Positions 1 to 64,000 of a stretch of 64,000 nt of DNA are shown here, in pieces. The first letter of the stretch is position 1, and every line of letters begins with the position of its first letter. The translations under genes were made by a program, and so were the position numbers. The notes beneath the pieces are model-generated. The model saw nothing but the letters and a program-made list of their open reading frames with translations, did no database searches and had not been told where the DNA came from. This DNA comes from a bacterium HR28 (GTDB lineage: Bacteria > Chloroflexota > Chloroflexia > Thermomicrobiales > Thermomicrobiaceae). The stretch covers positions 868,001 through 932,000 of the forward strand of contig BEIE01000001.1 in NCBI GenBank assembly GCA_002898255.1, read 5' to 3'.

Positions 1-1
1 T

Positions 2-373
2 CAGGTGGTGACCTTCTGCTTTACGATGGTCGGAGCGATCCTTGGGTTCCTCTGGTACAACGCTCATCCGGCGCAGGTCTTTATGGGAGACACCGGGTCA
101 CTGGCGCTCGGTGCGGCGCTGGCCACGGCTGCCTTCATGACTGGGCAGTGGTTACTCTTGCCACTGATTGGAATCGTCTTCGTGGCCGAAGCGGTATCGG
201 TAATGTTGCAGGTCGCCTATTTCAAGCTGACCGGTGGCAAGCGTCTCTTCCGGATGGCTCCGTTACACCACCACTTCGAACTCCTTGGCTGGTCAGAGAC
301 GCAAATCACGATGCGCTTTTGGCTGGTGAGTATGATGGCAGGCCTGCTGGGGATCGCCTTGGCACTCGTCTAG
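2..373 (+). CDS. mraY: MraY, lipid I synthase (C-terminal part)
   Basis: This is the last 123 residues of phospho-N-acetylmuramoyl-pentapeptide transferase, which moves phospho-MurNAc-pentapeptide onto undecaprenyl phosphate in the cytoplasmic membrane to make lipid I. The frame is open from the left edge, so the true start lies outside the window. Two family motifs are visible: [16 protein letters not shown], which carries the conserved aspartate, and PLHHHFE further on. The remainder is hydrophobic helix and the protein ends in LLGIALALV. murD follows after 21 bases on the same strand, the usual dcw order. Confidence 0.95.
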
Positions 374-394
374 GCTTGGGACGGGAGCACAGGC

Positions 395-1807
395 ATGACC
401 AGTGAGCAGCAGCTCGATCTCCGTGGCAAGCGCGTCCTCGTGATGGGACTTGGGACGCGTTCTGGCGGTCTGGGCGTCACGCGCTGGCTCGTCGAGCAGG
501 GTGCGGAGGTCACAGTGACCGATCTACGGTCTGCCGAGGAGCTCCGACCCAGCCTCGAGGCCTTACGCGATCTCCCGGTGCGCTTCGTCCTCGGTGAGCA
601 TCGCCGTGAGGACTTTGAAGAGGCCGAGATTGTGGTGCGGAATCCCGCTGTTCCTCGGGAGTCCCCCTGGCTCGCGCTCGCGCGGGCTGCTGGCGCACGG
701 ATCGAGATGGAGATGACCCTCTTCTTCCGCGTTTGTCCCGCACCGATCATCGGCGTGACCGGTACCAAGGGCAAGACGACAACTGCGACACTCTGCGCGA
801 CGATCTTGCGTCAGTGGAAACCCGAGACAGTTCTAGCCGGCAATCTCGGGCGCTCGGCATTCGAACTGCTTCCAGCAATCGGCCCAGATACGCCGGTGGT
901 CCTCGAGTTGTCCAGTTGGCAACTGGAAGGGCTCGATGAGCATGGAATGAGCCCGCACATTGCCGTCCTGACGACCATTTCGCCTGACCATCTCGACCGC
1001 TATCCGTCATTTGAGGCCTATGTGGATGCAAAGCGCGCCATTGCCCGCCACCAGCGTCCTGGCGACTGGTTCGTTGTCAATCGTGACGACCCGGTGGTCT
1101 GGTCGTGTCGGGACACTGGCGCAGGACGCGTGATCGCCTTTGGACAGGACGACGGAGTAAGCGAGGGAGCCTTCCGAAAGGGTGATCGTCTGGTCTGGCG
1201 GTTTGCTGGCCAGGAGGAGGAACTCCTGCATCGTAGGGAGATACCCCTGGCCGGTGACCATGCCGTTTCTGATGCCTTGGCTGCGGTGGCTGCAGCACTC
1301 CTCCGCGGTGCAGCGCTCGAGCATGCCAGAGCGGGGTTACGGGGGGCCCAGCCAGTGCCGCACCGGCTTGAGCTTGTGGCCCATATCGATGGTGTCGAGT
1401 TCGTCAACGACACCGCAGCCACGGCACCGGTCGCAGTGCTCGCCGCACTCGAGACGTTCCGCGGGCGGCCAATCGTCCTCATTGGGGGTGGTGCAGCAAA
1501 GGGGGTGTCTCTGGGGGAACTCGCTCAGGTCGTTGCGGCACGCGTACGGGCGGTCGTACTCCTTGATGGGACAGCCACACCCGAGTACAAGGCTGCGCTC
1601 GAGAATGCAGGCGCGCGTGTCTTTGGCCCATACCGGTCGATGGAGGAGGCGGTTCACCAGGCGGCGCGTTTGGCTGAGCCAGGTGGTGTTGTGTTGCTCT
1701 CGCCTGGCTGTGCGAGTTTTGGGCTCTTCCGGGACGAATTCCATCGCGGCGAGGCGTTCCGCGCTGCGGTCAGGCACTTGGCTAGCCGCCAAGGAGTGGA
1801 GCGATGA
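395..1807 (+). CDS. murD: MurD, UDP-MurNAc-L-Ala:D-Glu ligase
   Basis: Cytoplasmic Mur ligase that adds D-glutamate to UDP-MurNAc-L-alanine using ATP. At 470 residues it has the usual three-domain length. An N-terminal Rossmann-like segment with VLVMGLG (residues 14-20) is followed by the ATP-binding loop GVTGTKGKTTT (120-130) and then SPDHLDRY, a MurD signature. The glycine-rich stretch TRSGGLG after the first strand is slightly longer than in many relatives. It starts with ATG and its TGA stop overlaps the ftsW start (ATGA), so the two are probably translationally coupled inside the dcw operon. Confidence 0.96.
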   Translation: MTSEQQLDLRGKRVLVMGLGTRSGGLGVTRWLVEQGAEVTVTDLRSAEELRPSLEALRDLPVRFVLGEHRREDFEEAEIVVRNPAVPRESPWLALARAAGARIEMEMTLFFRVCPAPIIGVTGTKGKTTTATLCATILRQWKPETVLAGNLGRSAFELLPAIGPDTPVVLELSSWQLEGLDEHGMSPHIAVLTTISPDHLDRYPSFEAYVDAKRAIARHQRPGDWFVVNRDDPVVWSCRDTGAGRVIAFGQDDGVSEGAFRKGDRLVWRFAGQEEELLHRREIPLAGDHAVSDALAAVAAALLRGAALEHARAGLRGAQPVPHRLELVAHIDGVEFVNDTAATAPVAVLAALETFRGRPIVLIGGGAAKGVSLGELAQVVAARVRAVVLLDGTATPEYKAALENAGARVFGPYRSMEEAVHQAARLAEPGGVVLLSPGCASFGLFRDEFHRGEAFRAAVRHLASRQGVER

Positions 1808-3084
1808 GGCGTCTGGTCCGTGCGTTTGCTCGACTCCTGACTCCTCCGGGAGAGCGGCGCGTCCTCCACGAACCAGACCTCGCGCTGTTACTCACGATTC
1901 TCGCGCTCAACACGTTCGGGCTGGTAATGGTGTTCAGCGCCAGTGTCGGCAGTGACAGCAGCTACGCTGTCCGGCACGCCGTCTGGTTAGGATTGGGATC
2001 ACTCGCGGCGGTGGTGACCACAGCCTTTGACTACCGGATCTGGCGGCGCCTCGCGGTACCGACGCTGGTTGTGACTCTTGCACTCATGACGGCTGTTCTG
2101 CTCCCAGGGATCGGTGAGACGCGTCTGGGGGCCCAGCGGTGGATCGATCTCGGCCCGCTCTCCTTCCAGCCATCGGAGCTGGCGAAGTTGGCGCTCGTCC
2201 TGTACCTTGCGAGCTGGCTTGCTGGGAAAGGTGATCGCATTCGCCAATTTGGCCATGGTGTCGTGCCGTTCGTCGTGCTGCTCGGTGCGCTCGTCGGCCT
2301 CACGATGCTTCAGCCAGACCTCGGCACATCGATGGTGCTTGTCCTGACCGGGTTCACCATGTTCTTCGTTGCTGGAGCAGCAATTTCGCACTTTGCGTTG
2401 TTGGGTGCGAGTGGATTGGCGGCTGCCTTAGTCATGGCACTTGGTGCCTCTTACCGACGCGAGCGTATTCTGGTCTTATTGAGCTCCGACCAAGAACTAT
2501 TCGATCCGAACGGGCTCTTGCGCACGCTTGGCTGGCAAATCGCACAGGCACGCTTGGCCTTTGGTGGGGGCGGATGGTTCGGAGTTGGCCTTGGTGCGGG
2601 GCGGCAGAAGTTCCAGTGGCTACCCCACGCGCACAATGACGCGATTTTCGCGGTCATCGGCGAGGAGCTCGGTGTTGTCGGCTGTGCCGTGATGCTTCTC
2701 CTCTTTCTTGTCTTCGCGTGGCGTGGACTCAGTGTCGCCCGGCGTGCACCCGATCGCTTCGGTGGGCTGCTTGCAGTCGGGATTACAAGTTGGATCGTTG
2801 GTCAAGCGCTGATTAACGTAGGCGGCATCACCTCGACGCTTCCGTTTACTGGAATCCCCTTGCCGTTCATCAGTTATGGCGGATCGGCGCTGGTCACCTC
2901 GCTGGCAGCAACAGGTATCTTGCTGAGTATCTCGCGGGCAACAGTGCCCCGCGGTGCTGAGCCGGTGGTCTCCAGGTCGGTACCGGAACGCCGGGTACGG
3001 CATCCGGCACTTGCACCCATGCTGCGCAGCTTCGGCCGGAATGCTCGACGTCGAGCTGCTCCGCGAGGAGGCCGAACACGATGA
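1804..3084 (+). CDS. ftsW: FtsW, SEDS-family peptidoglycan polymerase
   Basis: Polytopic membrane glycosyltransferase of the SEDS family that polymerises lipid II at the division septum together with a class B PBP. The 426 residues show about ten hydrophobic segments. Family motifs are AQRWIDLG...PSELAK (residues 110-128), LQPDLGTS (169-176) and HNDAIFAVIGEELG (277-290), which contains the conserved essential aspartate (D279). The C-terminal 50 residues are Arg-rich and probably cytosolic. It overlaps murD and murC by four bases each. murG, which normally sits directly downstream, is absent: murC follows at once. Confidence 0.93.
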   Translation: MRRLVRAFARLLTPPGERRVLHEPDLALLLTILALNTFGLVMVFSASVGSDSSYAVRHAVWLGLGSLAAVVTTAFDYRIWRRLAVPTLVVTLALMTAVLLPGIGETRLGAQRWIDLGPLSFQPSELAKLALVLYLASWLAGKGDRIRQFGHGVVPFVVLLGALVGLTMLQPDLGTSMVLVLTGFTMFFVAGAAISHFALLGASGLAAALVMALGASYRRERILVLLSSDQELFDPNGLLRTLGWQIAQARLAFGGGGWFGVGLGAGRQKFQWLPHAHNDAIFAVIGEELGVVGCAVMLLLFLVFAWRGLSVARRAPDRFGGLLAVGITSWIVGQALINVGGITSTLPFTGIPLPFISYGGSALVTSLAATGILLSISRATVPRGAEPVVSRSVPERRVRHPALAPMLRSFGRNARRRAAPRGGRTR

Positions 3085-4469
3085 GGTGGCCGCGTCATCT
3101 CGACTGGCTGACCGCTGGGGCTCCGGTGCACTTTCTTGGTATCGGAGGCAGCGGCATGAGCGGACTCGCCGAGCTCTTGGCCGCGGAAGGCTACCGTGTC
3201 TCCGGATGCGATGCGGTTTCTAGCCCGGTCTTGGAACACCTCGCTCAGCGCGGTATCGCGGTCACCATTGGGCATAACCCCCAGCATGCGGAAGACGCAG
3301 ACCTTCTGGTTGTGACGAGCGCAGTCCGGGCCGCTCACCCGGAAGTCACTGCCTTCGCGATCCGGCGTCGACCGATCGTCAAGCGGGCAGCGCTGCTGGG
3401 TTTGCTCACCGCTGACTACCTGACGATCGCAGTTGCAGGAACGCACGGCAAGAGTACGACGAGTGGGATGATCGCGCTCGCGCTCGAGGTCGCGGGACTG
3501 AGGCCGGGATTCGCGATCGGGGCAACGGTGCGTGATCTCGGGAGTACGAGTGCTCGGCCGAGTCGAGGGCGGTTCTTCGTCGTTGAAGCAGACGAGTACG
3601 ATTACAGCTTCCTTGCCCTCGAGCCATACATTGCTGTCGTGCTGAATGTCGATCACGACCATCCAGATCTCTTCCCGAGTCACGGTAGTGTTGTACGCGC
3701 CTTCCGACGCTTCCTGGAGCGACTACGTCCGGATGGGGTGGCAGTGCTCTCGGCGGACGACCCAGTGACGAGGGCATTTGCCAGCGAACTCTCGGCTGCT
3801 GGCCGGCGGGTTTTCACGTTTGGCACGGCTGCTGATGCGCAGTACCGCGTGCTGCCGGACGGATCGCTAAAGAATCCGGATGGAATAGTCCAACCGCTCG
3901 CTCTCGCGGTGCCAGGCTGGCACAATCGGCTCAATGCTGCAGCCGCCGTCGCAGCGGGGGTTGCAGCCGGTGTGCCGGTGCCGGTGGTGCTCCAGGCGCT
4001 TCGCTGCTTCACCGGAGTCGGCCGGCGCTTCGAGGAATACGGCGTCGTTGAGGGAGTGCCGGTGATTCTTGATTACGCCCATCACCCGCGAGAGGTGGCG
4101 GCAACGATCGCCGCAGCACGGGAACGGTACCCTGAGGCACGACTGTGGGCCGTCTTCCAGCCGCACACCTATAGTCGGACACAACTCTTCCTTGACCAGT
4201 TCGCGCAGGCGCTTGAACAAGCCGATATCGTCGTGGTGACCGACGTCTACCCCGCGCGCGAGCTCCCACTTCCTGGTGTGAACGGGGTTGCACTGGCACA
4301 GCGGATCCAGCGAGTACCGGCAATCGCGGTGCCTGATCCAGATGCTGCAGCGACGACGGTGCGTGCGGCGATGCAGGATGGCGATGTTGTTCTTCTTCTC
4401 GGTGCGGGGGATATTTGGAAAGCAGCGGTCGCGTTGCGGGAGGGTGAGCGCAATGCCAGCGCGCGTTGA
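3081..4469 (+). CDS. murC: MurC, UDP-MurNAc:L-Ala ligase
   Basis: ATP-dependent ligase that adds the first amino acid (L-Ala) to UDP-MurNAc in the cytoplasm. It has 462 residues, the standard length. The N-terminal UDP-binding motif [14 protein letters not shown] starts at residue 20 and the ATP loop AGTHGKSTT spans 119-127. The central-domain motif [11 protein letters not shown] and the C-terminal FQPHTYSRT are also present. The start overlaps the ftsW stop as ATGA. Its 3' end overlaps murB by 17 bases. Confidence 0.96.
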
Positions 4470-5412
4470 GCGGGCGACCGTGGTGACGGTCGAGGGCCGA
4501 CCGCTGCGTGTGCTCGAGTCTGAGCCGCTGGGGCGATACACCACGTTCCGGATCGGCGGTCCAGCGGACTTCCTCGTGCGAGCGAGTGATCGCGAGACGC
4601 TCGAGCTGGCGCTCGCTTGGGGGGAGCGTGAAGGGTTACCGGTTACGGTGATCGGTGGCGGAAGCAATCTCCTCGTGTGCGACGGTGGGATCCGAGGGCT
4701 TGTCGTCGTCTTCCGGACGGCGGGTGGAGGGCAGCAGGATGTATTACCGTTTGAGTGCGAGGACGGAGCAATTATCATGGCATTCCCCGCCACAGCTCCC
4801 CTCTCCTGGATTGGGCACCGGACGAGCGAGCTCGGCCTTGCCGGGATGGAATGGGCAGCAGGCCTGCCAGGCGTTCTCGGTGGGGCCGTTGTGAACAATG
4901 CTGGTGCGCACGGTGGAGATGTCGGGAGTGTACTGGTGGATGTCGACCTCTATGATCTCCGCAGGCGCACTCTTGTCCGCTGGACGCGGGAGCAGCTCGC
5001 TCCGCGTTATCGGCTTACAACGCTCAAAGCACTCCCGCAACCGCGAGGCTACGTCGTGCTACAGGCCCGATTGCGCCTGCAACCAGGCGATCCGGCGAAA
5101 CTCCGGGCCATTGCCGAGGCAAATGCCCGCTGGCGCCGGGAACATCAACCGACCGGGCCGTGTGCTGGGTCCGTTTTCAAGAACCCACCAGGTACGTACG
5201 CCGGGTATCTCATCGAGCAGGCAGGACTTAAGGGATTCCAGGTAGGGCGAATGCGTGTCTCGGAGCGGCACGCGAACTTCTTCCTGAACCTTGGTGGGGC
5301 AACGGCCGAGGAGGCGCTAACGCTTCTCGAAGAGGTGCGGCGGCGCGTGGCGGAGCGTTTTGGCATCGTGTTGGAGCCGGAGATCGAAGTCATCGGGGAG
5401 CCAAAGGGATGA
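4453..5412 (+). CDS. murB: MurB, UDP-N-acetylenolpyruvoylglucosamine reductase
   Basis: FAD/NADPH enzyme that reduces enolpyruvyl-UDP-GlcNAc to UDP-MurNAc. The 319-residue frame was started at the ATG just behind GAGGGTGAG rather than at the longer open frame upstream, which would run deep into mur[13 protein letters not shown] (residues 29-39) and the FAD-binding GGGSNLL (68-74) are N-terminal. CAGSVFKNP holds the catalytic serine (about S240), and [10 protein letters not shown] near the end holds the proton-relay glutamate. The layout resembles the Bacillus-type (type II) MurB. The stop overlaps ddl as ATGA. Confidence 0.94.
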
Positions 5413-6506
5413 GGGGAAAAATCCGCGTCGCAGTCGTCTTCGGCGGGCAATCGGGTGAGCACGACGTCTCGCTTCGTTCGGCCCAAGCAATCTTGCGGCA
5501 CATCGATCGTGAGCGGTTTGATGTCGTCCCGATCGGCATTACACGGGACGGTCACTGGCTCATTGGTGGAGATCCACTGAAAGAATTGGCTGCCCGGAGT
5601 CGGCTCCCACTGGAACCAGAGCTGACCGAAGAGACAGTGGATCTCAAGCAGGGGGCCCCACAGCAGCTTCTGATTCCCGAGCCGATTTTGGCGGGAAGCG
5701 TCGACGTGGTCTTCCCAGTGTTGCACGGGCCGTACGGCGAAGATGGGACGATTCAGGGTTTGCTGGAGCTTGCCGGAGTGCCGTACGTCGGTTGTGGTGT
5801 CCTTGCCTCGGCGGTCGCCATGGATAAGCCGACTGCCAAGCGACTGTTCGCGAGTGTTGGCCTCGATCAGGCACGCTGGCTTGCCTTCACACACCACGAG
5901 TGGCAGTGTCGGCAAGATGACCTGATCGGCCGGATCGAGCGTGAACTCGGCTATCCCTGCTTCGTCAAGCCAGCGAACCTTGGTTCGAGCGTCGGGGTAA
6001 GCAAAGCGCGCGGGCGTGCGGAGCTGGTGAAGGCGGTGGAACTCGCTGCGCGTTACGACCGGCGCATTTTGGTTGAGGAGGCGATCGATGCACGAGAACT
6101 CGAGGTGAGCGTTCTGGGGAACGAAGAGCCGATTGCGTCCATCGTTGGAGAGATCGTGCCGAGTCGGGAATTCTACGACTACGAAGCGAAGTACATCGAC
6201 TCGAACTCGCAGCTACTGATTCCAGCACCGATCAGCGAAGAGCAGGCCGAGACGGTGCGCCGCATGGCGATCGAAGCGTTTCGGGTCATCGACGGCGCAG
6301 GTATGGCACGGGTCGACTTCTTTCTCGAGCGGCCAACTGGTCGGATCCTCGTCAACGAGGTGAACACCATCCCCGGATTCACAGCGATCTCGATGTATCC
6401 CAAGCTTTGGGAGGCCTCTGGGTTGTGCTTTCGGGATTTGATCACGCGCCTGATCGAACTGGCGCTGGAGCGCCACCAGGAGCAACGGCGACGGCGATCG
6501 GGGTGA
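5409..6506 (+). CDS. ddl: D-alanine--D-alanine ligase
   Basis: ATP-grasp enzyme that joins two D-alanines for the pentapeptide stem. The 365 residues begin with the family motif VVFGGQSGEHDVSLRSA (9-25). FPVLHGPYGEDGTIQG and the ATP-grasp CFVKPANLGSSVGVSK follow. Near residue 315 is VNEVNTIPGFT, with the metal-binding Glu/Asn. A 4-base overlap with murB and a GTGA overlap with ftsQ place it in the dcw transcription unit. Confidence 0.95.
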   Translation: MRGKIRVAVVFGGQSGEHDVSLRSAQAILRHIDRERFDVVPIGITRDGHWLIGGDPLKELAARSRLPLEPELTEETVDLKQGAPQQLLIPEPILAGSVDVVFPVLHGPYGEDGTIQGLLELAGVPYVGCGVLASAVAMDKPTAKRLFASVGLDQARWLAFTHHEWQCRQDDLIGRIERELGYPCFVKPANLGSSVGVSKARGRAELVKAVELAARYDRRILVEEAIDARELEVSVLGNEEPIASIVGEIVPSREFYDYEAKYIDSNSQLLIPAPISEEQAETVRRMAIEAFRVIDGAGMARVDFFLERPTGRILVNEVNTIPGFTAISMYPKLWEASGLCFRDLITRLIELALERHQEQRRRRSG

Positions 6507-7243
6507 CTGAAACTCCTCCAGCTTCAGTGCGGCGCCGCCGTGTGCGGCGTGCGCTCGTCGGGGGCGTCCTGACAGGGCGGCTCCTTGCACTGCTGCTCTT
6601 GGTCGGCGGTCTGGTACTGCTTGTTGGGTTCCTCGAGGGCGAACAGTATCGCGTGCGCACCGTGATCGTGCACGGAAATCGGCTCGCCTTCGCCGACGCG
6701 GTGGTGCGGGAGAGCGGTGTCCTGGGGCAGTCGGTCTTTCGTATCGATACCCAGGCGGTCGCGGAGCGATTGGTCATGCACCCAGCGATTGCTGCGGCCA
6801 CGGTTCGCTCTATCTACCCGGACACTGTGGTGATTGAACTGGTGGAAAGGCAACCGACGAGCGTCTGGATGACTGAGCAAGGGAACTGGCTGATTGACAG
6901 TGAAGGGCGGGTTATTGGAAACGGAGAGGCCACTGATTTACCACACGTGCGCGTGAGCGGTGGTTTCACGCTGCAGCCAGGCGGGCGCGTTCCGGGCACG
7001 GTGGCTCGGGCAGTGCCCGAGCTGGTCAAGCGCTACGCTGATCGGCTGGCGGGATTCGAGTACCGACCGGCCGAGGGACTCATCCTCGTCTTCGCTGGTG
7101 GAGAGCGGATCATTCTTGGCGATGCCGAGCGGCTGGCCGACCAGGTCGCCGTCCTCAATGCCTTGGAGGCACAGGGAACGTCTTGGCTCCATCTTGATCT
7201 TCGAGACCCGGATCGTCCGGTGCTCTGGCGGGTGGGGTCGTGA
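6503..7243 (+). CDS. ftsQ: FtsQ/DivIB, division protein with POTRA domain
   Basis: Bitopic divisome protein that links early and late division factors. I start it at the GTG overlapping the ddl stop (GTGA), giving 246 residues. The alternative start lies well inside ddl. An Arg-rich cytosolic N-terminus (RRRRVRR, about 10-16) precedes one hydrophobic helix (about 24-43). Then comes a POTRA domain (about 49-118, beginning [14 protein letters not shown]) and the FtsQ beta domain. Residues 105-130 ([18 protein letters not shown]) are typical. In many bacteria ftsA would follow; here a promoter-bearing 160-base gap and ftsZ follow. Confidence 0.88.
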
Positions 7244-7257
7244 AGCATGGGGGTGGG

Positions 7258-7263
7258 TATGCT
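7258..7263 (+). promoter_or_regulatory. Probable -10 box upstream of ftsZ
   Basis: TATGCT (followed by an overlapping TACACT at 7263-7268) lies in the 160-base gap between ftsQ and ftsZ. It fits the TAnnnT -10 boxes seen elsewhere in the window. No good -35 is visible, so this is moderate evidence. It would give ftsZ a leader of about 135 bases. Confidence 0.4.
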
Positions 7264-7305
7264 ACACTCGACTCTCGACGACGGGTACAGCGAGCGAGCC
7301 TCCTG

Positions 7306-7325
7306 CTGCCCGCTGCGGCGGGCAG
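7306..7325 (+). other. Hairpin in the ftsZ leader
   Basis: CTGCCCGC and GCGGGCAG form a perfect 8-base-pair stem around the loop TGCG. It sits about 80 bases before the ftsZ start and downstream of the probable -10. No T-run follows, so an intrinsic terminator is unlikely. An mRNA-stability or translational role is possible but unproven. Confidence 0.5.
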
Positions 7326-7403
7326 GGGGCGGGTGCATTCGACGCACGCTGCGAGAGCGAACCGGACGGAGGGGCAACGCGGGACTGCAGGAGGGTGAGG
7401 GCG

Positions 7404-8516
7404 ATGACAATGTTCGACAACCATGAGGACGAGCTGATCCACTCCTTCGCACGCATCAAGGTGATCGGCGTCGGTGGTGGCGGTGGTAATGCGGTCAACC
7501 GGATGATCGAGGCTGGCGTCCAAGGAGTCGAGTTCATCGCGGTCAACACCGACGCACAGGCGTTGCTCAAGTCGCTCGCTCCAGTCACGGTTCGGATTGG
7601 TGACAAGTTGACCAAAGGGCTGGGCGCTGGGGGGCGTCCGGAAATTGGCGAGCGTGCTGCTGAAGAAAGCGCCGATATGCTCGCCGAACTTGTCCGCGGG
7701 GCGGATATGGTCTTTATCGCCGCGGGTATGGGAGGCGGCACTGGGACCGGCGCGTCACCTGTGATCGCGCGTTTGGCGCGCGAAGCAGGCGCCCTGACCG
7801 TTGGTGTTGTTACGCGGCCTTTCGACTTTGAGGGAGCAAAACGGCGCCGCATCGCGGACGAGGGAATCGCCGTGCTTAAGGAGCATGTCGATGCGTTGAT
7901 CACGATTCCCAACCAGCGACTTGTTTCAATGGTCGATCCCAAAACGCCGTTTTCTGAGGCGTTCCGCATCGCAGACGACGTCTTGCGGCAGGGGATTCAA
8001 GGGATCTCCGACCTGATCACCCGACCAGGGTTGATCAACTTGGACTTTGCCGATGTCAAGACGATCCTGCGGGATGCTGGCTCGGCTCTGATGGCGATAG
8101 GCCGCGGGACCGGCGAGAATCGCTGCGTCGATGCAGCCCGTGCCGCTGTAGAAAGTCCTTTGCTCGAGATGAGTATCGAGGGTGCGACGCGCGTCCTCTA
8201 CAACATCGCTGGTGGACCCGACCTCTCGATGGCCGAGGTCAACGAGGCAGCCGAACTCATCCGCTCGATGGTCGACGAAGAGGCCGAGATTATCTTTGGA
8301 ACGACGGAACCCGACGAGGCGATGGGGCGGGACGTAACCATCACGCTTATCGCAGCTGGGTTCACCGGTGCCGGTGCCCAGCGGCGACCGCGGGCACCGG
8401 AGCGGCGTTTCCGACCAGAACCGACGACGCGCACGAGCGCCCCGCCGCGGACGCCGATCTTGCCAGACGACGAGTGGGCGGAGCCGTCCATCCTCCGCTT
8501 CCTGCGTGAGCGCTGA
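7404..8516 (+). CDS. ftsZ: FtsZ, tubulin-like division GTPase
   Basis: Cytoplasmic GTPase that polymerises into the division ring. The start chosen is the ATG behind GAGGGTGAGGGCG, giving 370 residues. The GTP-binding core begins [17 protein letters not shown] (18-34) and has the tubulin signature GGGTGTG (110-116). The T7 loop NLDFADV lies near residue 211. A variable Pro/Arg-rich linker (about 315-355) leads to [10 protein letters not shown], which looks like the conserved C-terminal peptide that binds membrane anchors. No ftsA lies next to it, so the anchor is encoded elsewhere or is another protein such as SepF. Confidence 0.97.
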
Positions 8517-8535
8517 AGGTGAAGGCCGAGCGACC

Positions 8536-9021
8536 GTGAAGTGCCCGTATTGTGGAGCTCGCGATGCGCGAGTCATCGACTCGCGTGAACTCAATGGTGG
8601 CGAGAGCATTCGGCGGCGTCGCGAATGTGTTGCCTGTGGTCGGCGTTTCACGACGTATGAACGCGTGGAGCCGCTCTGGCTGATGGTGGTCAAACGGGAC
8701 GGACGCCGCGAGCCGTTCGATGTAACGAAGCTCCGGGAGGGACTGCGCCTGGCACTGAAGAAGCGGCCCGTCTCACCGGACGAGATTGATCGTATTGTGG
8801 CGACCGTTGAGCGGGAGCTGCACAGTCTCGGCACGAGCGAGGTGCCGAGCACCCTGATCGGCGAGATCGTGCTCCGGGAGCTCAAGCAACTCGACGAGGT
8901 CGCATACATCCGTTTCGCGTCGGTCTACCGTCGGTTCGCCGATCTGGAAGACCTCCGCCGGGAGATGGAAGCGCTTGGATGGCGTCCCCAGCCGGTCACG
9001 GTCAACGAGCAGACGAGCTGA
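8536..9021 (+). CDS. nrdR: NrdR, repressor of ribonucleotide reductase genes
   Basis: Zinc-ribbon/ATP-cone transcriptional repressor that controls nrd genes according to (d)ATP levels. It has 161 residues from a GTG start; the longer upstream frame lies inside ftsZ. The N-terminal zinc ribbon has Cys at 3, 6, 31 and 34 (MKCPYCG... and CVACGRRFTTYER), followed by the ATP-cone domain (about 49-139). Its place right behind ftsZ is seen in other Chloroflexota and Firmicutes clusters. No NrdR boxes or nrd genes are visible in this window. Confidence 0.95.
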   Translation: MKCPYCGARDARVIDSRELNGGESIRRRRECVACGRRFTTYERVEPLWLMVVKRDGRREPFDVTKLREGLRLALKKRPVSPDEIDRIVATVERELHSLGTSEVPSTLIGEIVLRELKQLDEVAYIRFASVYRRFADLEDLRREMEALGWRPQPVTVNEQTS

Positions 9022-10142
9022 GTATTGAGCTCTTCACGGCGGACGATCAGCCGCTGGTTCGCCTGCGGTATACAAACGAAGTGGGAGACGGATTTCGCTG
9101 GATTCCAGATCGCTTCGTCGTCCGCCTGCGTCCGCGGCCGGGTGTGGTTGCCGCAGACAGGCTGGAACTTCGTCTCCCGCCTGGCTGGCGGGTGCTTCCC
9201 CTCAGTGAACCGACTGCCTGGTTGGTGTTCCCTGCTGGCCTGCCGGAATTTCCGGTTCGCCTTCAGCTCGTCACGCGAGGCCAGGATCGAAGGTGCCCGC
9301 TCCTCATTCAGGATCTTCCTGTCGACTTTTGTGGGCGGAACCGCTTTGATCCGCATCGAGATCGTCTGCCCTGGGCAAACCGCATCGATGACCTCGGTGA
9401 GGTGGAGCCAGACCCTGTCCATTTTCGGAAGACCTTCCGGTTTGCACTCGGCTCGCAGAGGTTCTTCCAAGGACTGTACCGGGAGGTCGTCGGGTTGCGA
9501 CGGTTGCCGGACGGGCGAATACAGGGCGGGCTCTGTACCGGTCTCTCCAGGACCGCGCTCGCCCGGGCGCTGGGTTGGCTCGGTGGGGAGATCTCGCTGC
9601 GCGAGGTCGTTCTTGTCCTGCATGGTCGCCAACTGAGCGATCGTGCTCTCTTAGCCGGACTTCCTTGGTTTCTGCTCCCGAGTCCGCGGAGAGCGTACCA
9701 CGCGTTTGTCCGCGACCTTCTGACGCGTGGTTGGAGTGATCGCTGCTTCGATCTCAATGTCCCGCGTCCCTGGCGTCGGGACGTCCTCCAAGCACTCCTT
9801 GGTCAAGGGCACACAGTCGTTCCTTATGCCTTCTGCCAGCGAGATGCTGAGCGTGCGCAGGTTTGGGTGTATGACCCAAACCTACCTGATCGGGCCGCGG
9901 AGACCGTTGTCACCATCGACTTAGTTCGTGACTGCTACGAGTATCCGCCGCTCGCCGTCGATGGGTGCCGGACGACAATCGTTGCCGTTCCACTCGCTCC
10001 GTATTTGCATGGCCGAACGGCAATCCTGGCGAGTGTAGCAAGCCCATTTCTCCAGGCGCCACGACGGCTGCTGGGTGTACTGGTGGTTTCACTCCTTGGG
10101 CTTGCGCTCTTCGCTTTTCGCCACTGGAGCAGAAAACGATAG
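8979..10142 (+). CDS. Membrane-anchored papain-like (C39/C1-fold) protein, putative
   Basis: I do not recognise a named family for this 387-residue protein. The first 150 residues look like beta-rich, Arg-rich sequence. Residues 183-188 read GGLCTG, then GQGHTVVPYAF (276-286) and VWVYDPNLP (295-303). A Gly-Gly-x-Cys-x-Gly, Gly-His-x-Val and x-Tyr-Asp-Pro-Asn order is what papain-like/C39-like cysteine hydrolases show, suggesting Cys186, His278 and Asp299 as catalytic residues; this is inference. One hydrophobic helix (about 364-380) followed by RHWSRKR makes it tail-anchored, and no signal peptide is seen. The ATG lies 43 bases inside nrdR, so the two are coupled. A hairpin follows the stop. 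Confidence 0.6.
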   Translation: MASPAGHGQRADELSIELFTADDQPLVRLRYTNEVGDGFRWIPDRFVVRLRPRPGVVAADRLELRLPPGWRVLPLSEPTAWLVFPAGLPEFPVRLQLVTRGQDRRCPLLIQDLPVDFCGRNRFDPHRDRLPWANRIDDLGEVEPDPVHFRKTFRFALGSQRFFQGLYREVVGLRRLPDGRIQGGLCTGLSRTALARALGWLGGEISLREVVLVLHGRQLSDRALLAGLPWFLLPSPRRAYHAFVRDLLTRGWSDRCFDLNVPRPWRRDVLQALLGQGHTVVPYAFCQRDAERAQVWVYDPNLPDRAAETVVTIDLVRDCYEYPPLAVDGCRTTIVAVPLAPYLHGRTAILASVASPFLQAPRRLLGVLVVSLLGLALFAFRHWSRKR

Positions 10143-10167
10143 AGCGACCGGAGGGGACCGGTCGCTC
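10142..10167. terminator. Hairpin between convergent genes
   Basis: GAGCGACCGG and CCGGTCGCTC pair perfectly over 10 bases around the loop AGGGGA. It lies between the stop of the papain-like gene and the end of trxA, which face each other. It is a likely two-way terminator, although neither side has a clear T-run. Confidence 0.6.
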
Positions 10168-10191
10168 GCGCTCAGGCGGAAGGCATGCTGC

Positions 10192-10515
10192 TCACAGATG
10201 CTTTTCAATCTGCTGCAGCAGGCGCTGCTTCGGCATCGCGCCGATGATCCGCTCGACCGGCTTGCCGTCCTTATAGAGAATCAGCGTGGGAATGCTGCTA
10301 ATTCCCAGCTGCATTGCCACCTGCATGTTCTCGTCGACGTTCACCTTGGCAACCTTGAGCTTCCCCGCCTTCTCTTCAGCGATCTCCTCGAGAATGGGGG
10401 CGATCATGCGGCAGGGGCCGCACCAAGGTGCCCAGAAGTCGACGAGTACTGGAACCGGTGACTGGACGACTTCACGATCGAACGTCTCGTCGCTGACCGT
10501 TACGGGCTTGGCCAT
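10192..10515 (-). CDS. trxA: Thioredoxin
   Basis: Small cytoplasmic disulfide reductase of 107 residues, the standard thioredoxin length. The active site is WCGPC (31-35) within [13 protein letters not shown], and the cis-proline is in [13 protein letters not shown]. The start is the ATG of MAKPVTVSD; a longer upstream frame is not conserved-looking. It is a single gene with its own promoter upstream and a hairpin after its stop. Confidence 0.97.
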
Positions 10516-10566
10516 CCTCTCGCTCCCTCTCGCTCCGTTCCCCCACGTCACGTGGGCTCTCGCACC

Positions 10567-10596
10567 ACTATACGAGAGCGGCCAGCGGAGCGGCAA
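10567..10596 (-). promoter_or_regulatory. trxA promoter
   Basis: Read on the minus strand, TTGCCG (-35, 10591-10596) is followed after 18 bases by TATAGT (-10, 10567-10572). The transcript would start about 45 bases before the trxA ATG. Confidence 0.6.
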
Positions 10597-10634
10597 CCGA
10601 TCGAGGGCTCCGCAGTGAAGCCGGGATCCCTCGT

Positions 10635-10640
10635 TATACT
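10635..10640 (+). promoter_or_regulatory. -10 box for the glycosyltransferase operon
   Basis: TATACT sits 21 bases before the GTG of the first glycosyltransferase. No strong -35 can be seen. It is divergent from the trxA promoter, and the two -10 boxes are about 60 bases apart. Confidence 0.5.
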
Positions 10641-10661
10641 CTCCGATCGAGTGGGGGGACG

Positions 10662-11837
10662 GTGGAGGCGCGCGTGTTGACGGCTCTGCTGGACGGTGCA
10701 TTTGCGACGCAGCCGCACACGGGGAGCGGGCAATACACCATCGCGCTCTGGCGAGAGTTCACCACCGGTGAATTAGGCGAAGTGCACCTGGCCATGCCTG
10801 TTCCGCCGCCGGTCTTTCTCGCGGCACCAGAACATGTCGTCGTGCGTCGGCCCAACTCGCTCGTACGCGGCAAGCTGGCCAAGCTCTGGTGGGAACAGGT
10901 CGGACTTCCACGCTTGGCAGCAGAGCTGCGTCCCACGGTCGTGCACATACCGTACTTTGCCGCGCCGCTCCGCATCAGCACACCATTCATCGTCACGGTG
11001 CACGACGTGATTCCGCTCGTGTTGCCGGAGTATCGTGCGTCGCTCGCGTTCCGACTGTACACCGAGCTCGTGCGACGGACCGTGCGGCGGGCAGCGCTCG
11101 TCCTTACAGATTCACAGTGGTCGCGAGACGATATCGTGCGCGTGTTGCGGTATCCGGCAGAACACATTCGTGTGATCCCACTTGGCGTCGAGTCGCGCTT
11201 TCGTCCTCCGGAAAAGATGGACGCGGTGCGGGCGTTGGCGCAGCGCTGGGGCATAAGCGGTCCGGTCGTCCTGAATCTTGGGGGCTTCGACGTGCGGAAA
11301 AACTTGCCATTGCTCGTTCGCGCTTTCGCGCGGGCACTCCCCGAACTTCCCGAGGGAACGATGCTCGTCATTCCCGGCCGCGCACATAGCGAGAACCCGC
11401 GACTGTACCCACCGCTTGAGCCGCTCATTCGTCGGCTCGGTCTCCAGCAGCGCGTCCTTCTGCCTGGCCCGGTCACTGAAGATGAGAAAGTTCTCTGGTA
11501 CCAGCTCGCGACGGTCTACGCGTACCCTTCGCGCTATGAGGGATTTGGTCTCTCACCCCTCGAGGCGATGGCTTGTGGGACGCCGGTGATTGCCGCTCGG
11601 TGTACGAGCCTTCCAGAAGTTGTTGGGGATGCGGGGATCCTCGTCCAGCTGGACGAGGAGGCCTTTGCTGCAGCGCTCGTCCGCCTGCTGAATGATTCGG
11701 CCCTCCAAGAAGAACTGCGGGCGCGTGGACTCGCACGGGCGAGGATGTTCACCTGGCAGCGGACAGCACGTGAAACAGTTGCGGCGTACCATGAGGCGGT
11801 GAACATCGCTGCTGTCGGCAGCGCGGCGATAGGTTGA
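10662..11837 (+). CDS. GT4-family glycosyltransferase
   Basis: Predicted cytoplasmic GT-B enzyme that transfers a sugar from a nucleotide donor; donor and acceptor are not evident. The 391 residues begin at a GTG behind [20 protein letters not shown] and [11 protein letters not shown] lie in the N-terminal half. The donor-site signature [20 protein letters not shown] carries the E-x7-E pair typical of GT4. The nearby gene 6 bases downstream is another GT4 enzyme, so the pair may build a glycolipid or exopolysaccharide. It is not MurG (GT28), whose motifs are absent. Confidence 0.85.
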
Positions 11838-11843
11838 GGTCCG

Positions 11844-12980
11844 ATGCGCATCCTTATCGTCTCCAAGGCGCTCGTGAACGGTGTCTACCAGCGGAAGCTC
11901 GAGGAACTCGCGCGCTTGCCGGACGTGGAGCTCCTGGCTGTGGTGCCGCCCTTCTGGCACGAGAATCGTGTCGGTGTCCTGCAACTCGAGCGGCGCTATG
12001 TGGAGGGATATCAGCTTGTTGTGGAGCCCATGTGGTTCAACGGCCATCACCACGTGCACTTCTATCCCGGGCTTGGGAAGCACATCGCACGTTTCCGACC
12101 TGATATCCTCCACATCGACGAGGAGCCGTATAACCTGGTGACTGCCCACGCTGCGTTGCTCGGGCGCCGCTATGGGGCTCGTATTCTCTTTTTCACCTGG
12201 CAGAACCTTTACCGACGCTATCCGCCACCATTCTCGTGGTTCGAACAGCTCAACTATCGGCTGGCTTCTGCGGCGGTTGCGGGGAACCACGAGGCGGCCG
12301 ATGTCCTAAGACGGAAAGGCTTTCGCGGACCGTTAGCGGTCATCCCACAGTTCGGGGTCGATCCGGAGCTGTTCCGCCCAATGACAGTGGCACGGGCAGC
12401 CGTTCCCACGATCGGTTTCGTCGGACGGCTCGTGCCAGAGAAGGGGGCGGATTTGCTCATCCGCGCGCTGGCACAGCTGCCTGGACGCGTTCAGCTTGAG
12501 ATTGTTGGAGACGGGATCGAGCGTACACGTCTCGAGTTGCTTGCCACGGAGCTGGGGGTTCGCGACCGCGTTCTGTTCCGCGGTGGCGTGCCACCGGCGC
12601 TCATGCCGGAAGCGCTGAACCGGTTCGACGTCCTTGTCGTCCCTTCACGGACGCGCCGCAACTGGAAGGAGCAGTTCGGGCGCGTCATTATCGAAGCGAT
12701 GAGTTGCGGCGTGCCGGTGGTTGGTTCGTCGTCGGGCGAGATTCCGCATGTGATCGGCGATCCGTCACTGGTTTTCCCGGAGGACGACGTCGATGCGCTG
12801 GTGCGTCTTCTGAGGAACCTGCTCGCCGATCCGGAGCGCCTACGCCAGTTGGGCGAGGCCGGTCGGCGACGGGTGCTGGCGCACTATACCCAACGCCGGA
12901 TCGCCGAACAGTACTACGCGGTCTACCAAGCGATGCTGGCGGCTCGGCGCTTCGAGTCGCAGGTGACCGAGGAGGGCTGA
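11844..12980 (+). CDS. GT4-family glycosyltransferase
   Basis: Second GT-B glycosyltransferase, 378 residues, ATG start. The N-terminus MRILIVSKALVNGVYQRKLEELA and the acceptor-side motif ILHIDEEPYNLVT suggest a different acceptor from its neighbour. The C-terminal donor domain has IGFVGRLVPEKGADLLI and IIEAMSCGVPVVGS. Between ELNR-like residues and the donor domain it has RTRRNWKEQFGRV where GT4 enzymes normally have the EGFG loop, so the first Glu is replaced by Glu in KEQFG. It lies between the other glycosyltransferase and the flavin-reductase gene with no gap, as one operon. Confidence 0.84.
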   Translation: MRILIVSKALVNGVYQRKLEELARLPDVELLAVVPPFWHENRVGVLQLERRYVEGYQLVVEPMWFNGHHHVHFYPGLGKHIARFRPDILHIDEEPYNLVTAHAALLGRRYGARILFFTWQNLYRRYPPPFSWFEQLNYRLASAAVAGNHEAADVLRRKGFRGPLAVIPQFGVDPELFRPMTVARAAVPTIGFVGRLVPEKGADLLIRALAQLPGRVQLEIVGDGIERTRLELLATELGVRDRVLFRGGVPPALMPEALNRFDVLVVPSRTRRNWKEQFGRVIIEAMSCGVPVVGSSSGEIPHVIGDPSLVFPEDDVDALVRLLRNLLADPERLRQLGEAGRRRVLAHYTQRRIAEQYYAVYQAMLAARRFESQVTEEG

Positions 12981-13583
12981 GTGGCGATGGGGCGCAAGGA
13001 ATCACGCGAACCACGACTTGCAGCGCGCCTGCTCGAACCTGGTCCTGTGGTGCTCGTGACGACTCAATACCGAGCGCACCCGAACGTCATGACTGCTGCC
13101 TGGGTTATGCCGCTCAGTCTCGAGCCGACGCGCATTGGGCTGGCCGTTCACCCGAGCCGCTTGACGCACGAACTTCTGTCGAAGGGTGAGTACTTCGCGC
13201 TGAATATCCTGACCCTTGAACATCTGCTCGCGATCCACCTCTGTGGGACTCTTTCTGGTCGCGACGTGGATAAGTTCACGCGAGCCCAGCTCCATCCGGT
13301 GGATGCGCTGGAAGTTGATGTGCCAGTACTTGAGGAAGCGGTTGCGCACATTGAGTGCGGTGTCATCGCGCGACTTAGCCTCGGCGATCATGACCTGTTC
13401 GTTGGGGAGGTGATCGCCGCCGCCGCGGACACCGAGCTTTTTGGCGAGCGGTGGCTCCAGCTCGAAGAAGCGCCGCTCGTACACCATGTTGGTGCGGAGT
13501 GGTACGCAGCACTGGCACGAGTTTCTCGTGCTCGCCTTCCCGGCGAGGAGGAAGAAGAGGCTCAGGAAGAGAGTGAGCGATAG
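12981..13583 (+). CDS. Flavin reductase-like, FMN-binding protein
   Basis: About 200 residues with the flavin reductase-like split-barrel pattern: PGPVVLVTTQYRAHPNVMTAAWVMPLSLEP, then LLSKGEYFALNIL and VAHIECGVIARLSLGDHDLFVGEV. Such proteins bind FMN and transfer electrons from NAD(P)H to flavin or act as flavoredoxins; the partner here is unknown. Starts are possible at GTG 12981, just behind the previous stop, or ATG 12987; the GGAGGG at 12971 serves either. The C-terminus is very acidic (GEEEEEAQEESER). The 3' end overlaps the convergent MqnA-like gene by 22 bases. Confidence 0.78.
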   Translation: MAMGRKESREPRLAARLLEPGPVVLVTTQYRAHPNVMTAAWVMPLSLEPTRIGLAVHPSRLTHELLSKGEYFALNILTLEHLLAIHLCGTLSGRDVDKFTRAQLHPVDALEVDVPVLEEAVAHIECGVIARLSLGDHDLFVGEVIAAAADTELFGERWLQLEEAPLVHHVGAEWYAALARVSRARLPGEEEEEAQEESER

Positions 13584-14350
13584 TTCTCCGGTCCAGGTAC
13601 CCGGAGGCCGCTCCCACTTCGCCGCACGAGTTCCGCGATCGCCCGCTGGAGTTTTGGTGTCAGCACGTCGACCGCCTCGCTCAGGTAGGCGTGGAGGCGC
13701 CCAGCGTCGAGCGCGTGGGCGGCGGCACGTTCACTCGCGATCTCTGCTGCCCGGGTCCGAAGCTCCTCTGAGAGGCGGCGGAGTAGTACAGCGAATTGGC
13801 TGCGCGTCTCTGCAGGAAGTTCCGAGGGGACAACGAGGAGGTGACTGACGAATGCATGTCCGGTCAGGATGAACCAGATGCGACCGAGGTCGTGGTGCCG
13901 TTCATCGAGAGGCACAAGTGCGGCCTCATCTTCCGTGACCCGGAGTTCGGAAAGAGCGCTTGCCGCTTCCGCATGCCGCCAATCTCGAACGCGCAAACCG
14001 AAGAACGGCTCGATTGTCGCTCGTGCGAGCGCTTCGCTCGCGGGGCGACAGTCATCGAGCGAGACGATCGCATCAGTAATGCGATCGGGGCGATCGGGGG
14101 TAACGAGTCCCACTGCACTGTTGTGTTGGGAGGCGACGACCAAATCCGTAGCAATTGACCAAGCTGGGACAAGTTCCAGCGCCTCAAGCGTATCGAGTAA
14201 GGCGAACCCTGGCTCGGTGCGGACGGTCGTGGCGCGAAGGCGAGTCTCTTGACGCACTTCCCAACCGGTGGGAGCAATCACCGGTTCAAGAAGGTCGGCG
14301 AGTACCCTGCCGATCAGGCTCTGGTCGAGCCAGAAGACGGAACGGCTCAT
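13562..14350 (-). CDS. MqnA-like (chorismate dehydratase family) protein, putative
   Basis: 262 residues starting at the ATG behind GGAGGG, 16 bases after the recG stop. The open frame extends further up into recG but that part is not protein-like. The second half, VTEDEAALVPLDERHHDLGRIW..LTGHAFVSHLL, resembles the DLG-x-W-x4-TG-x-PFV segment of MqnA, the periplasmic-binding-protein-fold enzyme that makes enolpyruvyl-benzoate for futalosine menaquinone synthesis. The N-terminus lacks the usual MqnA opening (RIGxxxYLN..P), so this may be a divergent binding protein without that activity. No other mqn gene is in the window. Confidence 0.45.
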   Translation of the reverse strand: MSRSVFWLDQSLIGRVLADLLEPVIAPTGWEVRQETRLRATTVRTEPGFALLDTLEALELVPAWSIATDLVVASQHNSAVGLVTPDRPDRITDAIVSLDDCRPASEALARATIEPFFGLRVRDWRHAEAASALSELRVTEDEAALVPLDERHHDLGRIWFILTGHAFVSHLLVVPSELPAETRSQFAVLLRRLSEELRTRAAEIASERAAAHALDAGRLHAYLSEAVDVLTPKLQRAIAELVRRSGSGLRVPGPENYRSLSS

Positions 14351-14366
14351 GGTCGAAAACCCTCCA

Positions 14367-16799
14367 TTAACTGACGTCGGCGACGCTGCGCGTCCAGAGC
14401 GCACGCACGAGCTCGGCGAGTGCGGCGTGCTCAGGGGCAGCCAGGGTCGGATCATCCTGGAGGAGCTCTTCAGCCGCACGACGCGCGGCTTGGAGTGTTG
14501 GCATGTCGGCAAGTGTGGCGAAACGCAGGTTAGGGAGGCCGCTCTGGCGGGTACCAAGGAACTCGCCTGGCCCGCGCAGTTGGAGGTCGATCTCGGCGAG
14601 GCGGAAACCGTCAGTCGTTGTTGCCACGGCCTCGAGGCGTTGCCGCGCTGCCTCAGTGTCGGCGTCCGACACGAGGAGGCAGTAGGAGGGAGCAGTTCCC
14701 CGACCGACCCGACCGCGGAACTGGTGGAGTTGGGCCAGCCCGAAGCGTTCGGCGCCTTCGATGAGGATGACGGTCGCATTCGGGACGTCGATTCCCACCT
14801 CAACCACGGCCGTGGAGACAAGAATGTCCAACTCACCGTCGCGAAAACGCGTCATCACTTCGTCCTTCTCCCGCGAACTCATCCGCCCGTGCAAAAGACC
14901 GAGGCGGAGGTCGGGGAAGACGTCCCGTTGGAGCCGCTCATATTCGGCCGTCGCCGCGCGCGCTTCAATCGTTTCTGACTCCTCAACAAGCGGGCAGATA
15001 ACGAACGCCTGGTGACCCTTCTCAATCTCGCGTCGGACAAACTTGTAGGCCTCTGCACGCTTCCGTCCTGGGACGACATAGGTTTTGACCGGCTGGCGGC
15101 CAGGTGGAAGTTCGTCGATGATCGAGAGGTCAAGATCGCCGTGGAGCACGAGGGCCAAGCTGCGGGGGATTGGTGTCGCGGTCATCACGAGGACATGCGG
15201 GTTCTCCCCCTTGCTACGCAGCGTATGACGCTGCAGAACACCAAAACGGTGTTGTTCATCGATCACCGCGAGGGTGAGGTGGCGAAACTGAACGCGTTCT
15301 TCCAAAAGGGCGTGTGTGCCGACAACGATCCCAATTGCGCCGCTGGCGAGGCCAGCGAGAATCGGCCCGCGGTCGCGCTCTGGCGTGCTGCCGGTGAGAA
15401 GCGCGACCAGTGGCCGATCAGCGCCGCTGAGTCCACTGTACAAGCGTGTGAGTGTCCGGAAGTGCTGTTCGGCGAGGATTTCCGTTGGGGCGAGGATGGC
15501 CGATTGGAAACCGGCGCGATGGACGAGTAAGGCTGCGGCTGCAGCGACAACCGTCTTACCGGAACCAACGTCCCCCTGGAGAAGGCGGCTCATCGGGTGC
15601 GGCTGAGCCAGATCGGCAAGGATCTCCTCCAACGCTCGCCGCTGCGCGCTCGTGAGCTGGAATGGTAAGGAGGCGAGGAAGCGCTCCAGGAGTTCCCGGT
15701 CGATCGGGATAGGGGTGCCGGGTTGCGCGTGCCAGCTGAGACGGCGCTGCACGAGGCCAAGCTGTAGGACAAGGAACTCGTCGAATGCCAGTCGCCGGCG
15801 TGCCCGCTCGGCCGCAGCGAGCGACTCCGGATAATGCAGTTGGGCCAGCGCCCAGGTAAGCGAGGGGAGCTCGTAGCGCTGGCGGAGCGCTGTTGGCAGG
15901 GGATCGTTCAGGCGTGGCAATGCGAGTTCGAGCGCCGTGCGTGTGAGTTGGCGAAGCTGACGCTGATACAGTCCGTGGGTCAGCGGATAGATCGGCACAA
16001 TCCGACCAGTATTGAGAAGGTCTGCCTCGGCCGGCTCCCACTCTGGGTTCCGGAAGCGGACGTACGGACCGCTTCCTTCCAATTTGCCGCTCACTGCGAT
16101 CCGCTGTCCCACCGCAAGCTGCTTGGCCACGAATGGGTTGAACCAGATGACAGGGATCTTCCCGGTGTCGTCGCGCAGTTCGACCGCGACGTAGCGCCGT
16201 CCGTTGGTCGTTTCACGGACCTCCACCTGCGCGACCTCACCGATCACCGTACAAGTGACCTCCTCGCCGACGCGGACGAGTCGACCTAGGCGTCCAATTG
16301 GGACGACCTGGGTATAGTCGGCGTAGCGGCGCGGCACCAGATAAAGCAGGTCACGCACGGTTGAGATGCCCAGCGTCTCCAACTGCCGTGCCCGTTGTGC
16401 GCCGACGCCAGGAAGCGCAGTGACCGGTTCGTCCGGATCGACCGATTTCACGAGCTGTGTCTTCGCAGACGAAGTACGCTCCTCGGCAGCCTTGGATGCT
16501 CGCACACTGCGTGGCCGTTCAGAGATCCGCTCCGTACCATCGAGAAGGGGCATGATCCGAGCCAGGAGTTCAGCGCGCTCCATGGGGGATTTGGTGCTGT
16601 AGCCGCGCACCAGTCCTGCGAGTTGCTGGAGGCGCGAGCGGAGCTCTGGATGCTGCGTCAGCCAGACGCCAAGATTCCGCTCAAAGAGACGCTCGATTCC
16701 GCCAACTGCCGCAGTGTCTTGGTAGCCCTTGCGTCGCTCGAGATCGAAAACGCGACGCAAGAATGTGATGGGATGGTGGCCGGCTTCGCTGGATGTCAT
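14367..16799 (-). CDS. recG: RecG, ATP-dependent DNA helicase
   Basis: Double-stranded DNA translocase that remodels stalled forks and Holliday junctions. From the ATG at 16799 it has 810 residues; a TTG 42 bases upstream would add 14. A coiled N-terminal extension of about 120 residues precedes the wedge domain (TALPGVGAQRARQLETLGI...). Helicase motifs follow: GDVGSGKT near 408, DEQHRFG near 512, MTATPIPRSL, and in the second RecA lobe LHGRMSSREKDEVM and HQFRGRVGRG. The C-terminal TRG region is intact. The downstream MqnA-like gene is 16 bases away and probably co-transcribed. Confidence 0.96.
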   Translation of the reverse strand: MTSSEAGHHPITFLRRVFDLERRKGYQDTAAVGGIERLFERNLGVWLTQHPELRSRLQQLAGLVRGYSTKSPMERAELLARIMPLLDGTERISERPRSVRASKAAEERTSSAKTQLVKSVDPDEPVTALPGVGAQRARQLETLGISTVRDLLYLVPRRYADYTQVVPIGRLGRLVRVGEEVTCTVIGEVAQVEVRETTNGRRYVAVELRDDTGKIPVIWFNPFVAKQLAVGQRIAVSGKLEGSGPYVRFRNPEWEPAEADLLNTGRIVPIYPLTHGLYQRQLRQLTRTALELALPRLNDPLPTALRQRYELPSLTWALAQLHYPESLAAAERARRRLAFDEFLVLQLGLVQRRLSWHAQPGTPIPIDRELLERFLASLPFQLTSAQRRALEEILADLAQPHPMSRLLQGDVGSGKTVVAAAAALLVHRAGFQSAILAPTEILAEQHFRTLTRLYSGLSGADRPLVALLTGSTPERDRGPILAGLASGAIGIVVGTHALLEERVQFRHLTLAVIDEQHRFGVLQRHTLRSKGENPHVLVMTATPIPRSLALVLHGDLDLSIIDELPPGRQPVKTYVVPGRKRAEAYKFVRREIEKGHQAFVICPLVEESETIEARAATAEYERLQRDVFPDLRLGLLHGRMSSREKDEVMTRFRDGELDILVSTAVVEVGIDVPNATVILIEGAERFGLAQLHQFRGRVGRGTAPSYCLLVSDADTEAARQRLEAVATTTDGFRLAEIDLQLRGPGEFLGTRQSGLPNLRFATLADMPTLQAARRAAEELLQDDPTLAAPEHAALAELVRALWTRSVADVS

Positions 16800-17058
16800 G
16801 GATGCGGGCCGATCCTCCGTAAAAGCATCACCGATCCTCAAGTCAACCGAGTGGGCGCAAGGACGTCAAGGCCAACCATCTTCGCTGTGAATTCCCGGTT
16901 CACTCGCGTCGTAGCCCAGTGCCTTCAGGGTATCTTCATCTCCCCGCCATAGAGGTAGTGTCAAGCCCGACCGCAGGATCGAGTCAGCCACGCCAACCGG
17001 CTCGTGAGCTCAACAGACGCGTTTCCGTATCTCTTCGAGAACAGCCGTGCCGCACGCG
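16800..17058. other. Gap between divergent recG and rpmB
   Basis: No gene is evident. A minus-strand TTGACA (16959-16964) points toward recG, but the hexamer 17 bases on (AGATGA) is a poor -10. I see no structured RNA here. Confidence 0.5.
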
Positions 17059-17088
17059 TTGCGCGGTACGGGTGCCCGGTGCTAGGCT
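17059..17088 (+). promoter_or_regulatory. rpmB promoter
   Basis: TTGCGC (17059-17064) and TAGGCT (17083-17088) are 18 bases apart, about 60 bases before the rpmB start. Confidence 0.5.
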
Positions 17089-17149
17089 TACCCTTTAGGT
17101 GAGTGTGGCTTGCTGCGCGACGAAATCGAGCGAAAACGGAGCGACAACG

Positions 17150-17341
17150 ATGGCAATGTGCGAACTCTGTGGCAAGAAACCGATGTTCGGGCACAACGTG
17201 AGCCACTCAAACAAGAAGACAAACCGCAAGTTCAAGCCAAACGTGCAGCGTGTAACAATCGTCCTGAATGGTGTCCCGAAGCGTATGCGCATTTGCACCC
17301 GCTGTCTCCGCACACTCTATAAAGAGGCGCGGAAGAGCTGA
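17150..17341 (+). CDS. rpmB: Ribosomal protein bL28
   Basis: Small basic large-subunit protein of 63 residues. The ATG of [11 protein letters not shown] is the natural L28 start; the frame is open further upstream but lacks conservation. The sequence has [18 protein letters not shown], the family signature, and two Cys pairs (CELC and CTRC) that form a zinc site, so it is the C+ form. It is a single gene with its own promoter, facing prmC. Confidence 0.97.
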
Positions 17342-17365
17342 CGCAGCGAGAAAACGCTACCAGTT

Positions 17366-17395
17366 GACCGGGCTGGCTGGTCAGCTGGCCCGGTC
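17366..17395. terminator. Hairpin between rpmB and prmC
   Basis: GACCGGGC (17366-17373) pairs with GCCCGGTC (17388-17395), and the intervening TGGCT/AGCTG extends the stem with two G-T pairs around GGTC. It overlaps the prmC stop codon, so it would act near the ends of both convergent genes. No long T-run. Confidence 0.55.
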
Positions 17396-18241
17396 CTTTG
17401 CCGGAAGTTCGATCGTCAAGTAGCGTGCCAGGCCCGCGAGATCCGGCTCGATGGCAATGTGCGCCGTTGGGAAGGCAATGCGGGCAGTCTTCATTGCTCG
17501 TTCAGCTTGATCTGGATCAATCTCCAGGATGCAAGCACCTCCGGGTCGTAAGAGCGTTGCCGCTTGTGGCAAGAGACGCGCATAGAGGCCAAAGCCGTCG
17601 TCCGGCGCGAATAAGGCTTCTGGGGGCTCAAAAGCGATTCCTGGGTGCCACTGCTCCCAGCGGAGATACGGGAGGTTGGCAACGACGAGGTCAAGCGGCC
17701 CCCGACACCAGCTGAGGAGATCCCCACAGACAAGATGCACATCCCCTGGTGCAAGCCGATCCCGGTTAATGCGGGCCACCCGCAACGCGGCCAGCGAGCG
17801 GTCACTTCCAACCAGGAGGGCAGAGGTCTCAGTTCGGAGCGTCACCGCGAGCGCGACAACAATCGCTCCACAACCGGTGCCCACGTCGACGCAGCGTGGC
17901 CGGTCACGGCGTAGACGGAGGCGCTCAGCTGCCCAGGTGACCAGGTATTCGGTTTCCGGGCGGGGAATGAGAGTCGCTGGAGTGACGAGGAAGTCGAGGC
18001 CATAAAACTCGCGATGGCCAGTGAGGTAGGCGACCGGTTCCCCTCGTGCTCGCCGTTCGACGAGTTCCCAGAAGCGGTCGAGCGGGATGTCAAGGGGCAG
18101 TGGGAGTCGGCGATACAGCTCGGTGCGATCGATGCCGAGGACGTGACAAAGCAGGACTTCCGCATCGAGACGCGGTGAGTCCGAATGGCTAGCTCGGAGA
18201 CGCTCGGTCGCAGCGCGAATGATGTCACGATAGGTTGGCAC
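17381..18241 (-). CDS. prmC: PrmC/HemK, release factor glutamine methyltransferase
   Basis: SAM-dependent enzyme that methylates the Gln of the GGQ motif in release factors. It has 286 residues: a helical N-terminal domain, then AYLTGHREFYGLDF (71-84), TLIPRPETE (90-98), the SAM motif DVGTGCGAIVVAL (119-131) and the catalytic loop at 188-192. That loop reads ANLPY rather than the usual NPPY, a substitution of the first proline. It lies 12 bases downstream of prfA, whose product is its substrate. Confidence 0.93.
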   Translation of the reverse strand: MPTYRDIIRAATERLRASHSDSPRLDAEVLLCHVLGIDRTELYRRLPLPLDIPLDRFWELVERRARGEPVAYLTGHREFYGLDFLVTPATLIPRPETEYLVTWAAERLRLRRDRPRCVDVGTGCGAIVVALAVTLRTETSALLVGSDRSLAALRVARINRDRLAPGDVHLVCGDLLSWCRGPLDLVVANLPYLRWEQWHPGIAFEPPEALFAPDDGFGLYARLLPQAATLLRPGGACILEIDPDQAERAMKTARIAFPTAHIAIEPDLAGLARYLTIELPAKDRAS

Positions 18242-18253
18242 GACGCCATTCGC

Positions 18254-19345
18254 TCAGCTAATGCCGGCGGCACGCAACCGTTCAGCGGTTTCGAGCGCTT
18301 GGAGTTCCTGGACAAAGACATCGATCTCGCCGTCAAGCACGGCAGCGAGGTTATTCACGGTCAACTTCAGCCGATGGTCAGTCACGCGGTCCTGAGGGAA
18401 GTTATAGGTGCGGATCTTTTCCGCGCGTTCTCCCGTACCGACCTGGGCGCGACGAATACCAGTGCGCTCTTCTTCTTGCTTGCGGCGCTGGAGCTCGTAG
18501 AGCCGGGCGCGCAGAACTGCCATCGCCTTGAGCCGATTCTTCAGCTGTGAGCGCTCATCCTGACAACTCACGACAATACCCGTTGGCAGGTGCGTGATGC
18601 GCACAGCCGAGTCTGTCGTGTTGACACTCTGCCCGCCGTGCCCGCTCGAGCGGAAGACTTCGATCCGGAGATCATTCTCGTCGATCTGCACCTCGACCTC
18701 GTCGGCCTCGGGAAGGACGGCAACTGTGGCGGTCGAGGTGTGGATCCGCCCGGCTGATTCAGTGACCGGTACACGCTGGACACGATGCACGCCGCTCTCG
18801 TGCTTGAAGTGGCTGTATGCACCCCGTCCGCGCACCTCGAAGATGACCTCTTTGAAGCCGCCAAGTTCAGTCGGGCTACTGGAGAGCACCTCAACCTTCC
18901 AACCCTGGCGTTCAGCGTAGCGGGTGTACATTCGGTAGAGGTCGGCGGCGAACAGTGCAGCCTCCTCTCCGCCGGTTCCGGCGCGAATCTCCACGATAAC
19001 GTCCTTCTCGTCGTTCGGGTCTTTCGGAACGAGGCGGCGACGGAGGTCCTGGTAGATTGCCTCGCGTTCCCCGCGGAGCCGCTCCAACTCGTCTGCGGCC
19101 AGTTCGGCTAGTTCTGGATCCTCTCCTTCGAGGAGTTCCTCGGCCTGCGCGAGCTGGCGGTCGATATCCTTCAGTTGGCGATAGACCGTGACGATCTCCT
19201 CCAGCTCAGCCCGCTCGCGTCCAAGTTGAGCCAATCGCTGCGGATCGGTTGCCACCGCAGGATCAGCGAGCAACTGCTCAAGCTCCTCGAACCGCTGCTC
19301 GAGTTCGGCGAGTTTGTCGAGAACCGTGATAGTCTGAGTTGTCAC
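18254..19345 (-). CDS. prfA: Peptide chain release factor 1
   Basis: Recognises UAA/UAG in the ribosomal A site and triggers peptide release. The 363 residues match the RF1 length. The stop-codon recognition tripeptide is PVT (193-195) in [14 protein letters not shown], which is the RF1 rather than the RF2 (SPF) type. The peptidyl-transferase motif GGQ is at 237-239 in [18 protein letters not shown]. It is followed at 12 bases by prmC, the enzyme that modifies its GGQ. Confidence 0.97.
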
Positions 19346-19360
19346 GTCCGGTCACCCCCC

Positions 19361-19846
19361 TCAGTTCGGGTATGCCATGCGGAGGAGTTCAAGTGCCCGG
19401 CGAGCAGCTTCGTCGGGCGACGTTGCCTCCTCGATGCGGGCGTTGGCCCGCGCAAGGAGCGCGGGATCGAGTGGCCAGGAATGCAGAGTGATGACGGGAC
19501 GGCCAAGCTTGAGCGCAAGGGCAATTTCCGAGAGCGTCCCCAACCCGCCACCGATCGCAATTACTACCTGACCGGATGCCACAACGACCGCATTCCGTGC
19601 CTCGCCAAGCCCGGTGCAGATCGGATAGTCAACCCACTCGTTGGCCTCATGTGGGTTGGTCCCGGGCAGGATACCGATCGTCGCCCCACCGCCTCGCTTC
19701 GCTCCGCGGCAGACCGCTGCCATAACCCCTCCGCGACCACCGCAGACGACCGTTACTCCGGCGCGAGCGAGGAGTTCGCCCAGTCGCTCAGCCACCATTG
19801 ACTCTTCCACTGTCGCCTCGTTCGGCCCGCACACCGCCACCAGCAT
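19361..19846 (-). CDS. LOG-like Rossmann protein (TIGR00725 type)
   Basis: 161 residues of the LOG/lysine-decarboxylase-like fold, without decarboxylase activity in known members. VCGGRGGVMAAVCRGAK (34-50) and PGTNPHEAN (61-69) are followed by IAIGGGLGTLSEIALAL (96-112), the nucleotide-binding GGGxGTxxE motif. True LOG cytokinin-activating phosphoribohydrolases have PGGxGTxxE; here Pro is replaced by Gly, the short bacterial type of unknown function. It lies in the operon thpR-this-prfA-prmC with gaps of 9 and 15 bases. Confidence 0.85.
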   Translation of the reverse strand: MLVAVCGPNEATVEESMVAERLGELLARAGVTVVCGGRGGVMAAVCRGAKRGGGATIGILPGTNPHEANEWVDYPICTGLGEARNAVVVASGQVVIAIGGGLGTLSEIALALKLGRPVITLHSWPLDPALLARANARIEEATSPDEAARRALELLRMAYPN

Positions 19847-19855
19847 TGCTGCACC

Positions 19856-20431
19856 TCACCCAAGCGTGAACTCCTCTACGACGGTATAGCGCGGGCCGGA
19901 GCGGAACAGTTCGCTGCGGTAGAGCGTCAGCTGCTCGACCGAAAACGGAACGGGTGGCAGTTTCGCGAGCCGCTCCAACTCGCGCGGCAAACCCCGCAGC
20001 GTGGGAAGATCTTCCGGCCGCACGCGTGCGAGGGTGATATGCGGATGATACGGCCGTGTCTCAGTCGCCTCGGCGAAGTGCCCCGCAGTGCGTTCGACTT
20101 GTTCCACCAGCCGGAGGAGTTCGTGCACTGCGCCGTTGATACCGAGCCAGAGGACGCGCGGTCGCTCGAGGTGTGGGAACGCACCAGCACCGTCGACGCG
20201 GAGCTCAAACGGCACGGAGCCACGAACGCTCGCACGCAAGGCCGCAATAAGTTCCGGCACAGCCGATACCGGTACGGAACCGAAGAATTTAATGGTCAGG
20301 TGACTGGCGTCGGGATCGACCCATTTCGCCCGGTAGCCGCGTGCCTGCAGCTGAGCGATTGCCGCAGCAACGCGCTCGCGCACTTCGTCTGGTAGGGACA
20401 AGGCGGCAAAAAGCCGCCACTCTTCACGCAT
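19856..20431 (-). CDS. thpR: RNA 2',3'-cyclic phosphodiesterase (2H family)
   Basis: 191 residues of the ThpR/LigT 2H phosphoesterase family, which opens 2',3'-cyclic phosphate RNA ends to 2'-phosphates. Both catalytic HxTx motifs are present, HLTI (44-47) in ASHLTIKFFGSV and HITL (131-134) in PYHPHITLARV. ATG start. It is the first gene of a minus-strand operon, with a -10 box about 35 bases upstream. Confidence 0.93.
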   Translation of the reverse strand: MREEWRLFAALSLPDEVRERVAAAIAQLQARGYRAKWVDPDASHLTIKFFGSVPVSAVPELIAALRASVRGSVPFELRVDGAGAFPHLERPRVLWLGINGAVHELLRLVEQVERTAGHFAEATETRPYHPHITLARVRPEDLPTLRGLPRELERLAKLPPVPFSVEQLTLYRSELFRSGPRYTVVEEFTLG

Positions 20432-20466
20432 GGCGGCACGACCTCATGACCTCGCATTTCATTCCA

Positions 20467-20472
20467 AGTATA
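20467..20472 (-). promoter_or_regulatory. -10 box for the thpR-prfA-prmC operon
   Basis: TATACT on the minus strand, about 35 bases before the thpR start. The -35 is weak. Confidence 0.45.
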
Positions 20473-21211
20473 GCTGATAGGAGCGCCAGTACGCCGGATC
20501 TGCAAGGTCAGAATCTTTCTCGCTCGCTTGAGCCTGAATCCCGCGGCTGCGGCGAGACTACTTTAGATCATCACGTTGCGTGGCTCAGTCACTGTTCCGT
20601 ACGCGAGAGCCGTCGTAACGTCGAGGCGATAAACCTTTGCAGGCGCGAGTGATGGCGCCACAACAGATGATCGCGTGTCCCGAGGAACAAGTTGACCGGT
20701 GGAACGTGGTGCAGCGCTGCTGCACCAGCAGCGGGGGCGATGGCCTGGTGTCAGCGTGAGCAGCTGCATCTTGGCTAGCCTATGGTGGTGACAGTTCGCC
20801 GTTCCGATGCTTGGATAGTGCCTGGTTCTCACAGGATCGAGACTCCTAGTTCTGACCGTGGCCGCGCTCATGCCTCGAGTAGGCCCGTGATACGCCACCT
20901 GGGCCAGAACAAGAGCTTCGGTCCGTCATGGGACTCCACCGTCCTTCAGGCACCTCCGGCACCAGGTCTCTGCCGTGCCTTCTGCTGCGGAGGGAGTGCT
21001 GAGTTCTCCAGGAGTAGGCATGTCGACCTCTCTGCCTGGCGATCGTCGTGGCACCGCAGGTGCCGGCGAGCGTCGCAAAGAAGTGAGCGAGTTTACGTGG
21101 CTGGGCTACCCTGACATCGTGGGAGGGGACTCGGCGGTATTCACAACACGGGACGAGATAGCGACGCAGACACTGGCGTCGTACGATGGAACAGGTGGCG
21201 ATGGAGGAGCC
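20473..21211. other. Long intergenic region with hairpins
   Basis: About 740 bases without a convincing gene. TGGTGCAG and CTGCACCA form a perfect 8-base-pair stem with loop CGCTG (20707-20727). A second possible pairing is CCTCCG with CGGAGG within about 20950-21000. The open frames here are short and show no family motifs. It could hold a leader or small RNA for the pheA operon, or a decayed gene. Confidence 0.5.
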
Positions 21212-21466
21212 GTGGAGCGGCAAAGTGACGCTGGACGTACAGATGACCTCGATCTTCCATTCCCGCTAGAGCGGCTGCGGGGGGTCATCGTTCAGTGCTC
21301 AGTCTGCGGTGCACCGATCGCAGTATTCCGGCGGCGTCGCTTCTACGCGTTGCGGGCGGATGTCGAAGAGACACCGGAGGGCGGTGTCCTCGTCTGCCGT
21401 GTGTGTGGGGCGCGCCAGCCGGTGCGTGAACTCTTAACGGTGAATCGTCGTGTGCGTCGAAGCTGA
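21212..21466 (+). CDS. Small zinc-ribbon protein
   Basis: 84 residues from a GTG preceded by GGAGGAG; the frame is open upstream but that part has no recognisable sequence. Two Cys pairs, CSVC (29-32) and CRVC (62-65), frame a basic middle (FRRRRFYALRAD) and suggest a zinc ribbon for nucleic acid or protein binding. I do not recognise the family. pheA begins 42 bases downstream on the same strand, so the two may be co-transcribed. Confidence 0.6.
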   Translation: MERQSDAGRTDDLDLPFPLERLRGVIVQCSVCGAPIAVFRRRRFYALRADVEETPEGGVLVCRVCGARQPVRELLTVNRRVRRS

Positions 21467-21508
21467 GGAGCGGTATGCTCTCGACCAGAATGCTGTCGGG
21501 GAGGAATC

Positions 21509-22372
21509 GTGGTGCGACTCGCGTATCTTGGACCACCTGGGACATTCACAGAAGAGGCGGCGTTGCGCTACGCCGAGCGTGAGCAGGCGGAGCTCATTCC
21601 GTTCAGCTCGATGCCAGCGTTGGTCTCGGCTGTAGAGACGGGGCTGGCCGACCGAGCGATTTTACCGATCGAGAACTCGTTGGAGGGGACAGTCAGTACA
21701 ACGGTTGACCTCCTGATCCACGAGACTGACCTCAAGATCTGCGCCGAGTTGATCCTGCCGGTGCGGCACTTCCTCCTCGCTCACCCCGGGACGCGACTGG
21801 ACGAAATTCGGGTTGTCCTGTCTCATCCGCAGGCGCTGGCTCAGTGTCGGAGGTTTCTGGAACGATGCCTGCCGCAAGCCGAGCAGGTTGCAGCGCTGAG
21901 CACAGCTGCGGCGGTGGCTGAGGTGATGCGGGGTGAGGACCGGTCAAGGGCGGCGATTGGGACGCTGCGTGCGGCGGAGCTCTATGGTGCGGCCGTGCTA
22001 GCGCGTGATATCCAGGATCAGAAGAGCAATGCCACGCGGTTCGTTGTGCTGGCACATGAGGATGCCGAACCAACAGGGGTAGATCGGACGTCGCTCTGCT
22101 TTACTGTCAAGCGCAATGTTCCCGGTGCGCTCGTTGAAGTGCTGAACGAACTAGCCGTTGCACAGATTCAGATGACCAAAGTCGAGAGTCGCCCGATGAA
22201 GTCGGTGCTCGGTGAGTACGTTTTCCTCGTCGACATTGAGGGACATCGGAAGGATCCACAGATCGCGGCGGCGCTGCAACGAATGGCGGAGAAGGCCGCT
22301 GACCTCAAAATCTTTGGTTCCTACCCGCGCGACGAGGATGGTCTCAACGGCTCGCGCGAGCAGCGGTGGTGA
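21509..22372 (+). CDS. pheA: Prephenate dehydratase
   Basis: Converts prephenate to phenylpyruvate in phenylalanine synthesis. It has 287 residues from a GTG start and no chorismate mutase domain, so it is the monofunctional type. YLGPPGTFTEEAA opens the catalytic domain, with PIENSLEGTV at 53-62 and the catalytic TRF at 176-178 (NATRFVV). A C-terminal ACT domain (about 195-270) has KVESRPMKS, the ESRP motif of phenylalanine feedback binding. The chorismate mutase it needs is aroH in the trp locus. Confidence 0.96.
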   Translation: MVRLAYLGPPGTFTEEAALRYAEREQAELIPFSSMPALVSAVETGLADRAILPIENSLEGTVSTTVDLLIHETDLKICAELILPVRHFLLAHPGTRLDEIRVVLSHPQALAQCRRFLERCLPQAEQVAALSTAAAVAEVMRGEDRSRAAIGTLRAAELYGAAVLARDIQDQKSNATRFVVLAHEDAEPTGVDRTSLCFTVKRNVPGALVEVLNELAVAQIQMTKVESRPMKSVLGEYVFLVDIEGHRKDPQIAAALQRMAEKAADLKIFGSYPRDEDGLNGSREQRW

Positions 22373-22384
22373 GGGGACAGCGTC

Positions 22385-22966
22385 ATGCGCGTGATCGGCG
22401 GGAGCGCTCGGGGGCGACGGCTCAAGGCACCGCGCGGGTTACGGACGCGGCCGATGGCGGACAAGATCCGCGAGGCGCTCTTCGCAATGCTGGATTCGCT
22501 CAGTATTCGTCCGCGCCGTGTTCTTGATCTTTATGCAGGTAGTGGTGCAGTCGGGATCGAAGCGCTCTCGCGCGGTGCTGAGTGGGTTGACTTCGTGGAG
22601 CGAAGCGCGGCGGCTTGTGCGGTGATCCGCGATAACTTAGTCACGACCGGCTTTGCGGACCGGGCCGCGGTGCACTGCACCACCGTGCAGGCGTTTCTGC
22701 GGCGGCCACCGCGCGAGCCGTACGATTTCGTCATCATGGACCCCCCATATGCCGATCCGACGATCCACGAGACGATGCTGGCGGTCGCCCATTCCCCGCA
22801 TGTCCGAGATGGGACAGTTCTTGTCGTCGGTCACTCGCCGCGCGTGCCGATGCCGGAGCGGATGGATGGATTGGAACAGCTGCGCGATCGTTGCCATGGC
22901 GACAGTTGTGTCGCTATCTATGTCATACGGCGCAGCGGACCGGACGGAAGTGAGGCTAACTCGTGA
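22385..22966 (+). CDS. rsmD: RsmD, 16S rRNA m2G966 methyltransferase
   Basis: SAM-dependent methyltransferase that modifies G966 of 16S rRNA. 193 residues, beginning with the family motif MRVIGGSARGRRL. The SAM site is VLDLYAGSGAVGIEALSRGA (46-65) and the catalytic loop is DPPY (119-122). It overlaps coaD by four bases (GTGA); the rsmD-coaD pair is common in many bacteria. Confidence 0.95.
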   Translation: MRVIGGSARGRRLKAPRGLRTRPMADKIREALFAMLDSLSIRPRRVLDLYAGSGAVGIEALSRGAEWVDFVERSAAACAVIRDNLVTTGFADRAAVHCTTVQAFLRRPPREPYDFVIMDPPYADPTIHETMLAVAHSPHVRDGTVLVVGHSPRVPMPERMDGLEQLRDRCHGDSCVAIYVIRRSGPDGSEANS

Positions 22967-23466
22967 AGCACATCGCATTCTATCCTGGGACGTTCGATCC
23001 GATCACCAACGGGCATGTCGACGTAGCGCAGCGAGCAGCGCGTCTTTTCGACTTCCTCATTGTAGGCATCTACGCTGGTCACGAAGGGCGAACCAAGCAG
23101 CCGCTGTTCAGTGCCGAGGAGCGGCGCGAGCTGGCCGAGGAGGCCTTGCGCGGGCTGCCGAATGTGCGTGTTGACGTCTTCAATGGACTCGCGGTAGACT
23201 ACGCGCGTGCCGTCGGGGCACAGGCGATCGTCCGGGGGCTGCGGGCAGTCTCCGACTTTGAGTACGAGTTCTCGCTGGCGCACATGAACCGTCACCTGGC
23301 GCCGGACGTGGATGTCGTGTGCCTGATGACGAGTTCACAGTACTCCTTTATCAGCTCGAGCATGATTAAGGAGGTAGCGCAGCTCGGCGGGAACTTGACT
23401 GGCCTGGTCCCCGAGCATGTGGCGGAGGCGCTGATTCGGAAGTTCCGAGCGCTCGTGCGGGAGTGA
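22963..23466 (+). CDS. coaD: Phosphopantetheine adenylyltransferase
   Basis: Makes dephospho-CoA from 4'-phosphopantetheine and ATP, the penultimate step of CoA synthesis. 167 residues with a GTG start overlapping rsmD. The nucleotidyltransferase motif is YPGTFDPITNGH (7-18), then VRGLRAVSDFEYE and the ISSSMIKE loop that binds the triphosphate. Length and motifs are standard. Confidence 0.97.
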   Translation: MKHIAFYPGTFDPITNGHVDVAQRAARLFDFLIVGIYAGHEGRTKQPLFSAEERRELAEEALRGLPNVRVDVFNGLAVDYARAVGAQAIVRGLRAVSDFEYEFSLAHMNRHLAPDVDVVCLMTSSQYSFISSSMIKEVAQLGGNLTGLVPEHVAEALIRKFRALVRE

Positions 23467-23471
23467 GGGCA

Positions 23472-23987
23472 ATGGCGGCTACAGACGAACTTCGTGGGTA
23501 TCCTGTTGCCGAGCCGACCCCCGATCTCTACCAGTTGCTAGAGCGGCTAGAAGAACTTGTTGAACGGAGTTCACGTGTTCCCTTTAGCAGCAAGGTGATG
23601 GTTGACGAGCACGAGCTGCTGGCGTTAGTCGAAGGATTGCGTCAGGCCTTCCCGCGCGAGCTCCGGCAAGCGCGGCGCGTCTTGCAGGAGCGGCAGAAGA
23701 TCATCACCGAGGCGCAGCTTGAAGCGCAGCGGATCCTCGCGACGGCGCAGGAGCGTGCCCAATATCTCATGAGCGAACAAGGGATCATGAATGAAACACG
23801 CGCGCGTTGTGAGGAGATGCTTCGGCATGCCAAAGAACAGAAGCAACGTGCAATTGTCGAGGCAAACCGTTACGCGCTGGACGTTTTGGAGAAGGTGGAG
23901 GCCGCAGTACTCAATGCGGCAAGCCACATCCAACGCGTAAAAGCGGAACTAACGGCCTCTGGTAGTGAGTCACGCGCTGTCCGCTGA
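23472..23987 (+). CDS. Coiled-coil protein of unknown function
   Basis: 171 residues from the ATG behind GAGGGC; a GTG overlapping the coaD stop is an alternative. After about 50 residues with VPFSSKVMVDEHELLALVEGLR, a long uninterrupted helix rich in Gln, Glu, Arg and Ala runs from about 60 to 160. This pattern resembles DivIVA-like or ATP synthase b-like coiled coils. No membrane segment is seen. Its coupling to coaD suggests it belongs to the same operon, but its role cannot be read from the sequence. Confidence 0.65.
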   Translation: MAATDELRGYPVAEPTPDLYQLLERLEELVERSSRVPFSSKVMVDEHELLALVEGLRQAFPRELRQARRVLQERQKIITEAQLEAQRILATAQERAQYLMSEQGIMNETRARCEEMLRHAKEQKQRAIVEANRYALDVLEKVEAAVLNAASHIQRVKAELTASGSESRAVR

Positions 23988-24037
23988 AGTGCTCTGCCCC
24001 ATCGAGAACCCCGTGAACCACGCTCTCGCTGCTCGGC

Positions 24038-25969
24038 TCACCGTGCCAGGCGGAGGACAGCAACCCCATACGGCGGGAGTTCGAGCGGCTGCGCGATGCG
24101 CTCACCAGTAGTGAGGTGGAGGAGCTCCGTCCCATCAGCAGTCTCTAGTGTCACCACCGCCGTGGTATCCCGCTCGCTGACAATCCAGAGGAACGCGGTG
24201 CCATCATCGCGCACAAGTCGGTCACACCAAATGTCAGGTGCGCGGATGCTGACCGGTGGCGCAGCGCGCGTCTCCCGGGCGAGGGCGCTGTAGAGGGCGA
24301 TCGTGCCTTCGTCCGGGTTTGCGTGGGGGCGAGTAGCTGCAAAGTACTCAAGCGGATAGGTCATCAAGAGGAGCTGGCCGGAGCCGACATGCCTGGCGAG
24401 CAATGCAGGACGTCCATGCTGATCACGTGCAATCACGGTGGCTTCCGCCGGCTCGACCGGGAGGAAGGCGCGACCGTGCTCGTTGCCGGCGACCCGCACG
24501 CGGAGTGTGGTCCCTACTGGGAGGTCCCCGAAGGGTCGCTCAAACGTCAAGACAATCTCGTCGTCTTCCACAGGCGCGACGAGGCCGTACTGGAGTTGGT
24601 GGCGCACGCCAAAGCGTTGGTCGAGATTTGGCCACCAAGGGCCTCGTTGAGCGGCGGTTGAGCCGGCGAAAAAGGAGACGTAGACAGTACCTCCCGCTGC
24701 GGCGAAGTCTTCAAGACGCTGCCATGTTGGGGCGGTCAAGGCCTTGGTAGACGGGCAAAGCAGGAGACGGACAGAAGGCCACAAATCCAATTCCCGCATG
24801 ACCAACGGCGGAAGGTCGGCGAGTCGTGCAGTGCAGTAGGCCTGGAGCAAGATCTGGCGCATGACGGGCCGCTCGTCGGGGTGTGTGAATGGATAGGCGG
24901 TGTCGAAGTAAGAGGGGATGAGTAGACCGACCTCTGTCGGAGCACGTTCGCAGCGGGTGAACTGGATCTGATCGAGTATCTGTCGAAACGAGCGGAGTTC
25001 TAAAAGAGGCTCTTTCGGACGCCCGTCGACGCGAGTGAGACCGAAATGCTGTTCAAAGGGGTGATGGCGATATGGATCTTGCTCAGGAAGATCGAAGTCG
25101 GTGTTGTTCCAAGCGATCCATCCGACAGCACCGGCCAGCAGCGTCGAATGGAGTACTTGCCGATAGTACGCTGCTGCGTTGGATTCGGAGACGAAGTCGG
25201 TTGTGCAACCGAATTCCTCGAGGATCACAGGCTTTCCAAAATGACACAGCTCGCATACGGCAGCAGCGGTGAGATTCTGCCGGATCGCATCGTTACTCAT
25301 TGGATAGACATGTGGCCCGACAAAGTCAATCGTGCGAATCAGGTCGCGTAAGCGAAATCCGTTGTCATGTCCCGTGACCTCGATACCCCACGCACCGTCA
25401 CCAAGCGAGACGGGCTGGCGGGCGCCGGCAGCGTGGACTGCCTGAACAGTGAGCTCTGCCCAACTCTTCCCGTAACGAGGATCGGTGCTCCCGCCGTAGA
25501 TCGGTACTTCGTTCGAGATTAGCCAGCCAGCGATCGCTGGGTGATCCTTGAAGCGTGCAGCGAGTTCCCGAATGTAAAAAGCTTGCTGAGCGAGAAGCCA
25601 GCCATCGCGGTAGAGATCGAGTTGTCCACGCCAAGCGGGATCCCAATTCTCGCCTGACATGTGTCCGACGATGAAGGTTGGGATAGTACTGATCCCTTCT
25701 TGGTGACACAGATCGAGGAAGATCGCGAAGCGATCAACGAGTATCGGATCAAGCCGATCCGGTTCGGGCATAAAGTGAGGCCAGAAAAAGAACGAGCGTG
25801 TGACATTCAAACCATGCTGGACGAGCACGCGGAGTTCCTGCCGCACGATTTCGGGGTTGAAGCGCTGCCACATGAATGGGCCGCCAGTCCGTGACCAGAA
25901 GTTTGCGCCGACCCAAACAGCAGGGCGACCGTTCACCTGCAGCTTCGGTGCCGGACGTTCAGCTGCCAT
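24038..25969 (-). CDS. Clan-A glycoside hydrolase (GH5/GH2-like, beta-mannosidase type)
   Basis: 643 residues without a signal peptide, so probably cytoplasmic. A TIM barrel covers about 1-340: WVGANFWSR at 19-27, then GWLISNEVP with the acid/base E154, and VILEEFG with the nucleophile E252, the two-glutamate arrangement of clan GH-A. Residues about 350-560 resemble the glutamine-amidotransferase-like domain of GH42 enzymes, followed by a beta domain. The likely substrates are short beta-linked oligosaccharides such as manno- or cello-oligosaccharides, but the sugar is not decided by sequence. It is the last gene of the transporter operon, 45 bases after oppF. Confidence 0.75.
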   Translation of the reverse strand: MAAERPAPKLQVNGRPAVWVGANFWSRTGGPFMWQRFNPEIVRQELRVLVQHGLNVTRSFFFWPHFMPEPDRLDPILVDRFAIFLDLCHQEGISTIPTFIVGHMSGENWDPAWRGQLDLYRDGWLLAQQAFYIRELAARFKDHPAIAGWLISNEVPIYGGSTDPRYGKSWAELTVQAVHAAGARQPVSLGDGAWGIEVTGHDNGFRLRDLIRTIDFVGPHVYPMSNDAIRQNLTAAAVCELCHFGKPVILEEFGCTTDFVSESNAAAYYRQVLHSTLLAGAVGWIAWNNTDFDLPEQDPYRHHPFEQHFGLTRVDGRPKEPLLELRSFRQILDQIQFTRCERAPTEVGLLIPSYFDTAYPFTHPDERPVMRQILLQAYCTARLADLPPLVMRELDLWPSVRLLLCPSTKALTAPTWQRLEDFAAAGGTVYVSFFAGSTAAQRGPWWPNLDQRFGVRHQLQYGLVAPVEDDEIVLTFERPFGDLPVGTTLRVRVAGNEHGRAFLPVEPAEATVIARDQHGRPALLARHVGSGQLLLMTYPLEYFAATRPHANPDEGTIALYSALARETRAAPPVSIRAPDIWCDRLVRDDGTAFLWIVSERDTTAVVTLETADGTELLHLTTGERIAQPLELPPYGVAVLRLAR

Positions 25970-26014
25970 ACACCTTCCCTTCTGGTGACAAGCGTCCTGG
26001 CGAACTCCGGCGTT

Positions 26015-26857
26015 TTACTCGCCTGCCGGGACCCGCCGAGGAGCCCAGCGATCGGGTGAGGTCATTTTCGGCCGTCCTGAACCAAGGCGTGGGACATCAG
26101 CAAGGAGGCGCTGCGTGTACGGATGCTGTGGAGCGCTCAGCACCGCTTCAATTGGGCCATGTTCGACGACTTCACCCCGATACATCACGAGCAATCGATC
26201 AGCAAGGTAAAAAGCTTGTCCAAGATCGTGTGTGATAAACAGGATAGATACCTCGTGTTCTCGCCGGAGATCAGCGAGCAGATTCAGGACCGTTACCCGT
26301 AACGATGCATCAAGCATTGATGTCGGCTCATCGGCGATGACGAGTTTCGGGCGAAGGAGCAGTGCACGAGCGATCATCAGTCGCTGGCGTTGGCCACCGG
26401 ACAGTTGATGAGGCCACTTCATCAGGACGTCGCTCGGCTCGAGCCCTACTGCGCGGAGTGCGGCAGAAATGGCTTCCTCGCGTTCGCGTCCTTCCGGCGG
26501 ATTGTCGAGAATGCCGAGGGAACGCTCAAGGAAGCGGCGAACTGTAAAGAACTGATTAAACGTCGCAAAGGGGTCTTGGAAAATCGCCTGCACGTGCTGC
26601 CAGAAAGGACGAAGTTTGTGGCCTTGCAGTCGCGTAATGTCTCCGAGACCGGCGAAACGAATCGAGCCCGCGGTTGGCGGTAAGAGGCGCAGGATGAGTC
26701 GCGCGAGCGTACTCTTCCCGCTCCCACTTTCGCCGACGACGGCGAGTATTTCACCTCGGGCCAGCGTGAACGAAACATCCTTGACAGCTGTGACGACGTT
26801 GCGTCCGCTCCCGAACCGCCGTGTCAGCCCCTCAACTTCCAGCAAGGTCTCCGTCAC
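26015..26857 (-). CDS. Opp-type ABC transporter ATPase (OppF-like)
   Basis: Second ATPase of the oligopeptide/oligosaccharide importer. The GTG start overlaps the previous stop (GTGA), giving 280 residues; the frame upstream is not protein-like. It has Walker A GESGSGKST (42-50), Q-loop QAIFQDPFATFN, the signature LSGGQRQRLMIARAL and Walker B LVIADEPTSMLD. The C-terminus has HPYTQRLLADVP but not the long OppF zinc/Cys tail. It forms a heterodimer with the upstream ATPase. Confidence 0.92.
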   Translation of the reverse strand: MTETLLEVEGLTRRFGSGRNVVTAVKDVSFTLARGEILAVVGESGSGKSTLARLILRLLPPTAGSIRFAGLGDITRLQGHKLRPFWQHVQAIFQDPFATFNQFFTVRRFLERSLGILDNPPEGREREEAISAALRAVGLEPSDVLMKWPHQLSGGQRQRLMIARALLLRPKLVIADEPTSMLDASLRVTVLNLLADLRREHEVSILFITHDLGQAFYLADRLLVMYRGEVVEHGPIEAVLSAPQHPYTQRLLADVPRLGSGRPKMTSPDRWAPRRVPAGE

Positions 26858-27870
26858 GGTGCCAATCCCTCCATGCTGGGAACAGTCCGGTGCTGTCGTG
26901 CAACCCACCAGCAGGCGACTTGCCGTCCCTCGATCGTCTCGAGCGGTGGTCGTTCCCGTCGGCACTGTTCGAGCGCGTACGGGCAACGCGGGTGGAAGCG
27001 ACAGCCGGGTGGTGGTTGGCGTAGGTCAGGCGGTTGGCCAGGGATGCCTTCGATGCGCCGGCCGCGAATGGTTCGCTCGGGCACCAGGGTGGCCTGAAGG
27101 AGAGCTCGAGTGTACGGATGCTGAGGAGCCCGTACGATCTGGGGCGTTGTGCCCAGTTCGACGAGTTCACCTGCGTACATGACGGCGATCCGATCGGCAA
27201 CGTTGCTGAGCAGCGGGAGGTCATGGCTAATAAACATAATGCTTCCAATGATTTGCCGTTCGAGGAGCTCAAGCAAGAGATTGACGAGCGCACGCTGTGA
27301 GGACACATCCAGAGCGGAGGTTGGTTCGTCCGCAATGAGGACACGCGGATTGAGGATCGTCGAAAGGACAGCCACGACCCGCTGCTTCATGCCACCAGAG
27401 AGCTGGTGTGGGTAGGAATCGAGCACCCGGGGTGGGAGAGAGAGTTGCTCAAGTCGCTCACGAGCGCGCTCGATGGCGATGCGGCGGTCGATAGAATGGT
27501 CATGAGCGCGCAGGACGTCGACCACGAAGTCGCGGACCCGGAGGGTCGGGTTGAGCGAATTCATGGCTCCCTGGGGCAGGAGTGCGATAACGCGACCCCG
27601 CCAGTCGTTCGGCACTCGGTCTAGTGCGGTCAAGGGAACGCTGTGGCCGTTGAAGATGAGTCTACCTTCGCTGACGTAGAGTGGCGGCCGTGCCGTGAGT
27701 GAGATGACAGACGCGAGCGTTGACTTTCCACAGCCGGATTCCCCGACGATGCCGAGAATCTCCCCTTCTGCGATGCTCAGCGACACACCATCGACGGCAT
27801 GAACCTCGGCACCGTTTGGGAGTCGATAGACCGCGTGAACGCGATCGACAGTGAGAATCGGTTGCATCAT
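26854..27870 (-). CDS. Opp-type ABC transporter ATPase (OppD-like)
   Basis: ATPase subunit of 338 residues. Walker A is GESGCGKST (43-51), the signature LSGGMKQRVVAVLS, Walker B VLIADEPTSALD and the H-loop FISHD. The C-terminal oligopeptide-transporter extension has CRFHPRCPYALEQC, typical of OppD/DppD. Two adjacent ATG codons open the frame. The next gene, oppF-like, overlaps its stop. Confidence 0.94.
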   Translation of the reverse strand: MMQPILTVDRVHAVYRLPNGAEVHAVDGVSLSIAEGEILGIVGESGCGKSTLASVISLTARPPLYVSEGRLIFNGHSVPLTALDRVPNDWRGRVIALLPQGAMNSLNPTLRVRDFVVDVLRAHDHSIDRRIAIERARERLEQLSLPPRVLDSYPHQLSGGMKQRVVAVLSTILNPRVLIADEPTSALDVSSQRALVNLLLELLERQIIGSIMFISHDLPLLSNVADRIAVMYAGELVELGTTPQIVRAPQHPYTRALLQATLVPERTIRGRRIEGIPGQPPDLRQPPPGCRFHPRCPYALEQCRRERPPLETIEGRQVACWWVARQHRTVPSMEGLAP

Positions 27871-27881
27871 CTCGCTCCACT

Positions 27882-28790
27882 CTATTTCCGCCGTAGGCGT
27901 GGATTGAAGATTTCATCGAGACTCGACTGCAAGAGGAGAAGCGCGAATGCAATCACGGTGAGAAAGACTGTCGGTGGGAAGAAAGCCCACCAAGCACCTG
28001 TACGGACTGCTTCCCACAGCAATGACCAGTGGAGCATGATGCCGAGAGAGATCGTGTTGCTTGGGCCGAGGCCGAGCAAGCTCAAAGCTGCTTCTTGGAG
28101 GATGCCACTCGCGAACTGTAAAACGAAGGCCATGAAGATGTAAGAGAACATGTACGGAATAATATCCCAGAGAATGAGTGACAATGTCCCAGCACCGGAA
28201 AGGCGGGCTATGTCGAGGTGCTCACGAGCGCGCAGGCTCGCCGTTTGTGCCCGCACGGCTCGTGCGGTCCATGGCCAGCTTGTGATTCCGATGATCAACC
28301 CCATGGCGAGAATTGAGCGGGACTGGACCGCAATAGAGAGCAGAATGAGGATGACGATAGAGGGGATGGTGATGACAACGTTTGTGAACCCCATCAGGGC
28401 TTCTTCGACCATGCCACCGCGGAAGCCAGCCAGTGTACCGATCGCTACCCCAATACCGGTTGCAATAGCACCAGCGATGAGCCCGATCGTCAATGAGGTG
28501 CGGGTTCCGTACATCAGTTGGGTGAAGACGTCGCGACCGAAGTTGTCAGTGCCAAGCCAGACCTTACTCGACGGTGGGTCGTAGAGTCCACCGACAATGC
28601 GAAGTGGATCACGCTTGCCAAGGAGCGCAGGACCGAGCAGTCCGAAGATGAGAATTGCACTGAGTAACCCAATGCTAACCCAAAACCGGGCGTTCACGCC
28701 AATTCCGCCGAGCCGCAAGATACTCAGCAAAAGGCGCAGCGGACCGCGGCGAACGACGGTGTGCTTCTGTGGGGCGGCTACGACGTCCAT
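27882..28790 (-). CDS. Opp-type ABC transporter permease (OppC-like)
   Basis: 302-residue membrane permease. The start is the ATG of MDVVAAPQKHT with TAGGAGA upstream; the open frame runs further into the previous gene. It has the OppC extra N-terminal helix (about 36-60), WLGTDNFGRDVFTQLMYGTRTSL, and six hydrophobic helices with the EAA loop (SWPWTARAVRAQTASLRAREHLDIARLSGAG region). It pairs with the OppB-like permease 10 bases upstream. Confidence 0.93.
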   Translation of the reverse strand: MDVVAAPQKHTVVRRGPLRLLLSILRLGGIGVNARFWVSIGLLSAILIFGLLGPALLGKRDPLRIVGGLYDPPSSKVWLGTDNFGRDVFTQLMYGTRTSLTIGLIAGAIATGIGVAIGTLAGFRGGMVEEALMGFTNVVITIPSIVILILLSIAVQSRSILAMGLIIGITSWPWTARAVRAQTASLRAREHLDIARLSGAGTLSLILWDIIPYMFSYIFMAFVLQFASGILQEAALSLLGLGPSNTISLGIMLHWSLLWEAVRTGAWWAFFPPTVFLTVIAFALLLLQSSLDEIFNPRLRRK

Positions 28791-28800
28791 CACGCGTCTC

Positions 28801-29814
28801 CTACCGCTCTCCGGCTTGTACCGCACGGACGCGTGGGTCGATGAGCCCATACGCGATATCGACAAGATAGTTTGCGAGCAGAATGCCGATGACGATCAGC
28901 AACGTCACGCCTTGAATGAGTGGGTAGTCATTCTGGCGGATCGCACTGAAGAGCAGTGTGCCGATGCCGGGATAGCCGAAGACGATCTCGGTGATTAGAG
29001 CGCCCCCGACGAGCGACCCGATCGAAAGCGCGAGGCCTGTCACCTGCGGCAGCATGGCATTCCGGAAAATATAGCTGATAATCCGACGATCAGGAACACC
29101 GAGACTACGGGCATAGTTCACGTAATCAGAGTTGAGTTCGTAGATTGCCATCGAGCGCATACCAACAGCCTGTCCACCGATAAAGATGAGCACTAACGAG
29201 AGGAAGGGCAGCCAATAGTGCCGCAGGGCATCCATGAGGAATGACCAGCTAAGGGTCGGTAGGCGACCGTAAGAGTAGCCGCCGCCGGCCGGGAAGATGG
29301 GAAGGGCGACTGCCAATCCATAGAGCAGCATGATAGCCAAGCAGTAATATGGGATGCTCGAGATGAAGAGGGAACCCACAAACGCACCTCGATCAAACCA
29401 CCCTCCGCGATAGGCGGCTATTGCCCCAAGCGTGTTGCCGAGAATCCATCCGAGGAGGATGGCCGGGAGCTGCAGAGCAATCGTCCAGGGGAGCGCCTTG
29501 AGGATTAGGTCACTGACCCTTGCAGGGAAGACCGAGAACGAGGTGCCAAGGTCGCCACGGGCCAAATTACCCAGATACACAAGGAACTGTTCCCACATTG
29601 GCCGGTCGAGGCCGAATTCACTAATGTAGTGTTGGTAAATGCGGCGGAGCGCCTCGCCTTCTGCTCCGCCGCCGGCGGCCATACGGGCGACAAGGGCATC
29701 GACTGGATTGCCCGGGATGAGTCGCGGCAGGTAGAAGTTCGCCGCGATCGCGAGGAAAAAGGCGAGGAGATACCAGCCAGTTTTCGTCAAGAGGTACCGT
29801 TGGAACGGGCTCAT
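28801..29814 (-). CDS. Opp-type ABC transporter permease (OppB-like)
   Basis: 337-residue permease with an N-terminal helix LAFFLAIAANFYLPRLIPGNP, the OppB start signature, and five further membrane helices. The EAA loop reads ELNSDYVNYARSLGVPDRRI. It lies 15 bases behind the binding protein and 10 bases before the OppC-like gene. Confidence 0.93.
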   Translation of the reverse strand: MSPFQRYLLTKTGWYLLAFFLAIAANFYLPRLIPGNPVDALVARMAAGGGAEGEALRRIYQHYISEFGLDRPMWEQFLVYLGNLARGDLGTSFSVFPARVSDLILKALPWTIALQLPAILLGWILGNTLGAIAAYRGGWFDRGAFVGSLFISSIPYYCLAIMLLYGLAVALPIFPAGGGYSYGRLPTLSWSFLMDALRHYWLPFLSLVLIFIGGQAVGMRSMAIYELNSDYVNYARSLGVPDRRIISYIFRNAMLPQVTGLALSIGSLVGGALITEIVFGYPGIGTLLFSAIRQNDYPLIQGVTLLIVIGILLANYLVDIAYGLIDPRVRAVQAGER

Positions 29815-29829
29815 CCCGGAGTAGTCCTC

Positions 29830-31671
29830 TCAGCTTTTCGCCTTGATGACGTATAGGATCTTGATCCCTGCACCAGATTGCTGTGGTGGTGCGGTTGGAT
29901 TGTCAGCATTCGGAAAACCAGTCCATACTGATTCGTTATATTCGTAGAATTCGAGCGGGCGGTACATGAGCGGTATAACGGGGGCATCCTTCATAAAGAT
30001 ACGATCAAGTTCTGCAAACAGCTCCTTTTGCTCCGCTTCGTTCTGTGACGCCGCGGCGCGGTCGAGGAGGTCTGCAACAGCCGGGTTGCTATACCGATTG
30101 TAATTCCAGAATGCTTGCTGGCCGACCGGTGGGACTCCCCGATCGTCAAGCACATCACGAAAGCGGATCCAGGGGCTGGCAGGGCTCACGCCATTGACGA
30201 ACCACAGGGCGAGCTCGAAGTCACCGTTCGGAATACGTGTGAACAGGACGGGTGCATCGGGAAACTCAGTGTTGATCTCGATTCCAACATCCTTTGCGCT
30301 TTGGGCCACAAGCTCAAGCGCTGTCTGCCAGTCTGTCCATCCATACGGGCACTCGACCTTAAAGGGGCCCAGTCGTGTCCCGTCAGGGAGGACGTAGATG
30401 CCATCGTTCCCCTTCTTAGCACCGAGTTCTTGCTCGAGAATCTGCACTGCCCGCTGCGGGTCGTGCTTCCAGCCGTTTTGGTCAACGTTGGCTTGATCGT
30501 AGAATTTCTTCTCTGCACCGTCAGGAATGATCAGACTGGAGTTAGCCGTAATCGAGTACCGAGACATCGCCAGTTCGGCGATCTGCGCGTAGTTGATCGC
30601 GTAGGCGAGCGCCCGCCGGAGTGTGGGATTATCCCACGGTTTCTTGTGCACATTGATGAAGAGCAGTGGAATGGAACCCGGCACGTGATACGGGGGCTGC
30701 TTGAACCAGGTACCAACTGGGAGGTTCTTCTTCTCCCACATCTCCCAGATCTTCGGTGCAAATTGCTGCGAGATGTCAATGCGCCCCTGCTCCAGCGCGA
30801 GATTGCCTTCATCGTTCGACTTGAAGATCGGATGCACGATGTACTTGGGAGCGGGAGTTCCGAAGACACTGATCCCCCAGTAGTTGTCATCACGTTGCAG
30901 GGCCACACGTTCGGGGGAGAAGCCGACGAGCTTGTATGGTCCGGAGCCAACCGGTTCGGTGTCGACGATCTCAGTCAACGTTTGCCCAGACTTGGCACGC
31001 TCCTCCCAAATGTGCTTGGGAAGGATCTTGACACTGGCAAGGAACTGTTTCACGAAGCCGGGATTAAGCCGTTCCTTGTTCAGGTCAAGCCGGATTGTTC
31101 GGTCGTCTACCTTCGTGATTTGACTGACATAGTCGAAAAACGTATTATGTGGGACCTCTGGATGGTCCTTCGCGAGTTCGTACGTGAAGACGACATCGTC
31201 TGCAGTGAGAGGTTTCCCGTCTTGCCACTTTGTCCCTTGGTGGAGGGTAATCACCATCGTTGCTGAGTCAGGGGTCTCCAGCTTCTCGCCGAGTTGCGGC
31301 TCGATCCCACCAGTGAGCAGATTGAATGCGAACAGCGTCTCGTAGATATGCTGATATTGACCACCGGCCGGCCAGCCTGTCCCAGGTGTCATCGGGTTAA
31401 AGGTCGTTGGTGGTCCCCACTGGAATCCGGCAACGAATAGTGTCTCGTTACGCGGGAACTCGGTCACGGCACCCGGCGTCGAAACGACTGTTGGTCCTGC
31501 GGCGGGAGTCTGACCAGCCGGTGCGGCCGTCGGTGTCGCTGCTCCCTGCCGACAGCTCGCCAATAACCCGCCAGCCACGAGAGCGCCCGCTGCAAGTGCA
31601 CCTCGTAGAACCTGTCGACGGGTTGTCACGTGCGCGAGGAACGCGGAAAGGTGTGTTCGACGATCTTCCAT
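29830..31671 (-). CDS. Opp-type substrate-binding lipoprotein
   Basis: 613 residues, SBP family 5. The N-terminus has a Tat-like TTRRQVLRG followed by a hydrophobic stretch and the lipobox LLASC (Cys40), then a Thr/Pro/Ala-rich linker, so it is probably a lipid-anchored extracellular protein. Family 5 features include TLHQGTKWQDGKPLTADDVVFTYE and GSGPYKLVGFSPE. In thermophiles many such proteins bind cello- or manno-oligosaccharides rather than peptides. With the downstream glycoside hydrolase, sugar uptake is the better guess here. A strong promoter lies 150 bases upstream. Confidence 0.9.
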   Translation of the reverse strand: MEDRRTHLSAFLAHVTTRRQVLRGALAAGALVAGGLLASCRQGAATPTAAPAGQTPAAGPTVVSTPGAVTEFPRNETLFVAGFQWGPPTTFNPMTPGTGWPAGGQYQHIYETLFAFNLLTGGIEPQLGEKLETPDSATMVITLHQGTKWQDGKPLTADDVVFTYELAKDHPEVPHNTFFDYVSQITKVDDRTIRLDLNKERLNPGFVKQFLASVKILPKHIWEERAKSGQTLTEIVDTEPVGSGPYKLVGFSPERVALQRDDNYWGISVFGTPAPKYIVHPIFKSNDEGNLALEQGRIDISQQFAPKIWEMWEKKNLPVGTWFKQPPYHVPGSIPLLFINVHKKPWDNPTLRRALAYAINYAQIAELAMSRYSITANSSLIIPDGAEKKFYDQANVDQNGWKHDPQRAVQILEQELGAKKGNDGIYVLPDGTRLGPFKVECPYGWTDWQTALELVAQSAKDVGIEINTEFPDAPVLFTRIPNGDFELALWFVNGVSPASPWIRFRDVLDDRGVPPVGQQAFWNYNRYSNPAVADLLDRAAASQNEAEQKELFAELDRIFMKDAPVIPLMYRPLEFYEYNESVWTGFPNADNPTAPPQQSGAGIKILYVIKAKS

Positions 31672-31820
31672 GACCGTTCCTCCTCCTCACTTCTAATCAG
31701 CCGCCAACCCAAAAAATGACCACGCTCAGGATGCAGTATGCTCTCCCGAGATCCCTGCGAGTTGCCGTCCCGTCAGCGCATTGGACGCTCTCGTGCAGTC
31801 GTGGCTGGCCTAGCCTACTG

Positions 31821-31849
31821 AGTCTAGCAGTGCAGTGATGCGGTGTCAA
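31821..31849 (-). promoter_or_regulatory. Promoter of the ABC transporter-glycosidase operon
   Basis: Minus-strand TTGACA (31844-31849) and TAGACT (31821-31826) are exactly 17 bases apart, a near-consensus sigma-A promoter. The leader to the binding protein is about 140 bases. I see no clear operator palindrome beside it. Confidence 0.75.
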
Positions 31850-32249
31850 GATCACACCTTGAGACGAACAAGGGTATGCTGCCCAAGGATTGGCGCCGCT
31901 TGGCGCGGTAGAGCGTTGATCAGCACTCTAGTCTTGGGGAATTGTGCATGTTCGCCCTCGTCTCGACTGGACCCCCCACTAATTTGAGTAGCGGACCGTT
32001 ACTTGCGTCCTTGGCCTCGCGCGAGCAACTCTCTCCGAGGAGGCTCGTGGACTTCAACGTTTCGTGGAAGCGAAATGCAGGACGAAGGGATCTCACTTCC
32101 AAGACGCTCTCTCCTTTTTGCGGTTGCAGGGCATCTATGTGTGTGGTGGTTTACCGAGAGGTTCCCAAGCTCGCTTAGGGGTGTCGGAGTGACCGGTCCG
32201 TGTCTCAAACGTACGGATCGGCAATACCTCGTCCTGAGGTGACCGTGAC
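31850..32249. other. Gap between two divergent promoters
   Basis: About 400 bases between the transporter and trp promoters. No coding sequence or family RNA is recognised. A short inverted repeat, GGCGCCGCTTGGCGC, lies near 31892. The rest shows nothing I can interpret. Confidence 0.5.
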
Positions 32250-32278
32250 TTGACAGAGGCGAGCTGCCCCGCTAGACT
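32250..32278 (+). promoter_or_regulatory. trp operon promoter
   Basis: TTGACA (32250-32255) and TAGACT (32273-32278) with a 17-base spacer, the same pair of hexamers as the transporter promoter. Transcription would begin near 32285, at the 5' edge of the T-box leader. Confidence 0.8.
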
Positions 32279-32284
32279 CTCAGG

Positions 32285-32570
32285 GCAAGACAACACAATA
32301 TGGTGAACGACGACGAACGGAGCGAGTACGTCCGGCACGAGGCTCAGCGAGCCGGCGGGTGGTGCGAGGTCGGTGCTTACGGCCGGACGGAATGGATCCG
32401 GGAGTCGCGCCCCGAACGCACTGTGCAAGTAGGCGGCGCCGGATGCTCCACCGTTATCTGGAGCACGGTATCGGATCGCCTGAAGCGAACCGTCGTGGTA
32501 GGCGATCCCGTACCGGTCGAGGTGGGATGCTCGCGTGAGCGGCATCCAACCAGGGTGGCACCGCGGAGTG
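32285..32570 (+). promoter_or_regulatory. Tryptophan T-box leader
   Basis: A T-box riboswitch that reads uncharged tRNA-Trp. Stem I is closed by GTCCGGC (from 32330) and GCCGGAC (from 32382). Its specifier loop has AGTA on the 5' side (32325-32328) and GAA followed by TGG and A on the 3' side, so the specifier codon is UGG at 32393-32395. A further hairpin, GCTCCA/TGGAGC (32445-32464), and a stem III-like GGATGC/GCATCC hairpin follow. The conserved T-box AGGGTGGCACCGCGG is at 32552-32566, and a terminator stem comes next. In this class uncharged tRNA stabilises the antiterminator and allows trp transcription. Confidence 0.9.
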
Positions 32571-32603
32571 AAAACCTCCGTCCCTGTCGGGACGGAGGTT
32601 TTT
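32571..32603 (+). terminator. T-box-controlled terminator before trpE
   Basis: AAAACCTCCGTCCC (32571-32584) pairs with GGGACGGAGGTTTT (32589-32602) around TGTC, ending in five T's. Its 5' side overlaps the region that forms the antiterminator with the T-box. Confidence 0.9.
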
Positions 32604-32630
32604 GATTTGGCTGATCCACCGGAGGCGTGC

Positions 32631-34250
32631 ATGGTCGAGACGACGATGCTCATCCGTTCATCTCCAGGTCGCTATCGCCCCTCGCTCGAAGAAGTCACGG
32701 TTTTGGCCCAGCAGGCGACAGTCGTCCCGATCTACCGGGAGCTGGACGCTGATTTGGAAACACCTGTCTCGGCGTTCCTCAAGGTCGCCCAAGGACCATA
32801 CGCGTTTCTTCTGGAGAGTGTCGAAGGTGGTGAGCGACTGGCTCGGTACTCGTTCATCGGCACCGACCCGTTTCTCGTCGTGGAACTCGACCGGGGGCGC
32901 GCTCGCGTGCGCAGCACCGGAACGCGTGCCACGCTTGCCGCATCGGCTCTCGCTTCTTTCGGTGGTGCGGACTATTACGGGCATCCTGTCGATGAGCAGG
33001 TTGTGGCTTTCGACGATCCGCTTCGTTTCCTGGAACGGTTGCTCCAGCGCTACCGAACGATCCATTTACCGGGGATGCCTCGGTTTCTTGGAGGCGCGGT
33101 CGGATACTTGGGCTATGAGACGATCCGCTATTTTGAGCCACGTGTACCGGTTGCCGCTCGTGACACACTTGGTCTGCCAGAGGCGATCTTTCTCTTTGTC
33201 GACTCGATGCTTGTCTTTGACCACCTTGAGCGGACGATTGCCGTCGTCAGTCATGTCCATCTCGAGGACGGCACGCCGGTAGAACTCGCCTATCAAGAAG
33301 CGGTCGAGCGGATCGAGCGGCTGGTCGACCGCCTGCGTCAACCCGCGGTTGTCCCGGTGGGGAGCGGGCCGGTCGATCCGGCGACGGTCGAGCAGCGACT
33401 TCACCCGCACCTGGATCGCGCGACCTATGTCGCAATGGTCGAACGAGCCAAGGAGTACATCGCCGCTGGCGATATCATCCAGGTGGTGCTCTCGCAGCGT
33501 CAGGAACTGGAGACCGGAGCGCATCCTTTCACCATCTACCGGGCGCTCCGACGCATCAATCCTTCCCCCTACATGTATTTCCTCCGTCTCGGTGAGGACG
33601 CGCTCGTCGGTGCCTCGCCGGAGATGCTGGTGCGAGTCGACGATCGGCAGCTTTTCACCCATCCGATCGCGGGAACACGCCGACGCGGCCCTACACCGGA
33701 GGAGGATGCTGCACTTGCCGAGGAGCTTGTGGCGGACGAGAAGGAGCGTGCCGAGCACATCATGCTCGTCGATCTGGCGCGCAACGACATTGGCCGCGTC
33801 GCCCGGCCCGGCACGGTGCGTGTACCGCGCCTAATGGCGGTTGAACGGTACAGCCATGTCATGCACCTGGTCAGCGAAGTCACCGGGAGCCTACGGGATG
33901 ATCTCAGCGCGCTCGATGCGCTCCGCAGTTGTTTTCCGGCCGGAACGGTGAGTGGGGCCCCGAAGATTCGAGCGATGGAAATCATCGCCGAACTTGAGTC
34001 GGAGCAACGTGGTCCCTATGCCGGAGCGGTCGGCTATGTGGACTTCAGTGGCAATCTCGATACCGCAATCACGCTGCGGACTATTGTCATGCGGGGGCGC
34101 CACGCCTACTTGCAAGCCGGCGCGGGGATCGTTGCCGACAGTATTCCCGAGCGGGAACACCAGGAGTGCCACCACAAGATGCGCGCGCTCGTCCGCGCCA
34201 TTGAACACGCGGAGCAGTTGGAGCGCGAGTTGCGAGGAGGCGAGCGATGA
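32631..34250 (+). CDS. trpE: Anthranilate synthase component I
   Basis: Chorismate-binding aminase subunit that makes anthranilate with TrpG. 539 residues from the ATG behind GGAGG, 28 bases after the terminator. LLES (60-63) in [21 protein letters not shown] is the tryptophan feedback-binding motif. The catalytic core has [14 protein letters not shown] (about 439-452) and [16 protein letters not shown]. The stop overlaps trpG as ATGA. Confidence 0.96.
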
Positions 34251-34858
34251 TTGTGGTCATCGACAACTACGACTCGTTCACTTTCAACCTGGTCCAATAC
34301 CTGGCCGAGTTAGGTGCGGAGCTGAGGGTGCTCCGCAACGATGCGGTCACGGTCGAGGAGCTCGAGGCGCTCGCCCCGGATGGGCTTGTCATCTCCCCTG
34401 GTCCGTGTACCCCGCGGGAGGCAGGTGTCTCGGTGCCGGCGATCGAGCGCTTCGCAGGGCGAATCCCGATCCTTGGAGTCTGCCTGGGGCACCAGGCGAT
34501 CGCCGCGGCCTATGGCGGCCGGATCATCCGAGCACCGCGCCTAATGCATGGGAAGACGAGCGAGATCGTCCATGACGGCCAGGGCGTTTTCGCTGGCCTG
34601 CCCAACCCGTTCGTAGCGACTCGCTACCACTCTCTGATGGTTGACGAGGCGACGCTCCCAGCAGGGCTTATCGTCACCGCGCGGAGCGAAGATGGCGTCA
34701 TCATGGGCCTCCGCGACCGTACTGGATTGGTCGAGGGGGTGCAGTTCCATCCGGAGTCGATCTTGACCACTGTCGGGAAGGACCTTCTCCAGAACTTCCT
34801 CAAGCAGGTCGAACTGCATCGACGCGAACCGGCGAGCCTCAGGGGAGGTGCGGTGTGA
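34247..34858 (+). CDS. trpG: Anthranilate synthase component II (glutamine amidotransferase)
   Basis: Supplies ammonia from glutamine to TrpE. 203 residues; the start is [15 protein letters not shown]. The class I amidotransferase triad is visible as Cys79 in GVCLGHQ and the His/Glu of VQFHPES near residue 165. It is a separate gene, not fused to trpD or trpE. It overlaps trpE and trpD by four bases. Confidence 0.96.
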
Positions 34859-35901
34859 TCAGCACAGCACTGCAGAAGATCGTCGCGGGTGAGGTTCTTG
34901 ATGTCGAGGAAGCCGCACAGGCGATGAGCGCGGTGATGACCGGCGAGGCAACGCCGGTACAGATCGCAGCTCTGGTGACGGCCTTGCGGATGCGGGGTGA
35001 GCGGGAGACGGAAATCGCCGGATTCGTCCAGGCGCTTCGCCAGCACATGATTCCAGTAGAGCTGGTGACCAAGCGACCGGCGGTTGATGTGGTCGGAACA
35101 GGGGGAGACGGCAACCGGACGTTCAATATCTCAACTGCCGCGGCGTTCGTTGTGGCCGGCGCAGGGGTCCCGGTTGCCAAGCATGGGAACCGGGCCATGT
35201 CCAGCCGGGCAGGGGCGGCGGACACACTGGAGGCGCTCGGAGTGCGGATTGACCTAGGACCGGAGGCGGTTGCACGGTGTGTCCAGGAAGTCGGAATCGG
35301 CTTCATGTTCGCTCAACGCTATCACCCAGCACTCCGGCATGCGGCTCCGGTGCGGCGCGAGCTCGGGTTCCGGACGGTTTTCAACGTGCTTGGTCCACTC
35401 GCCAATCCCGCGCGCGTCCAGCACCAGCTGGTCGGCGTGGCCATGCCGGAGTTGGTTGAAACGGTCGCACGCGTCCTCGCACTGCTGGGAATTGAGCACG
35501 CGCTGGTGGTGCATGCTGCGGACGGTCTCGACGAGCTCAGTCTGGCTGCGCCGACCACCGTCTATGAGGTACGGCGTAATGGGTCGATCCAGGTACGGCG
35601 GATGACAGTCGAGCCAGAAGCGCTCGGTCTCCAACGGGTGCCGACTGAAGCGCTCCGCGGTGGATCGGCGGAGGAGAACGCGCGGATCGTGCGCGCGGTG
35701 CTGGAGGGAGCCACTGGACCAGCGCGCGAGGTAACGCTCCTCAACGCGGCAGCGGCGCTTGTCGCAGCAGACGCGGCGGAATCGTTTGCCGAAGGACTCG
35801 AACTCGCTCGGCGATCGCTTGAGAGTGGGGCTGCGCTCGACTGTTTGGAGCGGTTAATTGCACTCTCGCAGGCGCTGGCCACGGCGGAGGTGTCGTCGTG
35901 A
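34855..35901 (+). CDS. trpD: Anthranilate phosphoribosyltransferase
   Basis: Joins anthranilate and PRPP. 348 residues from a GTG overlapping the trpG stop. The PRPP/Mg motifs are DVVGTGGDG (78-86) and [17 protein letters not shown] (107-123). The trpC start overlaps the stop as GTGA. Confidence 0.96.
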
Positions 35902-36725
35902 CACGGACCGGGACGATTCTCGACCGGATCCTGGAGCGGACACGGGTTGACCTCGCAGAGAGGCGCCGCGTCATCTCGGAGACGGTGCTGCGCGAGCAGG
36001 CGTTGGCTCGTCCGAAGCCCGTTGCTTTCGCCGCCGCGCTGCGCGGTGAGCGCATCCGCGTCATTGCTGAAGTGAAGCGTGCCTCACCCTCACGAGGTGT
36101 CTTTGCTGCGGGTGCTGACGCAGTGACGGTTGCCGAGGACTATTTGGCTGGCGGTGCTGCAGCGCTCTCGGTGCTCACAGATGGGCCGTTCTTCCATGGG
36201 AGCTTAGAGGATCTTGAGCGGGTCGCGATGCGAGCCCACGCCGGCCAGCCGCCAGTCCCGGTGTTGCGCAAGGACTTCATTGTCGATCCCTATCAGGTCC
36301 TAGAGGCCCGGGCCGCAGGTGCCGATGCGTTGCTCCTCATCGTGGCAGCACTCGACCGTATGCAGTTCACGGAACTCCTCGCTGCGACGTGGGAGCTCGG
36401 TATGGAGGCACTTGTCGAAGTGCACGACGAGGCGGAGCTGGAGACGGCGCTCGCGACCGGCGCGCGAGTTGTGGGGATCAACAACCGGGACTTACGCACG
36501 TTCACGGTCGATCTCAGTGTCAGTGAGCGCCTGGCACCGCGTGTCCCAGGTGACCGGATCGTTGTGGCTGAGAGTGGCATTCACCGGACGTCTGATGTCG
36601 AGCGACTCGCAGCGGCTGGGGTCGACGCTATCCTGGTGGGTGAGGCGTTGATGACGGCACCGAATCGTCAGGCCGCGGTGGCTGAACTAGCCGGGGTGGA
36701 GGCTGTGCGATGCCGGGCCTTGTGA
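35898..36725 (+). CDS. trpC: Indole-3-glycerol phosphate synthase
   Basis: Ring-closing decarboxylase of the tryptophan branch, 275 residues, TIM barrel. Motifs are VIAEVKRASPSRG, VLRKDFIVDPYQV (with the catalytic Lys) and VGINNRDLRTF, then VAESGIHR. Not fused to trpF. The last 16 bases overlap trpF. Confidence 0.96.
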   Translation: MTRTGTILDRILERTRVDLAERRRVISETVLREQALARPKPVAFAAALRGERIRVIAEVKRASPSRGVFAAGADAVTVAEDYLAGGAAALSVLTDGPFFHGSLEDLERVAMRAHAGQPPVPVLRKDFIVDPYQVLEARAAGADALLLIVAALDRMQFTELLAATWELGMEALVEVHDEAELETALATGARVVGINNRDLRTFTVDLSVSERLAPRVPGDRIVVAESGIHRTSDVERLAAAGVDAILVGEALMTAPNRQAAVAELAGVEAVRCRAL

Positions 36726-37402
36726 AGCTCTGCGGCATGCGCACGCCGGACGACGTTCTGGCGGCAGCCGAGGCAGGAGCTGATTTTCTCGGGCTGGTTT
36801 TCGCACCGAGCCCGCGGCGCGTCACGCTCGAGGAGGCGGCCGAGCTCTGCAGGGTGGTGCGGCAGAGGCAGAACGCGCCGCAGTTGGTCGGCCTGTTTGT
36901 CGACGCCCCGCTCGAAGAGATCATGGTGACGGCGGGGGTGCTCGCGCTGGATGTCGTACAGCTTCATGGAAACGAGTCCCCGGAGTTCGTGCAGGCGCTC
37001 GGTTGGCCGGTGATCAAGGCTATACGTGTGCGCTCCGGGGAGACGGTGGATGCAGTGCGGGCACGGATTGCCCCCTACTTCGCGCGCGAACCGGTGCCGC
37101 TTGCAGTGCTGCTCGATGCCTACCATCCGAAGCTGCCTGGGGGAACGGGGCAGACACTGGACTGGACCCTCGCCGCGGTACTAGCACGGGAGTTTCCGCT
37201 TATCCTGGCTGGTGGGCTCCGTCCAGAGACTGTGGCAGAGGCAATCGAAGTGGTACGACCGCTCGGTGTGGACGTTTCAAGCGGGGTCGAAAGGGGAGGA
37301 AGAAAGGATCCAGCGGCGATGCGCGCGTTCGTGGCGGCGGCGCGAGCGGCTTTTAAGCGCGTCGCCGTGAGCAATGATGCGAGAAGTGGAGGGGAACCAT
37401 GA
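36710..37402 (+). CDS. trpF: Phosphoribosylanthranilate isomerase
   Basis: Amadori isomerase of 230 residues with the barrel motifs [12 protein letters not shown] (catalytic Cys), DVVQLHGNE, and [10 protein letters not shown] near the phosphate site. [10 protein letters not shown] is the last family motif. The start overlaps trpC; the stop overlaps trpB as ATGA. Confidence 0.95.
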
Positions 37403-38613
37403 CGACGACCGTCCAACGAGCACGGAATCTTCCGGACGAGCGGGGACGATTTGGGGAATTTGGAGGAATCTACGCGCCGGTTACGTTGCTGCCGGCAATC
37501 GAGGAACTCATTGCCGCCTACGAGGACGCGCGACGTGATCCGGCCTTCCAGGCGGAGTTTGAACGGCTCTTGCGCGAGTTTGTCGGTCGACCCACACCGC
37601 TGTACTACGCAGCAAGTCTGACTGAGAAAGTTGGCGGGGCGCGGATCTTCCTTAAGCGCGAGGACCTCGCACATACCGGTGCACACAAGATCAACAACGC
37701 AGTGGGCCAGGGACTGCTCGCCAAGCGAATGGGAAAGCCACGGGTGATTGCTGAGACTGGCGCGGGGCAACACGGCGTGGCGACCGCCACAGTCTGTGCC
37801 ATGCTCGGTCTGGAGTGTGTGATCTACATGGGCGAACTCGATGTGCAACGGCAGTCCCTGAACGTCTTCCGGATGAAATTACTGGGAGCGGAAGTTCGCC
37901 CAGTGCGCTCTGGCAGCCGAACCCTCAAAGATGCGATGAACGAAGCGATCCGCGACTGGGTAACGAACGTCCAAACGACTTACTACCTTGTCGGCTCGGT
38001 GGCAGGAATGCATCCTTACCCGATGATCGTGCGTGACTTCCAGGCGGTGATTGGGCGGGAGACACGAGAGCAGATTCTTGCTGCGACCGGACGTCTCCCG
38101 GACGCTGTGGTCGCCTGCGTGGGTGGGGGCTCGAACGCGATGGGGATTTTCTCCGGGTTCCTGGACGACGAGACAGTGGAGCTTCATGGTGCGGAGGCGG
38201 CAGGTGAGGGCCTGGAGACCGGTCGACATGCGGCGAGCCTCACGGCTGGACGCGTGGGAGTGCTGCACGGCTCGCGCTCGTTCGTGCTCCAGGATGAAGA
38301 CGGGCAAATCCTGGAGGCACACAGCATCGCTGCCGGATTGGACTACCCGGGCGTGGGTCCGGAACATGCGTACCTGAAGACGATCGGTCGTGCTCGGTAC
38401 CATGCGATCACGGATGCAGAGGCACTCGAGGCGTTCCAGCTCCTGTGTCGGACAGAGGGGATTATCCCAGCATTAGAGTCGGCACACGCAATCGCGCTGG
38501 CCGTGCGGCTTGCGCGCCAGCGACCGCGTGACCAAATCATCGTGGTCAATCTTTCCGGTCGCGGCGATAAAGACATGCATACGGTGGCCAGTGCACTGGG
38601 GGTGACACTGTGA
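37399..38613 (+). CDS. trpB: Tryptophan synthase beta chain
   Basis: PLP enzyme that joins indole and serine. 404 residues, the TrpB1 (TrpA-partnered) type: [18 protein letters not shown] at the N-terminus, PLP lysine K97 in HTGAHKINN and [13 protein letters not shown]. The glycine-rich phosphate loop is GGGSNAMG. It overlaps trpA by GTGA. Confidence 0.97.
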
Positions 38614-39443
38614 CAGGTCGGCCGAGTAGAATCGACGAAACATTCGCGCGTCTGCGGGCTCGCCGTGAGCTCGGCTTCATACCTTATCTCACGATCGGGT
38701 ACCCAGAGCGGGAGAGCGCGCTCGAGCTCGTTCCGGCTCTGGTCCGTGGGGGTGCCTGTGCAGTCGAGCTCGGGATTCCGTTCTCCGATCCGCTTGCCGA
38801 TGGAGCCACGATTCAGCGTGCAAGCCAGGTAGCCTTGCAGAACGGAGTGACCGTCCGGTACTGCCTGGAGACCGCAGCCCGCCTACGGGAACAAGGCGTT
38901 GACGTTCCGCTTGTCTTCATGGGATACTTCAACCCACTGCTCCAGTATGGCCTGGAGCGGTTTGTGCGTGCCTGCGTCGAGGTCGGCGTCGACGGCGTGA
39001 TCGTGCCCGATCTACCACCGAACGAAAGCGATGAGCTGCACGCGCTCTGCCGCGAGGCTGGGCGTGACTTGATCTTCATGGTCGCGCCAACGAGCACAGA
39101 GCGTCATCTCCGTGAGGTGGCCGCGCGCGCGAGCGGATTCATCTATTGTGTGTCGCTCACCGGCGTCACCGGGGCACGCGATCGGCTGCCTGAAGAGCTA
39201 CCGGCATTCTTGCAGCGCGTTCGTGCAGTGACCGAACTCCCGCTGGCGCTCGGGTTCGGAATCTCACGCCCAGAACACGTCGCTCAGGTGCGCGACCTGG
39301 TCGATGCGGTGGTTGTGGGGAGCGCCTTGCTCGATCGTCTGGTATCAGTGGCACCAGCAGAACGGGCTTCAACCGCGGAGGAGTTCATCGCCTGGTTGCG
39401 GAGCGGAGCGGAAACCGCGGCAACGGTTGGGGAGGGGTCGTAG
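38610..39443 (+). CDS. trpA: Tryptophan synthase alpha chain
   Basis: Cleaves indole-3-glycerol phosphate to indole. 277 residues, TIM barrel. The catalytic glutamate E53 and aspartate D64 are in [14 protein letters not shown] (52-65), followed by [10 protein letters not shown] and [10 protein letters not shown]. Six bases separate it from aroH. Confidence 0.97.
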
Positions 39444-39449
39444 GGGACA

Positions 39450-39866
39450 ATGCTCCTGTGTCGTGGGATTCGCGGGGCCACAACAGTCGACGGCAATACC
39501 GCTGAGGCGATCGTGAGCGCGACGCGCGAGTTGCTCCTCGCGCTGGTCGAGGCGAATCAGATCGATCCGGACCAGATCGCGAGCATCATCTTCACAACGA
39601 CCCGGGATCTCAATGCGACATTTCCAGCGGTCGCTGCGCGGCAACTCGGCTGGGTACATGTACCGCTGCTCTGTGCGCACGAGATGGATGTTCCCGGTGC
39701 ACCGCGCGGCGTGGTACGCGTCCTCATGCACGTCAATACTGAAAAATCCCCGCGCGAGATTCGACATGTCTACCTGCGGGGAGCACGTGTCCTTCGACCG
39801 GAGTTCGGCCAAGAGTCAGTCATGCTCGGTGAAGATCGCAAAGGAGTGGGAGGGACGGAGCGATGA
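39450..39866 (+). CDS. aroH: Chorismate mutase, AroH type
   Basis: Converts chorismate to prephenate for the Phe and Tyr branches. 138 residues of the trimeric AroH fold rather than the helical AroQ fold. [13 protein letters not shown] opens the protein; [15 protein letters not shown] and [12 protein letters not shown] are AroH motifs with the active-site arginine. The start has GGGGAC before it. The stop overlaps aroF as ATGA, so the tRNA-Trp-controlled operon also feeds pheA and tyrA. Confidence 0.93.
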
Positions 39867-40921
39867 TCGTGGTTATGCAGCCGGGTGCGACGCAAGAGCA
39901 GATTCAGGCTGTTATCGATCGCGTTGCAGAGTTCGGGTTCCAGACCAAACTCGCACCCGGTGCGGAGCGGATGGTCATCGGTGTGGTGGGCTCGCCGCTG
40001 CCGGATACCCTCAAAGAGGCCCTCGAGCGGTTGCCTGGTGTCGAAGAGGTGATCCGTGTCAGCAAGCGCTATAAGTTGGTCAGCCGTGAGTTCTACCCAC
40101 TCGATACGGTTATTCAAGTTCGTGACGTGACAATCGGCGGTAACGAGATTGTGGTCATTGCTGGGCCGTGCTCGGTCGAGAACGAGCGGCAGATCATTGA
40201 AACGGCGCAGGCGGTGAAGGCGGCCGGAGCGAGCATGCTCCGCGGCGGTGCGTTCAAACCGCGCACGTCGCCCTACGAGTTCCGCGGTCTGGGTGAGCAA
40301 GGCCTCAAGCTGCTTGCCAAGGCTCGCGAGGAGACAGGCCTTCCTGTCGTGACCGAAGTGCTGAGCCCACAGCACGTCGATCTCGTGGCGGAATACGCCG
40401 ACGTGCTCCAGATTGGGGCGCGCAACTGCCAGAACTACCTCCTACTTGAAGCGGTCGGCCGGGCGAAGAAGCCGGTGCTGCTCAAGCGCGGGATGTCGGT
40501 GCAGATCGAAGAGTGGCTCCTCGCGGCGGAGTATATCGTCGCGCAGGGGAATGAGCAGGTGATCCTCTGCGAGCGTGGCATCCGCACCTTTGAGACATTC
40601 ACGCGCAACACGCTCGATTTGAACGCCGTGCCAGCCGTCAAGCATTTGAGCCACCTGCCGATCATTGTCGATCCGAGCCACGGAACAGGACGCTGGTTCC
40701 TTGTTCCGCCGATGATGCTCGCCGCAATCGCTGCCGGGGCCGACGGGCTGATCGTCGAAGTGCACCCGAATCCCGATCACGCACTCTCCGACGGTGCGCA
40801 ATCACTCACGCCGGAGAACTTCGCTGCAGTGATGCCGAAACTCGCAGCCGTCGCTCGCGCAGTTGGGCGCAGCATGCGCGGCGTCACAGCAGCTGAACCC
40901 AGCCTGTCGCCAGCAGACTGA
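39863..40921 (+). CDS. aroF: DAHP synthase, type I-beta with ferredoxin-like domain
   Basis: First enzyme of the shikimate pathway, condensing PEP and erythrose 4-phosphate. 352 residues: a ferredoxin-like regulatory domain (about 1-75, beginning [14 protein letters not shown]) and the barrel. This two-part layout is that of the Thermotoga enzyme, in which the N-terminal domain mediates Tyr/Phe inhibition. Barrel motifs are [22 protein letters not shown] and [11 protein letters not shown], with DPSHGTGR near the C-terminus. Confidence 0.96.
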
Positions 40922-40929
40922 GGGAGCTG

Positions 40930-41586
40930 ATGATGACCGAAGCCGATATTGAGCGCGTGCTGGCTGGCCTCCGCTTTGGGTCGGATGGCCTGGTGCCGCT
41001 GATTGTCCAAGACGTCTCAACAGGTCAGATACGGATGATCGGTTACGCGAACGACGAGGCCGTCCGGCGCACGCTCGAGACGGGACGCGTGCATTTCTGG
41101 AGTCGGAGCCGGCAACGCCTCTGGATGAAAGGGGAGACCTCCGGAAATGTGCTGGAGCTCGTGGAACTGCGTGCGGACTGTGACGGAGACGCGCTTTTGG
41201 CACGCGTGCGACCGCACGGCCCGACCTGCCATACCGGGCGTCTCAGCTGCTTCGATACACCACCACTCGCCCAGCCTGAGAACATCCCTGTGACTGCGGC
41301 GATCCTCGACGAGTTGGCCAGCGTCATCGCGGCACGGGCGTCACAGCCGCAACCTGGATCCTATACGACAGCGCTCCTGAGTGCCGGTGTCGACCGGATC
41401 GCGCGCAAGATTGGAGAAGAAGCAGCCGAGGTGATTGTGGCCGCCAAGAACGGCGAACCAGACCCGCTCGCTCGGGAGGCAGCCGATCTTCTCTACCATC
41501 TGCTGGTCTTACTTCAGGCGTGTGGGGTGTCAGCTGAGGCCGTGTGGCGCGTGCTTCGCGAGCGCCGCGGTCATTCTTCTTCGTAG
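40930..41586 (+). CDS. hisI: HisIE, bifunctional phosphoribosyl-AMP cyclohydrolase/phosphoribosyl-ATP pyrophosphatase
   Basis: Two successive histidine-synthesis activities in one 218-residue protein. The HisI half (about 1-115) has MIGYANDEAV, VHFWSRSRQRLWMKGETSGN and the zinc/Mg residues of DCDGDALLARV and GPTCHTG. The HisE half (about 125-218) has KIGEEAAEVIVAAK and EAADLLYHLLVLL. It lies 8 bases after aroF and appears to be the last gene of the trp operon. The 3' end overlaps rimM by 16 bases. Confidence 0.95.
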   Translation: MMTEADIERVLAGLRFGSDGLVPLIVQDVSTGQIRMIGYANDEAVRRTLETGRVHFWSRSRQRLWMKGETSGNVLELVELRADCDGDALLARVRPHGPTCHTGRLSCFDTPPLAQPENIPVTAAILDELASVIAARASQPQPGSYTTALLSAGVDRIARKIGEEAAEVIVAAKNGEPDPLAREAADLLYHLLVLLQACGVSAEAVWRVLRERRGHSSS

Positions 41587-42125
41587 TAGCGTGGCGGGCG
41601 AACAACCATGCGTTGGCGCTCGAGGTCTATCTCAAGGATGACCGAACGGATTGCAGGAAGCAGGAGTTCACTCCCATCGGGGCGCTGGACAACGTAGACA
41701 TCGTTCGCGCCGGTCTCTAGGATTTCGACGACGTTGCCCAGAGAATGACCTTCCTCATCGACAACATGCAGTCCGAGGATTTCAAACTGGTAGTACTCGT
41801 CTTCCGCAAGCGGCGCCGCCTGGCTGCGGTCAATCCGCACGACGGCGCCGCGCAACGCTTCCGCATCGTTGCGTGTCACGATCCCTTCGAGCTGGAGTAG
41901 GGCGATGTCGCCCTGAAGCTGAGCCCGAAGGAGACGACGTGGGGTCGGATCGTCGTCGAGATACACATGGGTGAGCGTGGGAATCCGCTCAGGGAAATGC
42001 GTCCAGATGCGCATCTTGATTGCCCCACGCACACCGTGAGCGCCAACAATGCGACCGATCGACAAGCGCTGCGGCGGCTCAATGCGCTCAGACGCTTGAG
42101 GACGGTTGTGGTTCGACTTGGTCAT
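41571..42125 (-). CDS. rimM: RimM, 16S rRNA processing protein
   Basis: Ribosome maturation factor for the 30S head. From the ATG of MTKSNHN it has 184 residues. The N-terminal domain has SIGRIVGAHGVRGAIKM, and the PRC-barrel has EDEYYQFEILGLHVV and DVYVVQRPDGSELLLPAI. The upstream 38 bases overlap khpA, and no strong ribosome site is seen, so translation is probably coupled. It is the third gene of rpsP-khpA-rimM, the usual partners. Confidence 0.93.
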   Translation of the reverse strand: MTKSNHNRPQASERIEPPQRLSIGRIVGAHGVRGAIKMRIWTHFPERIPTLTHVYLDDDPTPRRLLRAQLQGDIALLQLEGIVTRNDAEALRGAVVRIDRSQAAPLAEDEYYQFEILGLHVVDEEGHSLGNVVEILETGANDVYVVQRPDGSELLLPAIRSVILEIDLERQRMVVRPPRYYEEE

Positions 42126-42435
42126 CGATCGTGAGACTGGCGTGTACACCCTGCCGAACTGCCGCGATGCTGAGCATGGTGCGGATAGCGCGAGCGATCC
42201 GACCTTCTCGTCCAATTACCTTTCCGAGTTGTTCGTGCGGCACCGACAAACGCAGGATGACCGTGCGGCCGCGGCGCCGCGTGCGAATCTGAATGGCGTC
42301 CGGATCCTCGACGAGCTGCCCGGCAATGTAGCGGACTAGCGTCGCCAAGCGCTGCATCGCCAGCTCAGGATCGATCGGCGATCGATCCCGGCGATGTGGC
42401 CGTTGTGGTGGTCGAGAGGCGTCGCGGCGTTGCAC
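42088..42435 (-). CDS. khpA: KhpA-like KH-domain RNA-binding protein
   Basis: KH protein with the GxxG motif in LGKVIGREGRIARAIRTML. It has 115 residues from a GTG placed 7 bases behind GAGGAG and 12 bases after rpsP. The usual protein is about 75-80 residues, starting near the internal ATG (residue 27, MQRLATLVRYIAGQLV). The first 26 residues, Arg/Pro-rich, are thus an N-terminal extension if the GTG is right. Confidence 0.85.
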   Translation of the reverse strand: MQRRDASRPPQRPHRRDRSPIDPELAMQRLATLVRYIAGQLVEDPDAIQIRTRRRGRTVILRLSVPHEQLGKVIGREGRIARAIRTMLSIAAVRQGVHASLTIDDQVEPQPSSSV

Positions 42436-42447
42436 GCTTCACGCTCC

Positions 42448-42747
42448 TCATGCGTCAGGCTGCTGCGCAGCTGTGTCGGATTTCTGTCCCTCGCCACGCT
42501 GGCGCGGCGGAAGCACACCAGCGCGTACAAGTAGTGCGCGTACGGTGTCGGTCGGTTGGGCACCGTGCTCGAGCCACCAACGAGCCCGCTCGACGTTTAC
42601 CTCAAGGGTGTAGGGATCGGTACGGGGATTGTAGTACCCAATGACTTCGATGAATCGACCGTCGCGCGGCCAGCGCGCTTCAGCAGCCACGATACGGTAA
42701 TGCGGTTGCTTCTTCTTCCCCATCCGGCGTAAACGCAGCTTGATCAT
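42448..42747 (-). CDS. rpsP: Ribosomal protein bS16
   Basis: Small-subunit protein of 99 residues. [20 protein letters not shown] is the family N-terminus, followed by [15 protein letters not shown] and the Cys-free middle. A short acidic/Gln tail ([15 protein letters not shown]) extends beyond the core. First gene of rpsP-khpA-rimM, with its own promoter about 90 bases upstream. Confidence 0.96.
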
Positions 42748-42802
42748 CGTCGAATCGCTCCACCCTCCATTGCTCCAGACTCGATCTTCGAGCGAACATA
42801 CA

Positions 42803-42824
42803 GGATCGGCGGTACAGCCGATCC
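42803..42824 (-). other. Hairpin in the rpsP leader
   Basis: GGATCGGC and GCCGATCC form a perfect 8-base-pair stem (loop of six) just downstream of the rpsP transcription start. A role in mRNA stability or regulation is possible. Confidence 0.45.
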
Positions 42825-42834
42825 CTCGTAGGCA

Positions 42835-42864
42835 ACTCTAGCAGCTCACGCAGAACGGCGTCAA
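42835..42864 (-). promoter_or_regulatory. rpsP operon promoter
   Basis: Minus-strand TTGACG (42859-42864) and TAGAGT (42835-42840) with an 18-base spacer. Confidence 0.7.
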
Positions 42865-43232
42865 CGCGCTCCCGAGGTATCAGCCGAGGATTGTGTTGCG
42901 TTTTGTGCGAGTATCCTCCGGACCGTGCCCGGCCTCGTGCTAACTCAGCACGTTTTCCCGAACTGAGGGCATCGGAAAAGGAGCACGAGAATCAGAAGTG
43001 CTGTCGCCCGGGTGGTGAGCGGTGGCGTTTACGATGGCGTCTGTTGTCCCCGGCTCTCAATCGAGACGAATCTGGCTGACATTGTCGCGGTATGGACCAG
43101 CCGTCCTCACCCATCTGGACCGCTTGCCGACGGTCGGCCGGGCTGGCACACTGTCGCCGTCCGGGGTAGGGAGCCGGCGCTCCTTGCGGTGCGCTGGCGT
43201 GTGGATGGCGATCACAGGGCGGAGTGCTGCGC
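42865..43232. other. Gap upstream of lon with a hairpin
   Basis: No gene is evident. CGTGCT (42936-42941) and AGCACG (42947-42952) form a stem followed by TTTT. TATCCT (42912-42917), with TTGTGT 15 bases before it, is a weak candidate promoter for lon. The hairpin could be a terminator or an operator; it does not match CIRCE. Confidence 0.45.
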
Positions 43233-45656
43233 ATGGCGAGTTTGAGCCGTGCCGATGTGTATGCGTCACGTTATCCGCTCCTGATCCTGCAGAGTGCGGT
43301 GCTGTTCCCGGGGAATGCTGTCACCCTCGCCATCGGGCGAGCAGAAGCCTTCCGTGCGGTGGAGCTCGCGCGCCAGCAGCAGGCTGCCCTCGTCGTGGTT
43401 GTCTATGCCGATGGACGTCGTGGTGATCAGCTCGTGCATCAGGTTGGAACGCTTGCCCGCGTTGCCGAGGTCCAGCTCCAAGCTGGCCAACGGCTGCAGG
43501 TTCGTTTGGAGGGGCTCCGGCGTGTCCGGTTGCTCGCCGTCGACATGGCAGGCGCTGCTCCGCAGGCTCGGGTGGAACAGCTTCTCCCGAACGTGACACC
43601 AGCCGCATTTGCCGCAGTCGAGCGCGTGCGTGCGCTTGCTGGCGAGCTCCAGCGACAGCTCGGTCTGCCAGACGGCGAGACGCTCCGCGTGCTCGAGACC
43701 ACTGATGACCCTGATCGCTTTGCAGATCTCCTGGCCACGCAACTGGTTCGTGACCTCCCGTATCGACAACGCCTCCTCGAGCTGGTCGATCCGCTCGAAC
43801 GGCTCGAACAACTTGCCGGACTGATCGAGCGGGAGTTGGCACGCCGGCGGCCTGTCGTTGAGCCACCGACCGCTGCAGCGCCAGTGCCAAGTCGTCCTAG
43901 CGCCGAGCCTGCGGCCTTGCTCGACGAAGCCAATGAGGCGCGTGAGGAGGCTGAACGGCTGCGTCGTCGGCTGGCTGAGTGCGGCGCTCCTCCAGCGGTG
44001 GTCGAGCGGATCGAACAGGAGATCGACCGTTTGGCACGCATGCCGCAGTCTGCAGCGGAGGCGACCGTCGCTCGCACCTACATTGAGACCGTCCTCAGCA
44101 TTCCTTGGGCGGTCGAGACGCCGGAAACGGTGGAACTCGCCCGGGCACGCGCGATCCTTGAGCGTGACCACTTTGGCCTCGAGCAAGTAAAGGAGCGGTT
44201 ACTGGACTATCTTGCCGTGCGTGCTTTGACGGGTGAACAGAGCGGGAGCGGTACGGTTCTCTGTTTCGTCGGACCGCCGGGTGTAGGCAAAACAAGTTTG
44301 GCACGCTCGATTGCTGAGGCGCTGGGGCGACGGTTCGTAACGGTGAGTCTCGGTGGCATACGGGATGAGGCGGAGATTCGCGGCCATCGCCGCACCTATC
44401 TTGGCGCCTATCCGGGGCGGATTGTCGAGGCGCTGCGGCGCGCCGGGACACGCAATCCGGTGATCTTGCTCGACGAGCTCGACAAACTCGCGACAGACTA
44501 TCGCGGTGATCCTGCGGCTGCGTTGCTTGAGGTTCTCGATCCGGAGCAGAATCGGCATTTCGTCGATCATTATCTTGATGTGCCGGTCGACCTCTCGCGG
44601 GTGCTGTTCATCGCGACGGCGAACTCCTTGGCGCCGTTGCCGCGTCCACTCCGGGATCGGCTGGAAGCGATTGTCATCGAGGGGTACACGGAAGACGAAA
44701 AGCGAGAAATCGGACGTCGTCATCTTCTGCCACGGCAACTTGCGGTACATGGGCTTCCTGAGCGCGCGTTGGAATTGACCGATACGGCATGGCACGAGCT
44801 TATCCGCGGCTACACGCGCGAGGCAGGTGTCCGCGAGTTGGAACGACAGCTCGCAGCACTCTGTCGAAAGGTGGCGCGGGAGATGGTCGAGCGCGGCCTG
44901 AATGCGAATGGGGGCCTGCCACGTCGGCGGGTGACGCCGGCAGTTTTGCGTCGTTATCTCGGCCCGGCACCCTATCAGGAGTTGGGGGTTTCTCCAGAAC
45001 CGCAGGTCGGTGTTGCCTATGGACTTGGCGCGACGCCACTTGGTGGAACGCTAGTTCCAGTCGAGGTACTGGCCATGCCGGGGCGCGGTCAGCTTCAGGT
45101 GACAGGTCAGGCTGGCGAAGTGCTGCAAGAGTCGGCTCGTGCGGCATTGAGTTGGGTGCGGGCACATGCGGGCCACTTCGGGCTTGCACCGGACTTTGCG
45201 GAACGGATGGATCTCCACGTCCACTTGCCCGAGGGGGCGTTGCCCAAAGATGGACCATCGGCTGGCCTTGCGCTGGTTGTCGCGCTCGTGTCGGCGTTGA
45301 CAGGGCGCCCAGTACGGAGCGATCTTGCCGTGACCGGAGAGATTACACTGCGCGGCCGCGTATTGCCGGTTGGTGGACTGCGGCAGAAGGTGCTCGCAGC
45401 ACAGCGAGCCGGCCTTGGAGGGCTCCTTGCACCGGCTGGTAACCGAGCCGAGGCGGCACGCCTCCCCGCTACTGTCACACGACGGCTCACTGTGCATTGG
45501 GTCGAGACGGTGGAGCAGGCGCTCGAGCTTATGCTCCTGGCGCCTCCCGAGCAATCGTCTTCAGGAGTGTTGTCGCCCTCCAGTGAGGGAGGAGTGAAAG
45601 CAGGTAAGCGCTCGCGTTCGACTGAGGCTAGCAGGGATTCGCATCCTCACAGATGA
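43233..45656 (+). CDS. lon: Lon ATP-dependent protease
   Basis: AAA+ Ser-Lys protease that degrades damaged and regulatory proteins. From the ATG behind GGAG it has 807 residues; a GTG 9 bases upstream is possible. The N-terminal LON domain ([14 protein letters not shown]...) spans about 1-185. Walker [10 protein letters not shown] lies near 346-354 and Walker B LLDELDKL follows. The proteolytic site has the Ser in PKDGPSAG (about 676) and the Lys in [10 protein letters not shown] (about 719). A Ser-rich tail of about 30 residues ([13 protein letters not shown]...) extends beyond the usual end. Confidence 0.96.
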
Positions 45657-45668
45657 CTGATACGTCCA

Positions 45669-45703
45669 GGAGTGCGCCTCACTCCGGAGGGGCTCGCCTC
45701 TCC
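45669..45703 (+). terminator. Tandem hairpins after lon
   Basis: GGAGTG/CACTCC (45669-45685) is directly followed by GGAGGGG/CCTCTCC (45686-45703) around CTCG, about 10 bases behind the lon stop. There is no T-run, so termination is only likely. Confidence 0.4.
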
Positions 45704-45769
45704 CAGAGTGGATCTGGTCCGGGCGTGTCATATGCAGAGTCGTGCTGAGCGGATGAGTTGGTAACGTCC

Positions 45770-45775
45770 TATACT
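45770..45775 (+). promoter_or_regulatory. -10 box for the LLM oxidoreductase gene
   Basis: TATACT about 30 bases before the start codon. The -35 is not clear. Confidence 0.45.
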
Positions 45776-45805
45776 CCCCAAGCAATGGACAAGAGAGGAG
45801 CGGTC

Positions 45806-46693
45806 ATGCGCATCGGGCTCGTCTTCCCCCAGACGGAAATTGGAACCGATCCGAGCGTGATTCGCGAGTACGCGCAAGCTGCTGAGGAACTCGGCTATAC
45901 CCATATTCTCACGTACGAGCATGTGGTCGGCGTCGATCTTGCCCAGTATCCGGGATGGAGAGGGCCATACCATGCTGGGCACCAGTTCCACGAGCCGTTC
46001 GTGCTGTTCGGCTACCTTGCGGCGGTCACACAGCGGCTCGAACTCGTGACAGGCGTTGTCATCCTGCCACAGCGGCAGACTGTCCTGGTGGCCAAGCAGG
46101 CGGCGGAGGTCGATGTTCTGTCTGGTGGTCGCTTACGGCTGGGTGTTGGGGTCGGTTGGAACGAGGCAGAGTACATTGCCCTGGGTATGGATTTCCACAC
46201 GCGTGGCCGTCGCGAGGAAGAGCAAATTGAAGTTTTGCGTCTGCTCTGGACGCAACCGATTGTGCGTTACGAGGGGCGCTGGCACCGCCTTCCGGCCGTT
46301 GGGCTCAATCCGCTTCCCGTCCAGCGCCCAATCCCGATTTGGCTTGGTGGTATGTCGGAGGCCGCGCGACGGCGCGCAGCCCGACTGGCAGATGGTTGGA
46401 TGCCGCAGTGGAGACCTACCCCCGAGCTCCGTGCGATGGTTGACGAACTCCGGGAGTGGGTGCGCGCAGCCGGACGCGACCCAGCGGCCTTTGGGATCGA
46501 GGGGAGACTTACGCTCGCACAGGTACCGCGTGCCGAGTGGCTGCGGGATGTCGAGGCGTGGCGCGAACTCGGGGCGACGCATCTCTGCATCAATACTATG
46601 GGACTCGGCCTTCCTTCGCCGCGTGCACATATCGCGCTGATCCAGGAATTGGCAAGCATGCTTGGTCTGCCTGGGACGCCACGTTCCGGTTGA
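45806..46693 (+). CDS. LLM-family (luciferase-like) F420/flavin-dependent oxidoreductase
   Basis: 295 residues from the ATG behind GAGAGGAG. The luciferase-like barrel begins MRIGLVFPQTEIG and has LGYTHILTYEHVVG, LELVTGVVILPQRQT and LSGGRLRLGVGVGWNEAEYIALG. This is typical of F420-dependent LLM proteins of the TIGR03619 type. Substrate cannot be read. It stands alone between lon and tupA. Confidence 0.88.
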   Translation: MRIGLVFPQTEIGTDPSVIREYAQAAEELGYTHILTYEHVVGVDLAQYPGWRGPYHAGHQFHEPFVLFGYLAAVTQRLELVTGVVILPQRQTVLVAKQAAEVDVLSGGRLRLGVGVGWNEAEYIALGMDFHTRGRREEEQIEVLRLLWTQPIVRYEGRWHRLPAVGLNPLPVQRPIPIWLGGMSEAARRRAARLADGWMPQWRPTPELRAMVDELREWVRAAGRDPAAFGIEGRLTLAQVPRAEWLRDVEAWRELGATHLCINTMGLGLPSPRAHIALIQELASMLGLPGTPRSG

Positions 46694-46777
46694 GTGACCA
46701 GCACGGAGGAACAGCGAAATGCGCTTGTTTCCTAGTACACTCGCCTACAGCCGTACTGGTGCGGATCGATCCTTGGT

Positions 46778-47683
46778 ATGAGAATGTCGGTAACCTTCGG
46801 AACTGTCGTAGTCATTCTGCTCGTTCTGCTGACTGCGTGTGCTGGTAGGGCAGCGTCATCGCTCCACGATGGGATGACCCCAACGGGCGTTCCCCAGGGT
46901 ATGGTGGAAGGGCAGAGTCGCACGATCATTCTGGCAACCACGACAAGCGTGCAAGACAGTGGTCTACTCGATGCGCTGCTGCCGCGTTTCCAGGAAGAGA
47001 CGGGGTATGTGGTGAAGGTGATCGCAGTCGGAACAGGACAAGCGCTTGAACTGGGGCGGCGTGGTGAAGCGGATGTGCTGCTTGTGCATGCTCCCGAGGC
47101 TGAGGAGCAGTTCATGGCTGAGGGGTATGGGCAATTGCGGTTTCTTGTTGCGACGAATGATTTTGTCATTGTCGGACCTGTGGACGATCCAGCGGATGTG
47201 CGTGAGGCGAGCTCAGCGGTCGATGCGCTGCGTCGCATCGCGGCGACTGGTGCGACCTGGGTCAGTCGGGACGACCGATCGGGGACAGACCTTTTGGAGA
47301 AGCGGCTCTGGCAAGAGGCAGGTATCGATCCCCGTGACCAATCCTGGTACATCACCTCTGGGCAGGGCATGGGCATGACGCTCGTGCTCGCCGACCAGAA
47401 GCGTGCCTACACGTTGAGTGATCGTGCGACGTTTCTTGCGTTCCGGAGCAGCATCAGTCTCGTGATTCTCGCAGCTGGTGATCCAGCGTTGATCAATCCC
47501 TACCATGTCATCACGGTGAATCCAACGCGGTTTGCTCGTGTCAATGCACGCGGCGCAGAGGCGTTCGCTCGCTTCCTTGTGTCCCAGGTAGCTCAGCAGG
47601 TGATCGCCTCGTTCGGCGTTGACCGGTATGGTGAGTCACTCTTCCGCCCGGCTCTCGTGCCTACTGTGACGCCGCAGCCCTAA
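46778..47683 (+). CDS. tupA: Tungstate-binding lipoprotein TupA
   Basis: Substrate-binding subunit of the TupABC importer, which supplies tungstate for tungstopterin enzymes. 301 residues with a signal peptide and lipobox LLTAC (Cys21). The TupA signature TTTS (54-57) in ATTTSVQDSGLLDALLP binds the oxyanion. SRDDRSGTDLLEKRLW and GQGMGMTL follow. Start at the first of two nearby ATGs; no strong ribosome site is seen. tupB follows after 11 bases. Confidence 0.93.
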   Translation: MRMSVTFGTVVVILLVLLTACAGRAASSLHDGMTPTGVPQGMVEGQSRTIILATTTSVQDSGLLDALLPRFQEETGYVVKVIAVGTGQALELGRRGEADVLLVHAPEAEEQFMAEGYGQLRFLVATNDFVIVGPVDDPADVREASSAVDALRRIAATGATWVSRDDRSGTDLLEKRLWQEAGIDPRDQSWYITSGQGMGMTLVLADQKRAYTLSDRATFLAFRSSISLVILAAGDPALINPYHVITVNPTRFARVNARGAEAFARFLVSQVAQQVIASFGVDRYGESLFRPALVPTVTPQP

Positions 47684-47694
47684 ACAGGTGTCTT

Positions 47695-48387
47695 GTGGAG
47701 TTGTTCTGGCAGGGGTTCACCGGCGCGATTCGTCTCATCCTGTCCGCTGACCCCGCATTCGTGGAGATCGTGGAGCGGACGTTGTTCGTCTCTGGTCTCG
47801 CGACGGGGCTCGCGGTACTGACGGGGGTTCCTCTAGGAGTTGGGTTGGCCATTGGTCGGTTCCCCGGTCGGCGTGTGCTCGGCGTGCTGGTGAACACAGG
47901 ATTAGGGCTTCCGCCGGTCGTGGTCGGGCTCGTTGTCACTCTCCTGTTGTGGCGGAGCGGTCCGCTTGGGGCGCTCGCGCTGCTGTATACCCCGATTGCC
48001 ATGGTGATCGTCCAGTGGATCGTCGCTTTCCCGGTCGCAGCGGGCATCACGCGCAGTGCGATCGAGTTGCTCGACCCGGAGCTCCTCGATGCGTTACGGG
48101 TCTTTGGAGCCGGTCCCGTGCGATGCGGGTGGGAGCTTGTGCGAGCGACCTTGCCGCAAGTCGGCTTCGCCACGGCGGCAGCGTTTGGACGAGCCATTGC
48201 TGAGGTGGGCGCATCGCTGATGGTGGGCGGAAACATCCTTGGCCAGACGCGGATTCTCACGACTGCGATCGTCCTGGAGACAAGTCGTGGCGACTTTGCG
48301 CTGGCCTTGGCGTTGGGGATCGTCCTGCTCATTTTGGCACTTCTTGTCAACGTCGGCATTCGTGCGATCAGTCCAGTTCCGCGGTGA
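47695..48387 (+). CDS. tupB: Tungstate ABC transporter permease TupB
   Basis: 230-residue permease with about five hydrophobic helices. The EAA-loop region reads ELLDALRVFGAGPVRCGWELVRATLPQV. GTG start, 11 bases after tupA. No TupC ATPase gene follows; the next gene is an oxidoreductase. Confidence 0.92.
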   Translation: MELFWQGFTGAIRLILSADPAFVEIVERTLFVSGLATGLAVLTGVPLGVGLAIGRFPGRRVLGVLVNTGLGLPPVVVGLVVTLLLWRSGPLGALALLYTPIAMVIVQWIVAFPVAAGITRSAIELLDPELLDALRVFGAGPVRCGWELVRATLPQVGFATAAAFGRAIAEVGASLMVGGNILGQTRILTTAIVLETSRGDFALALALGIVLLILALLVNVGIRAISPVPR

Positions 48388-48492
48388 AATGGATTGTTCT
48401 CTGCTGTGTTCCCACGTGGTATCGTTCGCAAGAGCGTCCAGGCTCGCTCTCGACGACCGGCAGCGCAGCGTGAGCGCTGGGAGGGGGAAGTC

Positions 48493-49641
48493 GTGACGAG
48501 GAGACTGGAACCGCATCCGGATGTCATTGTCATTGGTGGCGGCATCATCGGTGCGACGATCGCCTACGTACTGGCCCGTCGTGGCCAGCGAGTGACATTG
48601 ATTGAACGCGAGACGATCGGCGATGGAGCCTCGGCAGCATCGGCCGGAATTGTGAGCCCGCTCGATCAGCGTCAGTATCCAACAGAGCTCCAGCAACTGC
48701 TCTGGCGGAGCCTGCGGTCCTATCCTTGGCTTGTCGGGACGTTACAGGAAGAGACAGGGCTCTCGGTTGGGTTTCAGCAATGGGGTACGTTGCTGCTCGC
48801 TGAGACCGAAGCGGAAGTCGCTGTGCTCCAGGAACTTGGCCAGTGGCTCGAAGAGAGGGGATTCACCGCTGAATGGCTGGATGGTCCGGCGACACGCGAA
48901 GCGGAACCATTGGCACCTGTCCACGTCCAGGGAGGACTCCTAATTGAGGACGGGGCGAGTGTTCTGGTTCCGCAGCTGGTACGGGCCGCCATCGTCGGGG
49001 CACAGCAACGTGGGGTAACGGTCCTCGAACATACTGCTGTTGTTGAACTCGAGGTCGCAGGCGAACGTGTATTAGCGGTGCAGACTGCGCGTGAGCGCTT
49101 ACCGACCGATGCTGTCGTGCTCGCGGCAGGTGCGTGGTCTGGGCAACTCGTGGCGCCGTTAGGGGTGCCGTTGCCGACTGTTCCCGTTAAAGGGCAGATG
49201 GCATTAATCGACGGGAGCACCCGCCGACCTCGACACATCGTCGGTGCGCCGGGCGTGACTGGCTATGTTGTTCCGCGGGCAGACGGACTGGTCTGGGTGG
49301 GGACGACAGTGGAACGAGGGCGCTGGGGGACCCGTCCGACGGCTCAGGGACTCTGGCAGTGCATAGATACCGCCCGGAGACTTGCTCCGGCGCTTCTGCA
49401 AGAAGAAATCCACGCGGTGGGAGCGGGCTTGCGCCCTGGAACTGCTGATGATCTGCCGATACTCGGGCGAGTACCCGGCTGGCGAAACCTGTGGGTTGCA
49501 GCCGGACACTTCCGCCTAGGAGTGATGTTAGCGCCGGTTACCGCGGATATCCTCGCGGACGCGTTGGAAAAGGATAGCGAAGACGAGATCCCAGCCCGCT
49601 TTTCACCGCGACGATTCCTCGATCCCCCGGCGGAATCCTGA
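48493..49641 (+). CDS. FAD-dependent oxidoreductase, ThiO/glycine oxidase-like
   Basis: 382 residues from a GTG behind GAGGGGGAAG; the upstream open frame is not protein-like. The DAO fold begins VIVIGGGIIGATIAYVLARRG, and PVKGQMALIDGS and GLRPGTADDLPILGRVPGWRNLWVAAGHFRLGV match ThiO-type enzymes. ThiO oxidises glycine for thiazole synthesis; no thiazole genes are adjacent, so another D-amino or imino acid is possible. A hairpin terminator follows. Confidence 0.8.
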   Translation: MTRRLEPHPDVIVIGGGIIGATIAYVLARRGQRVTLIERETIGDGASAASAGIVSPLDQRQYPTELQQLLWRSLRSYPWLVGTLQEETGLSVGFQQWGTLLLAETEAEVAVLQELGQWLEERGFTAEWLDGPATREAEPLAPVHVQGGLLIEDGASVLVPQLVRAAIVGAQQRGVTVLEHTAVVELEVAGERVLAVQTARERLPTDAVVLAAGAWSGQLVAPLGVPLPTVPVKGQMALIDGSTRRPRHIVGAPGVTGYVVPRADGLVWVGTTVERGRWGTRPTAQGLWQCIDTARRLAPALLQEEIHAVGAGLRPGTADDLPILGRVPGWRNLWVAAGHFRLGVMLAPVTADILADALEKDSEDEIPARFSPRRFLDPPAES

Positions 49642-49689
49642 AAACGCCAGCAGTAGGTGCCGTCCAGGGGGCAGTGGGCTCACAACGAA

Positions 49690-49714
49690 TGCGGGCTCGC
49701 ATGCCGAGCCCGCA
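49690..49714. terminator. Hairpin between convergent oxidoreductase and aldehyde dehydrogenase
   Basis: TGCGGGCTCG and CGAGCCCGCA form a perfect 10-base-pair stem around CATGC, between two genes that face each other. Confidence 0.7.
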
Positions 49715-49764
49715 ACTGTACTTCGTCGGCTATTGACGCGAAGGGCAGGTGCGTCTTCATCGAT

Positions 49765-51264
49765 TCAGTCGTCTGCTGTCAATTGCTCCACGTCGATCTG
49801 GGCACGCTGCAACCGGCCGCTGTAGTCGATAAAGATAGACTGCCATTCGGTGAAGACGTCGAGCGCAGCTTGGCCAGCCTCACGGTGTCCGTTGCCAGTC
49901 GCTTTCGTACCGCCGAACGGCAAGTGGATCTCTGCACCGATCGTCCCTGCATTGACGTAGAAGATGCCGGTATGGACGTCCTCGATGGCCCGAAATGCCT
50001 TGTTAATGTCCCGCGTGTAGATCGAAGCTGAGAGACCGTACTGGACACCGTTGCAAACCGCGATTGCTTCTTCCAAGCTGCGGACGCGGATCAGCGCAGT
50101 CACCGGACCAAAGATCTCTTCCTGTGCGATGCGCATCTCCGGACGGACGTCGACAAAAACGGTCGGCTGGTGGAAGTGCCCGCGTGCAAGTTCCCCCTCA
50201 CGGGCGATCTGTCCTCCGGTCAGGAGCTGCGCACCCTCCTCAATGCCGATCTGCACATAGCGGTGAACCCGCTCGAGCTGTGATTGGCTGACGAGTGGAC
50301 CGACGTCGGTTGTGGGATCCAGGCCGTTCCCAAGCTTCAACCGGCTGACGCGTGCGTCGAGTTGGTCAGCGAGTTCGCGGAAGACTGCTTCGTGGACGAT
50401 GACGCGGCTGGCCGCCGTGCAGCGCTGGCCTGAGGTGCCGAAGGCACTCCACACAATTCCGTCCAGTGCCAGGCGCAGATCAGCATCGTCCATGACGATG
50501 ATCGCGTTCTTCCCGCCCATCTCGAGTGAGACGCGCTTGCCCAGCCGTGCGCACTCTACTGCGACCTGCTGGCCGATCTCGTTTGAGCCTGTGAAGGAGA
50601 TCAGCGCAACGTCGGGATGCTGGACGAGCGCCGTTCCCACTGTGTCACCCGTGCCAAGGACGAGGTTGAGCACGCCGGGTGGCAAACCCGCTTCCTCGAA
50701 GAGCTGGACGAGGCGAACAGCGGAGCGCGGGGTGTAACTGGCTGGCTTGAAGACAACGGTGTTGCCACAGATAAGGGCGGGCATGATCTTCCAGGCCGGG
50801 ATGGCCATCGGGAAGTTCCAGGGTGTGATCAAGCCGACCACGCCGATTGGCCGACGCTGCGTCATATTCCACTTGTTGGGGAGCTCCGAAGGTGTGGTCT
50901 GGCCCCACAGGCGGCGGCCCTCACCAGCCATATAGAACGTCATGTCTATAGCTTCTTGCACATCGCCTCGTGCCTCGGTGAGGACTTTGCCCATCTCTTC
51001 AGTCATCTCGCGAGCCAGCTGTTCCTTGCGTTCGACAAGGAGCTGGCCGACTCGGAAGAGGATCTCGCCGCGTTTGGGGGCCGGCACTTTGCGCCAGCGG
51101 TCGAAGGCTGCCTTGGCCGCTTCCACGGCGGCGGCGACATCTTCTGGACCACTCTTCGCGAAGGTGCCGATCAGTTCGCCGGTCGCGGGGTTACGCCGCT
51201 CGAAGGTTGCTCCGCTCTTCGCGTCCACCCACCGGCCGCCGATGTAATTCTTGAACTCTGCCAT
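49765..51264 (-). CDS. NAD(P)-dependent aldehyde dehydrogenase
   Basis: 499 residues of the ALDH superfamily. The catalytic residues are visible: Cys282 in [11 protein letters not shown], Glu248 in SLEMGGKN, Asn150 in TPWNFP and Lys173 in [26 protein letters not shown] near the end is like semialdehyde dehydrogenases (for example aminoadipate/piperideine-carboxylate types), but the substrate is not decided. ATG start; divergent from the SH3 protein gene. Confidence 0.9.
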
Positions 51265-51312
51265 CGGTGCGCTCCTTCCGTTCGACCACGGGAACGCGCT
51301 CCGTTCGTCACG

Positions 51313-51318
51313 AGTCTA
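51313..51318 (-). promoter_or_regulatory. -10 box for the aldehyde dehydrogenase gene
   Basis: Minus-strand TAGACT, about 50 bases before the start. It lies only 13 bases from the plus-strand TATACT, so the two promoters overlap. Confidence 0.4.
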
Positions 51319-51331
51319 CCGCAGGCTGCGC

Positions 51332-51337
51332 TATACT
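51332..51337 (+). promoter_or_regulatory. -10 box for the SH3 protein gene
   Basis: TATACT about 57 bases before the GTG start. The -35 is weak. Confidence 0.45.
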
Positions 51338-51393
51338 GCGCTGCGTGGACAAGAATGCTGGCCGCTTCGTCGAGCGAGTGCTGGAGTGGTGGA

Positions 51394-51888
51394 GTGATTG
51401 ATCAAGAACTCTCGGCGCGTCTGCGGCAGCGCTCGCGTCAATCGGGGATTTGGCTGGGACTGGCGATGGGATTGGCGATCTTCATCGCGCTCGCCGGATT
51501 CATCTGGCTCTATGGACGTCTTGCGCCAGTCTTTAGTGATTTTGTCTCGCGCCTGCCCGAGGCGACGCCGACGTCCGTAGTGACCCCTGAGGCAACACCA
51601 GTAGCTGCTGTGAGGGCCGCCTCGAGTCCCACGCCGGTCGTGACGCCTCAACCAAGCCCCACACCAGCCTGGCAGGCAACACACCGGGTGGCACAGGGCT
51701 CCCAGGTCAACTTCCGCAGCGGACCAGGAACACAGTATCAGGTCGTTGCGGTGCTGGAGCCGGGTACGGAGCTCCGCTTCCTCGGGGAGCAGGAACAGGT
51801 CGGAAATGCCACATGGCTGCACCTGGAACTGCCTGATGGGCGGGACGGATGGATCCGGACTGTCGACCTGGAGCTGATCCGCCGCTAG
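51394..51888 (+). CDS. Membrane-anchored bacterial SH3-domain protein
   Basis: 164 residues from the GTG that follows GGAG. An Arg-rich cytosolic N-terminus, one hydrophobic helix (about 19-40), a Thr/Pro/Ala-rich linker (about 52-100) and a bacterial SH3 domain (about 105-164: VNFRSGPGTQYQVVAVLEPGT) point to a wall-binding anchored protein. The open frame continues upstream into the divergent gene but that part is antisense. It sits right before tyrA with no functional link visible. Confidence 0.82.
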   Translation: MIDQELSARLRQRSRQSGIWLGLAMGLAIFIALAGFIWLYGRLAPVFSDFVSRLPEATPTSVVTPEATPVAAVRAASSPTPVVTPQPSPTPAWQATHRVAQGSQVNFRSGPGTQYQVVAVLEPGTELRFLGEQEQVGNATWLHLELPDGRDGWIRTVDLELIRR

Positions 51889-51900
51889 TGGCTGGTGTGG

Positions 51901-51906
51901 TAGGAT
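51901..51906 (+). promoter_or_regulatory. -10 box for tyrA
   Basis: TAGGAT lies 29 bases before the tyrA ATG. It has no recognisable -35. Confidence 0.35.
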
Positions 51907-51934
51907 CGACAGAACAAAGCGGCCGGAGGAACAC

Positions 51935-52969
51935 ATGCAACAAGTGACCATCGTCGGTTTGGGACTCATCGGAGCTTCTATCGGGCTTGGTCTACGTCGC
52001 TGGGCAACCGATGGCGGGCAGCGTACCAGCCCATTCCGCATCGTTGGGTTCGATATCGAGCTCCTCCATCAGAACGAGGCGAAGCGGATTAAGGCGGTCG
52101 ACCGGACAACCTGGACCCTGGCCGAGGCGCTGGAGGGGGCTGATCTTATCGTCGTTGCAACACCGCCGAGCGCAGTTCCCGAAGTGTTCACGACTATCGC
52201 TGAGCATGCGCCCGATGGGGCAGTTGTGACCGATACATGCAGCACGAAAGCGGCGGTAATGCGGTGGGCCAGCGAGTTCTTACCCGCTCGCCTGCATTTT
52301 GTCGGCGGTCATCCTATGGCGGGAAAGACGCAGAGCATCGAGGGAGCCGATGCCGACTTGTTCCGCGGAGCGGTGTGGGTCATTACACCCTCGCTGACAG
52401 CAAGCCAGCAGGCCATCGAAACGGTGCTCGGCATGGTTCAGGCACTGGGTGCAGAGCCGCGCTTCCTTGATCCAGAGGAACATGACTCGTACGTCGCAGC
52501 TATCAGCCATCTGCCATTCCTGCTGTCAGTGACGCTGATGCAGGTGACGAGCAGCGATGTGGCCTGGCGCGAGATGCGCCAACTCGCAGCGGGCGGGTTT
52601 CGCGATACCACGCGGCTCGCCTTGGGAAGCCCGCAGATGTACCGGGATATTTGCGCGACGAACGCTCCAGCGATCCTCCGCTGGCTCGATAGAGCGATCG
52701 GGGAACTCCAGCAATTGCGTGACCTGATCGCTGACGGATCGGAGCAGGCGTTGGCAGAGCTTCGAGAGACCTTTGAGCGGGCGCGCGACGCGCGGGCTGA
52801 GTGGGCTGTCCTGGAGCGACGGCCGGGGGAGCCCCCGCAGGAGACGGCGAGCGAACTTTCACAGCTTTCCGTCGGGCAGCATCTCCAGCAACTGTTCCTT
52901 GGAGGATTAGTTGGACGGCGTCGTCCGGAGAAGGAGCAGGGTGGGCGAAAACCGACTGGTAAGCATTAG
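51935..52969 (+). CDS. tyrA: Prephenate dehydrogenase
   Basis: NAD(P)-linked oxidative decarboxylation of prephenate for tyrosine. 344 residues; the dinucleotide site is VTIVGLGLIGASIGLGL (4-20) and the catalytic region has FVGGHPMAGK and AAISHLPFLLS. No chorismate mutase domain. The last 60 residues are Gln/Glu/Arg-rich with no known domain. ATG start behind GGAGGA. The stop overlaps the convergent gene by four bases. Confidence 0.95.
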   Translation: MQQVTIVGLGLIGASIGLGLRRWATDGGQRTSPFRIVGFDIELLHQNEAKRIKAVDRTTWTLAEALEGADLIVVATPPSAVPEVFTTIAEHAPDGAVVTDTCSTKAAVMRWASEFLPARLHFVGGHPMAGKTQSIEGADADLFRGAVWVITPSLTASQQAIETVLGMVQALGAEPRFLDPEEHDSYVAAISHLPFLLSVTLMQVTSSDVAWREMRQLAAGGFRDTTRLALGSPQMYRDICATNAPAILRWLDRAIGELQQLRDLIADGSEQALAELRETFERARDARAEWAVLERRPGEPPQETASELSQLSVGQHLQQLFLGGLVGRRRPEKEQGGRKPTGKH

Positions 52970-53448
52970 GGTAGGATTCGCCAATCGTCGGGCAGGCGGT
53001 AAGAATACAGCAAACGCGTCGGTTCGCCACCTCGCCGGATGCGTCCACGATCCTGGCGCAGGAGTTCACCATAGCGATTGACAAGCTGGACAATCCGTCG
53101 CGCTTCAAGGTTATAGAGCACGAGTCCAACGCCGACTGGCTGGAGGCTGAGTGTCCGCGTCAGCTCGTCGATGACGCGGAAGGGTGGAAGACGCTCTGGG
53201 CTGAGCATCGTAGCGACCGAGTGAAACGCGCTCGAATTCTCGGGTGTGTTGTGTTCGTCGAAGATTGCAAGTCCCGTGCGAACACTTTCGACGAAATCGC
53301 TATCGTACGGTGCTGCATAATCCAGAAGTTCGTTGACGGTGGTTGGATTGCGACTGCAGGCCGCCGTGAGCATCTTGATGACGTGCCCAGGGCCGAGGAA
53401 ACTAACAGTTCCGTGGCGATCGACGACGGTTAAACGAACTGTGCTCAC
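52966..53448 (-). CDS. Hypothetical protein
   Basis: 160 residues from a GTG behind GGGGGAG. I do not recognise it. The sequence begins MSTVRLTVVDRHGTVSFLGPGH with a possible strand-turn-strand, then NELLDYA and GVGLVLYNLEARRIVQLV. No membrane segment, signal or cofactor motif is seen. It is divergent from the ThiF-like gene, sharing 169 bases with it, and faces tyrA with four overlapping bases. Confidence 0.6.
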   Translation of the reverse strand: MSTVRLTVVDRHGTVSFLGPGHVIKMLTAACSRNPTTVNELLDYAAPYDSDFVESVRTGLAIFDEHNTPENSSAFHSVATMLSPERLPPFRVIDELTRTLSLQPVGVGLVLYNLEARRIVQLVNRYGELLRQDRGRIRRGGEPTRLLYSYRLPDDWRILP

Positions 53449-53562
53449 GTCTTCTCCCCCACGTAAAGCGTGCGCGCCGCGTAACGCCCTTAACAGAGAG
53501 GTTCCGATCTGCCGTGTTGGCCCGACGAAGGAACCGAGACAACATGCGTTTTGCAACGGCGC

Positions 53563-53592
53563 TTGGGGCGCGCCGGTTGGGAACTGTACCAT
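53563..53592 (+). promoter_or_regulatory. Possible promoter of the ThiF-like gene
   Basis: TTGGGG (53563-53568) and TACCAT (53587-53592) with an 18-base spacer, 26 bases before the ThiF-like start. Confidence 0.4.
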
Positions 53593-53617
53593 ATGTGTAG
53601 AGAGTGGAGACCACGCC

Positions 53618-54649
53618 ATGACCAGCGACGAATCAGTTGAGCGGTACCACCGGCAGGTTCTCCTCCCGGTCATTGGAACATCCGGACAACAACGGTTACG
53701 TCGTGGACGGGTCTGTGTCTTAGGCGTGGGGGCACTCGGCACTCACGTGGCGATGCTCCTTGCCCGGGCGGGGGTCGGGTTCTTGCGCCTGGTCGATCGG
53801 GATGTTCTGGAGTGGACAAACCTGCAGCGACAGGTGCTTTATGAGGAAGCCGATGTCGAGGCGGCATTGCCTAAGGCAGTGGCAGCGGCTCGTGCCCTTG
53901 AGCGGATGAACCGGGATGTGTCGATTGAGCCGGTTGTCATCGACGTTGATGCGACCTCGATCGTGCCTCTCATTGCCGATGTGGATGTAGTCGTTGATGG
54001 CAGCGACAACTTCGAGCTACGGTACCTTCTGAATGATGCAGCGCTGGAACTCAACAAGCCGTGGATATACGGAGGCGCAATCGGCACGCTAGGAACAACC
54101 TTCACAGTGATTCCTGGTGAGACGGCATGTCTGCGTTGCCTTTTCCCTGAGCCACCACCCGCTGGGAGCGTGCCGACCTGCGACACGGCAGGGGTGCTCG
54201 GTCCAGCTGCTGCGCTCGTCGGTGCCTTGCAGGCTTCAGAGGCAATCAAGCTGCTCGTCGGTGCCTGGTCGGCATGTAACCGCACCCTGATGACAGTTGA
54301 TCTGTGGACGCTCGAAATTGCGCGCGTCACGGCGCGGCGTCGGCCTGACTGCCCGGCCTGTGCACTCGGTGAGCGACGGTTCCTGTATGAACGTGCACCC
54401 AGCCGAACGGTTGCACTCTGCGGCCGCGATGCGGTGCAAGTCGTCGTCCACCCGCGTGTGGAGATCGACCTCGCCCTACTCGCGCAGCGGCTAGCACCAT
54501 TGGGGGAGGTGCGCTATAACCCATACCTGATACGATTCCGCGCAGACGGTTATGAATTGACCGTCTTCCCTGACGGACGAGCGATCGTCCGTGGAACGAC
54601 CGATCCCGCGGTAGCTCGAGCGCTCTACGCGCGCTATATCGGGATGTGA
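53618..54649 (+). CDS. E1-like adenylyltransferase (ThiF/MoeB/HesA family)
   Basis: 343 residues from the ATG behind GGAG. RYHRQVLLPVIGTSGQQRL (9-27) and the ATP site GVGALGTHVA (36-45) are family motifs, with DRDVLEWTNLQRQVLYEE behind. Two Cys pairs, CLRC and CPAC, form the zinc site, and TCDTAGVLGP has the ThiF-type catalytic Cys. A C-terminal domain of about 90 residues follows. It activates a ubiquitin-like sulfur carrier in known systems (thiamine, Moco, cysteine); no such carrier gene is adjacent. The stop overlaps the next gene as GTGA. Confidence 0.88.
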   Translation: MTSDESVERYHRQVLLPVIGTSGQQRLRRGRVCVLGVGALGTHVAMLLARAGVGFLRLVDRDVLEWTNLQRQVLYEEADVEAALPKAVAAARALERMNRDVSIEPVVIDVDATSIVPLIADVDVVVDGSDNFELRYLLNDAALELNKPWIYGGAIGTLGTTFTVIPGETACLRCLFPEPPPAGSVPTCDTAGVLGPAAALVGALQASEAIKLLVGAWSACNRTLMTVDLWTLEIARVTARRRPDCPACALGERRFLYERAPSRTVALCGRDAVQVVVHPRVEIDLALLAQRLAPLGEVRYNPYLIRFRADGYELTVFPDGRAIVRGTTDPAVARALYARYIGM

Positions 54650-55821
54650 TGGCTGTGCTGACCTATTTGGACAACGCGACCACAAGCTGGCCGAAACCCG
54701 ATGTGGTGATCCGAACGCTTGGGACATTCCTGGAACGAGCGAGCGGGGTGCCACTCCGTCCGGGTAATCGGCTGGCGACCGAGACATGGGAGGCGATCGA
54801 ACGGGTCCGCGAACGCCTGGCGGCGTTCTTCGGGGTTCCCGATCCGCGACGTGTACTTTTCACTGCCAGCGGAACCGATGCGCTCAATTTGGCGATTAAG
54901 GGCCTTTTGGGCCCGGGAGATCATGTTGTCACCACCGCGATCGAACACGATGCGGTGCGACGACCGCTGCGCACACTCGAGCTGTTTGGTGTCACTACGA
55001 CACGAGTCGGGGTCGGCCCAGATGGTCTGGTCGATCCCGTGGATGTGCAGCGAGCACTCCGACCGAACACGCGGCTCGTCATCATTGGCCATGCATCGAA
55101 TGTGACCGGCGCACTGCAACCAGTCGTGGAGATCGCGAATCGGGCACATGTGCAGGGCACGTTGGTCTTGGTGAATGCCGCCCAGACCGCAGGCGTCATT
55201 CCTTTCACGCTGGATGATCTTGGTGCCGATCTCCTCGCCCTAAGTGGCCACAAATGGCTGCTTGGTCCACCGGGCACTGGTGTGCTTGTCCTTGGTCCGC
55301 GCGTCGATCCGTCAGAGCTCGCACCGCTCCGCGAGGGAGCGACGGCGCGTGACGCACCGGACATCACCCAACTCTGGTCACTTCCTGAACGATACGAAGC
55401 GGGAACGCCGAATGCAGTTGGTATCGTTGCGCTTGGTGCCGCGTTGGAATGGCTTGTCCAAGAGGGGTTCACGACGCTGAGCGCGCGCTTGCGTCGGTTG
55501 ACCGACCGGCTCGTGGCTGGGTTGGAGACGATCCCAGGCGTACGGCTGCTGTCACCCTCGGATCCCCAGCGACGCGTGGCTGTGATTTCCTGCCTGGTGA
55601 GTGGATGGCGACCGGTCGATCTGGCAAGCGTTTTAGAGAAGACCTACGGGATCGTCGTCGGGGCTGGATTACACGGTGCGTCCGAGGCGTGTCGGACTCT
55701 TGGTGCGTATCCGCATGGGACCGTCCGCCTGTCGCCAGGGTGGTGCACGACTGAGGAAGACATCGACCGCGTCATCCTCGCGGTGGCGGAACTGGCGCGG
55801 ACACCAAGCCGAGCGGACTGA
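54646..55821 (+). CDS. Cysteine desulfurase-like class V aminotransferase
   Basis: 391 residues of the TIGR01977-like (am_tr_V) family. The PLP lysine is K203 in ALSGHKWLLGPPGTG, and YLDNATTSWPKP and ASGTDALNLAIKG are typical. In relatives the active-site Cys lies in a GLHCAPxAH motif. Here the stretch reads GLHGASEACRTLG: Gly344 where Cys is expected, and the only Cys is five residues on (C349). It may have lost, or shifted, desulfurase activity. It overlaps the ThiF-like gene by four bases. Confidence 0.82.
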   Translation: MMAVLTYLDNATTSWPKPDVVIRTLGTFLERASGVPLRPGNRLATETWEAIERVRERLAAFFGVPDPRRVLFTASGTDALNLAIKGLLGPGDHVVTTAIEHDAVRRPLRTLELFGVTTTRVGVGPDGLVDPVDVQRALRPNTRLVIIGHASNVTGALQPVVEIANRAHVQGTLVLVNAAQTAGVIPFTLDDLGADLLALSGHKWLLGPPGTGVLVLGPRVDPSELAPLREGATARDAPDITQLWSLPERYEAGTPNAVGIVALGAALEWLVQEGFTTLSARLRRLTDRLVAGLETIPGVRLLSPSDPQRRVAVISCLVSGWRPVDLASVLEKTYGIVVGAGLHGASEACRTLGAYPHGTVRLSPGWCTTEEDIDRVILAVAELARTPSRAD

Positions 55822-55832
55822 GGAGGCCAGCC

Positions 55833-56264
55833 ATGCCGCAGGAGCGCCGTTCGTCGCGTCTCGAAGAACAGATTCTTGAGATTCTCGAGAAGGCGGAGCG
55901 GGAACCACGCTGGCGTCGCTGGCTGCGGCGCTTGCGACGTCCCCGATTCCCCGCACCGCGTCGTGGGTTGCACGCACGGCGTTTCTCGTTTCCTGAGAGC
56001 ACTGCACTGCTGGCTGGAGCGTTTCTTCTTGCCTTGCTTGCCGTTCTCGTCCGCGACTGGTCGAGAACGCTCGCCATGCTGTTAGCGATTGCGAGTCTCC
56101 TGTCGTTCTTTGCGCCGGTAGTCCGGCAGCTCGCTCGTGGTCCGAGTTGGACGCCGGATCAACCGCGGCGCTGGCGCGGACGCGACATCGTACTGCCACC
56201 GGCGCGGCGCGGGATCATTGGTTGGTTCCGCTACCAGTGGTGGCGTCTGCGCCGCCGCTGGTGA
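55833..56264 (+). CDS. Small membrane protein
   Basis: 143 residues. A very basic cytosolic N-terminus (RWRRWLRRLRRPR) leads to two hydrophobic helices (about 57-98), then another basic tail (RWRGRDIVLPPARRG). No family is recognised. It lies 11 bases behind the desulfurase-like gene, with a GAGGAGGCC ribosome site. Confidence 0.7.
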   Translation: MPQERRSSRLEEQILEILEKAEREPRWRRWLRRLRRPRFPAPRRGLHARRFSFPESTALLAGAFLLALLAVLVRDWSRTLAMLLAIASLLSFFAPVVRQLARGPSWTPDQPRRWRGRDIVLPPARRGIIGWFRYQWWRLRRRW

Positions 56265-56352
56265 GTGTCCTCGCCTGCCGCCAAGATGCTATCCTGACTG
56301 CATTGAGCATGGAACGAGTCGTGTCGGCCGTGCGGGAGGGATTCGGGAAACG

Positions 56353-56826
56353 ATGCCGCGAGTGGTGAGCGATCTGGTGGATGTCTATGTGTTCCGCCGG
56401 CTCCCGCAACGACCGCCACATGAGGTGCAGTTTTTGCTGTTACGTCGCCGTGCAGATGGGCCCCTGGGTGGGACCTGGCATGCGGTGCACGGACGAATCC
56501 TGCCGCAGGAGCGAGCAGTAGAGGCAGCTGCCCGGGAGCTCCTCGAGCAGACCGGACTCGTACCACAGCGCCTCTACTCTGCCGATTACATCGCGCAATT
56601 TTACGATCATACCAATGATGCGATCGTGCTTGCACCGACCTTCGCCGCGCTGGTCGAACCCCGGGCAACGGTGCGACTCTCCGCTGCGCATGACGATTAC
56701 GCCTGGTGCGATCTCGACGAGGCAGTTGCACGCCTCCTCTGGACGAGTCAGCGCTGGGCGGTCCGCCATATCCACGCGGTGATTGCCTGTGGGGGCGAGG
56801 AAGCAGAGTACTACGCGCTGACTTAA
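56353..56826 (+). CDS. Nudix hydrolase
   Basis: 157 residues from the ATG of [11 protein letters not shown]. The Nudix box (47-69) reads [18 protein letters not shown], then EQTGL, matching Gx5Ex7REUxEExGU except that the second Glu of EE is Gln (Q66). It hydrolyses a nucleoside diphosphate-linked compound; the substrate is not evident. The 3' end overlaps mreB by four bases, stop to stop. Confidence 0.85.
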
Positions 56827-57827
56827 ATTTCTTCGAGGCTATCCCGGATCACGTCGAAATACTCAAGTGCCAGCCCCGTGCCGATGGCCACGCAACTTAA
56901 AGGATCGTCGGCCACAAAGCAAGGCACGCCAGTCACCTCAGTGAGCAGGCGATCCAGATTTCGGAGCAACGCGCCGCCACCGGTCAACACCATCCCCTTG
57001 TCAATGATGTCGGAGGCAAGTTCGGGTGGCGTCTCTTCCAACACGGCACGGACAGTAGAGAGGATCGCCTCGAGCGGTTCGGCGATCGCCTCCACGACCT
57101 CGTTCGCATGGAGTTGGATCGTTCGTGGCAGGCCAGTCACCTCGTCCCGGCCACGAACCTCCATAACCATATCTTCTTCGACCGGTAGCGCTGAGCCGAT
57201 AGCTATCTTAATTTCTTCCGCTGTACGCTCACCGATGCGCAGGTTGTGCTTACGCTTGACGTACGCAGCAATCGCGTCGTCCAGGTGGTTCCCACCGATC
57301 CGTACTGACTTGGCTACAACAATGCCGTTCAGGGAAATGACTGCGACTTCGGTGGTCCCGCCACCGATGTCGATGACCATATTGCCACTCGGGTCAGCGA
57401 TCGGAATACGCGCGCCGATCGCGGCTGCTAGTGGCTCAGCGATGAGATATGCGCGGCGAGCTCCCGCGTTGAGCGCCGCATCACGCACCGCGCGGCGCTC
57501 AACGCTCGTCACGCCAGCAGGTACAGAGATCATGACCTCGGGTCGGATGAGCGAGAAGCGGCCGACCGCCTTGTTGATGAAGTAGCGCAGCATCTCTTGC
57601 GTCACCACGTAATCCGCGATGACGCCGTTCCGCATTGGGCGGATGACCTCGATCGTATCGCGGGGTTCGCGCCCGAGCATGTTCCGCGCTTCAATGCCAA
57701 CGGCCTTCACCCGACCGTCCTTGGCCGAAATGGCAACCACCGATGGCTCGTTGATCACAATGCCACGCCCCCGCACGTAGACAAGGACGTTTGCTGTTCC
57801 CAGATCGATTCCTAGCTGCTTCGCCAC
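56823..57827 (-). CDS. mreB: MreB/Mbl, actin-like cell-shape protein
   Basis: 334 residues of the bacterial actin fold. [17 protein letters not shown] (6-22) is the first phosphate loop, with [15 protein letters not shown] the second and [16 protein letters not shown] the adenosine motif. It directs cell-wall insertion under the membrane. No mreC, mreD or rodA follows, so it stands alone. Confidence 0.95.
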
Positions 57828-57892
57828 GACCCGTCACCCCACTACGCTGTCGCTATCTGTGTCCGCGGACCGCATGCTCGATCTCGAGAGGA

Positions 57893-57898
57893 ATTCTA
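57893..57898 (-). promoter_or_regulatory. -10 box for mreB
   Basis: Minus-strand TAGAAT about 65 bases before the mreB start. The -35 is weak. Confidence 0.4.
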
Positions 57899-58007
57899 GC
57901 ATCACGACAGTTGCGGGGAGTTCGGCTTCCCGGCGGGATTTTTGTACTCTCACAAGATCATAGCGTCGAATCCTTGATGCACCGCCTCACTCCAGAAGGC
58001 GCAGCGG

Positions 58008-59003
58008 TTACTTACGCCAGGTCCGGGAAGCGGAAAACGGGCAGGCAGGGAGCAGCCGTGGCACAATCCGGACCGCAGCGAGCAGCCCGGTGAGTTCGAC
58101 CAGGGTCTGGGTGACGATAACCAGCGCCGCGAGGGAGTGTTCCCGCGGCAGTGCCAGCGCAAGCGGAAGGACGACCAGCGAGTTGCGTGTCAGTGCGCTG
58201 AAGACCAGTGCTCGCCCGCGTGGCGGATCGAGTTTGAATGCTCGTGCAATCAGTGGTCCCAGAAGTCCGATCGTCACTTGATATGCAAGATAGAGCGGTA
58301 CGATGCCTGCGAGATCGAGGAATGCACTCCTCACCCGCACAATCTGGGACCCGACGATCACCAGGAGCGTCAGGGCCAACATTGGAGCCGGTAGCCATCT
58401 TGCGACGTCAGTCACGCGGCCGAGGACTGGATAGCGCAATGACAGGTACTGAAGCGCGAGTGTGATGCCGAGTGGGAGAGCGATCAGGAACGCAAATGCT
58501 TCCAGGAACGGCTTCAGATCGATGATGTTCCGGGCTGATTCGGCGAGGAACAACCACAGATAGCCTGGCAACAGCAGGACCTGTGCCACGAGGAGAACAG
58601 GTGTTGAGCCGAGGACGATCCGCTCGTCACCACCACCGAGCCGGGTGAACACGATCACGTAGTCGATGCAGGGCGCAAGGAGGACCAGATAAAGCCCGAG
58701 AAGCACTGCGGGTTGCTGCGGTGCTAGATGGGCAAGAAGCCAGACGACAACTGGCACGACAACGAAATTTGTCGTGAGGGTGGCCACGAGGTAGCGACGA
58801 TCGGTGAGGGCTCGTCTGAACCTGCCAAAAGGGATTTGCAGAAACATGGAAGTGAGCAGAATTGCCAAGGCTGGGTAAACCAGCAGTTCGAAGACGGTGT
58901 GGATTCCAGGGAAGAAGAGCCCCGCCGAACCGCCGGCTGTTAATCCAGCAAAGGCGATCCAGATCTGATGACGTTCAAGAGCGTCATGCTCCAAGCGCTT
59001 CAT
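58008..59003 (-). CDS. ACR3/bile acid:Na+ symporter family transporter
   Basis: 331 residues with about ten hydrophobic helices. LLAPCIDYVIVFTRLGGGDE (109-128) resembles the ACR3 arsenite permease core, with the conserved Pro-Cys (C112) that is essential in ACR3. The bile-acid symporter family shares this fold, so the substrate may be arsenite or an organic anion. No arsR or arsC is adjacent. ATG start. Confidence 0.82.
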   Translation of the reverse strand: MKRLEHDALERHQIWIAFAGLTAGGSAGLFFPGIHTVFELLVYPALAILLTSMFLQIPFGRFRRALTDRRYLVATLTTNFVVVPVVVWLLAHLAPQQPAVLLGLYLVLLAPCIDYVIVFTRLGGGDERIVLGSTPVLLVAQVLLLPGYLWLFLAESARNIIDLKPFLEAFAFLIALPLGITLALQYLSLRYPVLGRVTDVARWLPAPMLALTLLVIVGSQIVRVRSAFLDLAGIVPLYLAYQVTIGLLGPLIARAFKLDPPRGRALVFSALTRNSLVVLPLALALPREHSLAALVIVTQTLVELTGLLAAVRIVPRLLPACPFSASRTWRK

Positions 59004-59433
59004 GATGCGTCACTGAGTCGAACTGCCCCGATACCGAACGGTGTCCCGCAAAGCTGCGCCTGAGGCTTCCATGCGTTGGTCGCTCCATCGAGCTTACCCG
59101 CGCTGGGAAAAGGGTGGTACGCCCCTATTCGACGATCAGTGAGTGGTTACCGCTGATTCGCTGAGGATCGACGCCTTTGGCGAGGTCGAGGAGCAGAGGG
59201 GTAGCTTGGCCCGTGCGAGGATCGCTGCTCGTCGAGCTCATCCGCGACGCGTGCTGTGATCGAGCTTGCTTTTTACGGCTTGCTCAGACCCTGATTAGGT
59301 AGGTAAGCCGCAGGGTGACGCGATGCCAGCCGCAGTCACACCGGCCGGCTGTCCAGTGATCATCGGAGCGGGTGGGACGACTTGACGGCGGTGCGCGCCC
59401 CTGTTTCCATGGGCTAGGGTAGAGGAGACTGTG
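59004..59433. other. Gap between divergent transporter and oxidoreductase
   Basis: No gene is evident. TAGGGT (59415-59420) precedes the oxidase start by 13 bases and may be a weak -10 or only part of its ribosome-site region. Nothing structured is recognised. Confidence 0.45.
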
Positions 59434-60615
59434 ATGCGCACGACTGCCGAAGTGGTGGTTGTTGGTGCAGGGATCATCGGGGCGAGTACCGCGTACTGGC
59501 TCACCGAAATGGGGCTGCGCGACGTCGTCATCGTAGAGCAGCGGGTACCTGCGGCGGGTGCGACCGGCAAATCTGGTGCACTTGTGCGGCTTCATTACCC
59601 AAACCCATATGAGACACGCCTCGCGTTAGAAAGCCTGCGCTTCTTCCAGGAATGGGAAGCGCGTGTCGGAACACCCTCACCGTTCGTCCGCACCGGCTTT
59701 CTCCAGATCGTCGCGGCCAGCGACGAGGAGAAGCTCCAGGCCAACGTCACAATGCAACAGGCGCTTGGTGCTCCGGTCGAGCTACTGACGGCCGAGCAAG
59801 TTGCCGAGCTCGAACCCTGGTGCGATGTGACGGGGATCACGGTTGCTGCCTACGAACCAGAGAGTGGCTATGCCGATCCGGTCGCCGCGACTCTTGGGTT
59901 GCTTGAGCGGGCACGGCGGAACGGCGCGGAGCTCCGCATCGGGGAACGGGCCACAGGAGTGGAGATCATCGGTGGACGCGTCGGTGGCGTGCAGACAAGC
60001 GCCGGACGGATCGCCGCGCCGTTTGTTGTGTTGACGCCGGGGCCATGGGCGAATAGTTTGCTTGCTGCGCTGGGCCTCGATTACGGCCTCATACCGCGAC
60101 GCGTGCAGGTTGTTGTTTTCCGCTGGCCGATAGAGCCGGCACCACGGCACTGTTGTGGCATCGATACCGCTCTGGGCATGTGGTTCCGCCCGGAGGGTGA
60201 GACGGCGACGCTCGTTGGGCTGGAGTCGGGAATTCGCCAGGTAGATCCGGATCGGTATGCCGAGACCACAGATCCTGATTTTGTCGCTCCTGCCCGGACA
60301 GCAATCGCCCAGCGATATCCGATGCTGATGCAGGGTATCGTGCGTGGTGGATGGGCCGGAGTCGTTATGCAGAGCCCAGATGGGCGACCGCTCTTCGGCC
60401 CGATACCAGAGTATTCTGGACTATTCGCGTTTTTGGGTGATTCCGGAACGTCGTTCAAAACGGCTCCTGCAGTCGGGCGGGTTCTTGCCGAGTGGATCGT
60501 TGAGGGAATGCCGCGCCAGGATGTTCAGGCGTTTCGGGTCACGCGCCTCGCTGAGGGGAGACCCTGGATCGATCCGACCGACTATAGTCGGCCAGATCGC
60601 ACTGTCTCTCGGTGA
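59434..60615 (+). CDS. FAD-dependent oxidoreductase, sarcosine oxidase beta-like
   Basis: 393 residues of the DAO family. VVVVGAGIIGASTAYWLTEMG (7-27) is the FAD site; GATGKSGALVRLHYPNPYE and FGPIPEYSGLFAFLGDSGTSFK are typical of sarcosine oxidase beta/monomeric amine oxidases. The substrate (a secondary or tertiary amino acid) is not known. ATG start behind GAGGAG. It resembles the ThiO-like gene at 48493 in fold but not closely. The 3' end overlaps mgtA by 34 bases. Confidence 0.85.
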   Translation: MRTTAEVVVVGAGIIGASTAYWLTEMGLRDVVIVEQRVPAAGATGKSGALVRLHYPNPYETRLALESLRFFQEWEARVGTPSPFVRTGFLQIVAASDEEKLQANVTMQQALGAPVELLTAEQVAELEPWCDVTGITVAAYEPESGYADPVAATLGLLERARRNGAELRIGERATGVEIIGGRVGGVQTSAGRIAAPFVVLTPGPWANSLLAALGLDYGLIPRRVQVVVFRWPIEPAPRHCCGIDTALGMWFRPEGETATLVGLESGIRQVDPDRYAETTDPDFVAPARTAIAQRYPMLMQGIVRGGWAGVVMQSPDGRPLFGPIPEYSGLFAFLGDSGTSFKTAPAVGRVLAEWIVEGMPRQDVQAFRVTRLAEGRPWIDPTDYSRPDRTVSR

Positions 60616-63107
60616 CGGTGGTTCCACCAGGCGTAGAGTGCCCGTTTTGCGAGTTCGACCAGTACCAGGTAGCTTGCGACTGCACCTGCGAGGAACGCCA
60701 GATATGCCGGCGGCAGTGGGACGAAGCCAAGGAACGCAGCGAGTGGGCTGTACGGAAGCCACAGGCCAATGAGGACGATTGCAAGCACGTTCAGCGCCAG
60801 CGCTGGGCTTGGTAACCAGCGCCAAGGAGCTCGGGCCGTCCGGATGACGAAGACGACAAGACACTGCGTGACCAAGGACTCAACAAACCAGCCAGTGTGG
60901 AAGAGCGTCTCATCCGCACGAAAGAGGAACAGCAGGACGGCGAAGGTCAGGAAATCGAAGAGCGAGCTGACCGGTCCGAGGACAAGCATTGCAGTCCGGA
61001 CAAAACCGATATCCCAGCGACGCGGTGAGGCAGTAAGCTGAGGGTCAACCCGGTCGCGGGGAATGGCAACTTGCGCGAGATCGTACAGAAAGTTGTTCAA
61101 CAGAATCTGGTGCGGAAGCATAGGTAAGAACGGCAACAATGCGGCCGCACCAGCCATGCTGAAGACATTGCCAAAGTTGGAACTCGTCTCCATGAGGAGG
61201 AACGTCATCACGTTGGAAAAGGCGCGGCGTCCCTCCAGGATTCCCTCGTGGAGTGTTGAGAGGCGTCGGTCCAGGAGCACGATGTCCGCAGCTTCCCGTG
61301 CGATATCGACGGCGTTCACGACCGAGATGCCGACGTCCGCTGCGTGCAAGGAGGGTGCATCGTTAATCCCGTCCCCCAGGTACGCGACTGCATGACCGTG
61401 GGCCTTGAGCGCGAGTACGATGCGGTGCTTTTGAGCTGGTGTGACCCGTGCGAAGATATCCGCTTCCTCTACCAGACGCTCGAGTGCAAGGGGCTCAAGG
61501 CGTTCAAGTTCGCTGCCGAGAACGATGCGCTCAGCTGGGAGTCCAACGGCACGGCAGACCGCCGCTGCGACGAGTTCGTTGTCACCTGTGAGAAGTTTCA
61601 CGCGTACCCCATCAGCGGCGAGCTGTGCGAGTGTTTCCCTCGCTTCGGACAACGGTGGGTCGGCAAAAGCGAGGAATCCCGCCAAGACAAGCTCGTTCTC
61701 GTCCTCAGGACGAAGTGGATGAGGTGATTCCCACGCTCGCCATGCGACTGCGAGCACGCGGAGCCCTTCGGCGCTCAATTGCCGAAAGAGACTTGCAGCG
61801 TTCTGTCGCATCGTCTCGTCGAACGGCTGGACGATGCCACGTTCGTCTTCAAATGCGGTGCATGCTGGCAGGATCGCCTCCGGAGCGCCCTTAGTGATCA
61901 GGAGTGGCGGCTCACCCAGGAGGCGAACGACGACCGAGACCCGGCGACGTTCGAAGTCGAAAGGAAGTTCGTCTACTTTCGTGAATGTCGGCAATGTAGG
62001 AGGTTCGGTAGCCAGCAGTGCCTGATCGAACGGGCTTGCCAAGCCGGACTGGGCGCGCGCGTTGATCCAGCCCAGCTGCAGTACTCGCGAAGAGTCGTTC
62101 CCTGCGAGGGTCAGTGCCCGCATCAGACGCATCTCGCCGAGCGTCAGCGTTCCGGTCTTGTCACTGCAGACAATGTCGATGCTGCCTAGGTTCTCGATTG
62201 CTGGCAGTGACTTGACAAGCACGCGGCGCCGAGCCATCCGGATTGCTCCCTGAGCGAGAGCGATGGTGACGATCATCGGCAAAAACTCCGGGGTGAGGCC
62301 GACCGCGAGCGCGACGGCGAAGAGCAAGGAGTCCAGAGGTGCACGACCAAGTGAGAGCGTGACGGCGAGGACGACAAGCACCAGCGCAACGATGGTACGA
62401 GTGATCAGGTGACTAAACTCGCGAAGACCGCGTTGGAACTCGGTCTCAGGGGGCGGTGCACCGAGCCGGGCGACGATACCACCGAAAAGCGTGTTTTTCC
62501 CCGTAGCGACCACCTCGGCGATGCCGGAGCCGGAAACGACCGAGGAACCGAGAAACACCATGTGCACGGCGTCCGGATCCTGGCTCGGCGGTGCAGTTGG
62601 ATTCGCCTGCTTCTCGACCGGAAATGATTCCCCAGTCAACGCTGCTTGCTGGACTGTGAGGTGTATCGCTTCCAGCAGGCGTGCATCGGCGGGTACCAGA
62701 TCGCCAGCGGTGAGGCGAATGACGTCACCGGGTACGAGTGTCCAGCGCGGGAGTTCCTGCCAGGTCCCGTCACGAAGCACAGTCGCCGTCGGCACGATGC
62801 TCACAGACAGGCGCTCCACGGCGCGCTGCGATCGATACGCTTGGACGAAGTTCACTGTCGTGCTGGCGAGGACGATCGAGACAATGAGTATGGCATCCAC
62901 GAACTCGCCGAGGAGTGCTGCGATCCCACTCGCAACGAGCAGGACGAATGTCAACGGCTCGACGAACAACTGCAAGAACTGCACAAGCGCTCGGCGGCGT
63001 TGCGGTGGCGCCGGCTCGTTCGGCCCAAAGCGCCGAAGGCGCTTGGCTGCCTCTGTGCTGGTCAGCCCGAGCGGTATTTCTGTAGTAATGCTCGTCTGTT
63101 CAGCCAC
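60582..63107 (-). CDS. mgtA: MgtA-type Mg2+-importing P-type ATPase
   Basis: P-type ATPase (P3B) that moves Mg2+ inward. From the GTG at 63107, which overlaps the MFS stop, it has 841 residues; an ORF start further up is inside the MFS gene. It has ALTGESFPVEK near 160, the phosphorylated Asp in SDKTGTL near 315, and GDGINDAP near 578, with ten hydrophobic helices. The pattern matches MgtA rather than a heavy-metal or Ca2+ pump. Confidence 0.9.
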   Translation of the reverse strand: MAEQTSITTEIPLGLTSTEAAKRLRRFGPNEPAPPQRRRALVQFLQLFVEPLTFVLLVASGIAALLGEFVDAILIVSIVLASTTVNFVQAYRSQRAVERLSVSIVPTATVLRDGTWQELPRWTLVPGDVIRLTAGDLVPADARLLEAIHLTVQQAALTGESFPVEKQANPTAPPSQDPDAVHMVFLGSSVVSGSGIAEVVATGKNTLFGGIVARLGAPPPETEFQRGLREFSHLITRTIVALVLVVLAVTLSLGRAPLDSLLFAVALAVGLTPEFLPMIVTIALAQGAIRMARRRVLVKSLPAIENLGSIDIVCSDKTGTLTLGEMRLMRALTLAGNDSSRVLQLGWINARAQSGLASPFDQALLATEPPTLPTFTKVDELPFDFERRRVSVVVRLLGEPPLLITKGAPEAILPACTAFEDERGIVQPFDETMRQNAASLFRQLSAEGLRVLAVAWRAWESPHPLRPEDENELVLAGFLAFADPPLSEARETLAQLAADGVRVKLLTGDNELVAAAVCRAVGLPAERIVLGSELERLEPLALERLVEEADIFARVTPAQKHRIVLALKAHGHAVAYLGDGINDAPSLHAADVGISVVNAVDIAREAADIVLLDRRLSTLHEGILEGRRAFSNVMTFLLMETSSNFGNVFSMAGAAALLPFLPMLPHQILLNNFLYDLAQVAIPRDRVDPQLTASPRRWDIGFVRTAMLVLGPVSSLFDFLTFAVLLFLFRADETLFHTGWFVESLVTQCLVVFVIRTARAPWRWLPSPALALNVLAIVLIGLWLPYSPLAAFLGFVPLPPAYLAFLAGAVASYLVLVELAKRALYAWWNHRHRETVRSGRL

Positions 63108-64000
63108 CGTCTGTTCCAACCTCTTCGTCGACGAAGGACAGCGAGAGGGGTCTTGGTTCGAGCCAGCGAGCGAATCCCCAAGCAAGGAGACTCATCCCGA
63201 CCATCATCACGATCGTCCCACCCCAGAGTGTCAGGCTCGTTCCTCTCTCGAGGAGTGTCCCGGCGATCCAAGCCGACCCTCCCCAGCCGATCGCCCAAAC
63301 GACACTGGAGAAGGCAAGATACCGAGCCCGATGCTCTGGGTCAGCGAGCGCGATCACAACCGCACCTGCTGCAGGAACGAACAGGAGTTCAGCCACGGAG
63401 TAGAGCAGTGCCCCGAGGAAGGCAAGGAACGGCTCCTTCGGCGCGAGCGCGATAACGGTGTAGGCGAGTGCCCATCCCAAGCCGGTACCGGCGAACAGGT
63501 ATGCCAGCGGTGTCTTGCCGATCCAGCGCGCCACCGGTACTTGGGCACCCACAACGAGCATATTGAGGGCGAAGAGCAGGCCGATAGCGCGTTCCGAAAA
63601 GTCAGCCTCCGAACGGAGAAAGGGAGGCACGCTCACTTGGAACTGTGTAAAGCCAGCGACGGCGAGGAGCAACACCACCTGGCTCGCCAGGAACCGGCGA
63701 TTTCCGAGAACGCGTGCCCATCCGGTTCGACCTCGCGACGAGGCTGTGCGATGTCCGCAATGCGCTGGGGGAACGAGCAGGGTGACCAGTACCGCGGCGA
63801 GGAGCACGCCGGCAGCGCTGAGGAGGAAGAGCGAACGGTACGCGGTGAGCTTCCCGTCACTCACAAGCAGCCCTCCCAGCAGCCCGCCGATCCCGAGGCC
63901 AAACGCGTTGGCCAGTCGTTGCAATGCGAATACTTCGCCGGCGCGTGTGGGCGGTAGGAAGGCGGTCGCGAGAGTGTCCGACGCGGGCCAGTAGACGTTC
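63100..64000 (-). CDS. MFS transporter (C-terminal part)
   Basis: A major facilitator of which 299 residues are inside the window. The open frame runs past the right edge (the edge codons read NVYWPASDTLATAFLPP), so the start is missing. About eight helices with RTGWARVLGNRRFLASQVVLLLAVAGF and VWAIGWGGSAWIAGTLLERG. Substrate unknown. The stop overlaps mgtA by eight bases, so the two are probably one operon. Confidence 0.85.
   Translation of the reverse strand, partial: NVYWPASDTLATAFLPPTRAGEVFALQRLANAFGLGIGGLLGGLLVSDGKLTAYRSLFLLSAAGVLLAAVLVTLLVPPAHCGHRTASSRGRTGWARVLGNRRFLASQVVLLLAVAGFTQFQVSVPPFLRSEADFSERAIGLLFALNMLVVGAQVPVARWIGKTPLAYLFAGTGLGWALAYTVIALAPKEPFLAFLGALLYSVAELLFVPAAGAVVIALADPEHRARYLAFSSVVWAIGWGGSAWIAGTLLERGTSLTLWGGTIVMMVGMSLLAWGFARWLEPRPLSLSFVDEEVGTDGG

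Follow-up and report, generated by a model that had tools for sequence, protein, structure and literature searches.

The closest described systems to the protein analysed here are enzymes of the papain-like superfamily, which takes in acyltransferases, transglutaminases and deamidases (PMC10318531), and in whose core the Cys stands at the N-terminus of a helix and strands 2 and 3 supply a His and a polar residue (PMC10318531); the triad of NlpC/P60 enzymes is Cys-His-His (PMC10318531). In the window (the whole stretch of 64,000 nucleotides that was analysed, from a Thermomicrobium-like Chloroflexota genome), the gene at 8979-10142 is predicted with high confidence, from an invariant triad and a modelled fold, to encode an active cysteine enzyme of the papain-like kind, in a family that appears to be uncatalogued. 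The features of the gene and its immediate neighbours are as follows.

8536..9021, + strand: nrdR, the 5' neighbour, overlapping by 43 bases (sequence; nrdR-gene order kept in all 18 testable genomes; spacing)
8979..10142, + strand: whole gene, papain-like protein of 387 aa with an Ig-like N-terminal domain and a C-terminal hydrophobic helix (ORF and translation; dN/dS; orthologues)
9018..9338, + strand: N-terminal beta-sandwich, Ig-like, residues about 14-120 (AlphaFold2 model of 11 orthologues)
9525..9542, + strand: GGLCTG, residues 183-188, with Cys186 (predicted catalytic) at the N-terminus of helix 186-197 (G184, C186 and G188 invariant in 48 sequences)
9618..9641, + strand: LHGRQLSD motif, residues 214-221 (conservation)
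9801..9833, + strand: GQGHTVVPYAF, residues 275-285, with His278 (predicted catalytic) opening beta-strand 2, 278-287 (H278 invariant in 48)
9861..9887, + strand: VWVYDPNLP, residues 295-303, with Asp299 (predicted third catalytic residue) directly after beta-strand 3, 292-298 (D299 invariant in 48)
10068..10124, + strand: putative tail anchor, a hydrophobic helix near the C-terminus (residues 364-382) with a basic end after it (hydropathy)
10192..10515, - strand: trxA (thioredoxin), convergent, downstream boundary of the gene's site (ORF with ATG, from sequence; retained at this position in genomes lacking the papain-like gene)

The ORF begins with ATG and comprises 387 codons plus a stop. 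Comparison with three congeners gives dN/dS of 0.17, 0.15 and 0.10, a sign of purifying selection, and these values, together with orthologues in three families of the order and the invariance of C, H and D, indicate a real gene and not a chance frame. The nrdR gene starts with GTG at 8536 and its stop ends at 9021, which with the ATG at 8979 gives the 43-base overlap of the initial annotation; the order GGLCTG (Cys186), GQGHTVVPYAF (His278), VWVYDPNLP (Asp299) is likewise present in the translation as that annotation described it. An alignment of 11 orthologues has 43 invariant columns, among them L214-L219 and D221 of the LHGRQLSD motif; once distant relatives are added, the number decreases to seven in 34 sequences, and in a catalytic-region alignment of 48 sequences, down to 16-20% identity, only G184, C186, G188, H278 and D299 are invariant, with Q218 nearly so (at least 90% of the sequences). 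The non-glycine invariant columns of this alignment are C, H and D only, and the proposed Cys-His-Asp triad, which had been staked on conservation among orthologues, holds among these and among the wider relatives.

The same 48-sequence alignment was the input to AlphaFold2 for a model of residues 112-387 (model residue 75 is residue 186), which has a pLDDT of 94.2 and a pTM of 0.88. Helix 75-86 (model numbering, as are the positions that follow) has Cys186 as its first residue and precedes five strands (144-151, 167-176, 181-187, 199-203 and 221-227); H167, which is His278, starts strand 2, and D188, which is Asp299, directly follows strand 3. The model thus has an antiparallel sheet after the helix, the His on strand 2 and the polar residue on strand 3. 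Nearly all of the best 50 rows of a VIA-align comparison with the PDB are papain-like enzymes, with Z of 5-8.3: a Bacteroides T6SS effector domain (8.3), staphopain (7.8), streptopain (7.2), IdeS (7.0), the C39 domain of PCAT (6.5) and phytochelatin synthase, a transpeptidase (6.1), with ZUFSP, UfSP, pseudomurein endoisopeptidase and cathepsins among further papain-like rows. By the guidance that comes with VIA-align, Z of 5-8 are middling taken singly. Foldseek with this model returned no significant PDB or viral match, its best papain-like PDB row having an E of 0.39; the structural match to solved members comes from VIA-align, Foldseek alone being non-significant. What carries the assignment of the papain-like fold is that the VIA-align list of folds, the order of the strands and the invariant residues agree. 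The papain-like core, which the initial annotation had left for structure prediction to confirm or overturn, is present in the model and among its VIA-align matches. A first AlphaFold2 job on the 11 orthologues gave a poor catalytic core (mean pLDDT 64) and Foldseek rows that were mostly Ig folds, none significant, and was superseded by the 48-sequence job.

The window protein has no match at E<=1 in Pfam, NCBIfam or PDB sequences and no PHROGs, PADLOC, viral-contig or plasmid match; the 11-orthologue profile finds nothing among PDB sequences at E<=10; the 48 members have no meaningful match in Pfam (at 0.1) or NCBIfam; and a search of a literature library found nothing on the gene. One distant relative matched NF045837 ('Mplas_Cys_pep') at a non-significant E of 0.085, which was not used. 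Comparison by hhalign with profiles built from Chloroflexota domains gave no link, and there was no Pfam match, for C39 (PF03412, E 0.056), C39_2 (PF13529, E 0.13), BtrH_N (PF14399, E 0.022), NlpC/P60 (PF00877, E 0.29) or Transglut_core (PF01841, E 0.025), the BtrH_N and transglutaminase-core alignments spanning 26-51 columns. In a control, the C39 profile finds C39_2 at 2e-17; the NlpC, transglutaminase and C39_2 profiles likewise fail to find one another, and these negatives therefore mean a separate family, not a separate fold. With no Pfam or NCBIfam match in any member and no profile link to the five families, this looks like a separate family that Pfam, NCBIfam and the five Chloroflexota-built profiles do not cover.

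Of 21 genomes in the window's taxonomic family (f1), 14 were found in a genome search to carry one copy of the gene; the search also found orthologues in two other families of the order, f91 and f92 (five genomes together), and a copy in three of five genomes of the more distant family f30. Profile searches found domain-level relatives across Chloroflexota and, with a relative as query, on two Rhodococcus plasmids. In the tree, the window branch (the order plus f30) is split from the wider relatives with support of 100/99 by a long branch, so the exact root of the window branch is unsure; the profile link between the two is 4e-19 over 215 columns, a somewhat generous value since both profiles were cut from one joint alignment. 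In f30 (L042-L044), the profile match or the frame crosses one TGA codon, which is probably just the end or the start of the gene. Weaker profile matches in four genomes of family f27 (G155, G211, G278, G357) fall in short frames (217-296 codons), which suggests single-domain members. A widespread branch (L103, L106, L108, L112 and others) has the motifs GGHCEGMAVLS...LQREIAYWWATQ...GGHAITPYAVED...VYDNNYPG and no Pfam or NCBIfam name; its proteins often have signal or lipoprotein peptides, and one frame has 5057 codons.

Outside the catalytic region, the N-terminal sandwich has nine strands, with block pLDDT mostly 76-91 in the first AlphaFold2 model, and a match of orthologue L024 to NEW3/NPCBM_assoc (E=0.0015) fell below the cut-off. 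Ig-like domains are commoner outside cells, which speaks against a cytoplasmic enzyme. By hydropathy, neither the window protein nor the examined members of the window branch have an N-terminal hydrophobic stretch or signal peptide, so the enzyme should stay cytoplasmic. An upstream start that would add a signal peptide was considered and rejected, the frame 5' of 8979 being without a hydrophobic stretch. The strongest hydrophobic stretch of the protein is residues 364-382 (Kyte-Doolittle 19-mer mean 2.06), with basic residues on either side, so that a single hydrophobic segment lies in the last ~30 residues of a protein without a signal peptide, the arrangement of a tail-anchored protein. The corresponding mean is 1.2-2.5 in all examined members of f1; the helix is weaker in f91/f92 and absent in f30, and is not conserved in f92 and f30 orthologues. 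The tail anchor of the initial annotation is thus supported in the window's family and does not extend to all orthologues, and because the tail is flanked by basic residues and is unconserved in f92 and f30, anchoring may be dispensable or wrong. On hydropathy, the papain-like enzyme is probably tethered to the membrane on its cytoplasmic side in Thermomicrobium and close kin.

The papain-like gene lies directly 3' of nrdR in all 18 genomes with a readable junction (13 of f1, the window included, one of f91 and four of f92). The ATG at -43 is kept in five of five measurable genomes of the genus, the window included; plausible starts in f1 range from -43 to +12 bases from the nrdR stop, and more than 230 bases separate the two genes in the f91 genome and in one f92 genome. 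Coupling to nrdR, as initially annotated, is therefore a conserved order within the taxonomic order, mostly overlapping or abutting. Much of the order conserves, with or without the gene, a block (7403-13583 in the window) of ftsZ, nrdR, the gene's site, convergent trxA, two glycosyltransferases and a flavin reductase-like gene. In genus g4 of the window's family (three genomes) and in family f2 (two genomes), convergent trxA and then a glycosyltransferase come immediately after nrdR and the papain-like gene alone is missing, and the f30 copies lie outside the ftsZ-nrdR cluster and do not adjoin nrdR; in L026, the sole f30 neighbourhood read in detail, proS and threonine synthase (identified by sequence) are among the genes nearby. 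The suggested survey for the gene after nrdR elsewhere in Chloroflexota thus bears out the arrangement within the order, except in g4 and f2, and not in f30. The most parsimonious account has an accessory gene occupying a fixed site within a conserved block, a position that by itself implies no role either in division or with NrdR.

That account bears directly on two readings that take the position as a clue to function. The initial annotation had suggested a link to division or wall turnover, and in 18 genomes the gene does close the mur/fts cluster, immediately behind ftsZ-nrdR, as would suit a division or cell-wall enzyme (NlpC/P60-like) of the dcw cluster; however, g4 and f2 lack the gene but keep the cluster intact, the nearest copies outside the order stand elsewhere (in L026 among housekeeping genes), the window protein and its orthologues have no signal peptide with which to reach the wall, the NlpC profile gives no link and a separate NlpC/P60 protein is encoded in the genome, so that this suggestion is not supported and such an enzyme is quite improbable. 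A protease acting on NrdR, ribonucleotide reductase or the thioredoxin system would explain the conserved nrdR-trxA site, with its overlapping or abutting starts, but this too is improbable, as the f30 copies do not adjoin nrdR and the block is conserved whether or not it holds the gene; inherited gene order accounts for the placement.

The remaining alternatives concern chemistry. A pseudoenzyme, in which the papain-like scaffold serves for binding only, is very improbable because C, H and D are invariant in 48 of 48 sequences at such low identity, and a dead scaffold would not need them. The same fold and triad could also belong to a transferase (an acyltransferase, a transglutaminase or a protein deamidase) whose thio-acyl enzyme is resolved not by water but by an amine or some other acceptor, a possibility of some weight: the superfamily includes such enzymes (PMC10318531), phytochelatin synthase is among the structural rows, and the triad by itself does not separate transferase from peptidase. 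The best structural rows are mostly peptidases, though, and the Chloroflexota transglutaminase-core and BtrH_N profiles, over their few tens of columns, give no link. A peptidase is accordingly predicted as the likelier of the two, with reasonable confidence, but since papain-like folds also perform acyl transfer, transglutamination and deamidation, the bond that is cleaved is a guess.

What is shown is a conserved gene, its invariant triad, a predicted fold and the gene order; to these, a model of the peptidase reading would add catalysis, a choice of peptidase over transferase chemistry, a membrane topology, co-transcription and a role for the Ig-like domain. The C-terminal tail would tie a cytoplasm-facing enzyme to the inner side of the cell membrane; the Ig-like N-terminal domain would probably present or bind the substrate; Cys186, activated by His278, which is oriented by Asp299, would attack a peptide or isopeptide bond; and the thio-acyl intermediate formed at Cys186 would be resolved by water. 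The papain-like gene and nrdR are probably on one message. Taken whole, this predicted arrangement of an inner-face, tail-held cytoplasmic papain-like thiol hydrolase with an Ig-like substrate domain, co-transcribed with nrdR, is one on which we are evenly divided. A broader proposal is speculative: that the window protein belongs to the non-exported branch of an uncatalogued Chloroflexota/actinobacterial-plasmid family and that in Thermomicrobium and its kin this branch supplies a putative membrane-tethered protease, co-expressed with NrdR, that regulates a cytoplasmic or membrane target. To our knowledge, membrane-tethered cytoplasmic papain-like proteases are unusual in bacteria. The papain-like enzymes gain a family with a well-defined predicted active site that is absent from Pfam and NCBIfam, and with this definition many Chloroflexota 'hypothetical proteins' become readable as probable cysteine enzymes.

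Among known systems, staphopain, streptopain and the cathepsins (clan CA) share with the window protein the Cys-His-Asp/Asn order and the core of a helix and five strands, and match the window model with VIA-align Z of 7.8, 7.2 and up to 5.8, respectively, over about 130-165 residues at about 7-12% identity; the window protein differs from them in having an Ig-like N-terminal domain and a C-terminal hydrophobic helix, and no Pfam/NCBIfam match or signal peptide. NlpC/P60 wall peptidases are alike in belonging to the papain-like superfamily in the broad sense, but the window triad is Cys-His-Asp, the profile E is 0.29 and the window protein lacks an export signal. Peptidase C39/C39_2 resembles it in a Cys near the start of a helix, a His and then a D-P motif, and the C39 domain of PCAT1 matches the window model with a Z of 6.5 over 118 residues at 15% identity, whereas there is no profile link and the window protein is not fused to an ABC transporter. 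The wider relatives of the GGHCEGM...GGHAITPYAVED...VYDNNYPG type, from Chloroflexota and Rhodococcus plasmids, are of the same family, and the invariant G-x-C-x-G, H and D are common to both; they differ in that the domain occurs in other proteins, often larger ones (468-5057 codons per frame), several of them with a signal or lipoprotein peptide at the start.
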